Virus record (IMG/VR): IMGVR_UViG_3300016457_000426
Coordinates: 1-59,238 of that record
Reading direction: 5' to 3' (one strand)
Source: a virus
Length of the DNA stretch: 59,238 nucleotides
Position 1 is the first letter of the stretch, and the number at the start of each line of letters is the position of its first letter. Under the pieces are notes generated by a model. It had not been told where the DNA came from, searched no databases, and worked only from the letters and a program-made list of their open reading frames with translations. Positions 1 to 59,238 of the stretch are shown one piece after another. The translations under genes and the position numbers were made by a program.

Positions 1-61
1 TCCTTCCCAAGCCAGCGCCATTTAGCAAGGGGAGGGGAAAGGAGGAAAAAATGTTAGATAA
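1..61. repeat. Terminal direct repeat, left copy (circular assembly overlap)
   Basis: Bases 1-61 are identical to 59178-59238. An exact 61-bp overlap at the ends of a phage-sized contig is the usual mark of a circular or circularly permuted genome assembled from short reads. It contains the ribosome binding site and the first codons of the gene at 51, so the operon ending at 59116 continues into that gene. It could also be a genuine short terminal repeat, which the sequence alone cannot exclude. Confidence 0.93.
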
Positions 62-533
62 GCAAATTTTAAAAAGGTTTGGTGTTGAGGGGAACGATGT
101 TATTATTAAAAGGGGGTCCGTTGCAAATTTATTGCAGCAAGCCCCTTTTTTTATGCCTTATCACTATCGGCATACTTGGAGTGGCGGAGAAGCAATAGAG
201 GAAGAAGCAGACATTATTTTTATGTTTAAAAATGGAAAAACTTCATTTCTAGAAAGAAACGAAGAATGGACAACGGGAGACGGACGGGAAATGAAAGGCG
301 ATGAAGGACAAGACTTAAGAGATTGCATAAGTGAAAATGTTGTTGCTGTGCTGTTTCACAAACAAGGGAATGAACAAGGCAAAGAATGGGAAGAAGTTCC
401 TGAACTTTGGATAATAAATAATGAAAATTTAAATATTCAAAAAATAAGAAGACGGATTGAGGATTTTCTAAGGAAAACCGATAAGCTTACAATCTTGAAA
501 ACTGCTATAGCTTTAAACGTGAAGCTAGACTAA
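51..533 (+). CDS. Hypothetical protein, 160 aa
   Basis: The start is set by a strong GGAAAGGAGG site six bases before the ATG. I do not recognise the family. The protein is soluble, rich in Glu, Lys and Asn, with an aromatic patch near residues 33-43 and a helical, basic C-terminus (about 125-160). It is the third gene of the rightward operon that begins at 58698 once the circle is closed, and a hairpin terminator follows it. Its place right after the divergent promoter suggests early expression; its function is unknown. Confidence 0.75.
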   Translation: MLDKQILKRFGVEGNDVIIKRGSVANLLQQAPFFMPYHYRHTWSGGEAIEEEADIIFMFKNGKTSFLERNEEWTTGDGREMKGDEGQDLRDCISENVVAVLFHKQGNEQGKEWEEVPELWIINNENLNIQKIRRRIEDFLRKTDKLTILKTAIALNVKLD

Positions 534-561
534 CGGCAACGCACCGCCTCATAGGCACTGC

Positions 562-612
562 AAGGCCGAGTTTCAGCAGGTTCAATGCCTGTTGGCTCGG
601 CCTTTTTTATTT
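562..612 (+). terminator. Intrinsic terminator placed before an RBS
   Basis: A perfect 9-bp stem (562-570 with 596-604) encloses a second 7-bp stem (574-580 with 588-594, one G-U) and is followed by a T-tract. The sequence then runs TATTTTG and straight into GGAAGGAGG, the ribosome binding site of the gene at 634. This is one of several terminator-then-RBS junctions in the genome. Confidence 0.85.
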
Positions 613-633
613 TGAAGGAAGGAGGTGATATAA

Positions 634-789
634 ATGGGATTAAGAAGAAGGGTTGCTACCAAAGCCTCGTATAAAGAGGCCTTGGATTTGGCCGCTGAAC
701 TCATGGCAAGCGGCCATTATGCAGATGTTTGGGTTTTTAAAAGTGGCAAGGTTTTTGAAGTCTGGGTTGAAGATATAGAAGAAGAATAA
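634..789 (+). CDS. Small protein with C-terminal EVWVE motif, 51 aa (paralogue of 58698)
   Basis: It begins at an ATG with the site GGAAGGAGGTGATATAA. The layout matches the 48-aa product at 58698: a basic N-terminus, a helix with EALDLAAELMASG against EAEDLASELTASG, then two beta strands ending in FEVWVE against YEVWVE. The two are clear paralogues and look like a small alpha-beta fold, perhaps a compact ferredoxin-like unit. The codons for the last strand also form the left arm of a terminator hairpin, in both copies. Function is not known. Confidence 0.75.
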   Translation: MGLRRRVATKASYKEALDLAAELMASGHYADVWVFKSGKVFEVWVEDIEEE

Positions 790-805
790 CCCAGACTTTT
801 TTATT
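757..805 (+). terminator. Terminator overlapping the 3' end of a gene
   Basis: The left arm (758-768) lies inside the codons for the Glu-Val-Trp-Val end of the gene at 634. The right arm (788-798) begins at its stop codon, pairs perfectly over 11 bp and is followed by six T. TATTTTATAGAAAGGAGG then supplies the next ribosome binding site. The same arrangement is found at 58821-58862. Confidence 0.8.
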
Positions 806-826
806 TTATAGAAAGGAGGTGATAAA

Positions 827-1381
827 ATGAAGTCCGTGCGGATTTCTAAGTATGATAATTCCCAATGTAATGGCCAATTTGTCTTCTTCTCACCTGATTT
901 TAAAGAAATGCCTGTCAAGTGGTTTTTCCCTTATGAAGATGACTTTGACTTAAAACTCTTTCTCAAAATGTATCCTGAATTGTCTGAAGCTGATGTTGAA
1001 ATTATTACTCCTTCTCAATCTGATATTATTTTGGTCTGCAATTATCTTGAAATTGATGCTGTTCTTACTGATGATATTTCTTCTATTGATTTTGATGCTC
1101 AACGCTTCTTTCGGAAGTGGAATGGTGAAGTAAACCAAATTGAATGGCAAACTCCTGATTGTGATGTCTGGTGTTCAATCTCTCTGACTGGTTATTGTCC
1201 TCATCCTGAAGGTTGTCCTTACAAGCAACCTTATTTCTGCACAGACATTGCCGTTGTTGTAGCTCCTGAACCTGTAGCCGACATTTGGTTAGTACCAAAT
1301 TCTGAATTGGATTTCTGGGTCAATGATGCAAGGTGGGTAAAGCATATAAAAAATCAATTAAAAAGGAGGTTAATAAAATGA
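827..1381 (+). CDS. Hypothetical protein, 184 aa
   Basis: It starts at an ATG after GAAAGGAGGTGATAAA and overlaps the next gene by four bases (ATGA), which suggests translational coupling. No family is recognised. It is acidic, with many Phe, Trp and Asp residues and a Cys/Pro cluster around residues 125-140 (CPHPEGCPYKQPYFC) that could bind metal or form part of a compact fold. The C-terminus is a basic helix. Its place in the first rightward operon suggests early expression. Confidence 0.75.
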   Translation: MKSVRISKYDNSQCNGQFVFFSPDFKEMPVKWFFPYEDDFDLKLFLKMYPELSEADVEIITPSQSDIILVCNYLEIDAVLTDDISSIDFDAQRFFRKWNGEVNQIEWQTPDCDVWCSISLTGYCPHPEGCPYKQPYFCTDIAVVVAPEPVADIWLVPNSELDFWVNDARWVKHIKNQLKRRLIK

Positions 1382-1656
1382 AATGCACGGAATGTATTTT
1401 TTTTGAAAACCCCTCTTACGTTGAAGGGGGGGAAGTTTATCAGGCCGACTATGCAAAATGTCGGCTATACGGAATAATTATGGAGGGGGTATATGAAGGA
1501 CAGGATGAACATGACGGGGCCATCTGGGATTTTTCTAACTATGAGTGTCCACATCCCAATGAAACTAAAGAAGTCATCAAAATAATTAATAAAGTAAAAA
1601 AAGATGTAAAAGGAGGTAAACAAGATGGAAAAAATTTTAAATCTTACTCAGCATGA
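1378..1656 (+). CDS. Cys-rich putative zinc-binding protein, 92 aa
   Basis: A longer frame opens at 1333, but the ATG at 1378 has AAAAGGAGG seven bases upstream and yields MKCTECIFFENP, so that start is used. Residues 3-6 form a CxxC pair. Single Cys near residue 28 and residue 57 (ECPHP) could complete a Cys4 site, and this type of small C..C protein is common in phage early regions. It overlaps the previous gene by four bases and the next by 32 bases. The function is unknown. Confidence 0.7.
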   Translation: MKCTECIFFENPSYVEGGEVYQADYAKCRLYGIIMEGVYEGQDEHDGAIWDFSNYECPHPNETKEVIKIINKVKKDVKGGKQDGKNFKSYSA

Positions 1657-1987
1657 AGCTACCGCTGAGCAGAAAAAGGCAGGAGTAGTTGAGCCACGTC
1701 GCAAGGAAATGGTAAGACAACTTCTTACATTTAATAAATTGCCTCATCGTGCCCTTTTACAAGAACGGGCACAGATGCTCGCTCTCTATGCAAAAGAAGA
1801 ACAAGCTGATTATGTCCTAATAGGAGGTGCTCCATTTTTCATGAGCACTCTGGAAAGGGCATTAAAGGAAGAGGGGATCATCCCACTTTACGCATTCTCT
1901 AAAAGGCAGTGCATAGAAGAAAGAATGCCTGACGGGTCTGTAAAAAAAGTGCAGGTCTTCAGGCATATAGGATTTGTGGAAGTATAA
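1625..1987 (+). CDS. Csx20-like protein, candidate phage ring nuclease, 120 aa
   Basis: The start has AAAAGGAGGTAAACAAG upstream. The N-terminus reads ILNLTQHEATAEQKKAGVVE. The central part has YVLIGGAPFFM (about 63-73) and the end reads IPLYAFSKR...DGSVKKVQVFRHIGFVE. From memory, this resembles the plan of Csx20-family proteins: an N-terminal h-LT-x-EQ-x-DA-x-x-x-GV segment, a glycine-rich strand-turn, and a G-x-x-P-x-Y-A-x-x-x-R ... K-x-x-x-F-x-H-x-x-F ending. Csx20 occurs with type III CRISPR systems and is linked to cyclic oligoadenylate degradation. A phage copy could therefore act against CRISPR. This is inference from motif likeness; relatives occur in many phages with no assigned role. 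Confidence 0.6.
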   Translation: MEKILNLTQHEATAEQKKAGVVEPRRKEMVRQLLTFNKLPHRALLQERAQMLALYAKEEQADYVLIGGAPFFMSTLERALKEEGIIPLYAFSKRQCIEERMPDGSVKKVQVFRHIGFVEV

Positions 1988-1997
1988 GGAGGTAAAA

Positions 1998-2246
1998 ATG
2001 GAAAAATATTTTATAATCAAAAAAGATGGAATCGAAATTTATTTATTTGCTGATACGGATATGGACGACGTGATAGTAAACCGCCAGGAATTATATAAAG
2101 TCTTTGAGGAGGCGGGCTTCGAAGTTAAGGAAGCTCCAGCTGAGCCTCCGTATGAGAGCTTTGTCAAAACTGAAAAAACTTGCATTACAAATGGCGATTG
2201 TGAATCTTGTAATCTTTTGTATGGTGACTGTAACTGCAGAAAGTAG
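1998..2246 (+). CDS. Small protein with C-terminal Cys cluster, 82 aa
   Basis: The ATG at 1998 is chosen because TAAGGAGG lies six bases before it; the frame is open from 1974. The N-terminal half looks like a small alpha-beta unit (KYFIIKKDGIEIYLF). The last 22 residues hold five Cys in the pattern C-x5-C-x2-C-x6-C-x-C, plausible for zinc or an iron-sulphur cluster. The family is not recognised. It sits between the Csx20-like gene and a 219-aa gene in the same operon. Confidence 0.65.
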   Translation: MEKYFIIKKDGIEIYLFADTDMDDVIVNRQELYKVFEEAGFEVKEAPAEPPYESFVKTEKTCITNGDCESCNLLYGDCNCRK

Positions 2247-2262
2247 AAAGGAGGTGATAAAA

Positions 2263-2355
2263 TTGAAAGAAAAAGAATGCTGGGGAAAAAAGGAGAGTAA
2301 GAATGAAAAATTTACAAAGAGGATTAGAAACACTGTTTTGGGCAAGGGATGCTAA
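2263..2355 (+). CDS. Possible 30-aa basic peptide, TTG start
   Basis: AAAGGAGGTGATAAAA precedes a TTG, one of the strongest ribosome binding sites in the region, yet the next clear gene (2303) has its own weaker site. The TTG frame codes for 30 residues rich in Lys and overlaps the gene at 2303. It may be a leader peptide or a relic of a lost gene. Support is limited to the binding site. Confidence 0.22.
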   Translation: MKEKECWGKKESKNEKFTKRIRNTVLGKGC

Positions 2356-2962
2356 AAAGATAGAAAATTCATTGATACTTCTCCGTGATTTTTTCAAGGC
2401 GGTAGGAGTGCCTTCCTACCGTCTCCGTGAACCCTGCATTTCTACGAAGTGGGGTGACATCTGGCTAAATAGCTATGGAAGAACTGACGTGGTGTATGAT
2501 CCTCCCAATATAGACTATATCAAAGAGAATTGGCTTCTAAATAGCAATCTAGAGCTTATCTTCTCAAGGATTTTTACTGCAATCAATTCAATCATTGATT
2601 ATGCAGAAGAATTGCAACAGTTAGAAATAAGAGTCCCCAAAATTGAGCTTTCAGCAAGAATAAATGTCTCTGAATTGAAAACTAAAAGAATAAATTTAGA
2701 AAACTTGAAATCATATCAAGATTTTAATAAATTCATTCTGTCTCTTGAAAAATCCTCTAATCTGTTTCTTACTTCTATGTATCAAAAACGTAGCGACCTT
2801 ATAAGAATCAATGAAGTGTATGTAAAAACACAAACTGATGTCCGAGAAGTCTCGTTTTTTGACCTTCCACATGTAATATATGAACCAGAAATCTCACAAA
2901 TTGACATACGCTTTTGTGAAGATGAGAAAGATTTTTACTTAGAGGAATCTTGTCCATATTAA
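2303..2962 (+). CDS. Hypothetical protein, 219 aa
   Basis: It starts at an ATG after AAAGGAG. No family is recognised. Residues 1-80 mix helices with aromatic residues (KWGDIWLNSYGRTDVVYDPP); residues 90-175 look mostly helical; the C-terminus is acidic (FCEDEKDFYLEE). There is no signal peptide or membrane segment. It is the longest gene in the first rightward operon. Confidence 0.7.
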   Translation: MKNLQRGLETLFWARDAKKIENSLILLRDFFKAVGVPSYRLREPCISTKWGDIWLNSYGRTDVVYDPPNIDYIKENWLLNSNLELIFSRIFTAINSIIDYAEELQQLEIRVPKIELSARINVSELKTKRINLENLKSYQDFNKFILSLEKSSNLFLTSMYQKRSDLIRINEVYVKTQTDVREVSFFDLPHVIYEPEISQIDIRFCEDEKDFYLEESCPY

Positions 2963-2984
2963 AAATAAGAAAGGAGGTGATACA

Positions 2985-3164
2985 ATGCAAATAGTGTGTG
3001 CGTGGTGCAAACGTGTAATAGGTGAAAAGCAAGGTGAGGGCACTGGTTATGTTATATGCTCCGAATGCCTTGCAAAGCTAAGGTCTGGAATAGTCACTTT
3101 GCGCCGGCACCTCATCGGTGCTGAGCGGATGACGGAGAAAATTTTAAAGAAAGGAGGGAAGTAA
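2985..3164 (+). CDS. Small Cys4 zinc-ribbon protein, 59 aa
   Basis: The ATG follows GAAAGGAGGTGATAC. The product carries CAWCKRVIGE at residues 5-14 and ICSECLAKL at 24-32, a CxxC...CxxC knuckle pair. This resembles the CxWCK...ICPECL ribbons often attached to sensor or receiver proteins in Desulfobacterota, here standing alone and followed by a basic helix. It probably folds around one zinc and may bind nucleic acid or protein. The gene at 3167 follows after two bases. Confidence 0.7.
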   Translation: MQIVCAWCKRVIGEKQGEGTGYVICSECLAKLRSGIVTLRRHLIGAERMTEKILKKGGK

Positions 3165-3166
3165 AA

Positions 3167-3586
3167 ATGCAAGAAATCAAAAGAATTACAGGCATCATTG
3201 AAAGAATGAAGAAAAGAGAAAGGGCTACGCAGAAGGCAAAAGAAGACATTCAAGAAATATTAGATTGGATTTCTGAGCAAGTTCCTGACAGTGTGAGCGG
3301 ATATAATACTGAACATAAGTTCGCTATCAGATATAATTATTGGGACGGACATAATTGGCAAATGAATTGCGGCGGTTCTGCTAATTTCGCCTTGAGAAAT
3401 GGGGAAGCTGTGGTGGAAATATTAGACTGGGTTGTTCCTGAGAAAATTATTCATTTTACTTACATAAATGTAAAAGACGCTAGGGTCGCACTTGAGGAGT
3501 TTCTTGAAAACATTTCAAAAATAAAAACTTTTGAAAAAGAAGCAGAAAAAATAGCAAAAATAAAAGAAACATTGAATATTAAATAA
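3167..3586 (+). CDS. Hypothetical protein, 139 aa
   Basis: It starts at an ATG after GAAAGGAGGGAAGTAAAA. The N-terminus (1-45) and C-terminus (105-139) are predicted helical and rich in Lys and Glu. The middle is a beta-type segment with a Trp/Tyr/Gly stretch (YNYWDGHNWQMNCGGSANFAL). No family is recognised. It ends the first rightward block: a terminator follows at 3613-3652. Confidence 0.7.
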   Translation: MQEIKRITGIIERMKKRERATQKAKEDIQEILDWISEQVPDSVSGYNTEHKFAIRYNYWDGHNWQMNCGGSANFALRNGEAVVEILDWVVPEKIIHFTYINVKDARVALEEFLENISKIKTFEKEAEKIAKIKETLNIK

Positions 3587-3612
3587 GCAATTTAAGCACC
3601 CACCCTAATTTA

Positions 3613-3652
3613 AAGGCTCGGTGTTCCTTACAGGAGCATCGGGCTTTTTTTT
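3613..3652 (+). terminator. Intrinsic terminator before an RBS
   Basis: Arms 3613-3626 and 3632-3645 pair with several G-U pairs and are followed by eight T. TATTTTGAAAGGAGG follows at once and provides the ribosome binding site of the gene at 3674. It is a third copy of the terminator-then-RBS junction. Confidence 0.7.
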
Positions 3653-3673
3653 ATTTTGAAAGGAGGTTTGGAG

Positions 3674-3868
3674 ATGTGGCAAATAGAAACTTTAAAAAGA
3701 TTGTTAAAAACAAAAGAAATAATAGAAAAATCTCAGAATATGATGACTGAGGCAGCAAAAGAAAGGGAACTAAACAATATTGAAAGTGCTATTTACTACT
3801 TGCGGGAAGAAATCAGAGAAATACAAAGAAAAAGCAAAATTGGTGGTGCAGAGGACGGACTAGACTAA
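3674..3868 (+). CDS. Helical hypothetical protein, 64 aa
   Basis: A frame opens at 3656, but GAAAGGAGG lies seven bases before the ATG at 3674, which is the likely start. The product is almost entirely helical and charged (Lys, Glu, Arg), consistent with a short coiled coil. Its last eight codons, the stop and 12 further bases form the left copy of a 41-bp direct repeat whose second copy lies at 4672. Function is unknown. Confidence 0.6.
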   Translation: MWQIETLKRLLKTKEIIEKSQNMMTEAAKERELNNIESAIYYLREEIREIQRKSKIGGAEDGLD

Positions 3869-3880
3869 ATTGCTTGTGAA
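3840..3880. repeat. 41-bp direct repeat, copy 1
   Basis: It matches 4672-4712 at 40 of 41 positions (G at 3843, A at 4675). This copy covers the end of the gene at 3674 and the space after it. The two copies are 832 bp apart and bracket four small genes, as expected after a tandem duplication with divergence or an insertion by recombination. Confidence 0.95.
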
Positions 3881-3893
3881 GGAGGTAAATAAA

Positions 3894-4058
3894 ATGAATA
3901 CTAAAACATATCAACAACTGTTATCAGAATTTTTTGAGAAATATAATAACCTCATTCAAAAGCCTTCTACTAGAAAAAAAGGGCATTTCAAAAAAGCACT
4001 TTTAAAACGAAGAAGAAGAAATAAAATTGCAAAAGAAACAAGGAGGAAACAAAGATGA
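3894..4058 (+). CDS. Small very basic protein, 54 aa
   Basis: The ATG at 3894 has GAAGGAGG seven bases upstream; an upstream TTG at 3870 lies inside the repeat and is ignored. The second half is extremely basic (KKALLKRRRRNKIAKETRRKQR), so binding to nucleic acid is possible. It is the first gene of the segment bracketed by the 41-bp repeats and overlaps the next gene by four bases. Confidence 0.6.
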   Translation: MNTKTYQQLLSEFFEKYNNLIQKPSTRKKGHFKKALLKRRRRNKIAKETRRKQR

Positions 4059-4129
4059 TTGATTTCTTTGGCTTTTTAATAATGTTTTGGTTGAGTGGGT
4101 GGATTGTTTTGAAATGGATAAATGGTTAG
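4055..4129 (+). CDS. 24-aa membrane peptide
   Basis: ACAAGGAGGAAACAAAG precedes an ATG that opens 24 codons. The product is almost a single hydrophobic helix (FFGFLIMFWLSGWIVL) with a short Lys/Asn tail, so it should sit in the membrane. It overlaps the end of the gene at 3894 by four bases (ATGA). The role is unknown; the length is that of regulatory or lysis-type micro-membrane peptides. Confidence 0.5.
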   Translation: MIDFFGFLIMFWLSGWIVLKWING

Positions 4130-4144
4130 AAAAGGAGAATAGCA

Positions 4145-4339
4145 ATGTATAAAGAAAAAATACCTAAAAAGAAACTGCCTAAAACAGGTTTTACTCGCCA
4201 TGGACATAGGTCTCATATTAAAGGATTTGAACGCCTAATAGCAAATAAATCGTTTAGAAAAAAATTTGAAATTGTTTCAGATAAACAGTGTAGAAGATTA
4301 GAGCAAGAATTAAGAGAAAAATATGAAACTACCCTCTGA
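4145..4339 (+). CDS. Small basic protein, 64 aa
   Basis: It starts after AAAAGGAGAATAGCA. The product is strongly basic with several His residues (TRHGHRSHIKGFERL), and its second half is a charged helix. No family is recognised. It overlaps the following membrane-protein gene by 17 bases and lies inside the segment bracketed by the 41-bp repeats. Confidence 0.6.
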   Translation: MYKEKIPKKKLPKTGFTRHGHRSHIKGFERLIANKSFRKKFEIVSDKQCRRLEQELREKYETTL

Positions 4340-4670
4340 TTTTTATACAGATATAATTATTTTATTGATTGCCTTATGGATTGCTTCCAGTGCCCTGTTT
4401 TTTCATATTTATCAAGAAATAAAACTGCCTCATAATCCTCTTTCTCAAAACCAAATAGTAAATACTGAGCCTAACTGGGTTGCTACTAAAAAAATTGTCG
4501 GGAATACCTACAAAACCTCTATTTCTCTTGAATCTAATTTAGACCTTCTAGATACAGTAAAAATAGCACAATACTTTGTGAAACAGAAATGTAAAACGGC
4601 TAAGATAAAGCGGATTACTATTCTTTATACAGCCAAAACAAATGTCTGGGTAATTTGGGAGAAAAATTAA
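4323..4670 (+). CDS. Membrane-anchored hypothetical protein, 115 aa
   Basis: A single hydrophobic helix at about residues 9-29 (TDIIILLIALWIASSALFF) is followed by a soluble domain of about 85 residues with an alpha-beta pattern, ending ILYTAKTNVWVIWEKN. An N-in anchored protein with the domain outside the membrane is likely. It closes the small cluster inside the direct repeats, and its stop codon lies next to the second copy. Confidence 0.65.
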   Translation: MKLPSDFYTDIIILLIALWIASSALFFHIYQEIKLPHNPLSQNQIVNTEPNWVATKKIVGNTYKTSISLESNLDLLDTVKIAQYFVKQKCKTAKIKRITILYTAKTNVWVIWEKN

Positions 4671-4671
4671 G

Positions 4672-4712
4672 TTGATGGTGCAGAGGACGGACTAGACTAA
4701 ATTGCTTGTGAA
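4672..4712. repeat. 41-bp direct repeat, copy 2
   Basis: This copy (see 3840-3880) is non-coding here. It preserves a remnant of the last codons and stop of the gene at 3674, which suggests that a second copy of that gene was lost or that the intervening segment was inserted. Confidence 0.95.
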
Positions 4713-4769
4713 AAACCTTGATAAGATAATTTAACTATTTTATAATTAAAGAAAAAGGGAGGGGAAGAA

Positions 4770-5015
4770 ATGGGCGAATTAAAGATGCTTAGAGCAAGTC
4801 AAAATGAAGGCATTGTTTGTCATTACATTTCTTATTTATTTTCAGAATTAATCATTCCTATTAGTTACGATTCTATTCCTGTTTTAATTTACTGCAACGG
4901 GAAATATATTGGATTAATTGAAGAAGGATATGTCTGGTGTGATAGTTTTAAATATGAAATAAGGAAATATGAAGTAAGAAAAATTTTAATTTTAAAAGTA
5001 AATGTTAAAATATAA
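4770..5015 (+). CDS. Hypothetical protein, 81 aa
   Basis: It starts after AAAGGGAGGGGAAGAA. The product looks like a small all-beta or alpha-beta domain (LIIPISYDSIPVLIYCNGKYIGLIEEGYVWCD) and is Ile/Tyr-rich. No family is recognised. It follows the direct-repeat segment after a gap of about 60 bases in which I see no signal. Confidence 0.6.
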   Translation: MGELKMLRASQNEGIVCHYISYLFSELIIPISYDSIPVLIYCNGKYIGLIEEGYVWCDSFKYEIRKYEVRKILILKVNVKI

Positions 5016-5033
5016 AAAAGGAAGGAGGTTAAA

Positions 5034-5261
5034 ATGAATGAGAAAAGAGTTGTAGCAAGGAGAATGGCTTATCACTTCCAAGGCTTTACTGAAAAAGAAG
5101 CCTCTGAAGTGGTAGAATTATGGGAAACGGGGCATTTGGAAAAAGTGCAACAAAAATATAACCTGTTTGAGTGGGATACTTGCCCTGCTTGTAGTGCTTT
5201 CATTATGTCGGACAGCCACATTACGGGATGTATTGTTTGCAATCATAGTTTTGTGGAGTAA
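5034..5261 (+). CDS. Zinc-ribbon protein, 75 aa
   Basis: It has a strong site (GGAAGGAGG) before the ATG. The first half is helical and the second carries CPAC at about residues 50-53 and CIVC at 66-69, a Cys4 zinc ribbon. Small ribbon proteins of this kind are common in phage early regions and may contact nucleic acid or host proteins; the precise role is unknown. Confidence 0.65.
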   Translation: MNEKRVVARRMAYHFQGFTEKEASEVVELWETGHLEKVQQKYNLFEWDTCPACSAFIMSDSHITGCIVCNHSFVE

Positions 5262-5272
5262 AGGAGGAAATT

Positions 5273-5584
5273 ATGCTTAATGAAGTTAATTATAAAAAAA
5301 AGGATGGGAAATATATACCTATTGGTCATAATCGCAGAATACACAATTTCTTTCATGAATTAAATAATCTTTTACCTATAGAAAAACGGCTTTCTGATAC
5401 AGAAATTGAGAGGATTAGCTCTTTTTTATATGAAGTATTGGAAGAAGATAATAAAAAATTGAAAAATAAGCAAATTTTCTCAACCAGACAACTAATAGCT
5501 ATATTTCAAGATTTATTAGAAGACGGATTTCCCAGCATTTCTTTTAATGAGTTAATGGATATTTTAAATACATTACAGAGGTAA
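5273..5584 (+). CDS. Hypothetical helical protein, 103 aa
   Basis: It starts after AAAGGAGGAAATT. Apart from a basic N-terminus (NYKKKDGKYIPIGHNRR) it is predicted helical, with a repeated LXXXL pattern. It lies three bases before the nuclease gene at 5588 and may be coupled to it. No known family is recognised. Confidence 0.65.
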   Translation: MLNEVNYKKKDGKYIPIGHNRRIHNFFHELNNLLPIEKRLSDTEIERISSFLYEVLEEDNKKLKNKQIFSTRQLIAIFQDLLEDGFPSISFNELMDILNTLQR

Positions 5585-5587
5585 ATC

Positions 5588-6103
5588 ATGTATTACCCAC
5601 GAGTTACTGAAGTTATATCACCTTTCCTAGAATTTCCTGTCTCAAACAATACATTAGAACTAGCCTGTGAAAGGGGAAAGCTAATTCATAAATATTGTGT
5701 GGCTGAATTGCAAGATTTGTTTGTGCCTGAATATGGAGAATTGGAAGGGTATATAAATTCCTTTAGAAGCTTACTACCTGTGAAGCTTATTAAAGCTGAA
5801 TTTGAAATAAGACATGAACAATTTATTTATAAAGGACATCCCGATATGATAGTTGAGTGGAAAGATGAAAGGTGGTTATGGGATTTAAAAACGTCTGAAA
5901 CGGCAAATAAAGCATGGTTTATGCAGTTAAGTGCTTACTACTATGCTCTGCCTAAAGAATTGAAGCCTGATAAAATTGCAGCAGTGCGACTAAGAAAAGA
6001 CGGAAAGCCTGCTATTGTTGATGTGGTGTGTGATGAGGAAATTCCTAAAGCTTTTCAGGCATTTTTAGGTTTTTTAAATGGTTGGAAGTATTTGAAAGGA
6101 TAA
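5588..6103 (+). CDS. PD-(D/E)XK nuclease, RecB/exonuclease-like, 171 aa
   Basis: The sequence shows the core of the PD-(D/E)XK fold as in RecB-like and phage exonuclease enzymes: H34 in RGKLIHKY, E73 before the core, D86 in YKGHPDMIVEW, the D99-x-K101 pair in WLWDLKT, and Q113xxxY117 in FMQLSAYYY. These residues bind Mg and cut the phosphodiester backbone. At 171 aa it is a minimal form. RecT lies at 7614, so the pair probably works as a Red-like recombination system: the nuclease resects ends and RecT anneals the single strands. The start has only a weak binding site (GAGGTAAATC), and coupling to the previous gene is likely. Confidence 0.85.
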   Translation: MYYPRVTEVISPFLEFPVSNNTLELACERGKLIHKYCVAELQDLFVPEYGELEGYINSFRSLLPVKLIKAEFEIRHEQFIYKGHPDMIVEWKDERWLWDLKTSETANKAWFMQLSAYYYALPKELKPDKIAAVRLRKDGKPAIVDVVCDEEIPKAFQAFLGFLNGWKYLKG

Positions 6104-6121
6104 ATTTTAAAGGAGGCAAAA

Positions 6122-6535
6122 ATGGTAATTAAATTTAGGGTTTGGGATAAAAAAGAAAAGAAAATGATTAGAAGCCCTGATGATGCTGATTTCAACGTAG
6201 TTATTGTCCTTCCTAGTTTGATTCAAATACATGACAAAACAAAAGAAATGAGATGTATTAAAGGTGATTATTTAAATAAAAGATTTGTGCCAATGTTATA
6301 TATAGGACTTACCGATATAAACAAGAACGAAATTTATAAAGACGATATCGTAAGTTCTGCTTATGACAAATGGATAGTTGCTTTTGGTAATGGTTCTTTT
6401 TATTTAAAATCTCCTTCAACCAACAGTTATATGGATTTATCAAGTGAAATAATAAATTGGTATGATTTAGAGATAATAGGAAATATATGGGAAAATCCAA
6501 ATTTAGTGAAAGGAGGTAAAAATGCAACAAAATAG
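6122..6535 (+). CDS. YopX family protein, 137 aa
   Basis: The pattern is typical of the YopX family of phage proteins: IKFRVWDKKEKKM at the start, LYIGLTDINKNEIYKDDIV in the middle and LEIIGNIWENPNL at the end. Members are widespread in Gram-positive phages and prophages and have no proven function. The gene has a good site (AAAGGAGGC) and overlaps the next gene by 14 bases. Its place between the nuclease and RecT is typical for the family. Confidence 0.85.
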   Translation: MVIKFRVWDKKEKKMIRSPDDADFNVVIVLPSLIQIHDKTKEMRCIKGDYLNKRFVPMLYIGLTDINKNEIYKDDIVSSAYDKWIVAFGNGSFYLKSPSTNSYMDLSSEIINWYDLEIIGNIWENPNLVKGGKNATK

Positions 6536-7196
6536 TAATGGAGTATTTACGGAATTTAGAGCTAATCTAGCTTTAATAGAGGCAAAAAATGCTTTTTTAG
6601 TCTGGAAGAAAAGATTTACTCAGCTAGAAGAAGAAGTAAAGACCTTGGAAATAACAAATGAAGAAAGTTGTCAGAAGGCCGCTGAGTTACTGGCTACAAT
6701 AGCAAAATATGAAAAAAGAATTAACGAGGAATGCGAGAAAAGAATAGCCATCCCTAAAACTTTTATTAAAAAAGTAAAGGCCAGAGCAAATGAGGTTGTC
6801 AAACCTCTTACCAACTCAAAAAAAATAGTAAAGTTAAAGTTAAAAGACTACAAAACTCGTCTTGAATTGGAACGGCGTGAAATGGAAAAGAAGGCTGAAG
6901 AAGAAAGAAAACGGTTACAAAAGCAGTTGGACAAAGAAGCCAAAGAAAAAGGGATTAAACCAGTCAAGCTACCTGAGATTGCCATGCCTAAAGAAAAGTT
7001 GAAAGTAAGCACGGAAGATGGAACGGTTTATGAAAGAAAACATTGGACATTTAAAATAGTGGACTTTGAGAAAATACCAAGAGAATATTTAATGGTGGAT
7101 AGTAAAAAAGTTAATGCGGCCATCAGGGCAGGAATAAGAAATATTGAAGGACTTGAAATTTATCAAGAAGTAGAAATTGCAACAAGGAGGATTTGA
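6522..7196 (+). CDS. Coiled-coil protein linked to RecT, 224 aa
   Basis: Residues 20-150 form long Lys/Glu-rich helices with heptad character. The C-terminal part has TEDGTVYERKHWTFKIVDFEKIPREYLMVD followed by a helix and NIEGLEI. This plan (coiled coil, then W-x-F-x-I-x-D ... PREYL ... I-G-x) is the one I know from phage proteins encoded beside RecT/ERF recombinases, usually annotated only as coil-containing. It may load or regulate the recombinase. The start has AAAGGAGGTAAAA. It ends by sharing bases with the next gene's leader. Confidence 0.7.
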   Translation: MQQNSNGVFTEFRANLALIEAKNAFLVWKKRFTQLEEEVKTLEITNEESCQKAAELLATIAKYEKRINEECEKRIAIPKTFIKKVKARANEVVKPLTNSKKIVKLKLKDYKTRLELERREMEKKAEEERKRLQKQLDKEAKEKGIKPVKLPEIAMPKEKLKVSTEDGTVYERKHWTFKIVDFEKIPREYLMVDSKKVNAAIRAGIRNIEGLEIYQEVEIATRRI

Positions 7197-7197
7197 G

Positions 7198-7395
7198 ATG
7201 AAAACATTTTGTTATTTTGTGGTTATATTTTTTATCTTACTTAATAATATCGGGCTTGCAATAAAAGCAAAATTTGAAAAATTAAGTCCGCCTATTTTCT
7301 TTCTTTTTATGGTGCTAGCTTCAACTGTTCTTTTTTCGTGTATTGTTGTAGCAATAGATTTAACTTTTAAAATAATAAATTTATTAGGAGGGTAA
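7198..7395 (+). CDS. Small membrane protein with two TM helices, 65 aa
   Basis: The ATG at 7198 is chosen for its AAGGAGG site; the frame opens at 7177. Two hydrophobic helices (about residues 3-22 and 32-58) are separated by a short basic loop (KAKFEKLS), giving a hairpin topology. It lies between two recombination genes. A holin-like size is noted, but there is no lysis neighbour here, so the function stays open. Confidence 0.6.
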   Translation: MKTFCYFVVIFFILLNNIGLAIKAKFEKLSPPIFFLFMVLASTVLFSCIVVAIDLTFKIINLLGG

Positions 7396-7396
7396 A

Positions 7397-7612
7397 ATGA
7401 AAAGATGGATAAAGAAATATAAACCAGGACAAGAAATATGGGATATTGATACTTTAGTAAAATTATTAATTCTTCATGGAGAATGGGTTTATTATAAAGA
7501 CAGACCTAAACATCCTGAGTTTATCCTTCACATGCAATTAAAAACAGTAATTCAAGGATTAACAAATCAATGTTTTAAAAGGGCAATTAAATTAAAAGAA
7601 GGAGGTAAATAA
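7397..7612 (+). CDS. Hypothetical protein, 71 aa
   Basis: It starts after TAGGAGGGTAAA, two bases after the membrane-protein gene. The protein is basic, with a Trp/Tyr patch (HGEWVYYKDRPKHPEFILHMQ) and a helical end. It may be a small partner of RecT, whose gene begins one base after its stop. The family is not recognised. Confidence 0.65.
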   Translation: MKRWIKKYKPGQEIWDIDTLVKLLILHGEWVYYKDRPKHPEFILHMQLKTVIQGLTNQCFKRAIKLKEGGK

Positions 7613-7613
7613 A

Positions 7614-8864
7614 ATGAAAAAAAAACAATTAGAAGTAATCAAGGCCAAATTAGTTTCTCCTGAAACAAGTGAAAAGTTAAAAGTATTACCCAAGTGGATA
7701 AAAAAGGATGTTTTGATTGCCGCTTTCTGGAACGCCTTATTTAAGAACCCACAACTCCAACAATGCACACCTGAGAGCTTGCTTAATGCGCTATTGAAAT
7801 GTGCAGAGTGGGGACTACTACCTGGTGGAGATAATGTTTATCTGATACCCAGACGGAATAATAGAAAACAAGGTCATCCAATAGAGTGTAATGCTCAAAT
7901 TGGTTATCAGGGTCTTATTGAATTAGTAAACCGAGTGACAGGAGCAGAAGTGGAAGCTCATGTGGTATATGAAAATGATAAATTTGATTATCAATTAGGC
8001 ACTAATGCTTATGTGCATCATAAACCTGCACCAAAAGACCCAGGCAAACCTTATTTAGCTTATGCTGTATGGAGAAAAGACGATAGAGAAAGTTTTGATA
8101 TTATTAGAATGGAAGAAATTGAAAAACGGAGGAAAATGTCCCTAGCTTACCAAAAAGCTGAAAAGTTTGGAACCAAAGACAGCCCTTGGCATCTATGGCC
8201 TGAAGCTATGATGAGGAAAAGTGCTATATTGAAAATGTTAAAGATGAAGCCAAAGACGCCAGAACTTGAATTGGCAATTTCTGAAGAGGAAGAGGATTTT
8301 GGATTGCCTAGTGTTGAAGAAAAACCTAAAAAAGAAGAAACGATTTTTCAAGGTAAGGTAATTGATAAGGTAATTGAGGTGGAAGCTAAAGAAGAAAAAG
8401 AAAAAAAGGAAGAACCTAAACAAATTGAAAACCAAGCTCCTGAACCTAAAAGAGAATTAAGCTTTGATGATATGATTATTGAAAGAGGCTTAGATAAAGA
8501 AAAAGTAGAAGAATATGTGAAAAAGGTAGCAGAAAATGTTCATTTTTCAGTAACATATGTAAAAGAAAAAGCTAAACAAAAAATGGACAATTTTGTTAAA
8601 AAATTTAAGCAATGGGAAGCAAAAAACAAGCCTGCTACTTCTACTCCAAAACCTAAAAAAGCTAAACCAGAAAAGAAAGCTCAACCTGCACAGTGGTTAA
8701 TAGAACTTGAAGAGCAATTATCAAATTATGACCGTGAGCTAGTGAATGAAGTTTTGAAAGAAAAAGGCTATAACAATATTTATGATATTCCAAACGAAGA
8801 AATAGGAATGGAAATTTATTTCATTATTGATAGTAGAGTAAAGGAATTAGAAAAATTATTTTAA
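7614..8864 (+). CDS. recT: RecT-type single-strand annealing protein with long C-terminal extension, 416 aa
   Basis: Residues 1-225 match the RecT family: an N-terminal helical region, AEWGLLPGGDNVYLIPRRN, CNAQIGYQGLIELVNR, AYAVWRKDDRESFDIIRMEEIEKRR, DSPWHLWPEAMMRKSAILKMLK. RecT anneals complementary single strands and promotes strand invasion. The usual length is about 270 aa; here a Lys/Glu-rich linker (about 230-290), a helical segment, a basic linker and a C-terminal helical domain (about 355-416) are added. The extension may recruit SSB or replication proteins, but this is inference. It has a strong binding site, and a terminator-like hairpin follows at 8871. Confidence 0.92.
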   Translation: MKKKQLEVIKAKLVSPETSEKLKVLPKWIKKDVLIAAFWNALFKNPQLQQCTPESLLNALLKCAEWGLLPGGDNVYLIPRRNNRKQGHPIECNAQIGYQGLIELVNRVTGAEVEAHVVYENDKFDYQLGTNAYVHHKPAPKDPGKPYLAYAVWRKDDRESFDIIRMEEIEKRRKMSLAYQKAEKFGTKDSPWHLWPEAMMRKSAILKMLKMKPKTPELELAISEEEEDFGLPSVEEKPKKEETIFQGKVIDKVIEVEAKEEKEKKEEPKQIENQAPEPKRELSFDDMIIERGLDKEKVEEYVKKVAENVHFSVTYVKEKAKQKMDNFVKKFKQWEAKNKPATSTPKPKKAKPEKKAQPAQWLIELEEQLSNYDRELVNEVLKEKGYNNIYDIPNEEIGMEIYFIIDSRVKELEKLF

Positions 8865-8870
8865 ATAACA

Positions 8871-8940
8871 GCCTGCACGGGCAAACAGGTCCCACCTTTC
8901 CTCCTCCCTTTCTTGCCTGTTTGCTTGTGTGGGCAATTTT
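8871..8940 (+). terminator. Terminator hairpin with pyrimidine-rich loop after recT
   Basis: Arms 8871-8889 and 8916-8934 pair over 19 bp with a few G-U pairs and are followed by AATTTTT. The 26-base loop is almost all pyrimidine and contains CCTCCTCCC, complementary to a GGAGG ribosome binding site such as the TTGGAGGAATAA just downstream. It may therefore also hide the RBS of the gene at 8957. Confidence 0.7.
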
Positions 8941-8956
8941 TGATTTGGAGGAATAA

Positions 8957-9220
8957 ATGGATAAATTTAAAAAATGTATAGATGGCGTTTCAAAAGAAAA
9001 ATATCTAGAGAAGCACTATTGCTCAAATTTTTTAAAAATAAAATATACTATAAACCAATACGATGACGGACTGTGGCATGTTAAATGCTGGTATGTGAGC
9101 GAAAGTTATGGAGTAGGGAAAACTAAAACATTAGAAGAAGCGAAGGAAATCTATAAAAAACACCTAGAAAAAATATATAATAAAGTAAAAATAGAATTAA
9201 CTAAAATATTGACAAGTTAA
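8957..9220 (+). CDS. Hypothetical protein, 87 aa
   Basis: It follows TTTGGAGGAATAA. The product resembles a small double-stranded beta/alpha domain (IKYTINQYDDGLWHVKCWYVSESYG then a helix with EEAKEIYKKHLEKI). This is close to the double-strand-plus-helix plan of AP2-like or YcfA/HicB-type small domains, but no family is claimed. Its last codons overlap the promoter at 9209. Confidence 0.6.
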   Translation: MDKFKKCIDGVSKEKYLEKHYCSNFLKIKYTINQYDDGLWHVKCWYVSESYGVGKTKTLEEAKEIYKKHLEKIYNKVKIELTKILTS

Positions 9221-9237
9221 AAATTATTTGGTAAGAA
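9209..9237 (+). promoter_or_regulatory. Sigma70-type promoter of the replication initiator
   Basis: TTGACA at 9209-9214 and TAAGAA at 9232-9237 are separated by 17 bp. The sequence resembles the divergent-region promoter at 58636-58664 (TTGACA, 17 bp ending in TTGG, then TAAGAT). Transcription would start near 9244 and enter the structured leader at once. Confidence 0.75.
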
Positions 9238-9246
9238 AGAACCAAG

Positions 9247-9350
9247 ATGAGCGGAGGATATCTTGAAACAAAACCCGCACAGACAGACAAGATTATCTTT
9301 TGGCCTCCGCTCATGTCAAAAAAGTCTTGTCTTGTCTGTGTGGGTTTTTT
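9247..9350 (+). promoter_or_regulatory. Structured leader with interleaved stems (pseudoknot or attenuator)
   Basis: Arm A (9247-9257) pairs perfectly with A' (9304-9314) over 11 bp. Arm B (9271-9292) pairs with B' (9325-9347) over about 22 bp, with one bulge and one G-U, and runs into six T. The order is A-B-A'-B', so the two stems either form a pseudoknot or exclude each other. B-B' with its T-tract is an intrinsic terminator ending about 20 bases before the start of the initiator gene. The arrangement fits transcription attenuation or a small terminated RNA of about 105 nt. Confidence 0.75.
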
Positions 9351-9371
9351 GTTTTGGGAAGGAGGAGTTAA

Positions 9372-10529
9372 ATGAGAAATGAATTAAATGAACAATGTAA
9401 AAAACTAATTGGCGTTGAACTTCCTGGTAATACTGTTCCCTTAAGTTGGTATAGATATATAAAAACTCAAAACGGAACAGTGAATCATGTAGCTATAACA
9501 TTATTGGCGGACATTGTTTTTTGGTATAGGCCAGTTGAAGAAAGAAATCCAGAAACAGGCGAAGCAATTGGTTATAGACAAAAGTTTAAGGCTGATAAAT
9601 TACAAAAGAATTACCAGTCTTATGTGGATTTATTTGGTTTTACAAAAATACAGGTTAAAAGAGCTTTTGATGATTTGATAAGATTAAAACTTGTTAAAAG
9701 AGAATTTAAAACGATAGAAACTAACGAAGGTTTAAAACTTTCAAATGTTATGTTTATAGAACCAATTATTGACAATGTCCTTAAAATTACATACGACCAA
9801 CGCAAATCTAAAAAAACCCCCTCTTTATCTCAAGATAACCACCTTTCTACTTCAAAATCACTACCTCCTAACCCCGAAGTAAATACCTCTTTACTTCAAA
9901 GTAACCACCCCCCTACTTCAAAGTTACCATCTCCTTCTCCTGAAGTTAAGACAAATACAGAAAATACTACAGAGATTACTACAAAGAATACTACAGAAAA
10001 AAATAATTCTTTAAATAACTCTTTTATTAAAAATAAAAAAGAAAATATAAATAATAATCTATATAGCTCTAAACACTCAAATAAGAGAAGTGAATTCATC
10101 AGTGGAAAAGAAAAATCAAATTCACCTATTCCTAAAAATAACTCATATAGCTATAAACCACCAGATAACTTATCACCAGAAAATATTAAAAAGCAAAGAA
10201 TTCTATTTGAAAAATTTTGGTTAAATTATCCAAGGAAAGTAAACAAAGTAGGAGCTTTAGCAGAGTGGCTTAAAATAAATCCCGATGATAATTTATTCAA
10301 TAAAATAATGGAAGGTTTAGAGAATTATTTAAAATATGAATGGCCTAATATGGAACTAGAATATATAATATATCCCAGCACTTTCCTTGCTCAGAAACGG
10401 TGGAAGGACAAGCCAGGAGTGCAATATCCCAGACCTAAAAAGGTTTGGGCAACTGGTGAAGAAGAAAAAGACGGTCTATATGATAGCCATATTAAGCCTG
10501 TTATTTCAGGTGTTTTAAAGGATGTATAG
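9372..10529 (+). CDS. Replication initiator / replisome organiser, 385 aa
   Basis: Residues 20-130 look like a winged-helix domain (ITLLADIVFWYRP..., FTKIQVKRAFDDLIRLKLVKREF), as in phage replication initiators. A low-complexity Ser/Thr/Pro/Asn linker covers about 150-270. The C-terminal 100 residues contain FEKFWLNYPRKVNKVGALAEW and YPSTFLAQKRWKDKP, the signature of the O-like/helicase-loader tail found in many siphophage and podophage initiators. It probably binds the origin and brings in the helicase. The linker region of the gene contains six 22-bp iterons and a very AT-rich stretch, as in lambda O, so the origin probably lies inside this gene. It is driven by the promoter at 9209 through an attenuator-like leader. 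Confidence 0.8.
   Translation: MRNELNEQCKKLIGVELPGNTVPLSWYRYIKTQNGTVNHVAITLLADIVFWYRPVEERNPETGEAIGYRQKFKADKLQKNYQSYVDLFGFTKIQVKRAFDDLIRLKLVKREFKTIETNEGLKLSNVMFIEPIIDNVLKITYDQRKSKKTPSLSQDNHLSTSKSLPPNPEVNTSLLQSNHPPTSKLPSPSPEVKTNTENTTEITTKNTTEKNNSLNNSFIKNKKENINNNLYSSKHSNKRSEFISGKEKSNSPIPKNNSYSYKPPDNLSPENIKKQRILFEKFWLNYPRKVNKVGALAEWLKINPDDNLFNKIMEGLENYLKYEWPNMELEYIIYPSTFLAQKRWKDKPGVQYPRPKKVWATGEEEKDGLYDSHIKPVISGVLKDV
9825..9956 (+). repeat. Six 22-bp iterons, candidate replication origin
   Basis: Units begin at 9825, 9847, 9869, 9891, 9913 and 9935, exactly 22 bp apart. Each starts with a 14-bp partly palindromic core; two are perfect (TTATCT-CA-AGATAA at 9825 and TTACTT-CA-AAGTAA at 9891), followed by ACC/ACCTCC-like bases. 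Units 1-3 and 4-6 also form a 66-bp duplication that repeats 22 residues in the protein. A very AT-rich stretch (about 9990-10160) follows and could be the unwinding element. Confidence 0.8.
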
Positions 10530-10540
10530 GAGGTAAAGAA

Positions 10541-10951
10541 ATGGACTATAAAATAGCTTTTGAACTTGCTTTAGAATGGCTTCGCGCTGCAGGAGTTTAT
10601 GAGGAAGTTGTAAATAAGGCTAGGTATGATAAAGCCATGAAAAATAAAAATTATGCTCTGGAGTATATTCAAGCTTTAAAGCTTCTCAGAAAGGCTTATT
10701 TAGATTTGCGTAGAGAAAAAACCATGAAAAAAATCGAGAAAGAGATAGTAAAAATAATATTTTTTAAAGAACCTTGCAACCTCCAAAAAGAAATAAAAAA
10801 AATAGAAAAGCTTACTAAACTTTTTAAGTTTTATGCTCATTCTTTAATGTCTGAAAAGGAACTTCAACCTGAATGTCATCTAGTTATAAATAATGATGAA
10901 GACTATTGTTATGAAGAAATATTAAATGAAATAGACAAGGAGGATAACTAA
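10541..10951 (+). CDS. Hypothetical helical protein, 136 aa
   Basis: It follows the initiator gene after a TAGGAGGTAAAGAA site. The protein is almost wholly helical with a Lys-rich central part and an acidic C-terminus (NNDEDYCYEEILNEIDKEDN). Its place behind the initiator suggests a helicase-loading or replication accessory role, but no family is recognised. It overlaps the next gene by one base (TAATG). Confidence 0.65.
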   Translation: MDYKIAFELALEWLRAAGVYEEVVNKARYDKAMKNKNYALEYIQALKLLRKAYLDLRREKTMKKIEKEIVKIIFFKEPCNLQKEIKKIEKLTKLFKFYAHSLMSEKELQPECHLVINNDEDYCYEEILNEIDKEDN

Positions 10952-11364
10952 TGCACTGGGCAGAAAAAGAAGTTGCCTCAGTAGAGCTTTGTAAAAGGTT
11001 AAAAGAGTTGGGATTTCCGCAAACACCCGACGGGTATTATTGGGTAAAATATGCTCCTGATATAAAATATAAATTGTATTTTCGAACCAAAAAAGATTTT
11101 TTTTATTTCCATAATGGGCAACTTTGGACTATCCTTGCAGACCCAATAGAAGTAATTAAAGCATATACCTACCGAGAATTAAGTGAATGGTTGCCTCCGT
11201 ATTGGAGGAGCTGGCATCCAGAATTCCCTTGTCCTATAGCTGTGGCATTAGAAAATTTTATTAAAAGAGAATATACGTCAACAAGTAACGAAATTGATAC
11301 TCGTGCTAAGTTGTTGATATTTCTAAGAGAAAATGGATATATAACTTTTAATCAGGGAGGATAA
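10951..11364 (+). CDS. Hypothetical protein, 137 aa (tandem paralogue of 11368)
   Basis: The start and end match the next gene's product: xWxEKEVASxELxKxLKELxFPQT at the N-terminus, SEWLP in the middle and RAKxxIxLRENGYITFNQG at the C-terminus. Together with 11368 it is a recent tandem duplication with a diverged core. Relatives are common in phage and bacterial genomes without a known function. The start has AAGGAGGATAACTA. Confidence 0.7.
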   Translation: MHWAEKEVASVELCKRLKELGFPQTPDGYYWVKYAPDIKYKLYFRTKKDFFYFHNGQLWTILADPIEVIKAYTYRELSEWLPPYWRSWHPEFPCPIAVALENFIKREYTSTSNEIDTRAKLLIFLRENGYITFNQGG

Positions 11365-11367
11365 CTA

Positions 11368-11829
11368 ATGATTTGGGAGGAAAAAGAAGTTGCAAGTTTG
11401 GAATTAAGCAAAAAATTAAAGGAGTTAAAGTTTCCACAAACGCTTGAAGAGGGGTGGCATTGGGTGAAAACCAAACTCCCTGCTGGGTGGTTATTAGTAT
11501 TAGAAGGACAATTATATTCAGTGGAAGGCAGTTATATTGTAATAACAGACGATTTAATAGAAGAAATTGTTAAAGCACCTACTAACTCAGAATTAGGTGA
11601 GTGGTTGCCATTTTATTTACCAGAATTAGGATTTTTAAGAATAGAAAAAAATGAAGATGGTTTCCATTATTACTATGATGGAATAACCTTTACTCTTAAA
11701 AAACATTGTTATTTTATAGAAAAAATTGAAGCCAATGCACGAGCTAAAACAGTAATTTGGTTAAGAGAAAACGGATACATAACTTTCAACCAAGGAGACA
11801 AAGATGCCCAACCCAGACAGCCGGCTTGA
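11368..11829 (+). CDS. Hypothetical protein, 153 aa (tandem paralogue of 10951)
   Basis: See the gene at 10951: both share the conserved ends EKEVAS...LKEL..PQT and LRENGYITFNQG and the same binding site (GGGAGGATAACTA). The core is longer here and rich in beta strands (GWLLVLEGQLYSVEGSYIVITDDLI). Its last 26 bases overlap the next gene in another frame, so the C-terminal residues after NQG may be an extension formed by read-on. Confidence 0.7.
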   Translation: MIWEEKEVASLELSKKLKELKFPQTLEEGWHWVKTKLPAGWLLVLEGQLYSVEGSYIVITDDLIEEIVKAPTNSELGEWLPFYLPELGFLRIEKNEDGFHYYYDGITFTLKKHCYFIEKIEANARAKTVIWLRENGYITFNQGDKDAQPRQPA

Positions 11830-12349
11830 AATTTTTAAGGATATTGCCAAGAACTACGATATAGTAGTTCATGAAAAAGAGATGATAAGGTTGATTACTA
11901 TCAGCGATGATTATACCGATTTGGAATTTATTGAAGCAGTGGAAAACTTTTGTAAATTGGTAGCCAAAAAAAATTGTTTTGCAACTTTCTGTCTTTTTCT
12001 ATATGATAAATTAAAAAAGGGAATACTTTCTTCACAACAAGTCATAAATAAAATTCGAATCAAATACCACCACGAACATCCAGAAGAACCTCAACCAGAC
12101 CCTTATGATAGATTTAAAGTAAAAGATTGCAAACTACCTAACCCTAATGATATGGAATATAATGCACTGTTACGAGTAATGAATGCCTATAATTATAATA
12201 GGCCTCATACAATCAGTTCTTCTGACAGTGAAATAGCAACGAAATGGTGGAAACAGTTAAGAAAGGCCAATTACTTTATTACAGGCATTAAGACAACACA
12301 AGAAGGGAAAAAAATTATACTTAAAAAAATTAGACCCTTGACAAAATAA
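11804..12349 (+). CDS. Hypothetical protein, 181 aa
   Basis: It starts at an ATG after CAAGGAGACAAAG inside the end of the previous gene. The N-terminal half is helical with an alpha-beta pattern; the second half has a Pro-rich spacer (HPEEPQPDPYDR) followed by a basic C-terminal domain. No family is recognised. The consensus promoter at 12338 overlaps its last codons, so the next gene is a separate unit. Confidence 0.65.
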   Translation: MPNPDSRLEIFKDIAKNYDIVVHEKEMIRLITISDDYTDLEFIEAVENFCKLVAKKNCFATFCLFLYDKLKKGILSSQQVINKIRIKYHHEHPEEPQPDPYDRFKVKDCKLPNPNDMEYNALLRVMNAYNYNRPHTISSSDSEIATKWWKQLRKANYFITGIKTTQEGKKIILKKIRPLTK

Positions 12350-12366
12350 ATTACTTGTTTTATTAT
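12338..12366 (+). promoter_or_regulatory. Sigma70-type promoter
   Basis: TTGACA at 12338-12343, a 17-bp spacer and TATTAT at 12361-12366. It overlaps the end of the previous gene and would start transcription about 15 bases before the ATG at 12386. Confidence 0.75.
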
Positions 12367-12385
12367 AAACAACATGGAGGAGATA

Positions 12386-12820
12386 ATGGCATTTAAAAAA
12401 GTTGGAGTAATTTTAGGCACTGAAGGTCCTTTTAGAAACATTATTCAAATTACATTTGACCAGCCTTTGGATCTTTTGAATTTAAAAAGTTTACATCAAT
12501 TATATCCTCAAGATTGGATTATAATTTATACTCATCCATTCGGAAAAACTCTTGAATTTGATAATCAGAATAATAACTTTTATAAAACAATTGAAGAAGA
12601 GCTTGCACCTTTCCATTTGTTTTTTGTTGTCTATGAACCAAAGCTTGGAGATTTTGTTTTCAAATATGAAGGTTCTTTGTTTGTTGGTGAATATGATGTC
12701 TTTGGGAACTATTTAAAGAATGTAATTTTACCTCATCCCAAATTTCAGGAAATACTTTGTAAAGGATTGAAGGTTTGCTTCCATTTAAATTTTTTAGTGA
12801 ATTGGAGGATAAAAGAATAA
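12386..12820 (+). CDS. Hypothetical protein, 144 aa
   Basis: The ATG at 12386 is used because ATGGAGGAGATA serves as its binding site; an in-frame ATG lies at 12374. The product looks like a compact alpha-beta domain (KKVGVILGTEGPF...IIQITFDQPLDLL, WIIIYTHPFGKTLEF). No family is recognised. It is the first gene behind the promoter at 12338 and is followed by the 86-bp dyad element. Confidence 0.6.
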   Translation: MAFKKVGVILGTEGPFRNIIQITFDQPLDLLNLKSLHQLYPQDWIIIYTHPFGKTLEFDNQNNNFYKTIEEELAPFHLFFVVYEPKLGDFVFKYEGSLFVGEYDVFGNYLKNVILPHPKFQEILCKGLKVCFHLNFLVNWRIKE

Positions 12821-12866
12821 TTAAAAATTGGATATGTGATGGATAGTTTATTTGCTCTCAGACGCA

Positions 12867-12952
12867 CATATTTCAACGCTGAGCTAATTTTGGCATCAAA
12901 GACATATAAAAGCATGTCTTAGCCATTAACCCTTGCTCAGAAACGAAATATG
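12867..12952. repeat. 86-bp dyad element, copy A
   Basis: Three pairs of arms share one exact centre (12909.5): CATATTTC/GAAATATG (12867, 12945), CTGAGC/GCTCAG (12879, 12935) and AAGACAT/ATGTCTT (12899, 12914). The same 86-bp plan occurs at 58493-58578, with the same offsets (0, 12 and 32) and an identical 14-bp core at offsets 30-43. It is non-coding and ends a few bases before the binding site of the gene at 12964. It could be a protein-binding site, an origin or packaging element, or an RNA hairpin. Confidence 0.8.
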
Positions 12953-12963
12953 AAGGAGTTTTA

Positions 12964-13119
12964 ATGGAAATTTTTATAGAAGTATATAAAGGCTATAAAA
13001 TCTTTTTAAAAAATAAAAAATATACAGCTACAAAGAATGAGACGGTATCTATTTCTGCAGATACATTAAATGATATTAAAAGAATTATTGATGAGATTGA
13101 AAAAGATGAAACAGAATAA
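12964..13119 (+). CDS. Small hypothetical protein, 51 aa
   Basis: AATATGAAGGAGTTTTA precedes the ATG. The product has two or three short beta strands (EIFIEVYKGYKIFLKNKKYTA) and an acidic C-terminal helix. It resembles small phage alpha-beta units, but no family is claimed. Its binding site lies next to the right arm of the dyad element. Confidence 0.55.
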   Translation: MEIFIEVYKGYKIFLKNKKYTATKNETVSISADTLNDIKRIIDEIEKDETE

Positions 13120-13193
13120 TATATTATATTTATTATTTATTATTACCTCCCCCTCATACATTTTGAGCAAAATTTTAAAAGGTGCTTTTAAGA

Positions 13194-13328
13194 ATGATAT
13201 ATTGGACATTTAGCACGAGTGGTGAAATTCAAAGTTTGAATAACGAGGTAAAATTGGTTAAGTTTTTAATGGATTATAGAGAGGTTAGCAAATTCAAACT
13301 TTTTCACGTAATTAAATTATTTTATTGA
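13194..13328 (+). CDS. Possible small protein, 44 aa
   Basis: An ATG with AAAAGGTG nine bases upstream opens 44 codons ending one base before the start of the gene at 13330, which lacks a binding site of its own and would depend on coupling. The product is basic and helical at its C-terminus (VSKFKLFHVIKLFY). A perfect 15-bp palindrome lies inside it, so this stretch may also be an operator. Confidence 0.4.
   Translation: MIYWTFSTSGEIQSLNNEVKLVKFLMDYREVSKFKLFHVIKLFY
13227..13241. promoter_or_regulatory. 15-bp palindrome, candidate operator
   Basis: ATTCAAA-G-TTTGAAT is a perfect palindrome. A related half (AATTCAAAC) lies at about 13291 and a TTTCAAGTT/AACTTGAAA pair at 13851-13876. All lie within 1 kb upstream of the ribbon-helix-helix gene at 14170. 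Confidence 0.45.
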
Positions 13329-13329
13329 A

Positions 13330-13617
13330 ATGACACGGCAAATTATCGGCATTAAATACATCAAGAGAACATCTGATAGTTGCCCCAGCCAATGGGAAGT
13401 GAAATTGATGGACGGCAGGATGGTCTATGTAAGATATAGATGGGGAGTATTGAGTATCAAAGTATCTCCAAAGAAAACTGATGATATTATGGACGCCGTA
13501 AACGGTAGAGAAATCCTCGGGGGACAATTAGGGGCAGGATTTAATGGCTTTTTAGATGGTAATACCATGAGGCAGTATTTAAGAGTAGCTTTAGAAACAC
13601 TAGCAAATGAAATGTAA
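13330..13617 (+). CDS. Hypothetical protein, 95 aa
   Basis: It begins at an ATG without a clear binding site, two bases after the 13194 frame ends. The sequence has beta-type strands (SQWEVKLMDGRMVYVRYRWGVLSIKVS) followed by helices and GGQLGAGFNGFLDGNTM. Similar YVRYRWGxLSI proteins occur in other phages and mobile elements without a known role. It is soluble, with no metal-binding motif. Confidence 0.65.
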   Translation: MTRQIIGIKYIKRTSDSCPSQWEVKLMDGRMVYVRYRWGVLSIKVSPKKTDDIMDAVNGREILGGQLGAGFNGFLDGNTMRQYLRVALETLANEM

Positions 13618-13637
13618 ATAGTATAGGGAAATTTAAA

Positions 13638-13844
13638 ATGAAACAACCTTTTAAAGTAGGAAATATTGTAGAAATTTTGCCCTGTCCATATGCAGAAACA
13701 TTTGATATTGTAGGAAAGACGGCAAAAGTAATTCAACTTCTATCCTTTTCTAACATAGTAGCCAAAATTAAAGTGGAGATAGGTGATAACTTTTTTTATT
13801 TGCCTCCAATGGAATTGAAAAAGATTAAAGGAGATAAGAAATAA
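13638..13844 (+). CDS. SH3/KOW-like small protein, 68 aa (paralogue of 19645)
   Basis: The product begins FKVGNIVEILPCPYAETFDIVGKTAKVIQ and continues with short strands, as expected for a small SH3-like barrel. The product of 19645 has the same plan (FKVGDKVKILPNFYTKELNICGEEAIVV...VRVEVLDKGKFYL), so the two are paralogues. Such domains usually mediate protein or nucleic-acid contacts. The binding site is weak (TAGGGAAATTTAAA). Confidence 0.65.
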   Translation: MKQPFKVGNIVEILPCPYAETFDIVGKTAKVIQLLSFSNIVAKIKVEIGDNFFYLPPMELKKIKGDKK

Positions 13845-13850
13845 ACCATA

Positions 13851-13876
13851 TTTCAAGTTATTAAGTAAACTTGAAA
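13851..13876. promoter_or_regulatory. Inverted repeat, candidate operator or hairpin
   Basis: TTTCAAGTT (13851-13859) and AACTTGAAA (13868-13876) are perfect 9-bp arms around eight bases. There is no T-tract, so it is less like a terminator and more like a protein-binding site. It lies between the gene at 13638 and the one at 13915, about 300 bases before the ribbon-helix-helix gene. Confidence 0.5.
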
Positions 13877-13914
13877 TAAAAGAAATATTTATTTCAATAA
13901 AGGAAGACAAAGTA

Positions 13915-14145
13915 ATGGGTAAAAAAGGGGAAATAACAGTAGAAGAGTTGGTAGAACTAAAAACAAAGCTAGAGAAAGATATAAAGGAATATTTATCTAC
14001 TAAAGTCCATGATTCCCAGCAAAAGACTGGGGTGCCTGTGTCTTATATTAGTGCTTCTCTTCCTCCAAGAGGGATAGCAGGAATTAGAGAAATAATTGTA
14101 GATGTCAAAGTAGAAATAGATATTGATAAAGTAGGGGAAATTTAA
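13915..14145 (+). CDS. Hypothetical protein, 76 aa
   Basis: It starts after AAAGGAAGACAAAGTA. The first half is a charged helix (ITVEELVELKTKLEKDIKEYL); the second is beta-type (GVPVSYISASLPPRGIAGIREIIVDVKVEIDID). It lies directly before the ribbon-helix-helix gene and may be its partner. No family is recognised. Confidence 0.6.
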   Translation: MGKKGEITVEELVELKTKLEKDIKEYLSTKVHDSQQKTGVPVSYISASLPPRGIAGIREIIVDVKVEIDIDKVGEI

Positions 14146-14169
14146 ATAGCTTTAAGGAGGACAAAGCAA

Positions 14170-14322
14170 ATGAAAATGCAACGAGGGACTAACACCACTG
14201 TGACAATCTCTTTACCTCTTGAACTGCTAATAGCGATTGACAAAGAATGCCAAAAGAAAGATGTCAATCGTAGTTACGTGGTAAGAGAAGCTTTAAAGCA
14301 ATATTTCAAAATTAAAAAATAA
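14170..14322 (+). CDS. Ribbon-helix-helix (CopG/MetJ-type) regulator, 50 aa
   Basis: AAGGAGGACAAAGCAA precedes the ATG. The product has the classic plan: a beta strand with TTVTISLPLELL (about 9-20), helix 1 with IAIDKECQKKDV, and helix 2 with NRSYVVREALKQYF. Such proteins dimerise, insert the strand pair into the major groove and bind short inverted repeats. It is the only clear transcription factor in the genome. The palindromes at 13227 and 13851 are possible targets; this is inference. Confidence 0.85.
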   Translation: MKMQRGTNTTVTISLPLELLIAIDKECQKKDVNRSYVVREALKQYFKIKK

Positions 14323-14346
14323 AAGTGGCATCTGGATTTGAGCTAA

Positions 14347-15285
14347 ATGTCGCAAAGAGGTTCTGTTTTGAAATTGGTCTTGGAGTATTTAGACAGTTTC
14401 CAAGACTATGACGGTGAATTTGTTTTTACTATTAAAGAGATGATGCAAACTCTTGGATTAAACACTAGCCAATACTCAACAGCTTATAAAATATTAAACA
14501 AGGCTGTTGAGTTTGGTAAAGTAGAAAAAATCAATTCAAGAGATTACCGTATTATCAAACATACCACACCTACTTCTTTCCAAGATATGTTAAAGCCTGA
14601 ATTAAAAATACCACTGCCCTTTGGCATAGGATACAAATGTTTATTATTTCCTTCAGATATAATTTTGATTTATGCGAGTTATGGGCAGGGTAAGAGTTAC
14701 TTTGCTATTAATATTGCTCTTTTTTATTTACAAAGAGGTTTAACGGTTCATTATTATTACTCTGAATGCAAAGAGAATATTGCTTATCGGTTTGCCAAGC
14801 TAGTTGATGTAGAACAAATGATTGAATGGGAAGAAAAAGGGAAAGTTAAGTTTATTCCTATTTCAGACCCGTTTATGAAGCCTCTTGCCATAAGTAAAAA
14901 CAGCATAATCATCTGGGACTGGGCAGACCTAACAGGTAGGTATGATAGGGTAAATAAATTTATCAGTAAGTTACAGGAAGGACATAAAAGTCTAATCTTT
15001 CTATTTTGGCAGGCAAGAGAAGAACATGGGAAGCTAAAGCCTTATGGCAGAGAAAGCTCACTCCAGAGACCTGCTTATGGATTTGAGATTCTATATGACG
15101 GTGAAGATAAAAAAAGAGAATATCCAATTTTGCAATTTACAAAAGTTAGGCAAAGTGAATATTACACAGAAGGCAAAGAGATTTATTTGAAATTTAAAAA
15201 GAATGGTGGTTTGGTTTATTTAAAAGACTGCCATCATAGAGGGCAGTTAAAAGAAATATTAAGGGAAAGAGAGGATGATGAGTAA
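14347..15285 (+). CDS. RecA-fold ATPase with N-terminal winged helix, DNA helicase-like, 312 aa
   Basis: Residues 5-70 look like a winged-helix DNA-binding domain. A Walker A (ASYGQGKS, 110-117), a Walker B (SIIIWDW, D191) and a strand ending LIFLFWQAREEHG (about 216-228) identify a RecA-fold NTPase like RepA/DnaB/KaiC-type hexamers. As no other helicase is seen, it is the best candidate for the replicative helicase or its loader, working with the initiator at 9372. The binding site is weak; the C-terminal end is basic and acidic in turn. Confidence 0.75.
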   Translation: MSQRGSVLKLVLEYLDSFQDYDGEFVFTIKEMMQTLGLNTSQYSTAYKILNKAVEFGKVEKINSRDYRIIKHTTPTSFQDMLKPELKIPLPFGIGYKCLLFPSDIILIYASYGQGKSYFAINIALFYLQRGLTVHYYYSECKENIAYRFAKLVDVEQMIEWEEKGKVKFIPISDPFMKPLAISKNSIIIWDWADLTGRYDRVNKFISKLQEGHKSLIFLFWQAREEHGKLKPYGRESSLQRPAYGFEILYDGEDKKREYPILQFTKVRQSEYYTEGKEIYLKFKKNGGLVYLKDCHHRGQLKEILREREDDE

Positions 15286-15286
15286 A

Positions 15287-15799
15287 ATGAAGTATAAAGT
15301 GGGAGATAAAGTAAGAGTTCGTCAGTGGGAAACGATGGCAAGACAGGGCAAACTGCTACATGAAGGTATAGGTTTTCCTGAAAAACGCTGGCTTTTTTTA
15401 AAAGAAAATAGAATATTCTGTGGGCTAGCTGTTACTATTAAGAATGTTGCAGATGACTACTATCGTATTGAGGAAGACAATAGAGAATGGCACTGGATTG
15501 ATGAAATGTTTGAGGGATATGCCTTTGAATATGGAGAGGTTGCTGAATTCAGCAATAACGGTGAAAAATGGGAAAGAAGAATTTATGTGGATTATATTGA
15601 TGGAAGCAAGTATCCTTATATAGGCGTGCATCCACTTGATGAGAATAAATTTAAAAAAGGCGAAAACTTTGACCATGGGTCATGGAAATATGCCCGCCCT
15701 ATTCCTAAAAAACATAAAATAATCATTAACGGTGTGGAAATTGAAATATCTGACGAAGATTATAAAGCATTAAAAGAGAAATTGTGCAAAGGAGAATAA
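15287..15799 (+). CDS. Hypothetical phage protein with KVGDKV start, 170 aa
   Basis: The ATG at 15287 gives MKYKVGDKVRVRQW; upstream in-frame ATGs at 15275 and 15278 lie too close to the GAGAGG site. The N-terminal part (KVGDKVRVR..., CGLAVTIKNV, WHWIDEMFEG) is a family I know from many phages, perhaps an SH3-like domain. The C-terminus (IIINGVEIEISDEDYKALKEKL) looks like a small appended unit. No function is known. Confidence 0.65.
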   Translation: MKYKVGDKVRVRQWETMARQGKLLHEGIGFPEKRWLFLKENRIFCGLAVTIKNVADDYYRIEEDNREWHWIDEMFEGYAFEYGEVAEFSNNGEKWERRIYVDYIDGSKYPYIGVHPLDENKFKKGENFDHGSWKYARPIPKKHKIIINGVEIEISDEDYKALKEKLCKGE

Positions 15800-16228
15800 A
15801 TGAAAGATACTCGCAGAGAAAAAGGATTAAGATTCCAAAAATGGATTAAGGATTGGCTTGAAGAATTAGGCTGGGCTGTTCATAACCAGAAACCTGTCGG
15901 TAGAATGATTGTTACAAAAGATAAGTTTGGTAAGAAAAAGCAAATTTATATTAGCCAACGAAACGATATATTTGGTTGTGTGGATTTAATTGCTAAAAAA
16001 GAAAATAAACCTACTTTATGGATACAGGCTACACTACATACAGGATTGGGTGAAAAAAAGAAAGCCTTGCAAACAGTGCCTTGGGGTAAAGAAGACATGG
16101 TGCAAGTATGGGTTAAAAGAGATGGGCATGTGGATATATTTATGCTGGGCTGTGATAGTTTACATTTAATTGGAAAGATAATTAGGAGAAAGTTTTATAA
16201 GGGAGAGTATGTAGTATGGGAGTTTTAA
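15800..16228 (+). CDS. Resolvase-like PD-(D/E)XK endonuclease, 142 aa
   Basis: The N-terminal helix KGLRFQKWIKDWLEELGW contains the usual Glu/Arg region. The core reads RNDIFGCVDLIAKK and TLWIQATLHTG, that is a D-x(n)-h-x-Q-A/V pattern in which Q replaces the usual E-x-K, as in VRR-NUC and archaeal-type Holliday-junction resolvase relatives. Residues after it (KKKALQTVPW) are basic. It may resolve replication or recombination intermediates before packaging. It begins right at the end of the previous gene (TAAATG). Confidence 0.65.
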   Translation: MKDTRREKGLRFQKWIKDWLEELGWAVHNQKPVGRMIVTKDKFGKKKQIYISQRNDIFGCVDLIAKKENKPTLWIQATLHTGLGEKKKALQTVPWGKEDMVQVWVKRDGHVDIFMLGCDSLHLIGKIIRRKFYKGEYVVWEF

Positions 16229-16617
16229 AACAAAAAGATTTATCATATTATCTCAATTTGCCTTATCATATCGTAATTCAAAAACACTTTGATTATGAAA
16301 GAGAGGAATATTTTCGGGCAGAAATACATGATTTACCTGGCTGTGCAGCTGAAGGTGAAACAGTAGATGAAGCACTTGAAAGAATATGGGAAGCAAAGAG
16401 AGCATGGATAGAGGATAGGCTTGAAAAAGGTTTAAATATTCCTGAACCAAAAGATAATGTAAATGTTGTTACTATATATGATATTGATGTTGCAGATATA
16501 GCACCTAATATTGCAATAGAAAAGGATAATGAAAATGAAGAATTTGACTTTGAAAATGAAGATTACATAGAAATAGATTTAAGGAGTGAACAAAACAATG
16601 AATGCAAAAAAGGCTAG
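16216..16617 (+). CDS. HicB-like protein without a HicA partner, 133 aa
   Basis: Residues 11-75 match the HicB fold: YYLNLPYHIVIQ, YFRAEIHDLPGCAAEGETVDEALERIWEAKRAWIEDRLEKG and IPEP. In toxin-antitoxin pairs HicB neutralises the RNase HicA, but no HicA-like double-stranded RNA-binding protein is encoded next to it: the neighbour at 16598 is a different basic protein. A solitary HicB may act as a decoy antitoxin against a host HicA. The C-terminus is strongly acidic (about 100-133) and lacks a clear DNA-binding helix. Confidence 0.75.
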   Translation: MGVLKQKDLSYYLNLPYHIVIQKHFDYEREEYFRAEIHDLPGCAAEGETVDEALERIWEAKRAWIEDRLEKGLNIPEPKDNVNVVTIYDIDVADIAPNIAIEKDNENEEFDFENEDYIEIDLRSEQNNECKKG

Positions 16618-16762
16618 ACAGTTAAGACAACAAGTATATGGTAAACTATATAGCCCTCGTTTTAGAACATATCAAAGAATAGGGGAATGCATAGTAGCTG
16701 ACCCAAGACGTCGGGCTTATAAAGAGTTAAAGAAAAAATATAAAAATAGGGATGAATTATGA
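16598..16762 (+). CDS. Small basic phage protein, 54 aa
   Basis: It follows TAAGGAGTGAACAAAACA. The product NAKKARQLRQQVYGK...DPRRRAYKELKKKYK is of a type I know from many phages: a basic N-terminal helix, a short strand region and a basic C-terminal helix. RNA or DNA binding is possible. It overlaps HicB by 20 bases and the next gene by four. Confidence 0.65.
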   Translation: MNAKKARQLRQQVYGKLYSPRFRTYQRIGECIVADPRRRAYKELKKKYKNRDEL

Positions 16763-17016
16763 AACGAGAAATATTATGTAAGGCCTGTGCGGAAAATCAA
16801 AAAGAAAAAGTAACACATGAACCAGATGACTGCTTTTATGATGAAAAATGTATTGAAAAATGGGGTAAAGCCCTACACAATTATTATTGTGATTTATGTG
16901 GGAACATAATTAAAAAAGGGGAAGCATGCCTTGCTCGTTCTTTAATAGGTATAGGACAGACATATTCTTGTTGGGAAGAAAATTATATAAAAATAAATCC
17001 AAAAAATAGGAGGTAA
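16759..17016 (+). CDS. Cys-rich zinc-binding protein, 85 aa
   Basis: It starts with the ATG of an ATGA overlap. Cys pairs occur at residues 7-10 (CKAC) and 44-47 (CDLC), with further Cys at about 25, 31, 57 and 71, so one or two zinc ribbons are likely; the CDLCGNIIKKGEACL segment resembles a treble-clef/LIM-type knuckle. Function is unknown. Confidence 0.6.
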   Translation: MKREILCKACAENQKEKVTHEPDDCFYDEKCIEKWGKALHNYYCDLCGNIIKKGEACLARSLIGIGQTYSCWEENYIKINPKNRR

Positions 17017-17018
17017 AA

Positions 17019-17288
17019 ATGAATGAATTAAAAGAACAACACAAACCAATAATGGAGAAAGCAATAATAATATCAACCGCATTGGATGATTTGAATACAA
17101 CAATTGATGATTTGACCGTTGAATTAACTCCTTATTTATCGCCTAAAAATGAAGAAAAACATGAAACGAGAGAAGAAAGCTATGATGAAACATGTATTTC
17201 TCCCCTTGAAAAATATTTAATAGAATTTTTGGACAAAATTGATGCTTTGAAAATGAAGATTAAACAAATAAATAGCCGTATTAGATAA
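17019..17288 (+). CDS. Helical coiled-coil protein, 89 aa
   Basis: AGGAGGTAAAA precedes the ATG. Two helical segments (1-48 and 63-89) with Leu/Ile repeats flank an acidic spacer, which gives a helical hairpin or dimeric coil. There is no known family. It lies in the run of small genes between HicB and the kinase-like gene. Confidence 0.55.
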   Translation: MNELKEQHKPIMEKAIIISTALDDLNTTIDDLTVELTPYLSPKNEEKHETREESYDETCISPLEKYLIEFLDKIDALKMKIKQINSRIR

Positions 17289-17302
17289 AGGAGGAAGGGG
17301 AA

Positions 17303-17701
17303 ATGGGGAAAATGTCACTAAAAGAAGTTTTAGAAGCAACGGCAAACTCCATAGACCATTGGGAAAGAATGATAAATTGGGCGAAGATACAAAATCCTAA
17401 TCAACGAGTTAAAGCACTTGATATGTTTAAAGAAATAAAAGAAACTTGGTCTAGTGATGATTGTCCTCTTTGCCAAGCTTTTTTTCATTTGGATGTAACT
17501 GATTATGATTTATGCAAGCATTGCCCTCTTAGGGTTATATTTGGAAGCTGTAACAAAAAGCAAGAAATGAATGTTTGGCAAGATGTTAGTAATGCTAAGA
17601 CTTGGGGTGAGTGGGTAAAGAGTGCGGAAGTTATGTTACAGCAATTACAGACTGTTTTTCAAATTATAAAAGTGAGGGGAAAGAAATGGAACAAGAATTA
17701 A
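17303..17701 (+). CDS. Hypothetical protein with Cys motif, 132 aa
   Basis: It follows AAAGGAGGAAGGGGAA. The sequence HWERMINWA...CPLCQAFFH...LCKHCPL is a pattern seen in other phage proteins: a helical start, then CxxC and CxxCP pairs forming a zinc site, then a helical end. Function is unknown. About 50 non-coding bases follow it. Confidence 0.65.
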   Translation: MGKMSLKEVLEATANSIDHWERMINWAKIQNPNQRVKALDMFKEIKETWSSDDCPLCQAFFHLDVTDYDLCKHCPLRVIFGSCNKKQEMNVWQDVSNAKTWGEWVKSAEVMLQQLQTVFQIIKVRGKKWNKN

Positions 17702-17751
17702 CTAGGGCAAGAAGCACTAATTATATATATTAAAAAATTATGGAGGCCATC

Positions 17752-18042
17752 ATGAAAGAAATCATTTCACGCCAGTTAAAATGGCAAAGGAAAATGATGG
17801 AACAAGGCAGATGCACTATTTGTGGGAAACCTGCTATCCCTGAAAGTAAGTTATGTGTGCGATGTTGGGTGTCTCAATACCTAAAAAATAGGAAAACAAA
17901 TAAACGAGGAACAATTAGCAATTCAAAATGTATTAGAATATTACAACTACTTGTAAATGAAGATTGGGAAAGAAGGAATAGACCTATTAAAGAAAAAGCT
18001 CCTTCGCCTTTTACTGTTTATGGGCAGGTGGATGTGAAATAA
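17752..18042 (+). CDS. Zinc-ribbon protein, 96 aa
   Basis: The ATG at 17752 follows TGGAGGCCATC; an in-frame ATG at 17740 overlaps that site. Residues about 21-38 form CTICGKPAIP...LCVRC, a Cys4 ribbon framed by basic helices, in line with nucleic-acid binding. It overlaps the next gene by one base. Confidence 0.65.
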   Translation: MKEIISRQLKWQRKMMEQGRCTICGKPAIPESKLCVRCWVSQYLKNRKTNKRGTISNSKCIRILQLLVNEDWERRNRPIKEKAPSPFTVYGQVDVK

Positions 18043-18575
18043 TGAGGCGTAATAAAATACTTAAATTAGAAATTTCAAACAAAGAAGCTAAGGAATTATT
18101 TGAATGGGCTGATAAGCTTAATTATCCCTTGTCTGCGAAACTGAAAAGTGCAATAGTTTTTACTATAACTGCTAGTCCAGCGGGTTCTTTCCTTTGGCAT
18201 GTGTTTTATTATTACAAATGCGACGTTGAAAAAGTAAAAACAGAGCTAGAGCGTCAGTATAATGAAGAAGGAATAAAAGGAATGGAATTGAAATGGGGAT
18301 TTGAACGAACCACGATTTTGCAAGGACTTAAGAAATTGAGAATTAAAACCAAACCTAAACAATATAATCACGCCCCGCATGGTCTTGCTTCTGAAGCTTT
18401 TGCTAGGTATGGCGGAATAAAAAAAGTATTAGAAAAATTTGGAAGTGTAACAAGGTTTGGAAAAGTTTGCAAAATTTCTTATACTAATCTAGCAATTCAC
18501 CTGAAAAAGAAAGGATATTATTATGACAAAGACGAAAGAAAATGGAAACTTAAAAGGAAATCAAATGGAAATTAA
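18042..18575 (+). CDS. Hypothetical DNA-binding-like protein, 177 aa
   Basis: It is basic, with an N-terminal strand (ILKLEISNKEAKELF), a helical middle and a C-terminal part with two helix-turn-helix-like segments (GFERTTILQGLKKLRI and VTRFGKVCKISYTNLAIHLKKKG). DNA binding is likely from composition; no family is recognised. The start shares the stop region of the previous gene (TAATG). Confidence 0.55.
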   Translation: MRRNKILKLEISNKEAKELFEWADKLNYPLSAKLKSAIVFTITASPAGSFLWHVFYYYKCDVEKVKTELERQYNEEGIKGMELKWGFERTTILQGLKKLRIKTKPKQYNHAPHGLASEAFARYGGIKKVLEKFGSVTRFGKVCKISYTNLAIHLKKKGYYYDKDERKWKLKRKSNGN

Positions 18576-18897
18576 AGGATTTATTTGTGGGCCAAGGCGT
18601 GGTAGGTGGAGCAAGCCCAAACCAATTAAGGGGTCAAAGGAGTATAAAGAAGGCAAATTGCCAAAAAAGTTACGATGTGACAATGACCATATTTTGCATG
18701 GTAGACGGTTATGGTATCCAACTGAAGATTGTTTTTATGTAACATGGGAATTAACTGAAGAAGAATTTGACAAAGCATTGGAGGAAGGTGATTTATTTTC
18801 CTTGGATATGCCATCTATGATTTTATGCCCTGACTGTGCGAAATATTTTGAACAAGAATATTTAAAAAGGAGTAAGCAATGCCAGAAAAAAAAGTAA
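18565..18897 (+). CDS. Zinc-binding hypothetical protein, 110 aa
   Basis: Two starts are possible: 18523 (site AAAGGA) and 18565 (site AAAAGGAAATCAA); the second gives a normal overlap and is used. The product has a basic, Pro/Lys-rich N-terminus, a His/Cys at CDNDHILHGRRLWY, then an acidic helix and a CPDC pair near the end (ILCPDCAKYFEQ). A zinc site formed by these is plausible. Confidence 0.55.
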   Translation: MEIKGFICGPRRGRWSKPKPIKGSKEYKEGKLPKKLRCDNDHILHGRRLWYPTEDCFYVTWELTEEEFDKALEEGDLFSLDMPSMILCPDCAKYFEQEYLKRSKQCQKKK

Positions 18898-19106
18898 ATC
18901 AAATGAATTTAAACAGAGACTATTGGTTACGCATTGCACTGCAGGTTGATTCAATCATTGCTTTAGTGCGTAGCTCCATTGAATTGAAAGACTTAGAAAG
19001 GTTTAGTCGCTTTCTGATGAGTCAAGAGGCAGTGGATTTGTTTAAAGAGGATTATCCTAGGCTAGTAACACGGGTAAGGTTGATAGAAAATGCCTTTAAG
19101 TGGTAA
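18879..19106 (+). CDS. Hypothetical helical protein, 75 aa
   Basis: It follows AAAGGAGTAAGCA and overlaps the previous gene by 19 bases. The product is predicted to be all helix (YWLRIALQVDSIIALVRSSIELKDLERFSRFLMSQEA in segments). There is no signal peptide or motif. It lies just before the P-loop kinase-like gene. Confidence 0.6.
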   Translation: MPEKKVNQMNLNRDYWLRIALQVDSIIALVRSSIELKDLERFSRFLMSQEAVDLFKEDYPRLVTRVRLIENAFKW

Positions 19107-19115
19107 GGAGAATTC

Positions 19116-19673
19116 ATGATTAAAGTTTACGCATTAAGTGGAAGTCACGATGTCGGCAAGACAATGACCTTTGTCTATCTCCAAAAGCTATTATCACCTG
19201 ATAAGTTTGCTTTTGTGGGTGAGTTTGGTCATTGGATATTAACGCAGATGGGGATAAGAGATACTTGGAGGGAAAAAATTTTTACTGACCGCCTAGCTTA
19301 TGGATTGTTTGAAGATGCATTGGATAACTGTACTATTGCTAGTTATCTGGTGCATAAAGACAAGATAATTGTGGCAGACAGAAGCATTATAGACAACTGT
19401 GCTTACCGATTATTAGCTAATTTGCCTTATATCCTCTCTTTGTGTGATTTGGAATTTCGGGGTATTGATTTATATACTTTCTTTCTGCGGTCTAAAGAAA
19501 GAGAGGATATTAGGGTAGTCAAAGCTATGAAAGAAATATTAACCAAACATTACTATCCTTATGAACAAATATGGATAATTAAAAATAAGCCAAAAGAAAC
19601 TGCTAGAATAATTGCAGATAAAATTTTGGAGATGGAGAAAAACAATGCCTCAAGCCAATTTCAAGGTTGGTGA
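19116..19673 (+). CDS. P-loop kinase/ATPase of the nucleotide-kinase or NadR type, 185 aa
   Basis: The Walker A is GSHDVGKT (9-16). DRSIIDNCAYRLL (about 89-101) corresponds to the D-R-S/T-x-x-D motif that holds the phosphate acceptor in thymidylate-kinase-like and AAA_28/NadR-like proteins, and a C-terminal basic segment follows. It may phosphorylate a nucleotide or nicotinamide riboside for phage DNA synthesis; the exact substrate cannot be told. The binding site is AAGGAGAATTC. Confidence 0.7.
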   Translation: MIKVYALSGSHDVGKTMTFVYLQKLLSPDKFAFVGEFGHWILTQMGIRDTWREKIFTDRLAYGLFEDALDNCTIASYLVHKDKIIVADRSIIDNCAYRLLANLPYILSLCDLEFRGIDLYTFFLRSKEREDIRVVKAMKEILTKHYYPYEQIWIIKNKPKETARIIADKILEMEKNNASSQFQGW

Positions 19674-19836
19674 CAAGGTAAAAATCCTACCTAATTTCTA
19701 TACCAAAGAGCTTAATATATGTGGAGAGGAAGCCATTGTGGTGCATGTATGCAATGATGAGCCTAGACAAGTAAGAGTTGAAGTGCTAGATAAAGGAAAG
19801 TTTTATTTATTGTTGAGTGAGGTAGAGAAGGTATGA
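19645..19836 (+). CDS. SH3/KOW-like small protein, 63 aa (paralogue of 13638)
   Basis: The ATG at 19645 lies behind TTTTGGAGATGGAGAAAAACA. The product FKVGDKVKILPNFYTKELNICGEEAIVVHV mirrors the protein at 13638. It sits between the kinase-like gene and the endolysin, with overlaps on both sides (29 and 4 bases). Confidence 0.65.
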   Translation: MPQANFKVGDKVKILPNFYTKELNICGEEAIVVHVCNDEPRQVRVEVLDKGKFYLLLSEVEKV

Positions 19837-20390
19837 AAAAATACACCATCGTAATTGACCCAGGGCACGGTGGTAAAGACCCAGGGGCTGTTTATGCAGG
19901 ATATAAAGAGAAAGATATTGTTTTACCTATTGCATTATATTTGGGTGGGTTTTTATCTTATATTCCTGCTGAAACTAATCTAAAAGTAAACTGCGTTTAT
20001 ACCAGAACGGCTGATGTATATGTGCCATTACGAGACAGAGTTTTTATTGCAAACAGTGTAAAAGCAGATGCCTTTATCAGCATCCATGTCAATGCTTCTC
20101 CTAAACATAATGCTAGAGGAGAGGAAATCTGGATTTATCCTAAGTCAACTGAAAGTGCTAAATTAGCAGACAGCATTGCTATATTTATTGATGAGATTGT
20201 CCCAGATAAGTTCAGAGGAATTAAAGAAGGAAATTTTTATGTATTAAGAAGAACTAAAATGCCTGCCGTTTTAATTGAAGTTGGTTTTATAGATAATCCT
20301 ATTACACCATTACATTCTTCTCATATTCAAATTAGGGCGGCATTTTTAATTGCTAGTGGGATTAAAAGATATTTGTTAAATATTGAATAA
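19833..20390 (+). CDS. N-acetylmuramoyl-L-alanine amidase (Amidase_3), endolysin, 185 aa
   Basis: The motifs of Amidase_3 are complete: DPGHGGKDPGA with zinc ligand H12, E26 in KEKDIVL, H85 in ISIHVNAS, and the catalytic E149 in VLIEVGFIDN. It cleaves the bond between MurNAc and the stem peptide. It has no signal peptide and no separate wall-binding domain, so a holin or another route is needed for release. It is the last gene of the rightward arm, away from the other lysis-type genes, which are coded leftward from 24832. Confidence 0.9.
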   Translation: MKKYTIVIDPGHGGKDPGAVYAGYKEKDIVLPIALYLGGFLSYIPAETNLKVNCVYTRTADVYVPLRDRVFIANSVKADAFISIHVNASPKHNARGEEIWIYPKSTESAKLADSIAIFIDEIVPDKFRGIKEGNFYVLRRTKMPAVLIEVGFIDNPITPLHSSHIQIRAAFLIASGIKRYLLNIE

Positions 20391-20396
20391 TTTGCA

Positions 20397-20424
20397 CGAG
20401 AATGCCCTGTATTGCATTTTCTCG
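20397..20424. terminator. Hairpin between the convergent arms, possible bidirectional terminator
   Basis: CGAGAATGC (20397-20405) pairs with GCATTTTCTCG (20414-20424) with a two-base bulge. It lies directly between the stop codons of the amidase gene and the leftward gene ending at 20496. The T-tracts are poor, so termination is likely but not certain. A half copy of the dyad element (reverse strand CATATTT-n5-CTGAGG, from 20482) lies beside it. Confidence 0.4.
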
Positions 20425-20495
20425 GCCTTACCCATATCAAATATCCTGTTTTGGTTCAAACCTGCCTCAGAGGCTAAATATGTGGCACTACCTCC

Positions 20496-21191
20496 TTAAA
20501 AAAGATAAACTGTATTTTTAAACCGTCTTTCCAATTGTTGTAAAGTCCAGTCTGGTTTAAATTTATTCCAACACTTGTCCAATTCCATCATCCGTGCCCA
20601 TAAATGAGGATAGAAACGATAAATATTTTCTAAGTCTTTCATCCTCCTAAATGGACACCAAAAACAGCCTGTGCGACTTATTTTTTCATATAATCCATTC
20701 CAATCAAAACCATAGCGGTAACATATCTTTAATGCTTCTTGGCTATCAATCCCAAATTCTACAAGGGGGTAACTTTCTTGTTTACGATATTTCATTCTTT
20801 TTATTTCACTTGCACTTATTCCCATAAGCCTATATATATTTTTTAATTGCTTTTTCTTAAAGTATAACTTCTCTGGCAAACACTTAAAAATTCTAGTGCA
20901 CCACCTTAAATGCATCCGAGGCCATCCATAACCAGTATATCCCTTTCTAGTTTTGTGTTCACACATCCAATATTCAAAATGTCTCTCAGGTTTTAAACAA
21001 GTTATTTCAACTCCAAGTTTCTTTTGAACTAAATTTATATGTGTATATATTTCTGGGAACTCCGCTCCAGTATCATTAAAAATGATTTCATCAAATGGTA
21101 TTTGATTTTCTAATAGCACTATTAACATAGCAGTGCTATCCTTACCACCAGAGAAATAAACAACTCTATATGGCTTATTAGAGTTCGGCAT
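20496..21191 (-). CDS. PAPS-reductase/PP-loop family protein with Cys cluster, 231 aa
   Basis: The PP-loop SGGKDST (14-20) binds the pyrophosphate of ATP or PAPS as in CysH, TtuA and DndC-type proteins. MHLRWCTRIFKCLP and SRTGCFWCPFRRMKDL supply four Cys for an iron-sulphur cluster or zinc. Phage-coded members often accompany DNA sulphur modification or nucleoside modification; no DndA/B/D/E partner is seen here. The start overlaps the previous gene (TAATG). It is the last gene of the leftward arm. Confidence 0.75.
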   Translation of the reverse strand: MPNSNKPYRVVYFSGGKDSTAMLIVLLENQIPFDEIIFNDTGAEFPEIYTHINLVQKKLGVEITCLKPERHFEYWMCEHKTRKGYTGYGWPRMHLRWCTRIFKCLPEKLYFKKKQLKNIYRLMGISASEIKRMKYRKQESYPLVEFGIDSQEALKICYRYGFDWNGLYEKISRTGCFWCPFRRMKDLENIYRFYPHLWARMMELDKCWNKFKPDWTLQQLERRFKNTVYLF

Positions 21192-21685
21192 TAGACCTTA
21201 CCTCTTTTAATCAATCTTCCACCACAAGCCTGAATTATCTGCACGAAATTTTCAGGCGTTACTTTCCAAGGCTTGATATGCGTCCAATCAAAAATTTTTA
21301 CCAGTGGAGTAATACAACCTTCACTACAAAAATATTGCCCTTTCTTTTCTTTTCTCCATTTTGTAAACAGGCCAAAACCAGCTACATAATCAAATTTAGC
21401 TTTCTTCTCTACAAGACCTAGAAAGAAATTATGTATTACACAGGCTTGACCATCTGAAACCTCTAATCCCCATATCTCGTATTCATCACCTTTTTTGTAT
21501 CCTTTAAATATCGGCCTAATATTCCATCTTACATTCAATAACTGATACCAATGCTCAGGCCAGCATTCTACTGCATACTTGTCATTCCAAACATATGCTA
21601 TGTGAGAATAATCCGATTGTGTCTGATATCGGATAATTCTAGCTAACCAGTCAGTGCCTTTGTAGGCGAGGAATTTAATCAGCAT
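21191..21685 (-). CDS. Permuted NlpC/P60-like protein (YiiX type), 164 aa
   Basis: An ATG at 21685 behind GGGGGCTTTGTAAA is used; a TTG lies further up at 21703. His28 in YSHIAYVW, Glu40 in YAVECW and Cys120 in YFCSEGC follow the order His-Glu-Cys of circularly permuted NlpC/P60 enzymes such as YiiX and LRAT relatives. Substrates range from peptidoglycan peptides to lipids. Its place near the lipoprotein and amidase suggests a wall or envelope role. No signal peptide is seen. Confidence 0.6.
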   Translation of the reverse strand: MLIKFLAYKGTDWLARIIRYQTQSDYSHIAYVWNDKYAVECWPEHWYQLLNVRWNIRPIFKGYKKGDEYEIWGLEVSDGQACVIHNFFLGLVEKKAKFDYVAGFGLFTKWRKEKKGQYFCSEGCITPLVKIFDWTHIKPWKVTPENFVQIIQACGGRLIKRGKV

Positions 21686-21686
21686 T

Positions 21687-22061
21687 TTACAAAGCCCCCA
21701 CAAACTTAATCATATAAGGCACTATCTTTTCTATTATATCTTTACCAACCAAAGAACCAAACCTCTGCCACAGTCCTAATAACTTTCCTTTCTCACACTC
21801 CGTTAGTTCATCTACCGTTTTCCCTTTTGTTATTTGTTCAATTTCATCTAGTATATTCAAAGCTTCAGCAGGTAGCTTATTTATATCATCACCTAACGCT
21901 GCCTGCCAATAACAGGTAGAAAATTCACTATGTTCACATAAAACCTGAGCCAACTCATTAGCCTGTTTCATAAAACCTTCATATCCCTTTGTTATTTTAC
22001 CCGTATGCCCAGCACAGCCTAGAAATACAAAACAAAGAAAAATAATGGATAATTTTTTCAT
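21687..22061 (-). CDS. Lipoprotein, 124 aa
   Basis: The ATG at 22061 is behind TGGAGGGTAAA; the frame starts four codons earlier. A Lys-Lys start, a hydrophobic stretch and a lipobox FLGC (Cys16) mark a lipoprotein, which would be acylated and cut at Cys16. The mature part is helical with two further Cys. In the lysis region such a gene could encode a spanin-like or superinfection-exclusion lipoprotein; nothing decides between these. Confidence 0.75.
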   Translation of the reverse strand: MKKLSIIFLCFVFLGCAGHTGKITKGYEGFMKQANELAQVLCEHSEFSTCYWQAALGDDINKLPAEALNILDEIEQITKGKTVDELTECEKGKLLGLWQRFGSLVGKDIIEKIVPYMIKFVGAL

Positions 22062-22073
22062 TTTACCCTCCAT

Positions 22074-22259
22074 TTAATCTTTAAAATATTTAATTAAATT
22101 AATCAATCTTTCAAAGTTTTCACATAGTTTTAATAATTGTTTCATAAGTTTTTGACATTCCTCTGGGTCTTCTGTTTCAGAGCATCTAGTTCTAGCCTCC
22201 ACTGCCCACTGCTTGATTAAAGTAGTAAGTCTTCTAGCTTCTATCTCTTGCTGGTTCAA
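22074..22259 (-). CDS. Small helical protein, 61 aa
   Basis: It starts with MNQQEIEARRLTTLIKQ and contains three Cys (RCSETEDPEECQ, LKLCENFE) that could form disulphides, in an all-helical context. It has no signal peptide. It lies between NrdG and the lipoprotein with three- and 12-base gaps. Function is unknown. Confidence 0.5.
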   Translation of the reverse strand: MNQQEIEARRLTTLIKQWAVEARTRCSETEDPEECQKLMKQLLKLCENFERLINLIKYFKD

Positions 22260-22262
22260 TGG

Positions 22263-22949
22263 TTATCTAACCTCCAAATTATACTTTGGAAACTCTTTTG
22301 TAAATGCCTCCAAATCTTCTTTAGTATATTCATTTTTTTCTTTATAAAAAGGTGTTGGACGGGCTACCTGTAAACAAAGAAGGTGGTTTTGGCCAACTAT
22401 ATAAATAATCTTCTCTAAGTCTGTGAATGTCAATAAACTGCTATGCACGGTAGTTCTGAATTCACAAGGAAGTTTAGCACTTTTAAGAAGAGTGACTGAC
22501 TTTTTAACAGGTTCAATTGGGAGCTTGGTATTGGTGACAGCTTGATATTTATCCCAAGGGGCTTTAATGTCCATAGCAATATAATCCACTAGTTTCTTTC
22601 TTATAAGCAAGGTCAACATAGAAGGCCTAGTGCCATTGGTATCCAGTTTTACCGCAAACCCCATATTCTTTAACCATGCACAGAAGGCAGGTAAGTCTTT
22701 ATGTAAGGTAGGTTCACCACCAGTAATAACCACTCCATCAATAATCCGCTTCCTTGTTAATAGAGATTTGTGGATTTTTTCGTAAGGAATGGAGGGCTGT
22801 AGACAATCTACTAATTGGAGATTGTGGCAATAAGGGCAACGAAAGTTACATCCTTGAGTATAAATAACAGCAGATAAATGGTTAGGGAAGTCAATCGTGG
22901 AAAAAGGAGTAAATCCTCCAATATTTAGGTTAAATTCTTGCTGATTCAT
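22263..22949 (-). CDS. nrdG: Radical SAM activase, NrdG-like (anaerobic ribonucleotide reductase activating protein), 228 aa
   Basis: GGFTPFSTIDFPNHLSAVIYTQGCNFRCPYCHN carries the CxxxCxxC motif (C34, C38, C41) for the 4Fe-4S/SAM cluster, with VVITGGEPTLH (GGE motif) and later LDTNGTRP, as in the NrdG2/TIGR02495-type family. This enzyme generates the glycyl radical on NrdD. No NrdD is coded in the genome, so it would act on the host enzyme to raise deoxynucleotide supply under anoxia. It overlaps the phosphoesterase gene by four bases (ATGA). Confidence 0.85.
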   Translation of the reverse strand: MNQQEFNLNIGGFTPFSTIDFPNHLSAVIYTQGCNFRCPYCHNLQLVDCLQPSIPYEKIHKSLLTRKRIIDGVVITGGEPTLHKDLPAFCAWLKNMGFAVKLDTNGTRPSMLTLLIRKKLVDYIAMDIKAPWDKYQAVTNTKLPIEPVKKSVTLLKSAKLPCEFRTTVHSSLLTFTDLEKIIYIVGQNHLLCLQVARPTPFYKEKNEYTKEDLEAFTKEFPKYNLEVR

Positions 22950-23617
22950 AAAGTTCTAACTTCCACCTTACCTCTCTCAATCTCCAACCAGCTTCTACTG
23001 TCTACCCAATCTCCACAATCACCAAGTTGTTGTCCTGTTTCCAATTTATGGATAGAAGGATAATGAGTATGTCCAACAATCATTATCCTACACCAATCAG
23101 CTTTTTCTAAAAAAGAAAATGCTTTTGCATATATCTGTCCTATTTTTTCATGCCATTTTTCTCTATTTCTCTGCTTCCATTTAGAAGGTGGATTAAAAAA
23201 CCATGGTGCAAACTTTGACAATAATCGCCAATTCCAATGCTTACAAAGAGGGTCAAATTGATAGCCATGCACAAATCCCATTCTGCCTATGCGGTAAAAA
23301 GGGAATGATTGTATTTCCATTCCTAATAATTCAGTTAGACTTTTTCCTAACTCTGGGTCATGATTACCTTCAATAAAAACTGTTTGGGTTGCCTTTATAA
23401 TCTTTTTTAATGCCTTTAATAACTCTTGTCCAATATAGCTATTTTTAATATCTTTAATATTACATCTTACTAAATCTAAAATATCACCACAAAAAACAAC
23501 CTTATCTGCCTTAGAAATATAATCAGCAAAGGGAATAAAATATTGCGATGTATAAGGAATATGGAGGTCACTAACACAAACTATTTTTTTAGCCGACTTT
23601 ATACCAACTTGAGCCAC
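22946..23617 (-). CDS. Metallophosphoesterase (calcineurin-like), 223 aa
   Basis: All metal-binding motifs are present: DLH (17-19), GDILDL, EGNHD, FVHG and VGHTH. The set matches class III-type phosphoesterases near LpxH/YfcE; the middle contains an unusual Trp/Pro/Lys-rich segment (about 125-160). Substrates may be nucleotides, lipids or phosphoproteins. The start is a GTG at 23617 behind GGAGGCTGGA, inside the end of the previous gene (29-base overlap). Confidence 0.85.
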   Translation of the reverse strand: MAQVGIKSAKKIVCVSDLHIPYTSQYFIPFADYISKADKVVFCGDILDLVRCNIKDIKNSYIGQELLKALKKIIKATQTVFIEGNHDPELGKSLTELLGMEIQSFPFYRIGRMGFVHGYQFDPLCKHWNWRLLSKFAPWFFNPPSKWKQRNREKWHEKIGQIYAKAFSFLEKADWCRIMIVGHTHYPSIHKLETGQQLGDCGDWVDSRSWLEIERGKVEVRTL

Positions 23618-24575
23618 TCCAGCCTCCCCGTATTACATCTTCATTATGAACCAAAATTACATCTTCAAATACGGCTGTAAAATCACCATAACTAACTTGG
23701 ATAGTAGCACTTTCATCTTGAACCGTAGTTTGATAATCTCCCCAAAAAGAAGAACCCCAAACGACATCCATTTGTTTTACTTCAGTAGAAGAAACCCTTG
23801 GTGTAAAACCCTCATCTATTATATATTTTACCTTGCATATCACTCCTACTTTATCACTTCCAGCAAAGAGTAATCCAATAAAACTACCAGGGAAGTCTTG
23901 GTTATCAGGAAGCATACATAAATGTTCAACAGATGGCCTATATATTCCAAAGTCAATATGATTTACATTTTCTTGGAATGCTTGAAATCGTGTATTACGG
24001 TTAAATAAGCTCCAGATAAAATTTAGACATGCAACAATCCCTTTTGATATTTTACAGGGGCTTGGAGTGGTAGCGGGTTTAATTTGTTTATGCCAAATAT
24101 ATTCACCACAAATATTTTCTTCTGGTGTGCCTCCATGATAAGGGCCCGGCTGATATATCCTTTTTTCTTTCACATCATCTGGGCTTACACTAACATCAGG
24201 CACTACGCCATGAGCATTGCTTCCTGCTACTACCTCATCAGCAATAAACATCATTCCTAAAGAAACGGCAGTTATATCATGATTACCCACAGATAAACCC
24301 AATAAGACAGGTCTAACCTTTTGCGTTCTATCAATATTTAAAGCTTCAACCTTACCAATCTCAATTACTTTAATTCTCATCCCCTTCACATACCGAGGAA
24401 TAAGGTCTTGCTTTGATAAAAATTCTTCTTTCTCTTTCTTTCTAACATAAACAATTACAGTATCCACCTTCTTGCCAAGTTGCTTATCAAAATACTGTAT
24501 GATTTGATTGGAATGACCAATCACATTTTTTTTGCCCTTTACTTTGCTGTAAACTTTTTTAATTTTCTTTTCCAT
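23589..24575 (-). CDS. Trypsin-like serine protease of the Nal1-like type, 328 aa
   Basis: SVGNHDITAVSLGMMF and AGSNAHGVVPD resemble the His region, NHIDFGIYRP the Asp region and RGGWSGSSWYKVG the Ser region of bacterial Nal1-like trypsins (usually GDSGS). IGLLFAGSD, normally just behind the catalytic Ser, here comes about 95 residues before it, and the chain ends only six residues after the GxSGS-type motif. It may be a permuted or truncated enzyme, or inactive. The start is the ATG after GGGGAGGTAAGTG, overlapping the previous stop (TGATG). Confidence 0.6.
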   Translation of the reverse strand: MEKKIKKVYSKVKGKKNVIGHSNQIIQYFDKQLGKKVDTVIVYVRKKEKEEFLSKQDLIPRYVKGMRIKVIEIGKVEALNIDRTQKVRPVLLGLSVGNHDITAVSLGMMFIADEVVAGSNAHGVVPDVSVSPDDVKEKRIYQPGPYHGGTPEENICGEYIWHKQIKPATTPSPCKISKGIVACLNFIWSLFNRNTRFQAFQENVNHIDFGIYRPSVEHLCMLPDNQDFPGSFIGLLFAGSDKVGVICKVKYIIDEGFTPRVSSTEVKQMDVVWGSSFWGDYQTTVQDESATIQVSYGDFTAVFEDVILVHNEDVIRGGWSGSSWYKVG

Positions 24576-24832
24576 CACTTACCTCCCCAAAAAAATCCTT
24601 TAGTAAAAATGGCTAAAAAACCACCAAATGCTCCCCCTGCAAACGAAGTGGTCTTATACCACCTCGTCTTTTTTTCTACTTTTTCTATTTTTTGTTCTAT
24701 TTCTTTTTTATTATTTGTTATTTGAGCACAAACAGCATCTATTTTTTTAGATAGGGCATTAAGCTCTTTATTTATATAAGTTGTATGTGTCTCCAATAAA
24801 TCCTTTACATATTCCATTTCTTTATTGTTCAT
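24575..24832 (-). CDS. Coiled-coil plus membrane protein, holin/XhlA-like, 85 aa
   Basis: It starts after AAGGAGATTAGCC. Residues 1-55 form a charged coiled coil; residues 60-80 form one membrane helix with many Gly and Ala (GGAFGGFLAIFTKGFF), and a short basic tail ends the chain. This N-coil-C-anchor plan resembles XhlA-type holin accessory proteins. It heads the leftward lysis/host-interaction block. The role as holin is inference. Confidence 0.5.
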   Translation of the reverse strand: MNNKEMEYVKDLLETHTTYINKELNALSKKIDAVCAQITNNKKEIEQKIEKVEKKTRWYKTTSFAGGAFGGFLAIFTKGFFWGGK

Positions 24833-24844
24833 GGCTAATCTCCT

Positions 24845-27800
24845 TTACAGACCATAATTTAATAGTCCTGTTGTGGATTTTGGCCTTGTAAAAGACTGTA
24901 TTTCTTTAGTCTTTTTTCTTTTTAAAAATTCATACTTTGCTCGTCTTTTAGCATAACGCAAATATCTTGTTAGCTCCTTTGGTGTCATTTTCAAAAGAAG
25001 GTCTAGCTGGTCTTCATCGTTTAAAGCACTAAAAACTCTAATGTCAGGTGCTAACCTTATAGTCTTCCAGAACCTTTTACTTAAAACTATATTCTTCTCT
25101 TTCACTTCTTTTAAAGTCTCTACAAACTCAGCCCAAGCCTTCTTTCTTCTTTCAGGGTCATGATGATTTTCTGCAATCCAAAGCAAGCTTCTTAACTGTG
25201 CTTTGATTTGATTTGTTTCATATTTTTCTCCACGCTTTTTAATTCCTTGAAACCGCTTAGAATATAAATTGTAAATTTCATTTTGAATTTTTGTCCTTGT
25301 TATATAACGAGGTGCAACGCCTATTCCTAAAATAGGTAGAATGCTTTTTTCTCCACTGATTTTTTCATGCCGTATAAAATTAGCAATTGAAATTGGGACT
25401 AAACCGCTTGTGCCCAAAAATACAGCGACTTGCTCTGCCTGTTTAAGTAAGGGTGCATTGGGGTCTCTTATTTCTGTTTTGAAATAGTCTTGATTAGTAA
25501 ACAAATCCAAAGTTAAACTAATTACTGGATTTAATTTATGCCAAGCAACAGTAGATATTCCTTTAAAAATTCCATGCTTTTCTAATGCAGCTTTAGCAAC
25601 CCAGTATTCTTTAGTCATTGCAGGCAATTGTAATCTCTCATCACTTCCATCAGGGTTTTTCTCGCCCGTTTTAGGATAGAAATAATCTAACAATTCTTGA
25701 GGGGGGTTTCCTGTAAAAAGATAACACATTAATCCGCCAATCATTCCAACTACAAAAGGATATGTAATAGAGAATTGTATCCTGCCAGTCCACAAAGGCA
25801 TTTTCTTTTTCATAATAGCTTCTTTAATGTCAAGACCTGCTCCTCCCCATTCTCTTATAGTCCCTAATTGCCAACTTAACGATAAAGAACTCGCAACAGC
25901 CAAATCCCTTACAGTTCTATTCCAGAAAAGATTATCATAAACCATCTGTCCAAAATTATTATCCATACTATCCCATATCATTTGTAAGGCTCTATCCAGC
26001 TTTGCTCCTTTTACTTCTGGATGTGCTGATGTAAAATCTTTTGCTTGCTTTAAAAAAGCTCCTATTTTCAATCTAGGCACATACCATTCCATAAGAGGTG
26101 CTTGTATTTTCTCAGCAATAGCTGGAATTAATTTAATAGTTCCTCCTATAATGTTTTTCTTTCTAAAATCTCTTATTGCTTTCTTCCAGTTATCTTCAAG
26201 CCCTATTTTATAAGCCTTAGAAAGTTTATATCTTGCACCTGCTCTTATTAAATAATTTACAATTTCTTTATCTAAGTCAGTTTGGATACTTCTCTTGCCA
26301 AGCCAAAGTTCAACAGCTTTATGCCCTAATTTAAGAGAAGAAACGGGGCCAGTTAAAATATCTGCAAAACGGTCTAAAGCAACGTCAATATTTCCTTTTA
26401 AAGTATTGTTTGTAAGCCTCATTACATTATAAGTTAAGTCTGATAAAGTAACATTCAAAAAGTGAAATCCGCTAAGACCAAGTTTAACAGCGACAAAAGG
26501 ATTTTTGACTGCCATAAATGCTTTGAAAACCTTACCCCAATTATCTGGCCGAGACCATAAAGAAGGAGAAAGCCATTTATCTACTATGTTGGCAGCTTCT
26601 TTGGGCATTATCCATTCGCCTGTCCGCACCATTCCCTCTTTGCCTCTAAAGAAGACTTGAAGGGACGGGTCTTTAGGAACTACCCAGCCTTTCGGTGGTT
26701 TTTTAAAACCTCTTTTAAATTTCAAAAGTTCATATGCTTTCATTTCATTAAGAAAGTCTTTCCGCATCTTATGATGAAGTGCACTGAAATATCTCCAAAG
26801 AACCATCTCTTGGGGATTGGTAGTAATAGGTTCTAGTCCTGCTTTAATTCCATCACTCATTAACTTATAAAATTTATGTTTATAATACCCTGGTGTGGTA
26901 TTTAACTTTTTCTGTATCCATGCTTCTGCTTTTTCTCTGTTTTTCCATATTCCAGGCCAATAATTTTCTAAATAATCAAGCCTTTCATTAACGCTTTTAT
27001 CTATCTCATAAGCTTTATCAAGCAAAGCACGGTGTTGTTGAGCCATGTCTTTAACAACTTTACTATCTTTACCAAACTCAGAAAAATCCGTATCACCTTT
27101 CATCATCTTATCAATATAAAGTATCTGCTTATCTACAGGCTGTCTGTCCCACCATTCATGAGAAGTTTTTGTTGCTTCTACAATGGCATCAATCTCTCTT
27201 GCCCTTTCCGCCATTAATCTTCTAGCAGATATTCTAACCATTGCAGCAGGTTCTTCAGGTGTAAATATTTTATCTACTTCTCCTGTTTTCTTAGCTATAT
27301 CCTTTGTAATTACAGGTTCTTTTTTTACTTCTTTTTTTAGCCCTTCCTTTGCCTTTATTCTTTCAAGATATTCCTTAGCCCAAGCAATGCGTTTTGAATA
27401 TTCCTCTATAGGTTCTCCTAAACGATATTCAGGAATTTGTCTTAATCCCCAAATCTCATTCGCTTCTGCATGAATATTAGTTGCCTGTCGTATAGTTGTC
27501 CCTGAAAATGCGGCATCAGTTAAAATATTTTTACGGATTAACTCAGTAGAAGTATTGTATAAATCTTTGGTTTCTTCATATTTACCACTAAAAACAGCAA
27601 AGACATGATTTGTGCCAAATTCTCTGACACGCCCCCTTATATAATTTGTTATTTGTTCAACATTAGTAAATAACCTAGCAGGGACTTCCTGTATAAGTCT
27701 AATCTTATTACCTGAACAATATATCAATGTTACAACCTTAGAATCGTCTTTAAAACTACGGCTAATTAACGCTAAATCTTTTTCAGTTTTTATTTTAAAA

Positions 27801-30800
27801 CCTAACAATCCATGAGGTTTTGTTGGAGATAATAAAGGGTCAACCCAATCTTTAGGAATGCCTGGTAAGGGCAAAACATAAGTAGTGCCATTTCCTTTAA
27901 TTGCACCATATTTACCAGAATTTATTATAATGTGATGCTTTAACCCTGGTATTTTATCTGCACAAGCCAATGTAAAATTTATATCATCTAAAGAAGGAGA
28001 GGGATTACCGCTGGGATGGTTATGCACTAGATAGTATCCATCAGCCCCAAGCCTTTTCATTCTATTTTTAATTTCCCATATAAATTTAGGAGAAAGTTCG
28101 CTTGCAACAAAATTAGGCATTCTATTTGTTATGCCTTCATGAGCAACTATTTTATTACCCTTCATATAGAATATTCTTAAAGTTTCAAATCTTGGGTCAC
28201 GATAGACTTGGGCTACAACTGCCAAATCAGCGGGATGTTTAATTTCTTTACCTCTTAAATCTACTCTGCCTGTTTTGATGAGGTCTTTGCGTATTCCTTC
28301 GGCAATTGTTTTAACTCCGCCACCTTCTTTTGCTGGTTTTGTTTTTTCAGAAACTGGAATAAACTTTGGTGGCTTAGAAATAACCCGTTCCAGTCCTTGT
28401 AAATCACTAAGGATTTCTTTTCTTGTTTTTGATGCTGTTTCCTCATAGTCTTTATCCCTTACTATATATTCTTCTCCATGTTCATGAACTTTAATTGTTT
28501 TTTCAGGTTCAGGCTTCTTTTCTACAATTCCTTTTTGAGCAAACTTTTTTGCTTCTTCTAAGGATTTGAAAAACTTTGTTTCAATGCCTTTGTTAATAGT
28601 TACTTTCTTTCCTTCGTATGTAGTTTCATAAGGCTCAAACCTTATAACTCTCCATTGTTCTGTTTCTGGGTCTGCTTTGATTTGATACCATGTCTTTTTC
28701 TCTGGATGACGCACTTCATATAAATTTTCTTTGGGTTGAGTTATTATAGGTTCTTTCTCTTTAACTTCCGCTTTTGCTTCTTTAACAAGCTCAGGCTTAA
28801 TCCCATAAATCCATAAAGTTTCTGAAGGAACTGTTTTATTAGCTTTAACAGCATTCATTACTTCTATAAAATGAGGGTCTAACATTACAATGTGTTTTAC
28901 TGGTTCACCTTTTGCTGTATCATGCAACATAGCTACGGCATCGTATCCGTGCTTATGTAACCATTGAGCAAAAAGACTACCTTTTATATGTTCATTATAT
29001 AATTTTCTTTGTCCTATTTTTACTAATTCAGCGGTTACAATAGACATGTTATTTCTAAACAATTCCCAAATAGGAACTTTGTCTAAATCACCATGATGCG
29101 TTTCAAAGCCATATTTATCAAGTTCTTCTATTAGTTTTTTGGGCACATCTTTCCAACTCCAATTTTTGGGTAATTCTATTCCATTTTCTTTGGCAACCAA
29201 TTTTGCAAGCTCTTCATAACTTATTTCTGTGCCATAAGGTGTAAGGTCTAAAATTTTACGAGGTTTTATTGTAATTTCTTTCAATTTTCCTTCTGTTCTA
29301 GGTTTGTGGCCATGTAAAATTTCAAATGTTTTTAATCCTTCTTTTTTGCCAAAACGTTTTTGATAATTTTCAAGAATAGAGAAATCTCTTTTTAAATAAT
29401 GTTTGGCATCTTCTTTAGAAGTAGTAAAAAATTCAAAAGGAGCAACAGGCCTTTTATCTTCCCATCCTAATACTTGTTCGGGACTTCTAATGGAACTTAA
29501 TTGTCTTACTCCTGTAATAGTAGGTAATTCTCCTCTATAGACTTTAAATGATTTATCTCCTTTATCATACTTTTTTTCTTCAGGAATTTTACTACGAATT
29601 TCCCACCATTCTTTTGGAGAAATTTTCCATATTTCTTTTGTTTCTTTAACAGGCTTAACCTCTTTCTCTGCCTTAATCCAGTATTCTGCCCTAGATGTCC
29701 AAGGCATATATTTTGTTTTGCCTTCAGGAGTTTTAACTCTATGATAAACAAAGCCTGTTTTACGCTTCCCTATTTTGCCTGTGGCTATCCCTTCACCTTC
29801 TTTGCCTTTGTATCTCCATTTGACATGAGTTCCTTCGGTTATTTCTTTATTGTAATCCTTTACTGGTTGCCATTCGGTTTCTGCTTTAGCAACTTCCTTA
29901 CCCTTTTCTTCAAAAGACCGTGGAAATAACTCTCTTGCTCTTTTCTCACTTAAACTAGCCCAAGTAACCTTACCTGTGTTTTTATCCACCAGCTTAACCA
30001 CATAATCAACGCCAAGCCTATGTTCAGGAAATTCCTCACTGGCTTTACTTAATTCAATGGGATAAGAATTTTCATAAAGTGTCTTAGTTAAAGGCACTAC
30101 TGGAGGTTTTTCTTTTGGAGGTTCTTTTTCAGGCTTAATTTCTGGCAAGGCCTTCTCTTTCTTAGCCTTAGTAAGCAGTTTATTTGCTTTTTCAATTAAT
30201 TCATTGGGAAATGGCCTTCCATCACGCCTATAATCACAAAGGTCTTTATATAACTCATCTATTTCTTGATAAATTTGCTCTCCTGTCAGTTTCTTTTCCA
30301 TCAAATCTATACGAATGTTATTAACCTTTTTAATTAATTCTTTATCTGCTTTCCCTTTTTTTGAAGACTCATAAATTTCTTTCTCTACTTTCCCTAATTT
30401 TCTAAATAACTTTTCTTGCTTATCCATAAGAAGTGCTCTTTCCGCAATAACAGATTTTAATTTCTTTGGTTGTTGTTTGTCAGGCAAAGACCTAAGTTTT
30501 TTGTCTGGGTCAATCCTATTTATTTTTTGAGTAAGTTTTTCTATTTTCTTTTTGTTATTTTTTATTTCTTCTTTTAATTTATTAGCTTGTTGTTGCATCT
30601 CTGGTAAAATTTCCTCTTTCTTACCTTCTTCTATTATCTGCTTCTGGCGTATTTCAGCCATTTCTTTTTGCAGTTCTGGATGCTCTTTCCAGATTTTCAT
30701 CCACTCTGCACTGCCAGGTTCAACACCTTCGTAAGGCTTGGCTTTCTTTTCAGGCTTAGGCTTTTCTTTGACTTCTTTTGCTGGAGGCTTCTCTTCAGTA

Positions 30801-32359
30801 ACTTTCCTTTCTTCTCTAGCCTTTTCTCTTTTTACTTCACCTTCAGGAACTATAATCTCTCTCTTTCTTTCTTCAGGAGCTGTCTCAATTTTTGGTTTTT
30901 TTTTGCCCTTTTCATACCTTTCTAAGGTTAATTTTTCTTCAGCGGTTCTAAGGAATGCTGGTTTGGCCTGTATCCGTGCTATCTCGGCAGGAATACCCTC
31001 GGGTGCTACAATTTCTTTTGCAGGAGGTTTTTCTTCTTCTCCCAATACAACAGGTCTTTCTTCTCTATAAGGCTTCTTTTCTGGTTCTACTACTGGTTTT
31101 TTAGGTAATAACTCAGCAACATTAACACGCTCTGGTGGAGGTTTGGCCTGTTCTTCTATAATAAGTTTGTTAATCTCATCATCCAGCCCTAGCCTTTGTA
31201 TTTCGGGATGTTCTTTTAATGCAAATAATTCATCAATACCAAAGGGGTTACCAGCTTCATCTCTACCCCTAGCCAAATCTCTTTTAACCGCAGTTATAAT
31301 AGCTTCCCTTGCTCTTTCTGGTTCTACAACTTCTGCTTCTGGTCTTTCAGCTTTTTTTACAGGAGGTTTTTCTTTTGAAGGCAATGTAGTTTCCTTTATT
31401 TCTTTAACTGCCTGTCTTACTTCTGGTCTTAATTTTTCATTGCTAGAAAGAGCATCAAACTCTTTTTCTATATCTTCAAAACGGCCTTCTCTGTAAGCCT
31501 TCTCTATATTTCTTTGAGCTTTATTAAGTATAGTTCTTTCTATGCCTACTTGAGTTTTTTTAGCTAGCCAAGGTAGCATAGAAAATAACGTCCCTAAGGC
31601 CATACCATGAGCAACGCCTTCTTCTATTTCTTCTTTAGTTGGTAATCTTCCTTCTTTAGATGCCTGATAAGTAGCTTCGGCTGCACCCAAAGCTCCAAAC
31701 TTAGGTATTTGATACCTGCCTCCTAATCTTCCATAGATAACTCCCCATACTAAATTTTCACCTCCTTTCTTTAAGGCACTAATTGTTCTTTCTGGGATAG
31801 TTTCTCCTTCTTTAGCTCCTGCGATAGCACCTCTTATCCCCATTCCCACTGCAAAATCAGGTATTCTAGATAATATTTCTGCTACCCTAGGAATAACCCT
31901 GCTACCTAAAGACAATTTAGTAGCACCACCTGTCATAACATCTAGAGGAAAAGTAGTTCCAAGACTTCCCAAAGTTTCCATAAATTTATATCCTACTTTT
32001 TCCAGTTTACTTTTGGGTTGAGTTCCCCGTTTTATTCTCTGGATTTCTCTTTCAGCAGGTTTAATAAGGCGACTTCCAGGAGAAAAACCTAAAAGTCTAT
32101 TGATACTGGTTGCTGTTTCTAAAGCTCCTGCATAAAATCTTTTAGCTAATCCTTTTACAAAATCCCTTTGCTCTTTTTCAGGGAAAGTAGCCCAAGGTTT
32201 CATTGCGGTAAACGCTGCTTTTTCTAAAACTCCTTCTTTTTGTTCAGAAGCAAAGGGGTCATAATCAACAGGAACTAATTTAAGCCCCTGTGTTTCTGAT
32301 GGTTGTGCGGGTTGCTTTGTTTCTTCAAAAGGGTCGTAATCAACTGGAGTTAATGGCAT
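24845..32359 (-). CDS. Giant polyvalent virion protein with JAB/RadC-like and ART-like domains, 2504 aa
   Basis: The N-terminus twice carries PVDYDPF (about 5-36), a motif I associate with ejected polyvalent phage proteins. Then come long Lys/Glu/Pro-rich linkers (about 330-870), an SH3-like unit (KGEGIATGKIG), an ADP-ribosyltransferase-like segment (FKVYRGELPT, FFTTSKEDAKHYL, YDAVAML; about 935-1150), and a JAMM/RadC-like peptidase (HNHPSGNPSPSLDD, His at about 1446 and 1448). The last third (about 1735-2504) resembles large polyvalent protein-associated domains and includes one hydrophobic segment (about 2180-2210). Such proteins are thought to enter the cell with the DNA and disarm host functions. 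It follows the tail genes and ends LLNYGL. Confidence 0.75.
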   Translation of the reverse strand: MPLTPVDYDPFEETKQPAQPSETQGLKLVPVDYDPFASEQKEGVLEKAAFTAMKPWATFPEKEQRDFVKGLAKRFYAGALETATSINRLLGFSPGSRLIKPAEREIQRIKRGTQPKSKLEKVGYKFMETLGSLGTTFPLDVMTGGATKLSLGSRVIPRVAEILSRIPDFAVGMGIRGAIAGAKEGETIPERTISALKKGGENLVWGVIYGRLGGRYQIPKFGALGAAEATYQASKEGRLPTKEEIEEGVAHGMALGTLFSMLPWLAKKTQVGIERTILNKAQRNIEKAYREGRFEDIEKEFDALSSNEKLRPEVRQAVKEIKETTLPSKEKPPVKKAERPEAEVVEPERAREAIITAVKRDLARGRDEAGNPFGIDELFALKEHPEIQRLGLDDEINKLIIEEQAKPPPERVNVAELLPKKPVVEPEKKPYREERPVVLGEEEKPPAKEIVAPEGIPAEIARIQAKPAFLRTAEEKLTLERYEKGKKKPKIETAPEERKREIIVPEGEVKREKAREERKVTEEKPPAKEVKEKPKPEKKAKPYEGVEPGSAEWMKIWKEHPELQKEMAEIRQKQIIEEGKKEEILPEMQQQANKLKEEIKNNKKKIEKLTQKINRIDPDKKLRSLPDKQQPKKLKSVIAERALLMDKQEKLFRKLGKVEKEIYESSKKGKADKELIKKVNNIRIDLMEKKLTGEQIYQEIDELYKDLCDYRRDGRPFPNELIEKANKLLTKAKKEKALPEIKPEKEPPKEKPPVVPLTKTLYENSYPIELSKASEEFPEHRLGVDYVVKLVDKNTGKVTWASLSEKRARELFPRSFEEKGKEVAKAETEWQPVKDYNKEITEGTHVKWRYKGKEGEGIATGKIGKRKTGFVYHRVKTPEGKTKYMPWTSRAEYWIKAEKEVKPVKETKEIWKISPKEWWEIRSKIPEEKKYDKGDKSFKVYRGELPTITGVRQLSSIRSPEQVLGWEDKRPVAPFEFFTTSKEDAKHYLKRDFSILENYQKRFGKKEGLKTFEILHGHKPRTEGKLKEITIKPRKILDLTPYGTEISYEELAKLVAKENGIELPKNWSWKDVPKKLIEELDKYGFETHHGDLDKVPIWELFRNNMSIVTAELVKIGQRKLYNEHIKGSLFAQWLHKHGYDAVAMLHDTAKGEPVKHIVMLDPHFIEVMNAVKANKTVPSETLWIYGIKPELVKEAKAEVKEKEPIITQPKENLYEVRHPEKKTWYQIKADPETEQWRVIRFEPYETTYEGKKVTINKGIETKFFKSLEEAKKFAQKGIVEKKPEPEKTIKVHEHGEEYIVRDKDYEETASKTRKEILSDLQGLERVISKPPKFIPVSEKTKPAKEGGGVKTIAEGIRKDLIKTGRVDLRGKEIKHPADLAVVAQVYRDPRFETLRIFYMKGNKIVAHEGITNRMPNFVASELSPKFIWEIKNRMKRLGADGYYLVHNHPSGNPSPSLDDINFTLACADKIPGLKHHIIINSGKYGAIKGNGTTYVLPLPGIPKDWVDPLLSPTKPHGLLGFKIKTEKDLALISRSFKDDSKVVTLIYCSGNKIRLIQEVPARLFTNVEQITNYIRGRVREFGTNHVFAVFSGKYEETKDLYNTSTELIRKNILTDAAFSGTTIRQATNIHAEANEIWGLRQIPEYRLGEPIEEYSKRIAWAKEYLERIKAKEGLKKEVKKEPVITKDIAKKTGEVDKIFTPEEPAAMVRISARRLMAERAREIDAIVEATKTSHEWWDRQPVDKQILYIDKMMKGDTDFSEFGKDSKVVKDMAQQHRALLDKAYEIDKSVNERLDYLENYWPGIWKNREKAEAWIQKKLNTTPGYYKHKFYKLMSDGIKAGLEPITTNPQEMVLWRYFSALHHKMRKDFLNEMKAYELLKFKRGFKKPPKGWVVPKDPSLQVFFRGKEGMVRTGEWIMPKEAANIVDKWLSPSLWSRPDNWGKVFKAFMAVKNPFVAVKLGLSGFHFLNVTLSDLTYNVMRLTNNTLKGNIDVALDRFADILTGPVSSLKLGHKAVELWLGKRSIQTDLDKEIVNYLIRAGARYKLSKAYKIGLEDNWKKAIRDFRKKNIIGGTIKLIPAIAEKIQAPLMEWYVPRLKIGAFLKQAKDFTSAHPEVKGAKLDRALQMIWDSMDNNFGQMVYDNLFWNRTVRDLAVASSLSLSWQLGTIREWGGAGLDIKEAIMKKKMPLWTGRIQFSITYPFVVGMIGGLMCYLFTGNPPQELLDYFYPKTGEKNPDGSDERLQLPAMTKEYWVAKAALEKHGIFKGISTVAWHKLNPVISLTLDLFTNQDYFKTEIRDPNAPLLKQAEQVAVFLGTSGLVPISIANFIRHEKISGEKSILPILGIGVAPRYITRTKIQNEIYNLYSKRFQGIKKRGEKYETNQIKAQLRSLLWIAENHHDPERRKKAWAEFVETLKEVKEKNIVLSKRFWKTIRLAPDIRVFSALNDEDQLDLLLKMTPKELTRYLRYAKRRAKYEFLKRKKTKEIQSFTRPKSTTGLLNYGL

Positions 32360-32372
32360 CTTTCTCTCCTAA

Positions 32373-33140
32373 CTAATCAATTCTATACCATTTCCCTTCT
32401 CTTTTAACATACCAATTTCCATCAGGTGCTTTCTTTGCATCTGGATAGCGTTTAAGCACTTCCTCATCACTAAGTTGCCGAGTAGCAGGAGTTTGTTCAG
32501 TAACAGGTTGTTCAATACCAGTAGTTGTAGGTGTCTTTTTAGGCACATATTCTAAAAGAGGACGTGCTATCCCAGTTTCATGCTCAAATACATAAACATC
32601 AGGTATACCAGTTGGGTTAGGAACTTCAACAATTGAATATTTACCTTTTCTTTGTCCTTGCTGTTTCGCCAGTGTTTTATAATAATCTGCAATTGCTTTT
32701 TTCTCCATTTCGGACAATTCCAACTTTTTCCGTTCTAATCCTTCAGACCAATCAGTTCCGTATAAAGCCTCAATTCTTCTTCTTTCAATGCCCTGTGGCC
32801 CCCAGCGTAAAGCACGTTCCGCTGCTTTTCCTGCCTCTATCATTGCTTGACGCCTTGTAGCTTCTTTTTCTCTTTCCATCAATCCTTTTTGGCTTAACCG
32901 CTCCCGAGCAAGTTCGTATTCACCTCTTATCCGTCCATAAGTAGGATATTCTTGGGCCTGCAATTCCTTTATTCTGTATTTTTCTTGAAGCCATTTATTC
33001 CAATCAATTTTATCTAAAGAAGATGGGAATTGTATATAGCTAGGCAAGGAAGTTTCATATGAGCTAGTGCCCTGCGATAACCTTGTTGGTGCTTGTCCTC
33101 CTGCTATTCTCCATTTTTTTGTCCTATATTCAAACGGCAT
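32373..33140 (-). CDS. Virion-associated protein with DGxWYV C-terminus, 255 aa
   Basis: The first 60 residues are polar, about 70-175 is helical with many Arg and Glu, and the end reads LSDEEVLKRYPDAKKAPDGNWYVKREGKWYRID. That end is typical of proteins coded beside giant internal virion proteins in podoviruses and probably mediates contact with them. The gene lies directly before the polyvalent gene and probably belongs to the same ejected set; this is inferred from position. Confidence 0.55.
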   Translation of the reverse strand: MPFEYRTKKWRIAGGQAPTRLSQGTSSYETSLPSYIQFPSSLDKIDWNKWLQEKYRIKELQAQEYPTYGRIRGEYELARERLSQKGLMEREKEATRRQAMIEAGKAAERALRWGPQGIERRRIEALYGTDWSEGLERKKLELSEMEKKAIADYYKTLAKQQGQRKGKYSIVEVPNPTGIPDVYVFEHETGIARPLLEYVPKKTPTTTGIEQPVTEQTPATRQLSDEEVLKRYPDAKKAPDGNWYVKREGKWYRID

Positions 33141-33143
33141 TTT

Positions 33144-34106
33144 TTATCCCTCCTCGTAAAAACTAATTGGGGCTAATTTCCAATCTTGTGAAAAATTTTT
33201 ATCATCCTCCCATGTCTGGGATGTTTTAGAGCTACTAACATTTTTTAATATAGTTGCCCTTTCCCCTTTCTTATAATTAAAAAAATCGGTTGGAGTAACT
33301 TCTTCTGTTTGATGTCTTCTCTGTATTTTATATCTATAATAATCTTTAAATACATCTGGCTCTATTACTTCTTTAATTCTTCCACTGCTATAATATACCG
33401 TATCCATCCAGTTTCCACTGAACAAAAACGGATTGCTTTCTTGGCTTCCCCAAGGCAAATTAGGGAATATTCTAACTCCTAACCCTAAAAACTCTCCAGG
33501 CACAGGCCATTTTATTTCTTTATTCTCTGTTATAAAATATCTTAGCCACCAATGAGGGTTCTGTGGTTTTGGAACTCCTGCGACTTGAGGAGCTAAAGGT
33601 ATAACATTTTCACTTGCTATCCACATCTGATTAAATAATACTCTATTCTCGCCAAATCCTTGGAAAAGGCGATAGGGAATAGGTGGAACAGGCATATTAT
33701 TCCCCTTTTTAACTTGAATGTCCTCTCTAGTGGAAGAATACTCTCCAATAATACCTAACATTTCAATATCACCAAAAGGCATTCCACCAAGAAAATCTAT
33801 CCATCCTATTGTTAAATCGGGCTTATCTGGAATATGAAAAGAAAAATCATTGCTATATGTGGGGAATTCATAACAAGCCATAAACAACTTTTTTTCATTA
33901 TTTATTACAACGGGACTTACTTGTAACTCACTAAACATCGTATCCAAGCTACCCTCTGCTTCCTGTAAAATAAAATCAAGTGCAGGCTCATCAAAAATAA
34001 ACCATGTAGCCTCCAAGTATGGTGCAAATATACCTACTTGAGCATATATATTAACTGCTTCATGTATAAGATCTTCAAATGCTTCGTCAAATTCTTCTTC
34101 TGGCAT
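33144..34106 (-). CDS. Hypothetical virion protein, 320 aa
   Basis: An acidic N-terminal helix (EEEFDEAFEDLIHEAVNIYAQ) is followed by a Trp/Phe/Pro-rich beta-type body (about 45-300). No family is recognised. It stands between the coiled-coil proteins and the ejected-protein genes in the tail block, with short gaps on either side, so a structural role is likely. Confidence 0.6.
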   Translation of the reverse strand: MPEEEFDEAFEDLIHEAVNIYAQVGIFAPYLEATWFIFDEPALDFILQEAEGSLDTMFSELQVSPVVINNEKKLFMACYEFPTYSNDFSFHIPDKPDLTIGWIDFLGGMPFGDIEMLGIIGEYSSTREDIQVKKGNNMPVPPIPYRLFQGFGENRVLFNQMWIASENVIPLAPQVAGVPKPQNPHWWLRYFITENKEIKWPVPGEFLGLGVRIFPNLPWGSQESNPFLFSGNWMDTVYYSSGRIKEVIEPDVFKDYYRYKIQRRHQTEEVTPTDFFNYKKGERATILKNVSSSKTSQTWEDDKNFSQDWKLAPISFYEEG

Positions 34107-34108
34107 CT

Positions 34109-35284
34109 TTACACACTCGCTTGTTGCACTATCCTTTGTTCTAATTCTTCGGTATGAGATACTATACCACGGATTTGATGTTTAGCTGCCCATTTCCTAG
34201 CTTCATTAAGCAGAATCTCATCATCAATTTTCCGTTTCATAACTTCAATATCAGCCAATGATAACTGCTCTAAAAGTTCTTTTTGTTTTTCCACTTCACT
34301 ATCTCTAATAGTTTCTTCTTGTTCTATTGCTGAAATTTGCTGGCCTTTTTCATGTTCAAATATCTCTCTTTCTTTTTGCTGTTCTAAAATCCTTTGATTT
34401 TCTATACTTTCTTTTATTTCCTGCAATGCAGTCACTTCTTCTAAGAGATTATTCCTTTCACTTTCATTTTCTTTTTGCTGTAATATTCTTTGTTGTAATA
34501 ATTCTAATTCAACTTTTAATCGGTTAGTAATCCTATCAAATGCTTTATCTATTTCTCTCCTACGAACTTTATACTTAGTTCTTGTAAGTTCTCTAGTCAC
34601 TATTTCAGCAAATGTAGAAGCTATATCTGCTGCTAACCTAGCTCTGGTAACTTCTACCATTGCCTTTTCAACTTCGGCCTGTGTTTTTCTGTTTTCAGCT
34701 TCTACAACTCTTATATCAGCCAAAACAGCATTCGTCTTTGTCCTTTCAACATCCAGCAAGGCTTTTAAGACATCAAGCTCAACCAGTTTTTTTCTTATTT
34801 TTTCTGTCTCTATTTCTATATCCAATTCTTCTAGTCTTATATCTGTCCTGTCACGCTCAACTTCATATCTTGTTTGCTGATAACTTTTTTCTGCCTCACC
34901 AACTAATCTCGCTGCAACAAATTTAGCATCCATCATAAGCCTTTGAACTTCCAGACCATACTGCAATGTCTGCAATATATAATTATTGGTTTGCTTTTGT
35001 AAGGCTAATATTTTTCTTCTATTCTCAGCTATGGCATCAATATTTGTTTTATCAGTATCAATAGCTGTATATTTATATTCAATAGTTTTTTGTAATTGCT
35101 CCTGCTTTCTATCAAAAACATCATCAATGACTATTAAAAATGTTTCAATCCCAGGCAGTCCAGTTTTATTAATATTTTCTTCCCAATGCTCTAAATAATT
35201 ATTGATGCCCATATAATTTAAATTAATCAGCTTTGTCCATATTGCACTATTTCTTTCTTTTGCTCTATTTTTTTCTTCTGTCAT
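34109..35284 (-). CDS. Long coiled-coil virion protein, 391 aa
   Basis: Residues 60-385 are almost continuous Glu/Lys/Arg/Gln-rich heptads with few prolines, and the N-terminal 60 residues are a small globular part. The next gene upstream (35287) codes for a second such protein with the same design. The two could form a hetero-oligomeric rod, a tail needle or an internal core. No sequence family is recognised. Confidence 0.6.
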   Translation of the reverse strand: MTEEKNRAKERNSAIWTKLINLNYMGINNYLEHWEENINKTGLPGIETFLIVIDDVFDRKQEQLQKTIEYKYTAIDTDKTNIDAIAENRRKILALQKQTNNYILQTLQYGLEVQRLMMDAKFVAARLVGEAEKSYQQTRYEVERDRTDIRLEELDIEIETEKIRKKLVELDVLKALLDVERTKTNAVLADIRVVEAENRKTQAEVEKAMVEVTRARLAADIASTFAEIVTRELTRTKYKVRRREIDKAFDRITNRLKVELELLQQRILQQKENESERNNLLEEVTALQEIKESIENQRILEQQKEREIFEHEKGQQISAIEQEETIRDSEVEKQKELLEQLSLADIEVMKRKIDDEILLNEARKWAAKHQIRGIVSHTEELEQRIVQQASV

Positions 35285-35286
35285 CT

Positions 35287-36507
35287 TTATACTCCTGCAC
35301 TCACTGCTTTAATCTTCTGAGTGATTACAGTCCAGCGTCCAACTCGTTGTATTGTCCAAGCACAATCTCTAATTCTTTGGTCAGTAGAATTAGCCAATTC
35401 TATTAGTTTTGCTATTTGTTCAGTCGTAGCAGATTGGCTTAAAGCAATTCTTTTCTCTTTTATTTCATTTTCATCTTCTACACGAATATCCAGCTTTTTA
35501 ATGTAATTGTCCAATTGAGTAGTGATTTTTTCTTTAGCCAATTCAGTGCGTAATTCTAAAATGGTATCAGTATTTTCTTTGGATAGCTGAGATAAAACAG
35601 TCTGCATATGAGCTTTAGCTATACTTAAAGCATTGGCTGCCTTAATATAATTTAAACGGGCTATTTCCAATTCTTTCTCTTTTTCTGCCCTTTCAATCTC
35701 TGCGTTAGCTTGAGCATCTTTTAAATCTGTTTCTTTATATCCAAGTTTTATTAAAAGTTCTTTCCATTTTGCTTCATTTATAATAGCATCAGCTAACTCT
35801 TGTCTTTTTTCTGCCAGTTTTAAATAATCTGGAATTAGTCCTTTTTTTAATAAAGCTATTTCTTTTTCTATCTCTAAAACTATTTTTAAAGCCTCTGCCC
35901 TTCTTTTTTCGGCAGCAATTACCAGTGCCTCTGCATCAATGGCTTGTTGTAATGGCTCTATTAGTTTCATTTTTTCTTGAGCAGTTTCCATTTTTGCCTC
36001 AGCAAGCTGTAATTCCTTATCAAGTGTCTCTCCTCTTAAACTTTCTATTTTCTGTCTATATTCCCATATCTCGCTATCAATTTGAGCCTTAAATTCAATT
36101 AATTCTGCATTCCTTTTGTTTATCTCCGCCTCTAATCTTCTAATATAGTCTTTGCCTTTTTTAAAATCCTCTTCTAACTTTGCAGTTTCCCATTCTAAAG
36201 CATTTAAAACCCACTGCTTGTATAATTCAAATTCAAGTCTGGCATAATTAACTGCAAGATTTAAACTAAACTCGTCTATATCATATTGTATTTGCCTTTC
36301 TTCATTATAAGTTTGTGCATTGGCTTCTGTTAAAGCCTTTTTGGTTTGTTTAGCCATTTCAATTATACCAGCAAGCATATTCCCAGGGATAAAAGTAAAT
36401 CCCCGTGCAGCCATTGCTGATATTACTTTTTTATAGCCATCATCAAACTCTTTTACTTTACCTTCTTTTTTTTGTAGCCATCTGTAATGTTCTGCGTCCG
36501 TTGCCAT
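35287..36507 (-). CDS. Long coiled-coil virion protein, 406 aa
   Basis: The N-terminal 100 residues contain AARGFTFIPGNMLAGIIEMA and QYDIDEFSLNLAVNYARLEFELYKQW, a helical unit resembling stretches of phage proteins coded near tail fibres. Residues 100-385 are coiled coil. The C-terminus (VGRWTVITQKIKAVSAGV) is basic. It is neighbour and probable partner of the protein at 34109. Confidence 0.6.
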   Translation of the reverse strand: MATDAEHYRWLQKKEGKVKEFDDGYKKVISAMAARGFTFIPGNMLAGIIEMAKQTKKALTEANAQTYNEERQIQYDIDEFSLNLAVNYARLEFELYKQWVLNALEWETAKLEEDFKKGKDYIRRLEAEINKRNAELIEFKAQIDSEIWEYRQKIESLRGETLDKELQLAEAKMETAQEKMKLIEPLQQAIDAEALVIAAEKRRAEALKIVLEIEKEIALLKKGLIPDYLKLAEKRQELADAIINEAKWKELLIKLGYKETDLKDAQANAEIERAEKEKELEIARLNYIKAANALSIAKAHMQTVLSQLSKENTDTILELRTELAKEKITTQLDNYIKKLDIRVEDENEIKEKRIALSQSATTEQIAKLIELANSTDQRIRDCAWTIQRVGRWTVITQKIKAVSAGV

Positions 36508-36510
36508 TGT

Positions 36511-38127
36511 TTAATACCCCAATATAACAGGTTCTATTTCTACAAAATCTAACTTTGAAAAGTCTTTTATAATTACTTTAACTTCTTTGCCCTGTAAAGC
36601 TCTAGGAATAAAAAGTTTCCCTTTAGTAGTATTACCTTCATATTCATTGCTATCTATTTTTACTTTTATTGTCGCATCGTCCTCATTAACAGTTACAGTC
36701 CGTAATCTTTTCTGGTTATTTGTGCCTAGATGCGTAGATATTAATTCAATTCCTGTATGTATTTCCTCTCCATTGTCGCTAGTTCCTTCCAATACATATA
36801 TACCATCTTTATTTGCAGCATAATATTTACCTTGATGTTGGCAGTATGAGTTGAAGTTGTAATTGCTGTATATAGAAGGATTAAAATTAGTTCCGCTTAA
36901 TACCCATGTTTGATAGATGTCTTCAATGTTTTCTCCACCTAATTCTAAACCACCGCTCGCAATAATAGAAACAATAACTGGATAGACAAAGCTAATAATT
37001 GAGTTGCTTGAAAGTTCTAAACCTCCTTTACTGGTTAAAGAATAAGTAAACTCCCCTGGGGTAATAAAAGAGTAATATTCACCTCCGCTTACAGTTATGC
37101 CACCAGAGGCAATGACAGAATAAATTAAATCACGAGGGGTAATAAATTGCTTTCTTGTATTGCTTGAAAAGACAAAACCACCCTCAGCGATTATTTCTTC
37201 TACGGATGGAAGTTGAAAAGTAATATCAGTTGCACTTGAAAAAGATAATCCACCGCTAGCAATAAGTTCAAAGGGAAGCAAGGGTGGTCTTACAAAGTCA
37301 ATATCACTTTCACCATTGACTTTTATTTTTACTATTCCTGTTTTCTCATAGACAGTTGGAGTAACAAATTCATAAACAGTAGTAGCTTTTACTTCAAATC
37401 CGCCTGATGCTGTTACTTCATAAACGGTTGGAGTGGTAAAAGCCTTTTCGCCTTCACCGCCAAACTCCAATCCACCAGTAGCTGTTACAGGATATTCTGT
37501 GAATTGAGAGGCAAGTTCAGCCGTTGGGTCAATGGTAACAGTAATATCTCCTGTTAAGCATATATAAGGCGGTGTTTCAGTAAGAAAAGTTAAATCTGCT
37601 AGACCATAACCAGTATAGGGGTCTCGCCCTGGGATAGGAGTATGATATTGGCTTGTAGGCTCTAATTTAAGAGGAATTTCTCCTACATATCCCCAACTAC
37701 CTACGGTTGAGGCTTCAGGAGTAAGTTTGATGTTTATTTCGCCTTCATAATGAAATTCATTCGCTGTATAATAGCTACCAGTAGGAGCAATACTTACAGG
37801 AATATTAGCATCATAAAGAAAGTCATTATCATCACCATATAAAGTCCTTGTGCCTAGATTAATATTTATTTGCCCATAATAAGCAAAATCAACAAGTATT
37901 TCATGAGACGGAGTAATATTGATAGTAATATTGCCCTGATATACATAATCAGCGTGATAAGATGAATTAGGAGTTAAAGATAAAGAAATAGAACCATTAT
38001 AAACAAATTCGTTACTATCATATACATTTAAAGGTTGGCCATTATGCCAATACTCTAAATGGCCTTCATTGGAAAGTTTATTGACATTAAGAGGTTGTCC
38101 ATCATGCCAATATGATAAAGCGTTCAT
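36511..38127 (-). CDS. Repetitive tail protein with two repeat types, 538 aa
   Basis: The N-terminus holds two copies of YWHxGQPLNV (about 6-15 and 26-35). About six repeats of the form F-x-Y-x-G-x-I-x-I-x-L-x-P follow (about 40-200), then about seven repeats of ASGGLEFxS...F-x-TP (about 215-410). The C-terminal 115 residues (YNFNSYCQHQGKYYAANKDGIYVLEG...NQKRLRTVTV) resemble the end of phage tail-tip proteins. The repeats may form beta strands along a fibre. It overlaps the tailspike gene by one base. Confidence 0.65.
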   Translation of the reverse strand: MNALSYWHDGQPLNVNKLSNEGHLEYWHNGQPLNVYDSNEFVYNGSISLSLTPNSSYHADYVYQGNITINITPSHEILVDFAYYGQININLGTRTLYGDDNDFLYDANIPVSIAPTGSYYTANEFHYEGEINIKLTPEASTVGSWGYVGEIPLKLEPTSQYHTPIPGRDPYTGYGLADLTFLTETPPYICLTGDITVTIDPTAELASQFTEYPVTATGGLEFGGEGEKAFTTPTVYEVTASGGFEVKATTVYEFVTPTVYEKTGIVKIKVNGESDIDFVRPPLLPFELIASGGLSFSSATDITFQLPSVEEIIAEGGFVFSSNTRKQFITPRDLIYSVIASGGITVSGGEYYSFITPGEFTYSLTSKGGLELSSNSIISFVYPVIVSIIASGGLELGGENIEDIYQTWVLSGTNFNPSIYSNYNFNSYCQHQGKYYAANKDGIYVLEGTSDNGEEIHTGIELISTHLGTNNQKRLRTVTVNEDDATIKVKIDSNEYEGNTTKGKLFIPRALQGKEVKVIIKDFSKLDFVEIEPVILGY

Positions 38128-39884
38128 TAGTTAAAACCTATATCATCTATAAAAATATCACCTGCCGTTCCTTTACATTCTATTCTTAATTCTAAACTCC
38201 CTTGCTCATCTATTTCGTCAGTTGGAACTACCAAGGATTTTTGCTCATAAGTATCTGTTTGTGTTGGAGTTATATCATCCCAACCATCTATTCTTTTACC
38301 CAAGAAATATAATGCTGCCCTTACCGAACCATTAAAGCTTGAATTCTTTTTAATATACACACTTACTGTGGGAGTATTACCACTATTAACAGGAAACAGA
38401 AATGTTTGTTTTACATAATTATCTGCATCTGAAGGAGTAATTTGCAAACATTTGCCACTCCTCGCATTAGCAGTATCACATTTTATCAAACCATATTGGT
38501 ATTGAGTGCGGTTGTCATCAGTGGTCTTGAAATGTTGCATCATATAAATAGGATGCTCTTCCCAATCTACATCGCTAAAGCTTGCCCAATGTATATCTCC
38601 TGAAGAATTACCAGTTCCAGAATATCTATAAAATTTGTTGTTATAGCTATTGCTATAAAGATAAATCCCATATCCACCATTATTATTACAAGTAAGATTT
38701 ACAAAAGTATTGCAACGAGAAGTGCTTAAATATATTCCATGATTGCCAACACCACTATTAGAAACTGTTAAATCAATAAAATAATTATGATGACTATCAT
38801 TTATATTTAAACCATGATATCCTGCATGTTCAATTGTTAATGAAGAAAAACTATTTTTATTGCCGCTTAAGATTAGATAGGCTTTTCTAAGCACACAATT
38901 AGAAAAAGAGCTTTTATCGGCTGATATATAAAAAACACCACTTGAACGGATATTAATATTAGATAGAGTATGATTATTCCCTCCAAAACGAATACTATCA
39001 TTATAAACACATACCGCATCAACATTACTCATTTCCCAATTATTTGAAGCTGAGGCTTGATATATTCCATAAGTAGTTCCACCTGCAAAGGTAGTTTCAT
39101 ATTTAATGTAATTACAAGTGTTTGCTGTATAAATACCGTAATAATATCTCAAAAAGCTTACTTTTTCTATTTCAAGATAACTTTTAGCACTAATGTATAA
39201 TCCATATCCATTACGACTACTTCCTGCCTGTCTGAAATAAGTCTGTCCAGTTTGTGTTTCAGTAGATAAATCCCAACCTCCAGATATTTTTAATCTGCTT
39301 GTGCTAGAGCTTCCAGCAGACATAACCTCTTGGACATGCTCTCCTGAACTAGCTGAACCTGTGCTGGTAATTCTCAATTTTTGACTTGAAACGCCACTAG
39401 CGTTATCCCCTGCATAAGCCTTATAAAGTGTAAGCTCTGTATCGGAGGTTATTGAAACTACTTCATACCAAAAACCATCTGCACCTTTTATAAAATCATT
39501 TGCTGCAAGTTCAGTTGTAAAACTTGTTCCACTGCCAGTTACAGTAGTGCTACCAAGAGTAAAATCCAAAGTGCCTGTTAAATCTGTGGGGTCAGGACTT
39601 TTAGCAACTCTCACTTCATCTCCACCTGTCAGCCCTCTAGAAGCATCAGTAATTGTCTTAAATGGCTTAGAAGCAGTCCCATCTGCCTCTAATGTCCAGT
39701 AAGTTTCCCAATTAGCACCTACACCTGGTTCATCATCAGCACTAGATGTATGGTCTTGAATACATTTATATCTTTTTGAATTATTTTTAACTAAGTCATC
39801 TACTGAATAAGCAGTGCTTACCGCCCAAGCATCTAAATCGTAATAATCTAATCCGTTAGTAAAATCACAATACTTTATTGCCAT
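38127..39884 (-). CDS. Beta-helix tailspike, 585 aa
   Basis: The first 70 residues contain WAVSTAYSVDDLVKNNSKRYKCIQDHTS...WETYW, like a chitin-binding-type (CBM5/12) module. Residues about 230-440 have short repeating strands rich in Asn, Ser and Gly (NHGIYLSTSRCNTFVNLTCNNNG type), the mark of a right-handed beta helix. The last 110 residues look like a jelly roll (GSLELRIECKGTAGDIFIDDIGFN). It probably recognises or cleaves a surface polysaccharide; no catalytic residues can be named. Confidence 0.75.
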   Translation of the reverse strand: MAIKYCDFTNGLDYYDLDAWAVSTAYSVDDLVKNNSKRYKCIQDHTSSADDEPGVGANWETYWTLEADGTASKPFKTITDASRGLTGGDEVRVAKSPDPTDLTGTLDFTLGSTTVTGSGTSFTTELAANDFIKGADGFWYEVVSITSDTELTLYKAYAGDNASGVSSQKLRITSTGSASSGEHVQEVMSAGSSSTSRLKISGGWDLSTETQTGQTYFRQAGSSRNGYGLYISAKSYLEIEKVSFLRYYYGIYTANTCNYIKYETTFAGGTTYGIYQASASNNWEMSNVDAVCVYNDSIRFGGNNHTLSNINIRSSGVFYISADKSSFSNCVLRKAYLILSGNKNSFSSLTIEHAGYHGLNINDSHHNYFIDLTVSNSGVGNHGIYLSTSRCNTFVNLTCNNNGGYGIYLYSNSYNNKFYRYSGTGNSSGDIHWASFSDVDWEEHPIYMMQHFKTTDDNRTQYQYGLIKCDTANARSGKCLQITPSDADNYVKQTFLFPVNSGNTPTVSVYIKKNSSFNGSVRAALYFLGKRIDGWDDITPTQTDTYEQKSLVVPTDEIDEQGSLELRIECKGTAGDIFIDDIGFN

Positions 39885-39886
39885 AA

Positions 39887-40282
39887 TTAAGCCACCTTAA
39901 TTTTGGGAATGATTTTTATTCCCTTTTGTCCTTCTATGTAATAACCTTCTGCAAATTGCTCTATTGATAATAAATATCCTGAATTATCAACTGTAGTAGC
40001 TATAAAATAACCATATACATATCCCCATGCAGCTCCACTACAAAAAAAGGTTTGTTCTGGATAAGTAATTGTATCGCCATCAATTGTAGCATCTACTGAT
40101 TTAAGTTCCTTTCTTGCATATCCTGCTCCTGTTACTTCAGTAAGATTTGATAAGGTATCATTTTCTTCAGGTTCAGCAGAATTTTTATAAAGACCTAAAT
40201 ACAAAGTAGTTACAGGATTGATTTTACCAGCTATTAGTTGAGCAACATAATTTTCTCCTTCATCCATCCATTTCCCTGCCAT
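39887..40282 (-). CDS. Small tail-fibre-type protein, 131 aa (paralogue of 40292)
   Basis: It shares TTLYLGLYKNSxEP, LTExxGxGYxR, FxxSGxxWGxxYGYFIATT and IKIxPKI with the protein at 40292. The fold is probably a small beta sandwich of the type used in phage fibre or knob proteins. Its binding site is TTAGGAGAATATT. A more distant third relative lies at 43817. Confidence 0.65.
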   Translation of the reverse strand: MAGKWMDEGENYVAQLIAGKINPVTTLYLGLYKNSAEPEENDTLSNLTEVTGAGYARKELKSVDATIDGDTITYPEQTFFCSGAAWGYVYGYFIATTVDNSGYLLSIEQFAEGYYIEGQKGIKIIPKIKVA

Positions 40283-40291
40283 AATATTCTC

Positions 40292-40687
40292 CTAAGAGCA
40301 AGTTATCTTAGGTGTAATCTTAATAGAACCACCATTTACTACATTGTAAGGACCATCACTGAAATGTTCTACAGCAAGCAATTTCCCAGTGTTATCAGCA
40401 GTAGTAGCTATAAAATAACCGTAACAATTACCCCAATCTCCACCAGAAGCAGTGAAGGTTTTTTGGGGTTGAGTTGCTTCGCCACCAGATATAGACCAGT
40501 CCGATGGAGATAAAGCTATCCTAGAATATCCATTACCGTTTGGCTCTGTTAAAGAAGACAATACAGCGTCTTCCCCAGGTTCTTCAGAATTTTTGTAAAT
40601 TCCCAAATACAAAGTAGTGTTTTGAGCAGCATTTTTTAAATAAATATTAAGAACATCACCTTCGCCTTCATCCGTCCATTTAGCCAT
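40292..40687 (-). CDS. Small tail-fibre-type protein, 131 aa (paralogue of 39887)
   Basis: It has the same length and motif order as the neighbour at 39887, which shows a tandem duplication. It carries TTLYLGIYKNSEEP near residue 25 and WGNCYGYFIATTADNTG near residue 85. It has a strong binding site (AAGGAGGATAAA) and follows the subtilase gene. The two copies may form mixed trimers or different receptors. Confidence 0.65.
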   Translation of the reverse strand: MAKWTDEGEGDVLNIYLKNAAQNTTLYLGIYKNSEEPGEDAVLSSLTEPNGNGYSRIALSPSDWSISGGEATQPQKTFTASGGDWGNCYGYFIATTADNTGKLLAVEHFSDGPYNVVNGGSIKITPKITCS

Positions 40688-40701
40688 TTTATCCTCCTTA
40701 T

Positions 40702-42864
40702 TTATAAATCTTCAGCATTGTTATTTAAAAAATCTCTTATTTCCTGATTGGTTGCCCTTGGATACCATTGTTTAACCAAACAAGCTGCTCCTGAGACATG
40801 AGGGCATGCTCCAGAATTATGAACTACTATACCATTAGCAAGAAAATTATGTGAATTTTCTACTTCAATATCAAATACCTCTCTCATACCCACTGGCTCT
40901 ATATTTTTGACTGTCGCAGAGTGAAACCAATTTATATCTGCTACCTTTGACAATCCTGTGCTTTTTCTATGACCATTAAAATTAATCCATAAAGTATATG
41001 ATATTCTGTATTCTTTAAGTTTGTTTGGTGAATTAGGAGCTTTATTTAATCTTGTTCTTTCTCGTATATCCGTAGCTTTATATCCTACATATCTACATAA
41101 ATGTTTCAATCCATTAGCTAATTCCTTAGACGCAATTTCTAATCTACAACAATTGCAATTTTTTGTGTAATAACCATCTCCTCCCAAAAAGCCATGTATA
41201 AATGCTTTAATTTTATTATGAGATATGTGATATATCCATTGTGGAAGGAATGCTTTTTGATGTGGTTGTTTTAATCCAAGCAAACTAAGAACTAAAGCAA
41301 GTCTTTTGCTACTAAGCACATACCATTTATCTGCTTCTTTAAACCTCACATTAAAAACATCCTCAAATGCTTCTTTAAATGTCTTAGTTTTTTCTTTATT
41401 TCCTTTTGCTAAATATATTCTATTCTTTTTATGGCTTTTTTGAACCCATCCATCAGCAAGAAAGAAACCCAATGCCATTGCCATTTTTTCAGTTATCAAC
41501 GAATCAAAAAAAGAGTCAATGGTTTCTGGCAATTTATTAACAGCTACTAATAAATCACCAGTCCGTAATTCACTTACTGGTTTCCAGACCAATCTACTTG
41601 ACCTTGTTTTACTAACTAAGAATGGATGATTTGATGTAGCTTTTATATTTTTCCCATCGCTAGTCTCTATTTTAAAAACTTTTTTAATCCCTTGTCGTAA
41701 TAATTTTTTAACTCTATTTTTTGTAAGCTGTCCTTTATCAAAACAAAAAACTTCATCACCTTCTTTGAGGTCTTTGATTTGTTTAGGCCCTGACGGAGTA
41801 TAAATCTCAGTATCACCAGTAAGACATGTCCCATTTGCCCAATACCAGTAATCTCCTACGAAATGCTCTCCATCTCCATACATATCTAAATGCCTGCCAG
41901 GCCAACATCCCGTTACTCCTACTCCTGGTGCAGCTATTTCTACTTCTGGTCCTCTACTTGAAAACCATGCAACATATTTTTGATAATCTATTGCTGCCAC
42001 TGCCATACAACTGCTATATTTGGCTGGATAAGTAACACTATCCATCCCAGGACCATTATTACCAGCGGCTACTACAATAATAATGCCTCTTGCCCATGCA
42101 TTAGCACAAGCATTCTCAACCGTTTCATCAGACGCAGTTCCTCCTAAACTCATAGAAATAACATCTACTCCTTGCTGAGTTGCCCAATCAATGCCCGCAG
42201 CTAAATCTGCCCAAGTTCCAGAACCTTGTGCACTTAAAACTTTCACTGCATATAAATCTACTTCAGGAGCAACTCCTTTGTAACCAATATCATTTGCTGA
42301 TGCACAGGCAATACCCGCACACCACGTCCCATGTCCGTGGTCATCAAGAGGGTCATTTGATCCGTTAATGGCATTATAACCAGCTACATATCTATCTTTT
42401 AAATCAATATGATTATAAGCTACTCCTGTATCAATAATAGCCAATTTAATTCCTTTACCTGTATAACCAGCATTCCAAGCTGTTGGAGCATTTATAGCTG
42501 ATACTCCCCAATCAATATTTTCATTATCTGGGTCAAAATCAGGATAAGGATAACTAATCATAATTCCTACTTCGTCTTCTTTATGCTCAACAATCTTTTC
42601 TATTATGTCTGTATTTTTCTTTAAATCCTCTATTTCTTTTGCCGTTAAATCACAGGTAAAAATCCTATCATCAAAACTAAAAGTCCATTTTCTTTTTGTG
42701 CCGTAAAATCGTGAAATAGCCTCTTGTAATTTTATTCTTTCAGAATAAAGTCCATCTACTTTAGGGCCTCTTAAATATACTGTTACTCTCCTTTTTTCTT
42801 CTGGACTGATAGTTCTTCTGGTTCTTACTTTTCTTACAGGTTCGTGTAGTGATATTTTTTTCAT
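40702..42864 (-). CDS. Subtilisin-like serine protease interrupted by an intein at the catalytic serine, 720 aa
   Basis: Residues 125-346 form a subtilase core: Asp145 in LAIIDTGVAY, His178 in DDHGHGTWCAG, and oxyanion Asn269 in AAGNNGPG. At residue 346 the conserved NGT stops and a 337-residue intein begins with Cys347, ending in His682-Asn683; the chain resumes with Ser684 in SGACPHVSG. Splicing would restore GTSGACPHVSG, where Ser684 is the catalytic serine. The protease can work only after splicing. The first 125 residues are basic then alpha-beta, like a propeptide. The C-terminus stops at NNNAEDL, earlier than most subtilases. It lies between tail genes, so a virion or host-surface protease is likely. 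Confidence 0.92.
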   Translation of the reverse strand: MKKISLHEPVRKVRTRRTISPEEKRRVTVYLRGPKVDGLYSERIKLQEAISRFYGTKRKWTFSFDDRIFTCDLTAKEIEDLKKNTDIIEKIVEHKEDEVGIMISYPYPDFDPDNENIDWGVSAINAPTAWNAGYTGKGIKLAIIDTGVAYNHIDLKDRYVAGYNAINGSNDPLDDHGHGTWCAGIACASANDIGYKGVAPEVDLYAVKVLSAQGSGTWADLAAGIDWATQQGVDVISMSLGGTASDETVENACANAWARGIIIVVAAGNNGPGMDSVTYPAKYSSCMAVAAIDYQKYVAWFSSRGPEVEIAAPGVGVTGCWPGRHLDMYGDGEHFVGDYWYWANGTCLTGDTEIYTPSGPKQIKDLKEGDEVFCFDKGQLTKNRVKKLLRQGIKKVFKIETSDGKNIKATSNHPFLVSKTRSSRLVWKPVSELRTGDLLVAVNKLPETIDSFFDSLITEKMAMALGFFLADGWVQKSHKKNRIYLAKGNKEKTKTFKEAFEDVFNVRFKEADKWYVLSSKRLALVLSLLGLKQPHQKAFLPQWIYHISHNKIKAFIHGFLGGDGYYTKNCNCCRLEIASKELANGLKHLCRYVGYKATDIRERTRLNKAPNSPNKLKEYRISYTLWINFNGHRKSTGLSKVADINWFHSATVKNIEPVGMREVFDIEVENSHNFLANGIVVHNSGACPHVSGAACLVKQWYPRATNQEIRDFLNNNAEDL
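40816..41826 (-). mobile_element. Intein with LAGLIDADG homing endonuclease, 337 aa
   Basis: It covers residues 347-683 of the subtilase. Splicing motifs are intact: Cys347-LTGDTEI (block A), TSNHPFLV with His413 (block B), VFDIEVENSHNFLANGIVVHN (blocks F-G). Two LAGLIDADG-type motifs, MALGFFLADGWV (about 463-474) and IHGFLGGDGYY (about 556-566), with an acidic residue each, suggest an active homing endonuclease. The nucleophile after the intein is Ser684 of the host protein. Confidence 0.92.
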
Positions 42865-43817
42865 GCTGGCACTCCTTTATATCCCAAGTCATCATCCCAT
42901 GCCTGCCTATAAATATCTGTCCAATACCAAGAGATTTGAGGCATTTTGTTTTTTCTATCAATTGCATTGAAAAGCTCTATGAATTTTGGTTGCTGTGTAA
43001 AACCACTATATAATGTCCACGGAGGCATACTTAAAAGGGGACGATTATAACGGACATTCATAGCTTGCCATGTGTCATCTTCTAATTCCTTTGTCCATAT
43101 TGCACTGCCTACATTAAATATAGTAGTAACAGCCGAATACCAGAAAAATCCCCAATAACTTGATATTATTTTCCCACTGCTACGATATAAGAATAAAATA
43201 GCTATTGGTCCTACTTTAATAAGCCAATCGCCATAAGAAGTTATTTCCCATTCTGGTTGATACCCAGGGACTTTTTTCTCTCCCACTATTGTTGCTATAT
43301 ACAATGTATTCCAACAACAACCTTTTGGCTCTTGCCATATTTCTTCTTGTTTGGAAACCCTAAAATATTTTGGTTTTTCTGTTATGGGATTTCCTCTTCC
43401 AGTAATATTAGGCCAAGTTTCATATGTATATAAATCCATTCTAAAATAATTTAGACATCTCCTAGGATAATCAGTTCCTAAAATATACATGGGGCGTCCT
43501 TTATGAAGTAAAGCAATAGCCTCATCCCCCACTTGAAATGCCCTTACTCCACCTTTCAAAGAATTATTGTCTTGTTTCTGTCTCCATTCGTCTTCTATGG
43601 GCGGGAAAGTCCCGTCTTGGTCGCAATGATAAAACACTGGTAAAGTATATTCTCTACCTTTATATCTTGCCTTAACTTCTCCTGTTAAACTCATTGTTTG
43701 TTTGTCTTCTACGCAAATATCTGTAATTTTTAACTTATCGTATGTCGTGTAATAAACATCCTGAAAATTGGGATGATTTATTATATGATTGATTTTATTT
43801 AAGCTAATTATCTTCAT
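42861..43817 (-). CDS. Hypothetical tail protein, 318 aa
   Basis: Residues 30-110 look like a small beta barrel (EVKARYKGREYTLPVFYHCDQDGTF...VGDEAIALLHKGRPMYILG), as in tail-spike or baseplate OB-like domains. The remainder is Trp/Tyr-rich and without a recognised family. It overlaps the subtilase gene by four bases (ATGA) and shares the TAATG junction with the preceding gene. A structural role in the tail is likely. Confidence 0.6.
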   Translation of the reverse strand: MKIISLNKINHIINHPNFQDVYYTTYDKLKITDICVEDKQTMSLTGEVKARYKGREYTLPVFYHCDQDGTFPPIEDEWRQKQDNNSLKGGVRAFQVGDEAIALLHKGRPMYILGTDYPRRCLNYFRMDLYTYETWPNITGRGNPITEKPKYFRVSKQEEIWQEPKGCCWNTLYIATIVGEKKVPGYQPEWEITSYGDWLIKVGPIAILFLYRSSGKIISSYWGFFWYSAVTTIFNVGSAIWTKELEDDTWQAMNVRYNRPLLSMPPWTLYSGFTQQPKFIELFNAIDRKNKMPQISWYWTDIYRQAWDDDLGYKGVPA

Positions 43818-44491
43818 TATGCCGTGCTCATTGTTAATTTAAGGGTATATTTAATTGTAAAACCAACCTGATTGATTTCCTGTCCAGTGGTAAAGGCTTC
43901 TACAAAAAGCAATCTTTTTTCTGAGTTACCAGCAATAGTAGCACAATCATTTGTATCTATCTTAATTCCTTCTGCTTGGAATGTGCCTGTTTGATTTTTA
44001 ATACATAATTCTCCAGCAGCATTCCCACCTGCCCACGAACCAGAAGTTAAACGAATAGCAGTGACCTCTGCAGTTGCACCACTGGTAATACCTGTAATTG
44101 TGCTTCCAACTTTAATTTCATCAGTGCCTCCAGATGTAAAAGGCAAAACTAATGTCCATGCAAATACTCCATATACAGTGTTATTGTTATCAACATCGGA
44201 TTGACTGGCTACCCATTCTAAGGCAGCGTTTGAATATTGTGCTTCTGCTTTGCCATCAGAGTTTGTATATACATACCATTTGTCTGCTGTAGCTTGGTCA
44301 AAAACTACATCATTTGTTAACTTTTTGGGTTGGTATCCATCAGCTTCCTTATCTAGCTCCTCTAAATGTTCAAAAGTAGTATTACCGTCCACATTAATAT
44401 TGTTTTTATACAAGCCAACTATCATTGCTTGAGAAACTAACAAATCTTTAAGAGCTTCCTTTTCACCTATGTTTACTACATAAATTGCCAT
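43817..44491 (-). CDS. Tail-fibre-type protein, 224 aa (distant relative of 39887 and 40292)
   Basis: MIVGLYKNNINVDGNTTFEHLEELDKEADGYQPKKL recalls LYLGLYKN...LTE..GxGY of the two 131-aa proteins, and the end carries VYGVFAWT and LLFVEAFTTG. An insertion of about 60 residues (ITGITSGATAEVTAIRLTSG...GTFQAEG) with a GATA-type turn, common in phage tail proteins, lengthens it. The binding site is AGGGAGGATAAA. Confidence 0.65.
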   Translation of the reverse strand: MAIYVVNIGEKEALKDLLVSQAMIVGLYKNNINVDGNTTFEHLEELDKEADGYQPKKLTNDVVFDQATADKWYVYTNSDGKAEAQYSNAALEWVASQSDVDNNNTVYGVFAWTLVLPFTSGGTDEIKVGSTITGITSGATAEVTAIRLTSGSWAGGNAAGELCIKNQTGTFQAEGIKIDTNDCATIAGNSEKRLLFVEAFTTGQEINQVGFTIKYTLKLTMSTA

Positions 44492-44503
44492 TTTATCCTC
44501 CCT

Positions 44504-45718
44504 CTAATTTAATGTGCCATTTTTAAAAACTTGGTTAAGAGAACCATCACCCCAAAAAGGCGAGGACATAGTTACAATTAGCTGATTATAGCCATTGATT
44601 TTACGAGCCAATGCTGCTGCTCTCCTACCTAAACTAATATTTACAATCTCCTCTGTTAAATTCACCAACCTAGCGTGCTGTGTGCCTGCCACAAATCCCT
44701 TTCTGCTTAACCATACAGGCAACATTGTCTTATGTCTCCATGTGGGAATTTCCCTTCCACTTTCTTCTACTTCTGCATATACAAGTGAATTTTCAACTGC
44801 ACCAATTCCTATTCTTCTTATTTCCATTTTACTAGGGACAGTCCCCCAAAGAACCCATGTTGAATATTTAGAATTTATATATATTCCCTCTTTAACAGGA
44901 GCTATCATATTAATTTCTTCTGGAAAATCAAAACGATTAGCTTCTTTAAACCATTCAGGAGATAAAGGTTCTGAAAAATAAAGACTTTTATGATAACTTC
45001 CCCAAATTCTTCCAAAAGCCTCTGTTAAATGCTTCATTGGCTTTGGAGGTATAACATAAAGACTAGGAAGTATCTGATTGTAATATTTATCGGTTATTTT
45101 ATTATTTTGAACCTCTGCTAGATAAAAAATATCCCCATTTGCATCCGTTATCCAGCAAAGAAAAGAATTATCGTAATTCAATAACTCAATGCCAGCGGTA
45201 TTTGTGAATTCTATTTGAGCTATTTCGCTATTTCCGCTGATAATGCCTTTTTCATTTATTTTTGTGTAACATACCGAATATTTACCAGGAAACAAATTCC
45301 CATCTGTTATTCTTAATTGTGGGCATGGAGGCAAATCAACCCCCCATTGCCTTATTTCTCCATTATCGTAAACACCAGACCAGTAACCATTGGACATATA
45401 AATTGCATTATTGTAATCAACATAATACATAGGAGCATTTTCATTACAAGAACATAGCTCAATAGCTTTATCGTTTACTATTTTGTAAAGTTTTGCTTTA
45501 GCTACGCAAAGCATTGCCTCGTTGTTACTAAATAAGGAATGCGCCCCAGATAAAGAACATACTTTTGTGTATCCTCTTTTTTTAATGCATGTCCCTTCAA
45601 CAACATCTACATTTAAAGCAATAAAAGGAGAGGCAATGCCATTAGCATCTGTAAAAGCACTGCCTGCCCTGTTTAAGTTATTCATTCCATTAAAGCCAAA
45701 TATTTTTATAGGTTTCAT
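44504..45718 (-). CDS. Tail accessory/packaged-DNA stabilisation protein (P22 gp10-like), 404 aa
   Basis: The sequence begins with GMNNLNRAGSAFTDANGIASPFIALNVDVVEGTCIKKRGY and repeats short beta blades (YYVDYNNAIYMSNG, GRIWGSYHKSLYFSEP), the plan of the gp10/stabilisation proteins that close the portal channel in P22-like phages. A beta-propeller fold is likely. Position behind the adaptor gene agrees. The end at NGTLN seems complete. Confidence 0.7.
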   Translation of the reverse strand: MKPIKIFGFNGMNNLNRAGSAFTDANGIASPFIALNVDVVEGTCIKKRGYTKVCSLSGAHSLFSNNEAMLCVAKAKLYKIVNDKAIELCSCNENAPMYYVDYNNAIYMSNGYWSGVYDNGEIRQWGVDLPPCPQLRITDGNLFPGKYSVCYTKINEKGIISGNSEIAQIEFTNTAGIELLNYDNSFLCWITDANGDIFYLAEVQNNKITDKYYNQILPSLYVIPPKPMKHLTEAFGRIWGSYHKSLYFSEPLSPEWFKEANRFDFPEEINMIAPVKEGIYINSKYSTWVLWGTVPSKMEIRRIGIGAVENSLVYAEVEESGREIPTWRHKTMLPVWLSRKGFVAGTQHARLVNLTEEIVNISLGRRAAALARKINGYNQLIVTMSSPFWGDGSLNQVFKNGTLN

Positions 45719-46624
45719 TTAAATCAAATACATCTCCCAATTTATTTCTTCTTCAATTTCTTCTGGTTCTTTTCCTTCTGGTCCAATAAAATCTTCTAAA
45801 TCAGCCATAGCTTCTCTTAATAAGTTATGATGAAATAGCGTATTTACCTTTTGTCCTTCTAGCCCCTGTTCAATCTCACTAAAAATTTCACGGCAAGCAT
45901 AATTAACCAAAAGAGGTCTAACTAAATGCTCAGGCAAACAATCGGGCTTACTATTACCATCTGTAAGAAGAGTTGGCATCTTATAATAATGTATGCGTAA
46001 AGTTTCAGGAGAAGAGGGTATCCTTTGATAATATAAATTAGAACCTCTTACAGCTACTCCTACAACAACACCTGAACGATTAACCAGAGAAAAACGCCGA
46101 AGTAATAAAGCAACGCTTTCATAAATCTCAACCTTCCTATTATTTGTTACGCTGTAACAACGAAAAAGATTTTTATGATAATCAGAGGGCAAAGGCACAT
46201 AACTAACATTTGGGCCAGTAATAGTAACTTCACTTCCAGCACTTTCATCAACAAGAGTGCCTTCTACTACCATTGAACTTCCATCACTTTCAATACTTGT
46301 TATAGTAGTGGTTTGATTATTTTCAGCTTCAGACGCTCCAGTAATAGTAATGGTATATCCTTGGCGGAAACCAGCCTTTACCAATCCCTTACCGCTGTCC
46401 GCAATGGTTTTTGTGCTAGCGGTAAATGAAATGGTTGTTGCTGTTATTTTAGGCGTGCCAACTGGTATTTCAGTAGATGTTTCAAGCTCAGGAAGTAAAA
46501 ATTTACCTGCAATTTCTTTTAAGCCTTTATTCAGAATAGACAAAACATTAGACAATGTATAAGAAGTATCATGAACTTTACTTACTATTTCATCATATAA
46601 ATCCTGTGCGGTTTCTATTGCCAT
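45719..46624 (-). CDS. Head-tail adaptor (gp4/gp6-like), 301 aa
   Basis: The N-terminal helices (TAQDLYDEIVSKVHD, LSNVLSILNKGLKEIAGKFLLPEL) and the C-terminal helices (LPEHLVRPLLVNYACREIFSEIEQG..., FHHNLLREAMADLEDFIGP) are those of podovirus connector adaptors. A beta domain of about 75 residues (about 60-140) is inserted. YVPLPSDYHKNLFRCYS is also typical. The protein would bind below the portal ring. Binding site: GAGGATAATAA. Confidence 0.75.
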   Translation of the reverse strand: MAIETAQDLYDEIVSKVHDTSYTLSNVLSILNKGLKEIAGKFLLPELETSTEIPVGTPKITATTISFTASTKTIADSGKGLVKAGFRQGYTITITGASEAENNQTTTITSIESDGSSMVVEGTLVDESAGSEVTITGPNVSYVPLPSDYHKNLFRCYSVTNNRKVEIYESVALLLRRFSLVNRSGVVVGVAVRGSNLYYQRIPSSPETLRIHYYKMPTLLTDGNSKPDCLPEHLVRPLLVNYACREIFSEIEQGLEGQKVNTLFHHNLLREAMADLEDFIGPEGKEPEEIEEEINWEMYLI

Positions 46625-46646
46625 TTATTATCCTCGGCAATTTCAT

Positions 46647-46943
46647 TCAAATACCTATTACCATTACTTTAACGCCTGTAAGACTACTTAAGTCTGTGCC
46701 ATTGCTTACCTCATTGCCATCGCTAATATTTCGGACTACAATCTTATTGTTTGTATAATCAAAATCAAAAGTATAGCCACCTTTATTAGTTACATTGACA
46801 AAATCAAAACGCCTTAATCCTAAAGTTGCAGGCTTTAACTCTTCTCCACCAGTTGGATAAGCATCGTCAAAATCAACCTCAAAAAACATTACTCTTTTAT
46901 TCCCAAAAACTGTATATTCTTTGTTTTTTACAGTAAGTGCCAT
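46647..46943 (-). CDS. Small virion protein, 98 aa
   Basis: VKNKEYTVFGNKRVMFFEVDFDDAYPTGGEELKPATLGL and GYTFDFDYTNNKIVV are typical of a small beta-type protein coded after the capsid genes of many podo- and siphophages, probably in the head or neck. Start after CAAGGAGTGAAAA. A short hairpin (46970-46989) precedes it. Confidence 0.7.
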   Translation of the reverse strand: MALTVKNKEYTVFGNKRVMFFEVDFDDAYPTGGEELKPATLGLRRFDFVNVTNKGGYTFDFDYTNNKIVVRNISDGNEVSNGTDLSSLTGVKVMVIGI

Positions 46944-46969
46944 TTTTCACTCCTTGTTAATTTAGTTTA

Positions 46970-46989
46970 GGGGTCTCCAAAGAGACCCC
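46970..46989 (-). terminator. Hairpin after the decoration gene
   Basis: GGGGTCTC (46970-46977) and GAGACCCC (46982-46989) pair perfectly around four bases. On the minus strand the hairpin is followed by TAAACTAAATT rather than a T-tract, so it is more likely a weak terminator or an RNA-stabilising stem between the decoration gene and the small virion gene. Confidence 0.45.
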
Positions 46990-46995
46990 GCTATT

Positions 46996-47721
46996 TTAAT
47001 CAATTAACAAAAATACAGGCTTGTATTCAGTATCAACACCAACAGTTCCCCACGCAATTGCCACATAAGGCTGGTCAACATCCAAACTAGAATTAATAGC
47101 AGTTAAAGCACCTTTGGCTGCAGCCAAAGTAAGCATAGAACCTACGGCAGGAGTTCCACTAATTAGGGCTATTGCCGGCCCACCAGTCTGTGCCCAATAA
47201 TAATAATTGGCAGGCACAGCTACAGGTGGAATACCAATGGGTAAATTTTCCTCAGTAGTGCTTTCCACAACACCCATCCAAGGACTATGGACTAAGGTAT
47301 ATTCTGAACTTGTGGTAAGAGCTACTTTAATTCCTTCAGACAATGTAACAGTAATAGAAGTCCCATTGCTTACCGCAGTGCTACTTTCAATGGGATAAGC
47401 ATGTCCTTCTCCAGTAGCATCGTTGATATGTAAATATCCACCTGCAAAATAATCCTCGGCATAGGTTGATGCCCCGCCAAGGGTCAAGGTAAGCTGTTTA
47501 GCTCCTACCGATGTAGCTGGACAAGTTTGGTTTACAGCATTGCTGTTAATAGCAGCTGCAACCCCCATCTTTCCTTGCCCTAAAGCACTTGAACCAGCTC
47601 TAGCATACCTAAACTTTCTTCCATCACGCAAAATCCGCAGTGCTCCTATCTGTTCTTTCTTGGTTTTAGAAACCTCATAAATTCCTTGGCTAAATCCTGT
47701 TCTTTTCATTGGTTTGCTCAT
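46996..47721 (-). CDS. Head decoration protein, 241 aa
   Basis: The ATG at 47721 follows AAAAGGAGGAAAAGAAA; a frame that opens 15 codons earlier runs into a hairpin and is not used. DGRKFRYARAGSSALGQGKMG at the start and the Gly/Ala/Thr-rich beta pattern to the end agree with the capsid decoration proteins coded after the major capsid gene in many phages. It would bind on the outside of the shell. Confidence 0.7.
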   Translation of the reverse strand: MSKPMKRTGFSQGIYEVSKTKKEQIGALRILRDGRKFRYARAGSSALGQGKMGVAAAINSNAVNQTCPATSVGAKQLTLTLGGASTYAEDYFAGGYLHINDATGEGHAYPIESSTAVSNGTSITVTLSEGIKVALTTSSEYTLVHSPWMGVVESTTEENLPIGIPPVAVPANYYYWAQTGGPAIALISGTPAVGSMLTLAAAKGALTAINSSLDVDQPYVAIAWGTVGVDTEYKPVFLLID

Positions 47722-47752
47722 TTTCTTTTCCTCCTTTTCGGAAGCCAGCAAA

Positions 47753-47794
47753 GCTTGACCCACCACGCTTCCTGTGGACTTATTTGGGTCAAGC
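47753..47794 (-). terminator. Hairpin between capsid and decoration genes
   Basis: Outer arms GCTTGACCCA (47753-47762) and TGGGTCAAGC (47785-47794) pair perfectly over 10 bp, with an inner CCAC/GTGG stem. There is no good T-tract. It lies in the 84-bp gap behind the major capsid gene and may reduce read-through or stabilise the capsid mRNA. Confidence 0.5.
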
Positions 47795-47805
47795 CCAAAA
47801 TAAAA

Positions 47806-48780
47806 TTACGATAAATTGCTATATCCTATATGTGCCTTCCTGTTATTCACTATCAAATTCCCATCAAAATAAATCTTCATGGTGCGGTCTTCAGGACTAT
47901 CAGGAATAACTTTCCATTTGCTTCTCATGAAATAACCGTCTCTATGAACCGCAAACCCGATATGGTTTGAGTTAAGTGCAAAGGCATGTTTAGCTGGACA
48001 AAAATCATCAGGAAAAACATCCTTCCCTTCAAAATAAAGTCCAGTAAAGCCAGCCTTCGCAGTTTCCTTGCCATCAGTAAACCTCTGTTGAACCTGAAGT
48101 ATATCAGCAATAATATTCCAAAGGTCTTCTGGCATAACAATTAAATCAGGCTTCCCACCAGCTCCATCACGGAGTTTGGCAGCGGTAGCCATATCTCTAA
48201 GAACGCCAAGAGTAAGATTGGTAGCAGTGGAAACCATTTTACCTTCCCAAGGCTTTGTGCCATCAGCAGCTACCAAATCATTCTCAGCAATCTCGCCATA
48301 AGGCAAATCGGCATTCTCATTGCAACATGCCCTAAGTCCAGTAAGCCGTGCACTATCTCCACTAGGCAAATCATAAATACTTTCTGCCAATAATTTTGTA
48401 AGAGATTTTTGTGCACCAGCTACTCTCTGAACCACTAATTCAACCTCTGCATATCTACCAGCGTTTTCCAATTCATCAACACGATAAATAGTCGCATTCC
48501 CGTAGGCATGTTTCCACCTGAAATATGCAGCGGTCACACTTTCTTTGTCATCACTAGAAATAGTGTCGCCCCGTTTATAAAAACTTGCTTCCTGTCCAGA
48601 ATATTCCAGTGGAACTCTTATTTTTTGTCCGCCTTCAGGTCTTTTCCAAATTCCCTTTTGCTGTTTTAATAAATAATTAAGAAGGAAAGACGAATAGAAA
48701 TAAATATCTACCGCTTTCCCATCATCAGCCATAAAATAATCATTTGTTATTGCTTCTAATTCTTCAAATGGTAATGCCAT
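47806..48780 (-). CDS. Major capsid protein, 324 aa
   Basis: Two ATGs (48786 and 48780) follow AAAGGAGGTTA; spacing favours the second, giving MALPFEELEAITNDYF. The order scaffold, capsid, decoration, adaptor is diagnostic. The sequence agrees with podovirus capsid proteins of the HK97 fold: an N-terminal arm with LLNYLLKQQKGIWKRPEGGQKIRVPLEYSG, a helix with YRVDELENAGRYAEVELVVQ, and a C-terminal beta domain ending in IVNNRKAHIGYSNLS. Confidence 0.85.
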   Translation of the reverse strand: MALPFEELEAITNDYFMADDGKAVDIYFYSSFLLNYLLKQQKGIWKRPEGGQKIRVPLEYSGQEASFYKRGDTISSDDKESVTAAYFRWKHAYGNATIYRVDELENAGRYAEVELVVQRVAGAQKSLTKLLAESIYDLPSGDSARLTGLRACCNENADLPYGEIAENDLVAADGTKPWEGKMVSTATNLTLGVLRDMATAAKLRDGAGGKPDLIVMPEDLWNIIADILQVQQRFTDGKETAKAGFTGLYFEGKDVFPDDFCPAKHAFALNSNHIGFAVHRDGYFMRSKWKVIPDSPEDRTMKIYFDGNLIVNNRKAHIGYSNLS

Positions 48781-48806
48781 CGCCATTAACCTCCTTTATA
48801 TGTTTT

Positions 48807-49745
48807 TTACCCTCCTCTTAGTCTTTCACGCTGTTTTGAGCGTTCAACTAAGACGGAAAGTAAACCACCAAATTTTTTTGTATCTTTTAAATCTGGTGTA
48901 GCAGTTTCATTTAAAATTCCTGTGCTAGCAGGCCCCGCAGGAAGAACCTTGGCATGCTTTTTAGCCTTGAATTGTTTAATCATCTTCTCTTCAGTCTCTT
49001 TAACGGCCTTTGCAACGGCTTCTTCAATCCGCTTTTGTATCTCAGCCTCTCGTTTTTCCTGAGTGAGCATCATATGAGCAGAAATAGGAGTATGGCCTGG
49101 GTGCTTTTCCATATATCGCTGTATCTCGCCAGCATCCCACATCTCATCAAAATCAGGATGGGCTTTTGCATACTCCTCATATGTCCTTTCAATCTCCTCA
49201 TCCATCCTATGTTTTTTCAAAATTTCATTTATATCGGGAATTTCCTGTTGCAGTTCATACCTAATCTGACGAGCTAAATTGGCTGCATACCCTTTAGGGT
49301 CTGACTGTTGCCATTCAAGAAGTTCCTCATCAGTTTTAGTAGTAATATCCACAAAATTAAGCTCTTTCTCCTTTTCTGGCTCTTTACCTTTTATCAATGC
49401 TTCTAATTGAGCTTCTGCCTTTAATGCTCGCTCTTCAGCCGTCTTTACACGCTTGATAAGCTCTTGAAATCTGGGATGCTTATCAAAACGCAATGGCTCT
49501 TCCTCTTTTTCTTTCTCTTCTGTTTCCTTAGTTTCCTCTTTGGTCTTTTCTTTCCCCTTTTCTGTTTCTGCTTCTTTTGTTTCTTCTTTTTCTGGTGTTT
49601 CGGTGTTTAGCGTCTCCTCAGACGGCTGAGCACTAACTACTTTTTCTACTGTGCTCAGTAAATCACCAGAAGAACTTACCGAGAGGGACGAACTCTCAGT
49701 ATTATTAACTTCTTTAGCGTCCTTTTTTTCTTCTGTTTCACCCAT
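48807..49745 (-). CDS. Scaffold protein, 312 aa
   Basis: The N-terminal 100 residues are a low-complexity run of Glu, Lys, Thr and Ser; the middle is a coiled coil (KRVKTAEERALKAEAQLEALIKG) and the C-terminus holds basic residues (QFKAKKHAKVLP, VERSKQRERLRGG). This acidic coiled-coil design just before the capsid gene is typical of scaffolds. Transcription probably starts at the consensus promoter at 49951 and passes a terminator before the AAAGGAGG binding site. Confidence 0.75.
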   Translation of the reverse strand: MGETEEKKDAKEVNNTESSSLSVSSSGDLLSTVEKVVSAQPSEETLNTETPEKEETKEAETEKGKEKTKEETKETEEKEKEEEPLRFDKHPRFQELIKRVKTAEERALKAEAQLEALIKGKEPEKEKELNFVDITTKTDEELLEWQQSDPKGYAANLARQIRYELQQEIPDINEILKKHRMDEEIERTYEEYAKAHPDFDEMWDAGEIQRYMEKHPGHTPISAHMMLTQEKREAEIQKRIEEAVAKAVKETEEKMIKQFKAKKHAKVLPAGPASTGILNETATPDLKDTKKFGGLLSVLVERSKQRERLRGG

Positions 49746-49762
49746 CCTTTTGTCCTCCTTTC

Positions 49763-49805
49763 AAAATAAAAAACCCGCTACTCAATGAAATCTTGAGTAA
49801 CGGGT
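49763..49805 (-). terminator. Intrinsic terminator before the scaffold gene RBS
   Basis: On the minus strand ACCCGTTACTCA (49805-49794) pairs with TGAGTAGCGGGT (49784-49773), with one G-U, and six T follow; then TATTTTGAAAGGAGG gives the binding site of the scaffold gene. It is the leftward example of the same terminator-then-RBS junction seen on the rightward arm. Confidence 0.85.
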
Positions 49806-49841
49806 CTAGTTACTACCTTAAAGGGTTAGACTACCGTCTTT

Positions 49842-50015
49842 TTAATTTTTCCTTATTTTTATCTCTCTCCTATTTGTCATAAAAGTCCTCAAAATATTAC
49901 CTTGGTTTAAATGTATCTCTAATATTATAGAGCCTGTGTAGGTTTTGTCAACCACAACCGCTGTAACTTGCTTCTTATCCACAGTTACAATAGCTACTTC
50001 TTTCTCTTTATTCAC
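49842..50015 (-). CDS. Small protein, 57 aa, GTG start
   Basis: A GTG overlaps the stop of the previous gene (GTGA), with GGAGG eleven bases before it. The product is a mix of beta strands (VAIVTVDKKQVTAVVVDKTYTGSIILEIHL) with a basic C-terminal helix. A perfect promoter (49924-49951) lies inside the gene. The family is not recognised. Confidence 0.55.
   Translation of the reverse strand: MNKEKEVAIVTVDKKQVTAVVVDKTYTGSIILEIHLNQGNILRTFMTNRREIKIRKN
49924..49951 (-). promoter_or_regulatory. Consensus sigma70 promoter of the scaffold/capsid operon
   Basis: On the minus strand TTGACA (49951-49946) and TATAAT (49929-49924) are both perfect and separated by 16 bp. Transcription would start near 49917, giving a leader of about 170 bases with the terminator at 49763-49805 before the scaffold gene. 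It lies inside the 57-aa gene. Confidence 0.85.
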
Positions 50016-50386
50016 TGTAACTTATTTCCTCCTTTATTTGGATAGGAAATTATCTCTTCTTCAACCTGCATTTGTTTCTCAGCCTCTGTTACTGGAATTG
50101 CCTCAAGTAAAAATTTAATGTCTTTAATAAGTAATGCGATGCAAAACTCCATAGGTTGTTGAGGGCTATCAAAACATAATGTCCATAAATCTTCTTTTTT
50201 ATCACTCTCTTCATAAGACTTAATAATTGTTTGTAATTTCTTATAAAATATCAACTTTTCTGTTCTGCCATATAAATAAAATGTGTATCTTCCTGATGCC
50301 TTTGTAATAGCGTATTGTTCTTCTCCCATTTCTGTTCTTGCCCGAACACGCCAATTTTGGTTTTGTGCTATAAGGCTACTTTGCAT
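50012..50386 (-). CDS. Hypothetical protein, 124 aa
   Basis: The N-terminus is beta-type (NWRVRARTEMGEEQYAITKASGRYTFYLYG), followed by helices. No family is recognised. It lies between the LamG-like gene and the 57-aa gene in the head block. Confidence 0.6.
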   Translation of the reverse strand: MQSSLIAQNQNWRVRARTEMGEEQYAITKASGRYTFYLYGRTEKLIFYKKLQTIIKSYEESDKKEDLWTLCFDSPQQPMEFCIALLIKDIKFLLEAIPVTEAEKQMQVEEEIISYPNKGGNKLQ

Positions 50387-50395
50387 TGTATTCTC

Positions 50396-51106
50396 CTACA
50401 TAACATAAATCCCTCCCTGTGTCTGCTTCCAAGGCACTTTCGTATATATCATGCTGTGTGGCAAGCCACGGAGCATTCTGTATATCGGTGAGCGATACAT
50501 GTTTTCACGGACTTCGTCTGGCGACCAGGCTCGGTCCTCAATAATGGGCTGGGCAATGAGGCCGTAGAAAAACTCTGCGGAAGTGCCAGGTTTGCGCCCA
50601 ATTTCCACTGGATAAACGGTTGAAATAATGCCACTACTCTTACCACAATCCTGTTCACAAACACTATTTATGTATATTTTTTTTCTCAAGGGTCCTATGG
50701 TCCCTACAACATAAAACCATTTGTTTATTTCACTTTCAGTGATAGACGTAACAGTTGGATGTCCATAACTACAAAACTCAAATTTATTAGAGTCTTTTAC
50801 AATCCTCACCCAGAATGCAGGATGATTTACTCCATAATCACTCTTCTTGCCTATTATATGGTACCAAAAATTTAGAATAGTCGGCTTCACCCACACCGCA
50901 ACTGTAATTGCATTAGTGGTATTCAAAGAGGGACTATTCCCACAATCCACATATCCACCATCAAACTCAAACCCCATCACTCCAGGAGCTATTTGAAATG
51001 GCCTTGCACCACCATAAGGCGTTCCATGGTTGCCCTTCCTTGACAGGTCAACCCATCCGCCACTACGGACATCCAAAGGATGATATGACAAGTCTAGGAC
51101 TTTCAT
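50396..51106 (-). CDS. LamG/concanavalin-like domain protein, 236 aa
   Basis: It starts VLDLSYHPLDVRSGGWVDLSRKGNHGT and continues with GFEFDGGYVDCGNSPSLNTTNAITVAVWVKPT, WFYVVGTIGPLRKKIYINSV and YGLIAQPIIEDRAWSPDEVRENMYRSP, all typical of LamG-like jelly rolls (Laminin_G_3). It may bind carbohydrate on the cell or decorate the head. It is unusual that the gene lies in the head block, before the scaffold. It overlaps the previous gene by four bases. Confidence 0.8.
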   Translation of the reverse strand: MKVLDLSYHPLDVRSGGWVDLSRKGNHGTPYGGARPFQIAPGVMGFEFDGGYVDCGNSPSLNTTNAITVAVWVKPTILNFWYHIIGKKSDYGVNHPAFWVRIVKDSNKFEFCSYGHPTVTSITESEINKWFYVVGTIGPLRKKIYINSVCEQDCGKSSGIISTVYPVEIGRKPGTSAEFFYGLIAQPIIEDRAWSPDEVRENMYRSPIYRMLRGLPHSMIYTKVPWKQTQGGIYVM

Positions 51107-51276
51107 TCTACCACCCCTACTTTCTCAGCTATTTTCTTCTGCCAAGCAATCAACTCTTTAAACTTAGCTAAGAATATCTTATTGTGGTCAACTGGGTCAG
51201 GAAGTTCTTTAATTGTTTCTTGAACATGAACTCCGCCGAGTTTATTCCTTGTCCGTTTGTATTCTTTAACTTTCAT
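51103..51276 (-). CDS. Small basic protein, 57 aa
   Basis: The frame uses ATGA overlaps at both ends (51273-51276 and 51103-51106), which strongly supports it. The product is Lys-rich with a helical C-terminus (HNKIFLAKFKELIAWQKKIAEKV). Function is unknown. Confidence 0.6.
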   Translation of the reverse strand: MKVKEYKRTRNKLGGVHVQETIKELPDPVDHNKIFLAKFKELIAWQKKIAEKVGVVE

Positions 51277-51863
51277 ACGTATCTCCAGAAAAATGATAAA
51301 TAACTATCATAACTGCCTCTGCTACAACATAGTTTCATCTTGCCATGTTCAGTTGTAGCTCTATAGCCATAACATTCCACTTTTAAGGCAATCCGATTTG
51401 CTGGATAAATAATGGTATTATAAGGTATTGTTATATAGGCTTGGGCACTGCAAAGTTGATAATCGGTGCTGTTTGTGGAAAAATTAGGTGTGCCATCTGC
51501 ACTAGCTATTGAGGTAAATGTGCCTGCTTCATCAACATACCCTAAAGTAAAAGTGGCTTTGGTAAAATAAATGTTTCCATCAGTCCCGCCAGTTCTTGCT
51601 ACTCCTACCTGAACTACAGCACGAGCATAGTTAGAAAGTTCTCTATTCAAATCAACTAAAGCATCATGAACAAAAGTTTTTTCTATTTGTAATGCTTCAG
51701 ATGTATCTGTTATTCCTGTGTTCTCTATACAATCTAAAGCATTATTACCATCTAAGTCTGATGGATTTGGCTCAGTCTTTAAAAGATAAGCAAAATCGTC
51801 TCCCCAAGGATATTTATCACTTACTTTTTGTAAAACCAATGTGGTATATTTCCATTCTCTCAT
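51273..51863 (-). CDS. Hypothetical virion-region protein, 196 aa
   Basis: Residues 60-196 look like a beta sandwich (YARAVVQVGVARTG, IYFTKATFTLGYVDEAGTFTS, ITIPYNTIIYPANRIALKVECYG). It may be a fibre or head-fibre protein because the LamG-like gene follows it. Start codon ATG after GGAGATAGTT. The C-terminus is rich in Ser, Cys and Trp. Confidence 0.6.
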   Translation of the reverse strand: MREWKYTTLVLQKVSDKYPWGDDFAYLLKTEPNPSDLDGNNALDCIENTGITDTSEALQIEKTFVHDALVDLNRELSNYARAVVQVGVARTGGTDGNIYFTKATFTLGYVDEAGTFTSIASADGTPNFSTNSTDYQLCSAQAYITIPYNTIIYPANRIALKVECYGYRATTEHGKMKLCCSRGSYDSYLSFFWRYV

Positions 51864-51865
51864 AA

Positions 51866-52066
51866 CTATCTCCTTCCATAATTTAATAAACTAGTTTTTC
51901 TTTTTTTAGGTGCAGCTTTTTCTCCTCTTTTCTGCCTTAACATACCAAAACATTGACCTAATGCCTGTTTTTGCGTTTTACCTTCATGCTTTATTAAATA
52001 ACTTACGCATCTACTAATATATTCCTGATTACTTTCTCCTTTTTTTGGATATTTAGGTATTGGCAT
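51866..52066 (-). CDS. Small phage protein with LLNYG C-terminus, 66 aa
   Basis: PIPKYPKKGESNQEYISRCVSYLIKHEGKTQKQALGQCF matches a small family commonly coded between portal and capsid genes. The C-terminus KKRKTSLLNYGRR resembles the C-terminus of the polyvalent protein (TTGLLNYGL). It has no known function. Confidence 0.7.
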   Translation of the reverse strand: MPIPKYPKKGESNQEYISRCVSYLIKHEGKTQKQALGQCFGMLRQKRGEKAAPKKRKTSLLNYGRR

Positions 52067-52067
52067 T

Positions 52068-52454
52068 TTATATCTCTATCCTAGTTCTTTCTCTATATTT
52101 TTCTAAAACACGCTCTTTTATTTTATCCAAGTCAATTTTGGGTTTTTGTGGTTTTTCTCCTGGTTCTAAATGTCTTAATCCTTCTGCCTTCATCCATCTT
52201 TTATAATTGCTTCTAGTAGGATTTCTTAAAAATTCTATTGTCTCTGGTTTATTTGACTCTTTGTCCACCACCTCTAAAATACTTCGTATCCAAGGTGCGT
52301 CTTCATTTGCTAGATTTACAGTAGAAGTAGTGATAATACGCTTTGCCTCACTCCCACATCGTGGACATTTTAAAGTCTTTACATCAGGCGTAATTATTTC
52401 TTCAAAAATAAAACCACAATTTTTATTCTTGCATTTAAAATCAGAAAGTATCAT
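52068..52454 (-). CDS. FmdB-like zinc-ribbon protein, 128 aa
   Basis: FKCKNKNCGFIFEEI...LKCPRCGSEAKRI gives the Cys4 zinc ribbon of FmdB-family proteins, followed by a helical, Pro/Lys-rich C-terminus (LEPGEKPQKPKIDLDKIKERVLEKYRER). Such proteins are often coded near phage portal genes. They may regulate or assemble; the function is not proven. Confidence 0.75.
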   Translation of the reverse strand: MILSDFKCKNKNCGFIFEEIITPDVKTLKCPRCGSEAKRIITTSTVNLANEDAPWIRSILEVVDKESNKPETIEFLRNPTRSNYKRWMKAEGLRHLEPGEKPQKPKIDLDKIKERVLEKYRERTRIEI

Positions 52455-52459
52455 TATCG

Positions 52460-52684
52460 TTATCTCTTTCCTTTCCTTCTTTCTTTACAATAAGGTAAGT
52501 CTGGATATTTTTTACATACAGTAGCCCTTACCTTTGCCTGTTCAGCAGGAGAACCGAATTGCGTCACTCTTGCAAGTGCGTTAATGGCATGTGCTCTGTC
52601 ATGTATAGGATAAGCTCTTTTCTCAGGAAATACAAAACTGCTCTTTTTTAACCGTTTTCTTTGTCCATAAGTTAATAATGCCAT
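52460..52684 (-). CDS. Small phage protein, 74 aa
   Basis: The ATG at 52684 follows GAGAGGTGTTTAAA. LLTYGQRKRLKKSSFVFPEKRAYPIHDRAHAINALARVTQFGSPAEQAKV belongs to a small family common in phage head operons, sometimes found fused to head proteins; two further Cys lie near the end. Function is not known. Confidence 0.7.
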   Translation of the reverse strand: MALLTYGQRKRLKKSSFVFPEKRAYPIHDRAHAINALARVTQFGSPAEQAKVRATVCKKYPDLPYCKERRKGKR

Positions 52685-52685
52685 T

Positions 52686-54965
52686 TTAAACACCTCTCTT
52701 TATAACATTATTACTTTTTAAACCTTTTTCTCTAAAAGGTGCTGTGCCCCTACTTTCACTCTTTTTTCTTAATTGCTCTAATTTTGTAACAAATTCAGCC
52801 CGTGCTCTTTTTCCTTCTTCACGCTGTTTTTCAAGATTAGCAACAAGCTCTGCCCTTTTAATTTTCAACATTTCTTCATCAAAAGTAATTCCTGCCTGCC
52901 TAACTAATTGTTCAACTTGTTCTGTCCTTGCCTGTTCTTCAAGCAAGGCTTTTTGGGCTAATGTCTTTTCTATATTGGCTATTTCTTTTTCTATTTCTAA
53001 ATTCTCAGTTACAGATGGAGCTTCTTCAGTCTGCAATAAAGCAGGGAAGGGTGGAATATTTCCTCTTTCCCATTCTCTTTGAAATTCTTTTTGGTCCATA
53101 TTAGCTATATCTCTTAAGGCTGCTATCATTTGCTCTGGTGCGCCTATCATTAAAAGTCTTTCAAGTAATTCTCCAAGAGGACCTGCTCTCATCCGCTTTA
53201 CTACCTGTTTCCTATTAGACCAATCTAACTTTTTCAATAATTCCTCTACATCAATAGCTCCTTTTTCATATAAAGCTATTGCTTCTTCTCTTTCTTGAAT
53301 TTTACTAATCGGCATAGTGCTACCGCTTACCACCATTAACTTAGCTGGGACAATCATTTGAGTTCCACGGATAGGAATAGAAAACTCCTCCCCATCCTTT
53401 TCATAATTAATCCATCTGTCTTCTGTATACCAATTCATTACATGGGAAAGATACATCCGTCCTCGCTCCCTAATCATCTTGGAGTAATTACGTATCTTCC
53501 CCCTTAACATAGTTGCGGCATGTTCTAAAAGGGCAGCAATAGCTTTATAAGCAATGACATCTCGTCCTGGGGTATGTGCTTGTTCTAGTTCAAATGTGCC
53601 TGCTACAAGGAAAAAGAACTCTTTATAAATTTCAAGAGCTTTTATTAAATCTGGAGAAATTTGGGGCGGCTCCATATATCTAATGGCATTTGCTATGGCA
53701 GCATTAGTAGGATTGATAATACCTGGCCGATTAGTAAAAGCACTATTTGCCACCCCTGAATTTTTAGGATTTATAATTTTAATTCTGGAAAGTTTATCTT
53801 TTATTAGAGTAAACTGGCTTATAGTTTTATCCAATTCTAAATTTAATGCTTCTAATTGCTCAATATCGCTCTGCCCCCATGGATTTACAGGGTCAGTAAC
53901 ACTCTGTGTGAAACTAAAAGGAAATTTATCATAAAGATATGTTTTTTGGGCCTCTTCTTCAGGCAATTCAGGGTTAATAGAAGGATTGGGTTTATCATCA
54001 AGGACGAGTTCACCACCATTACATACCGTAACACAGCGGATAAAACCAGGGTATTTAGGTTTTAAAACAGATTGGTAAACTTCTACTTCCTGCCCTTGTA
54101 TTTTAGCAACAGTTAATTCTTTTTGCTCTACCATTGTGTAATCTTTAACCCAACACTCCACTACTAAACACTCATCAGATTCTCTCTTCCCTTTTCCACT
54201 ACTACCATGAAGAAAATTTTTAACTACCCCAGCGAAAGTTGAAAAATATCCCCTTTCTTTACCTCCTTTACCTGTTTGAAGTTCCCTTCTATCATCGCCT
54301 AACTCTTTTAATATCTCATCGTCAGGGCGTATTTTCTCGGCAAACTTCGGCCATCTCCTACGAGCCTCTCTAAGAGTTAGAGGATAAAAATGAAGCACGG
54401 CCTCTGCTTTTTGTATATCTTTGCAATTAACAGGATAAAAACCAAAATAAAAAGGGTCTATTACCTCAACCTCTACCTCGCCTAAGCCAAATTCAAGGTC
54501 GGGATTAAAAATTACCTTTTCAATACAACAACCATAAGTCTCTCCATTTATTACAGACTTCTCCAAAACGCTCTGTTGTTCTTGGTCAATCCACCAAAAC
54601 TCAGCCGTTCTTAATAACTTTTCAAATATATCATCCTGCCCTTCTGGAGGTTCGCCAACACGCCTTACATTAAAGGTAGGATTATTATCTGTTAATAAAT
54701 TGACTGTGCGTTGTCTGTGTGCATGAATTAAATTTACTGAAACAAGAGGGATTGTTGAGGATTTTCTTTTCCAGTGTTTATTTTTAGTTAACTCATAATT
54801 TCTTTTCCACTTGGATGGTAATCCAAGGTTTTCTTTATCTTTAAGAATTTCATAAAGAATTTCAAAGACTTTACGCCCTACATCAGGATGCCCTTCAGGT
54901 GGTAACAATTCAGTTGTGAGCTTTTCTTTGGTTTCTACTGTTTCTTTCCTTTCTTCTTCTGACAT
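52686..54965 (-). CDS. Portal protein, P22-like, 759 aa
   Basis: Length and pattern match P22-type portals: LVSVNLIHAHRQRTVNLLTDNNPTFNVRRV, VINGETYGCCIEKVIFNPD, VIDPFYFGFYP, FPFSFTQSVTDPVNPWGQSDIEQLEALNLELDKTISQ and QAHTPGRDVIAYKAIAALLEHA. The last 150 residues form the long helical barrel (ATLEKE-type coiled coil) seen in P22. It forms the dodecameric ring for DNA entry and exit. The start lies inside the end of the zinc-finger gene (31-base overlap) behind AAAGGTAAAAA. Confidence 0.88.
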   Translation of the reverse strand: MSEEERKETVETKEKLTTELLPPEGHPDVGRKVFEILYEILKDKENLGLPSKWKRNYELTKNKHWKRKSSTIPLVSVNLIHAHRQRTVNLLTDNNPTFNVRRVGEPPEGQDDIFEKLLRTAEFWWIDQEQQSVLEKSVINGETYGCCIEKVIFNPDLEFGLGEVEVEVIDPFYFGFYPVNCKDIQKAEAVLHFYPLTLREARRRWPKFAEKIRPDDEILKELGDDRRELQTGKGGKERGYFSTFAGVVKNFLHGSSGKGKRESDECLVVECWVKDYTMVEQKELTVAKIQGQEVEVYQSVLKPKYPGFIRCVTVCNGGELVLDDKPNPSINPELPEEEAQKTYLYDKFPFSFTQSVTDPVNPWGQSDIEQLEALNLELDKTISQFTLIKDKLSRIKIINPKNSGVANSAFTNRPGIINPTNAAIANAIRYMEPPQISPDLIKALEIYKEFFFLVAGTFELEQAHTPGRDVIAYKAIAALLEHAATMLRGKIRNYSKMIRERGRMYLSHVMNWYTEDRWINYEKDGEEFSIPIRGTQMIVPAKLMVVSGSTMPISKIQEREEAIALYEKGAIDVEELLKKLDWSNRKQVVKRMRAGPLGELLERLLMIGAPEQMIAALRDIANMDQKEFQREWERGNIPPFPALLQTEEAPSVTENLEIEKEIANIEKTLAQKALLEEQARTEQVEQLVRQAGITFDEEMLKIKRAELVANLEKQREEGKRARAEFVTKLEQLRKKSESRGTAPFREKGLKSNNVIKRGV

Positions 54966-55420
54966 TTTTTACCTTTCTTTTTCTTTTCCCATGACTTCCT
55001 TGCTTTAAGAAGAGAATGAGTGCTCATGTGTCCTCCAAGAGCAAAACGAGAGGAAAATTCCTTTCCGCATACAGGACATTTATACATCTTAACTTCTGTT
55101 ACTTCTTTCTCTTGAGTTGTTTCCTTTTTATCTGTTTCTGTTACTTTTTTCTCTTCTACCTTTGCCTCTTTCTTTTTTTCTACCTTAATATATCCCTCTG
55201 GCGTTAAAACTTTATCGGGATGCAGGAAAGGAATTTTACGACAATAAGGACATAAAAGAGGATTGTCCTTACTTCCATAAACACTGCTGGGATGAAATGG
55301 AGGTGGAAACCCATGAGCAGGGTCTTTACTAAGAAACATACTGCCCTTTAAAGGCAGTCTTAAATCTTCGGGATTAAATAGACCTATAGTTTGACGACAA
55401 ATTTCGCAAATAAGCTTCAC
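54935..55420 (-). CDS. Protein with Cys4 site and classical C2H2 zinc finger, 161 aa
   Basis: CEIC (5-8) and CPYC (57-60) can form one zinc site. A Lys/Glu-rich linker follows, then a classical C2H2 finger YKCPVCGKEFSSRFALGGHMSTH (C115, C118, H131, H135; spacing 2-12-3), then a strongly basic tail. C2H2 fingers are uncommon in phage. It is coded directly before the portal gene behind the promoter at 55476, and could bind DNA in the head operon or host targets; this is open. Confidence 0.75.
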   Translation of the reverse strand: MKLICEICRQTIGLFNPEDLRLPLKGSMFLSKDPAHGFPPPFHPSSVYGSKDNPLLCPYCRKIPFLHPDKVLTPEGYIKVEKKKEAKVEEKKVTETDKKETTQEKEVTEVKMYKCPVCGKEFSSRFALGGHMSTHSLLKARKSWEKKKKGKKCQKKKGKKQ

Positions 55421-55447
55421 TTAGCTCCTTTGCGTTTGCCTATTTTA

Positions 55448-55476
55448 AGTATAAAAAACTTCAAACAAAAAGTCAA
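55448..55476 (-). promoter_or_regulatory. Sigma70-type promoter before the portal operon
   Basis: On the minus strand TTGACT (55476-55471) and TATACT (55453-55448) are separated by 17 bp. Transcription would start about 20 bases before the zinc-finger gene. It overlaps the end of the small membrane-protein gene at 55473. Confidence 0.75.
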
Positions 55477-55706
55477 GATTTAATGGTGCTTTCCCTTCTT
55501 TCTATTTCTTCTTCCTCCTCTAATGCCTCTTGAAAGGGATCTTTTTCCTCTATTTCAACTTCCTTTGTAGTAGGAGTAACTAAAGTTTGCAGTGGTAGGT
55601 TTGCCGAATTTCTGCCAAGTGCATAACCAATTAAAAGAAATACAAGGGCTATGAAAAGAGATAATCCTATTAAAATACCTACATCAAACAGCTCAAACTT
55701 TACCAT
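55473..55706 (-). CDS. Small membrane protein, 77 aa
   Basis: The ATG at 55706 follows AAAGGAGGTGAAATAGGA; the frame opens earlier without a site. One membrane helix (about 9-31: VGILIGLSLFIALVFLLIGYALG) is followed by an acidic soluble tail (EVEIEEKDPFQEALEEEEEIERRE). It lies between terminase and portal genes. Function is unknown. Confidence 0.65.
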   Translation of the reverse strand: MVKFELFDVGILIGLSLFIALVFLLIGYALGRNSANLPLQTLVTPTTKEVEIEEKDPFQEALEEEEEIERRESTIKS

Positions 55707-55820
55707 TCCTATTTCACCTCCTTTTATTTTAATGGCAAGGGCATACTGAAATAAGCCTACCATCAGGCAGACAGGCAAACGCATACATTTTTTATTTTCA
55801 GCATACCCTTACCTTTGCCT

Positions 55821-57341
55821 CTATCTTTCTCTTATTGTTCTAACCAAATCTGGAGCGTATTCTTCTTCCTCATTATCAAAAAACCAATCATCAATCCCTA
55901 AATCTTTTATAGCTAACCTTTGCTCTACAGTAGCATACCCTTCATAGTCATCTTCTCTTTCATGGCCTTTCTCTAACATCTCTATCCTTCTGTCATGATA
56001 AGACTTTTCTTCTTCTGGTGTTACCATTGCAATGGGGTGTGCCATACAAATAAGACAGGCCGCATCGTAGCAGTGGTCTTCCTGTCCACCTTCTATATCT
56101 TCAGGGTCATCCTCGCTTACACACAACGCTGGAATAGTTCTGATAAAGTGCCTACAATTTTCATAAACCAATAACATCGGCGGTGCATCATCCAATATCC
56201 TTAACCTTTCTCTAAACTGTCTAATTTTAAGCTTTCTATTAGGGTCTCCAGCAGTAAGATAAATTCCATGCTCAGCAAAAATTTCAGCAGTAGAAGGCCC
56301 TTGGCCTCCACCTTTATAATCTGGCTTTTTATTAAAGCAATCAGGCCCTGCTAACCGAATTATCTCTCGCCCCCAAATACCCATCTTCTTTTCACGCTCA
56401 ATAACCCCCTGTGCTATTTCAGAGTCTGTTAATCTTAATCCTGTATTTGGTGCTTCTCCACATCCATACCATTCCGCAAAAAGATATATTCTTCCATCTC
56501 CATCAACCCACCACCACTGCCACGCAAAAGGAGCGCCAAAGCCCCAGTCAAAAGTTGAATATAAAGGAGCACCCCTAGGAATAGGCAGTGGCTTAATGAC
56601 ATGGTGTTCATAGCTAAAATTAAAAGCCTGCCCTACAAAAACATCCCAATCCCCTTCTAACCAAGCTCTCCTAAGTGCTGGGTCTTTAATGGCTCTTAAA
56701 CGATTAACATACTTAGGGTCTTTCTCACAAAGAATTTTATTATCCTCTAACTTAGAAAAAATAAAGACTTTGCTCTCACCATCCTTATCATAAGTAACCT
56801 TCCCGTAAGGAGCTGCTTCCACAAACATCATCTTAATAATATTTGAACCAGGCCCACCAGGGTTGCCAGTAAGAAACATATGACAGGGCACACCGTGAGG
56901 CGACCTTAAACACGCCTTTAACTTGTCAATCATTTGATAAAGAAAAGGAAAGTTTTGAGCCTCATCAATAGATATTTCTGTGTATTGCTGCCCTTGAAAG
57001 CTATCCACCATCTCCAAGTGAGTTACCGCTGTCATTGTAACCAAAGCCCCATTACGAAACCTAATAAAATTGGTTTGATGGTCTCCACCCGTTCTTTCAG
57101 CAGGCAATCCCTGACTAATTAACTCATCAATCCTTCTTCTTAACTCACCAAAATCCTTGAACTTCCTTCTTATAATTAACCCATTCCATGCCTTACCATA
57201 CCTCTGAGCACCTAATAAATGCCTTCCTAATAAACAATCAGATTTGCCACCACCCCTAGTTCCACCAAAAAAAATTAAATCACACGGACAGGTAGCAGCA
57301 GCAGTCTGAGGACCCGGTTGAGGTCTCCAAAAAACCTTCAT
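55821..57341 (-). CDS. terL: Terminase large subunit, 506 aa
   Basis: The ATPase has Walker A GGTRGGGKS (26-34), Walker B TEISIDEAQ (IDEA 125-128) and the coupling motif LTGNP (about 157-161). The nuclease has Asp265 in STFDWGF, Glu290 in FAEWYG and an Asp near CYDAACL. It translocates DNA into the prohead and cuts the concatemer. The start has GGAGGTAACA. It is the fourth gene of the leftward arm. Confidence 0.95.
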   Translation of the reverse strand: MKVFWRPQPGPQTAAATCPCDLIFFGGTRGGGKSDCLLGRHLLGAQRYGKAWNGLIIRRKFKDFGELRRRIDELISQGLPAERTGGDHQTNFIRFRNGALVTMTAVTHLEMVDSFQGQQYTEISIDEAQNFPFLYQMIDKLKACLRSPHGVPCHMFLTGNPGGPGSNIIKMMFVEAAPYGKVTYDKDGESKVFIFSKLEDNKILCEKDPKYVNRLRAIKDPALRRAWLEGDWDVFVGQAFNFSYEHHVIKPLPIPRGAPLYSTFDWGFGAPFAWQWWWVDGDGRIYLFAEWYGCGEAPNTGLRLTDSEIAQGVIEREKKMGIWGREIIRLAGPDCFNKKPDYKGGGQGPSTAEIFAEHGIYLTAGDPNRKLKIRQFRERLRILDDAPPMLLVYENCRHFIRTIPALCVSEDDPEDIEGGQEDHCYDAACLICMAHPIAMVTPEEEKSYHDRRIEMLEKGHEREDDYEGYATVEQRLAIKDLGIDDWFFDNEEEEYAPDLVRTIRER

Positions 57342-57343
57342 TG

Positions 57344-57559
57344 TTACCTCCTAGCTTTTACAATAGGAGTTACAAACCCGCACTTCATACATTTAAAAAA
57401 CTCAACAGGCAATAACTCTTTCATTCCTGTTCTAGATAAAACAGCAGGCACTTCCTTTAAATAATAAACCGTTGTAAATTCTTCTCCTTTACATTTAGGG
57501 CATTGAAAGTTTTCAAGCTGATTTAAATTAACATGAGCCTGTTTGGGATGATTATTCAT
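57344..57559 (-). CDS. Zinc-ribbon protein, 71 aa
   Basis: FQCPKCKGEEFTT and FFKCMKCGFVTPI give a CxxC...CxxC ribbon; between them is a short strand region. AAGGAGGCTTAC precedes the ATG. It lies two bases before terL and may regulate or assist packaging. Confidence 0.7.
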   Translation of the reverse strand: MNNHPKQAHVNLNQLENFQCPKCKGEEFTTVYYLKEVPAVLSRTGMKELLPVEFFKCMKCGFVTPIVKARR

Positions 57560-57845
57560 GTAAGCCTCCTTGTTTAAAATAAAAAAATTTTGTGGGGGTG
57601 GGAACTTTAGATACTATATAACGCCTCCGTCCCATTTTTTTCTGGGTGCGCAGCAGGCTTTTTATCTCACTGATTTTAATAAAGCAGGGATAAAGCAGGA
57701 CTGGTAGTGTCTCGTCATAACAATATCTTAAGTATTTCAGCGCATCAAAAAGGCGGGAAATGCAGAGCTGATGCAGGTTTTCAGGAATTTTATGCTGAAT
57801 TTGAAAGGGTTTGTAAATTTGACATAATGGAACATTATCCGACAT
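57552..57845 (-). CDS. Hypothetical protein, 97 aa
   Basis: The frame is open from 57959, but the ATG at 57845 behind AAGGAAAATGGCCT is the best start; 57878 without a site is the alternative. Helical pattern: ENLHQLCISRLFDALKYLRYCYDETLPVLLYPCF, KKMGRRRYIV, with many basic residues. Proteins of this kind lie near phage terminases. Evidence is limited. Confidence 0.5.
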   Translation of the reverse strand: MSDNVPLCQIYKPFQIQHKIPENLHQLCISRLFDALKYLRYCYDETLPVLLYPCFIKISEIKSLLRTQKKMGRRRYIVSKVPTPTKFFYFKQGGLHE

Positions 57846-57870
57846 AGGCCATTTTCCTTGGTTTTTCCGC

Positions 57871-58434
57871 CTATTCATTCTTGCATAGAGGTAGGAGTTT
57901 TTTTGGAGAATGGCCATCTTTTTGTGTGGATTTGTGTTTCTCACTTCTACTTTCACCACTCCTATAACTACAACTCATTTTCTCACTTTCAGTCTCTAAC
58001 TTTCTCTCAGCTACATTGGAAAGGTCACTTTCACGGTCATTGTCTTGCATGGTCAACCTTCTCTTTTCTCTCTGTCTCTGAGCTTCTAAAACCTGTGCCT
58101 CCCACTCTGCTATTGATGTAGGGGTAGGTGGAGCATCTGCCATCAAGTGAATTGGCTTTTCTGGGTCACCTTTCAGGTTCAGGCTGGGTTCATATACGCC
58201 ACACACTTTTAAGGATAATTCAAGTGCCTTCAACGCCGCTACATATTTTTTCTGTTTCAACGCTTCACGATATATCTTAAGTAGCTTTCTCACTGCACTT
58301 TTCTTTGTAACTTCAGCGACAGCAATTTCTGCTTCTAGCTGTTCTTTCTCTTCTTCATTCTCTTTTTTCTCACGCAGAAACCGTGAGACAGCAAATTTGC
58401 CTTTGAGGTTTTTTGGCCACTCGTCCACTGACAT
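57871..58434 (-). CDS. terS: Terminase small subunit, 187 aa
   Basis: It is the first gene of the leftward arm. Helices at 15-100 end with VAALKALELSLKVCGVYEPSLNLKGDPEKPI, a pattern typical of small terminases of the DNA-packaging type, followed by a linker (PPTPTSIAEWEAQVLEAQRQREKRR) and a Ser/Lys-rich tail. It would bind the packaging site and load TerL. There is no ribosome binding site; the promoter candidate lies so close that the transcript may be leaderless. Confidence 0.7.
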   Translation of the reverse strand: MSVDEWPKNLKGKFAVSRFLREKKENEEEKEQLEAEIAVAEVTKKSAVRKLLKIYREALKQKKYVAALKALELSLKVCGVYEPSLNLKGDPEKPIHLMADAPPTPTSIAEWEAQVLEAQRQREKRRLTMQDNDRESDLSNVAERKLETESEKMSCSYRSGESRSEKHKSTQKDGHSPKKLLPLCKNE

Positions 58435-58441
58435 CCTATAT

Positions 58442-58471
58442 AATATATATATTAAAATATCTAATATGCAA
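58442..58471 (-). promoter_or_regulatory. Possible promoter of the leftward arm
   Basis: On the minus strand TTGCAT (58471-58466), 18 bp, TATATT (58447-58442). The start of transcription would fall at or just before the ATG at 58434. The match is moderate and the stretch is AT-rich, so the claim is tentative. Confidence 0.4.
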
Positions 58472-58492
58472 GGGATACTAAAAAAATAGCTT

Positions 58493-58578
58493 CATATTTC
58501 AATTCTAAGCAAAGTTTCAAGACAAAGACATATAAAGTATTGCGTTGCAGTTTTAATCAAGCTTACAAGTTAAATATG
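58493..58578. repeat. 86-bp dyad element, copy B, in the divergent control region
   Basis: CATATTT (58493) pairs with AAATATG (58572-58578) and TAAGC (58506) with GCTTA (58561), both around the exact centre 58535.5. By hand about 55 of 86 positions match copy A at 12867 with no gap, including a 14-bp identical core at 58523-58536. It lies between the two divergent promoters. Confidence 0.8.
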
Positions 58579-58635
58579 TGCGAGTTTTGTTAAAAAGTTT
58601 AGGTAGTGTGGGTTTCAAGGAAATTAAAAAGAGGC

Positions 58636-58664
58636 TTGACAACAAAATTTAGTTTTGGTAAGAT
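58636..58664 (+). promoter_or_regulatory. Sigma70-type promoter of the rightward arm
   Basis: TTGACA (58636-58641), 17 bp, TAAGAT (58659-58664). The start would be near 58671, 27 bases before the ATG at 58698, with GGAAGGAGGTGATAAA as the binding site. The spacer end and the -10 resemble the promoter at 9209. Confidence 0.8.
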
Positions 58665-58697
58665 TAGGGTATCATGGGAAGGGAAGGAGGTGATAAA

Positions 58698-58844
58698 ATG
58701 AAAATAAAAAGAATAGCTATAGTTGAAACTTTTGAAGAGGCCGAAGATTTGGCCTCTGAGTTGACGGCTAGCGGGAATTTTATTGAAGTCTGCTACTTTA
58801 GAGCAGACGATGGCCTTTACGAAGTCTGGGTTGAAGAAAAGTAA
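58698..58844 (+). CDS. Small protein with C-terminal EVWVE motif, 48 aa (paralogue of 634)
   Basis: It is the first rightward gene behind the promoter at 58636, with a perfect binding site. It shares helix (EAEDLASELTASG) and final strand (YEVWVEE) with the protein at 634. The codons of the last strand double as the left arm of a terminator. First position in the early operon suggests a regulatory or host-takeover role; nothing in the sequence proves it. Confidence 0.75.
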   Translation: MKIKRIAIVETFEEAEDLASELTASGNFIEVCYFRADDGLYEVWVEEK

Positions 58845-58862
58845 ACCCAGGCTTCTTTTTTA
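58821..58862 (+). terminator. Terminator overlapping the 3' end of a gene, before an RBS
   Basis: GAAGTCTGGGTT (58821-58832, coding) pairs with AACCCAGGCTTC (58844-58855, from the stop codon on), 12 bp with one G-U, followed by six T. TATTTTGGAGAAAGGAGG follows. The layout mirrors 757-805. Confidence 0.8.
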
Positions 58863-58888
58863 TTTTGGAGAAAGGAGGTGAGATAAAA

Positions 58889-59116
58889 GTGACAGGGACG
58901 GCAAAAATTGCAAAAGTAAACGGGGAAATCTGGGTCACTATTAGCTCTGATGAGACTTCTCTGAAAAAACTTGAAAAAGAAGCTAAGTCACATGGTTTTA
59001 AAGCTGAGCTTGATTTGAGTTGGTCTCCTACTCTATTTTTGAAGCAGAATAAAATTAATGTTGATATACTCAAAAAAGCATTAGAAGCTAAAGGGCTTGA
59101 AGTTACTATTTTATAG
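58889..59116 (+). CDS. Hypothetical protein, 75 aa, GTG start
   Basis: The GTG at 58889 stands behind GAAAGGAGGTGAGATAAAA, a better site than any in-frame ATG upstream. The product has strands (AKIAKVNGEIWVTISSDE), a helix (SLKKLEKEAKSHGF), another strand and a final helix (VDILKKALEAKGLEVTIL), an alpha-beta plan of ferredoxin type. No family is recognised. It continues into the gene at 51 across the contig ends. Confidence 0.65.
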   Translation: MTGTAKIAKVNGEIWVTISSDETSLKKLEKEAKSHGFKAELDLSWSPTLFLKQNKINVDILKKALEAKGLEVTIL

Positions 59117-59137
59117 GAGGTAATTCACCCGCCGTGC

Positions 59138-59165
59138 CCACCGTGGCAGGTAAAAATAACGGTGG
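59138..59165 (+). other. Small hairpin before the contig junction
   Basis: CCACCGT (59138-59144) and ACGGTGG (59159-59165) pair perfectly around 14 bases. No T-tract follows. It lies between the gene ending at 59116 and the one starting at 51 in the circle. Function is unknown. Confidence 0.35.
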
Positions 59166-59177
59166 AATAAAATAAAT

Positions 59178-59238
59178 TCCTTCCCAAGCCAGCGCCATTT
59201 AGCAAGGGGAGGGGAAAGGAGGAAAAAATGTTAGATAA
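59178..59238. repeat. Terminal direct repeat, right copy (circular assembly overlap)
   Basis: It is identical to bases 1-61; see there. The repeat breaks off four codons into the gene that starts at 51, and no independent gene is present. Confidence 0.93.

Follow-up and report, generated by a model that had tools for sequence, protein, structure and literature searches.

How does a phage come to carry an intein exactly in front of the catalytic serine of a protease, and does an element at this position control the enzyme or does it simply splice out? We analysed a virus record of 59,238 bases, in the following called the window. The gene in question lies on the minus strand (40702..42864), the strand not being given in an earlier note on this DNA, and its open frame, read from 42864 to 40702, encodes 720 residues plus stop with 0 internal stops. 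Pfam assigns Peptidase_S8 (4.3e-52), Intein_splicing (1.2e-24) and LAGLIDADG_3 (8.7e-9) to the protein, while the NCBIfam models intein_Nterm (TIGR01445) and intein_Cterm (TIGR01443) match from residue 347 and up to residue 684, respectively, identifying the whole gene as that of an S8 subtilase split by an intein. Our preferred reading, to which we assign a probability of about 0.82, is that a mobile class 1 LAGLIDADG intein, splicing constitutively, resides at a new active-site insertion point in a phage S8 subtilase.

Pfam, NCBIfam and motifs delimit the intein to residues 347-683 (337 residues from Cys1 to His-Asn; 40816..41826, minus strand), and it carries the elements of a class 1 intein in every block. 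Block A provides the nucleophile Cys347, which is invariant in the intein alignment, block B (KATSNHPFLV; 41614..41643, minus strand) contains the TxxH signature with Thr410 and His413 (T410-S-N-H413), and blocks F and G (REVFDIEVENSHNFLANGIVVHN; 40816..40884, minus strand) contribute Asp665, the penultimate His682 and the terminal Asn683, followed by Ser684 at position +1. Motifs and alignment further reveal two LAGLIDADG endonuclease motifs with their acidic residues, i.e. ALGFFLADGW with Asp471 (residues 464-473; 41446..41475, minus strand) and IHGFLGGDGYY with Asp563 (residues 556-566; 41167..41199, minus strand), the second also being detected by Pfam LAGLIDADG_3. At the junctions NGT346 is followed by C347 and H682-N683 by S684-GACPHVSG, and in the alignment with six other subtilases the insert splits the GTS motif precisely after GT and before the catalytic Ser. 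Ser684 (codon 40813..40815, minus strand; PDB sequence matches and alignment) is the catalytic Ser of this motif and therefore also the +1 nucleophile of splicing. The earlier note had described an intein of 337 residues from Cys347 to His-Asn, inserted right before the catalytic serine of a phage subtilase with the same serine serving as +1 nucleophile, all of which is borne out, and its figure of about 383 residues for the spliced product agrees with our prediction of 383. An insert at these junctions by chance is excluded; both junctions were seen independently of the window assembly in two contigs from another sample, which contain a shorter insert.

The subtilase itself is made up of residues 1-346 and 684-720. 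The N-extein (residues 1-346, ending with Asn-Gly-Thr; 41827..42864, minus strand), delimited by alignment, PDB sequence matches and a fold model, forms the subtilase body with Asp145, His178 and the oxyanion Asn269, all three invariant in an alignment with six uninterrupted subtilases, in which S684 follows GT, completing the Asp/His/Ser triad and oxyanion Asn of peptidase family S8. The C-extein (residues 684-720, SGACPHVSG...NNAEDL; 40705..40815, minus strand) is supported by PDB sequence matches and alignment. Savinase and subtilisin DY, the closest relatives of known structure, align with it from their catalytic Ser onwards, and it is about 11 positions shorter than the family model at the C-terminus. 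An alignment-based AlphaFold model agrees with subtilisins to about 1.5 A across about 230 residues, with a good subtilase part and a low-confidence Hint part; a single-sequence AlphaFold prediction of the precursor was unusable (pLDDT 38) and was discarded. Residues ~1-112 form a putative propeptide as judged by position and predicted topology. The pro-subtilisin structure 3whi aligns with the precursor from residue 47, and a propeptide family search with residues 1-112 gave 0 matches.

A protein scan of viral contigs identified the same subtilase with a 139-residue mini-intein at the identical site in the two contigs mentioned above (L002 and L003), which originate from the same metagenome and count as one observation. 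Aligned with the window at the DNA level, the mini-intein has lost, in frame, a net of about 198 codons that cover the endonuclease, while it retains the N- and C-terminal splicing parts and all splicing residues in frame. The residues at the endonuclease boundary are alike (LPETIDSFF versus SLETFDFS), a likeness that fits an origin of the mini-intein by deletion. The exteins of the two alleles are about 94% identical, and the dN/dS values are 0.18 for the N-extein, 0.25 for the shared splicing part (12 changes only) and 0.21 for the C-extein (9 changes only); these estimates show purifying-type substitution at dN/dS of about 0.2 in the exteins as well as in the splicing part. The N junction is spanned by a 151-nt run identical in the window and L002, and the 27 nt that follow the C junction contain 8 differences (window 40789-40815 versus the L002 C-extein). 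This uneven distribution, at positions picked after seeing the data, suggests that local recombination or co-conversion may have occurred around the junctions.

According to the preferred reading, the intein would fold post-translationally and, following the known class 1 chemistry, form an N-terminal thioester at Cys347, which would be attacked by Ser684 before Asn683 cyclises, joining the exteins as ...ANGT-SGACPH... and thereby completing the triad Asp145/His178/Ser684. As the intein immediately precedes the catalytic Ser, no protease activity is expected of the unspliced protein. We infer splicing, endonuclease activity, precursor inactivity and protease function from the sequence, and most likely splicing proceeds efficiently and without conditions. 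Alleles lacking the intein would be cut by the endonuclease within the GTS region, the element being copied there, and the intein would lie where it does because it homed into a sequence not permitting imprecise loss and was retained in it; in the sister lineage the endonuclease would have been lost and the splicing domain kept. There is a precedent for phage inteins that separate a conserved motif from a nucleophilic residue (PMC5050341). What speaks against the preferred reading is the Thr at position -1, a beta-branched residue, since beta-branched residues at this position attenuate some inteins according to a reference cited in PMC4031507.

The host is a phage subtilase, as indicated by Peptidase_S8 together with the phage markers of the window, namely an SU10-type adaptor, a P22-like portal and a major head protein, and the gene has head-closure genes on one side and short fibre-like genes on the other. 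Elsewhere in the window, a 2504-aa ORF (24845-32359, minus strand) has a RadC-like JAB domain at residues 1429-1485 as its sole family match, and PAPS-reductase-family and radical-SAM proteins are phage-borne (20496-21191 and 22263-22949, both minus strand). Relatives of the intein were detected at 67 viral loci, among which only the sister alleles reside in a subtilase (0/65 of the others). The closest full-length inteins are found in the terminase large subunits L132 and L133 (30% and 27% identity) and have the same endonuclease layout. Phages related via the major head protein carry Hint/intein inserts in their terminases as well (L023:1736-3847, L040:608-3346 and L024:628-3153), those of L023 and L040 at the Walker A motif with differing lengths and that of L024 elsewhere, and the terminase of the window (55821-57341, minus strand) is devoid of an intein. 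That an intein of the terminase type jumped into the subtilase is plausible. Further Hint inserts were seen in tail-like proteins: in L004:3577-9957, L005 and L006:5692-8802 a large tail-tip-like protein contains, close to its start, a short Hint/intein-like insert (CFTKNTKILTP...FVHN) with a glycine-rich stretch behind it, and a minus-strand ORF of L128 contains a Hint insert (CFLGDT...LAHN) at about residue 748, after a polyglycine run in the C-terminal region of a tape-measure-like protein, whose Ala at +1 suggests that it cleaves rather than splices.

To judge the rarity of the arrangement we examined the best 80 of 470 viral stretches with subtilase relatives. Apart from the sister contigs, all 78 of these lack an insert at GT|S; 71 show an uninterrupted GTS by regular expression, the others an uninterrupted GSS or GTSS, and a few are truncated. 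A scan for the C junction (HN-S-x-A-x-P-H-[VI]-x-G) across 84,980 species with one genome each gave 10 matches and 0 subtilases, and in 2.9 million viral contigs the same scan returned the sister alleles and one chance match only. In viral contigs the N-junction motif matched the sister alleles, a single tape-measure Hint insert and otherwise chance sequences only. Such scans see certain motif spellings only (e.g. HN|SxAxPH[VI]), so other subtilase inteins may have been missed. Intein-free alleles of the same subtilase, a search for which the earlier note had proposed, did not turn up: a joined-flank pattern produced only chance matches in viral contigs, and apart from the mini-intein allele we encountered only uninterrupted viral subtilases of at most 48% identity to that of the window. 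With 0 empty alleles, homing and mobility stay a sequence-based proposal. In the titles, abstracts and term counts of the open-access papers searched, we found no description of an intein in a subtilase; one paper combining 'intein' and 'peptidase S8' concerns two features on separate proteins. S8 subtilases thus appear to be absent as intein hosts from every collection searched, which makes this an apparently new host and insertion site.

If splicing works, the subtilase might still be a degenerate or non-proteolytic accessory protein, leaving the active-site position of the intein without functional consequence. The S8 protease is absent from the five head-protein-related phage records examined, which marks the subtilase as an accessory gene, dispensable for the group, and the C-terminus is short. 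However, both alleles preserve the triad and the oxyanion Asn, dN/dS is as low as about 0.18 and the subtilisin fold is predicted with confidence, which renders this explanation unlikely.

Less probable still is a regulated switch, in which splicing would be slow or gated by temperature, redox, a ligand or the assembly state and the intein would act as a timer keeping the protease a zymogen. The position of the insert makes activity strictly splicing-dependent, the sister lineage keeps its splicing domain after endonuclease loss, the Thr at -1 could slow the first step, and the protein composition is mildly thermophile-like, a feature commonly read as pointing to temperature. Gated inteins are known (PMC5790916, PMC4031507). 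On the other hand, every canonical splicing residue is present including the penultimate His, the loss of which tunes some phage inteins (PMC5050341), and an element that cannot be excised precisely would be just as much expected to keep its splicing domain. The earlier note had combined inactivity until splicing with a timer or condition-dependent switch, of which the inactivity is expected from the position, whereas the switch finds no specific support. Cys347, through which it had suggested redox control, is the usual nucleophile of a class 1 intein, and one version of such control is weakened: Cys687 at +4, the sole further Cys near the splice site, is a Thr in the sister allele, ruling out a conserved C1/+4 disulfide for the lineage, although a more distant Cys may serve as partner. 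We regard as similarly improbable a reading in which a protease associated with the virion or with lysis has kept the intein for its activation, staying an inactive zymogen until splicing at the proper time or condition generates its catalytic serine, with the endonuclease-free sister being a domesticated form of this switch. Finally, a cleavage-only Hint domain (cf. bacterial intein-like domains) or a dead intein in a pseudogene, conceivable as splicing is deduced here from sequence, was rejected as very improbable in view of the homing endonuclease, the Ser +1 and C-extein exactly continuing the conserved motif, the frame intact in both alleles and the purifying-type substitutions in C-extein and splicing part.

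By comparison with known systems, the intein belongs to a familiar class in an unfamiliar host. The mycobacteriophage terminase inteins at the P-loop/ATPase site (PMC5050341) are likewise class 1 inteins in an active-site motif of a phage protein, and the P-loop inteins immediately precede the nucleophilic Thr, splicing thereby creating the active site, as proposed here. The terminase inteins of L132 and L133 have the splicing blocks and the LAGLIDADG layout in common with the window intein. In contrast to terminase inteins, the insertion site is GT|S of an S8 protease instead of an ATPase motif, and the +1 residue is the enzyme's own covalent catalytic nucleophile. Proteases with a serine nucleophile also host the Pyrococcus abyssi Lon intein, cited in PMC4031507, and the chloroplast ClpP intein (PMC5784728), the two proteases being of unrelated fold and compared here by host type only. 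Phage S8 subtilases of the same family (PHROG 3677; Bacillus phages Goe3 and Goe8, Moorella phage MTATph1), about 36-44% identical over matched stretches, have an uninterrupted GTS, unlike the window. RadA inteins with temperature- or ssDNA-gated splicing (PMC5790916) would serve as the template for a native switch, while no gating was seen for the window intein; in RadA inteins splicing is influenced by the loop that remains once the endonuclease is gone (PMC5790916). S8 subtilases would join the intein hosts, with one serine serving as both splicing and covalent catalytic nucleophile. The most useful part of the finding is the natural pair of a full-length intein in the window and an endonuclease-free one in L002/L003, which would show directly, with protease activity as an easy measure, whether endonuclease loss alters splicing.
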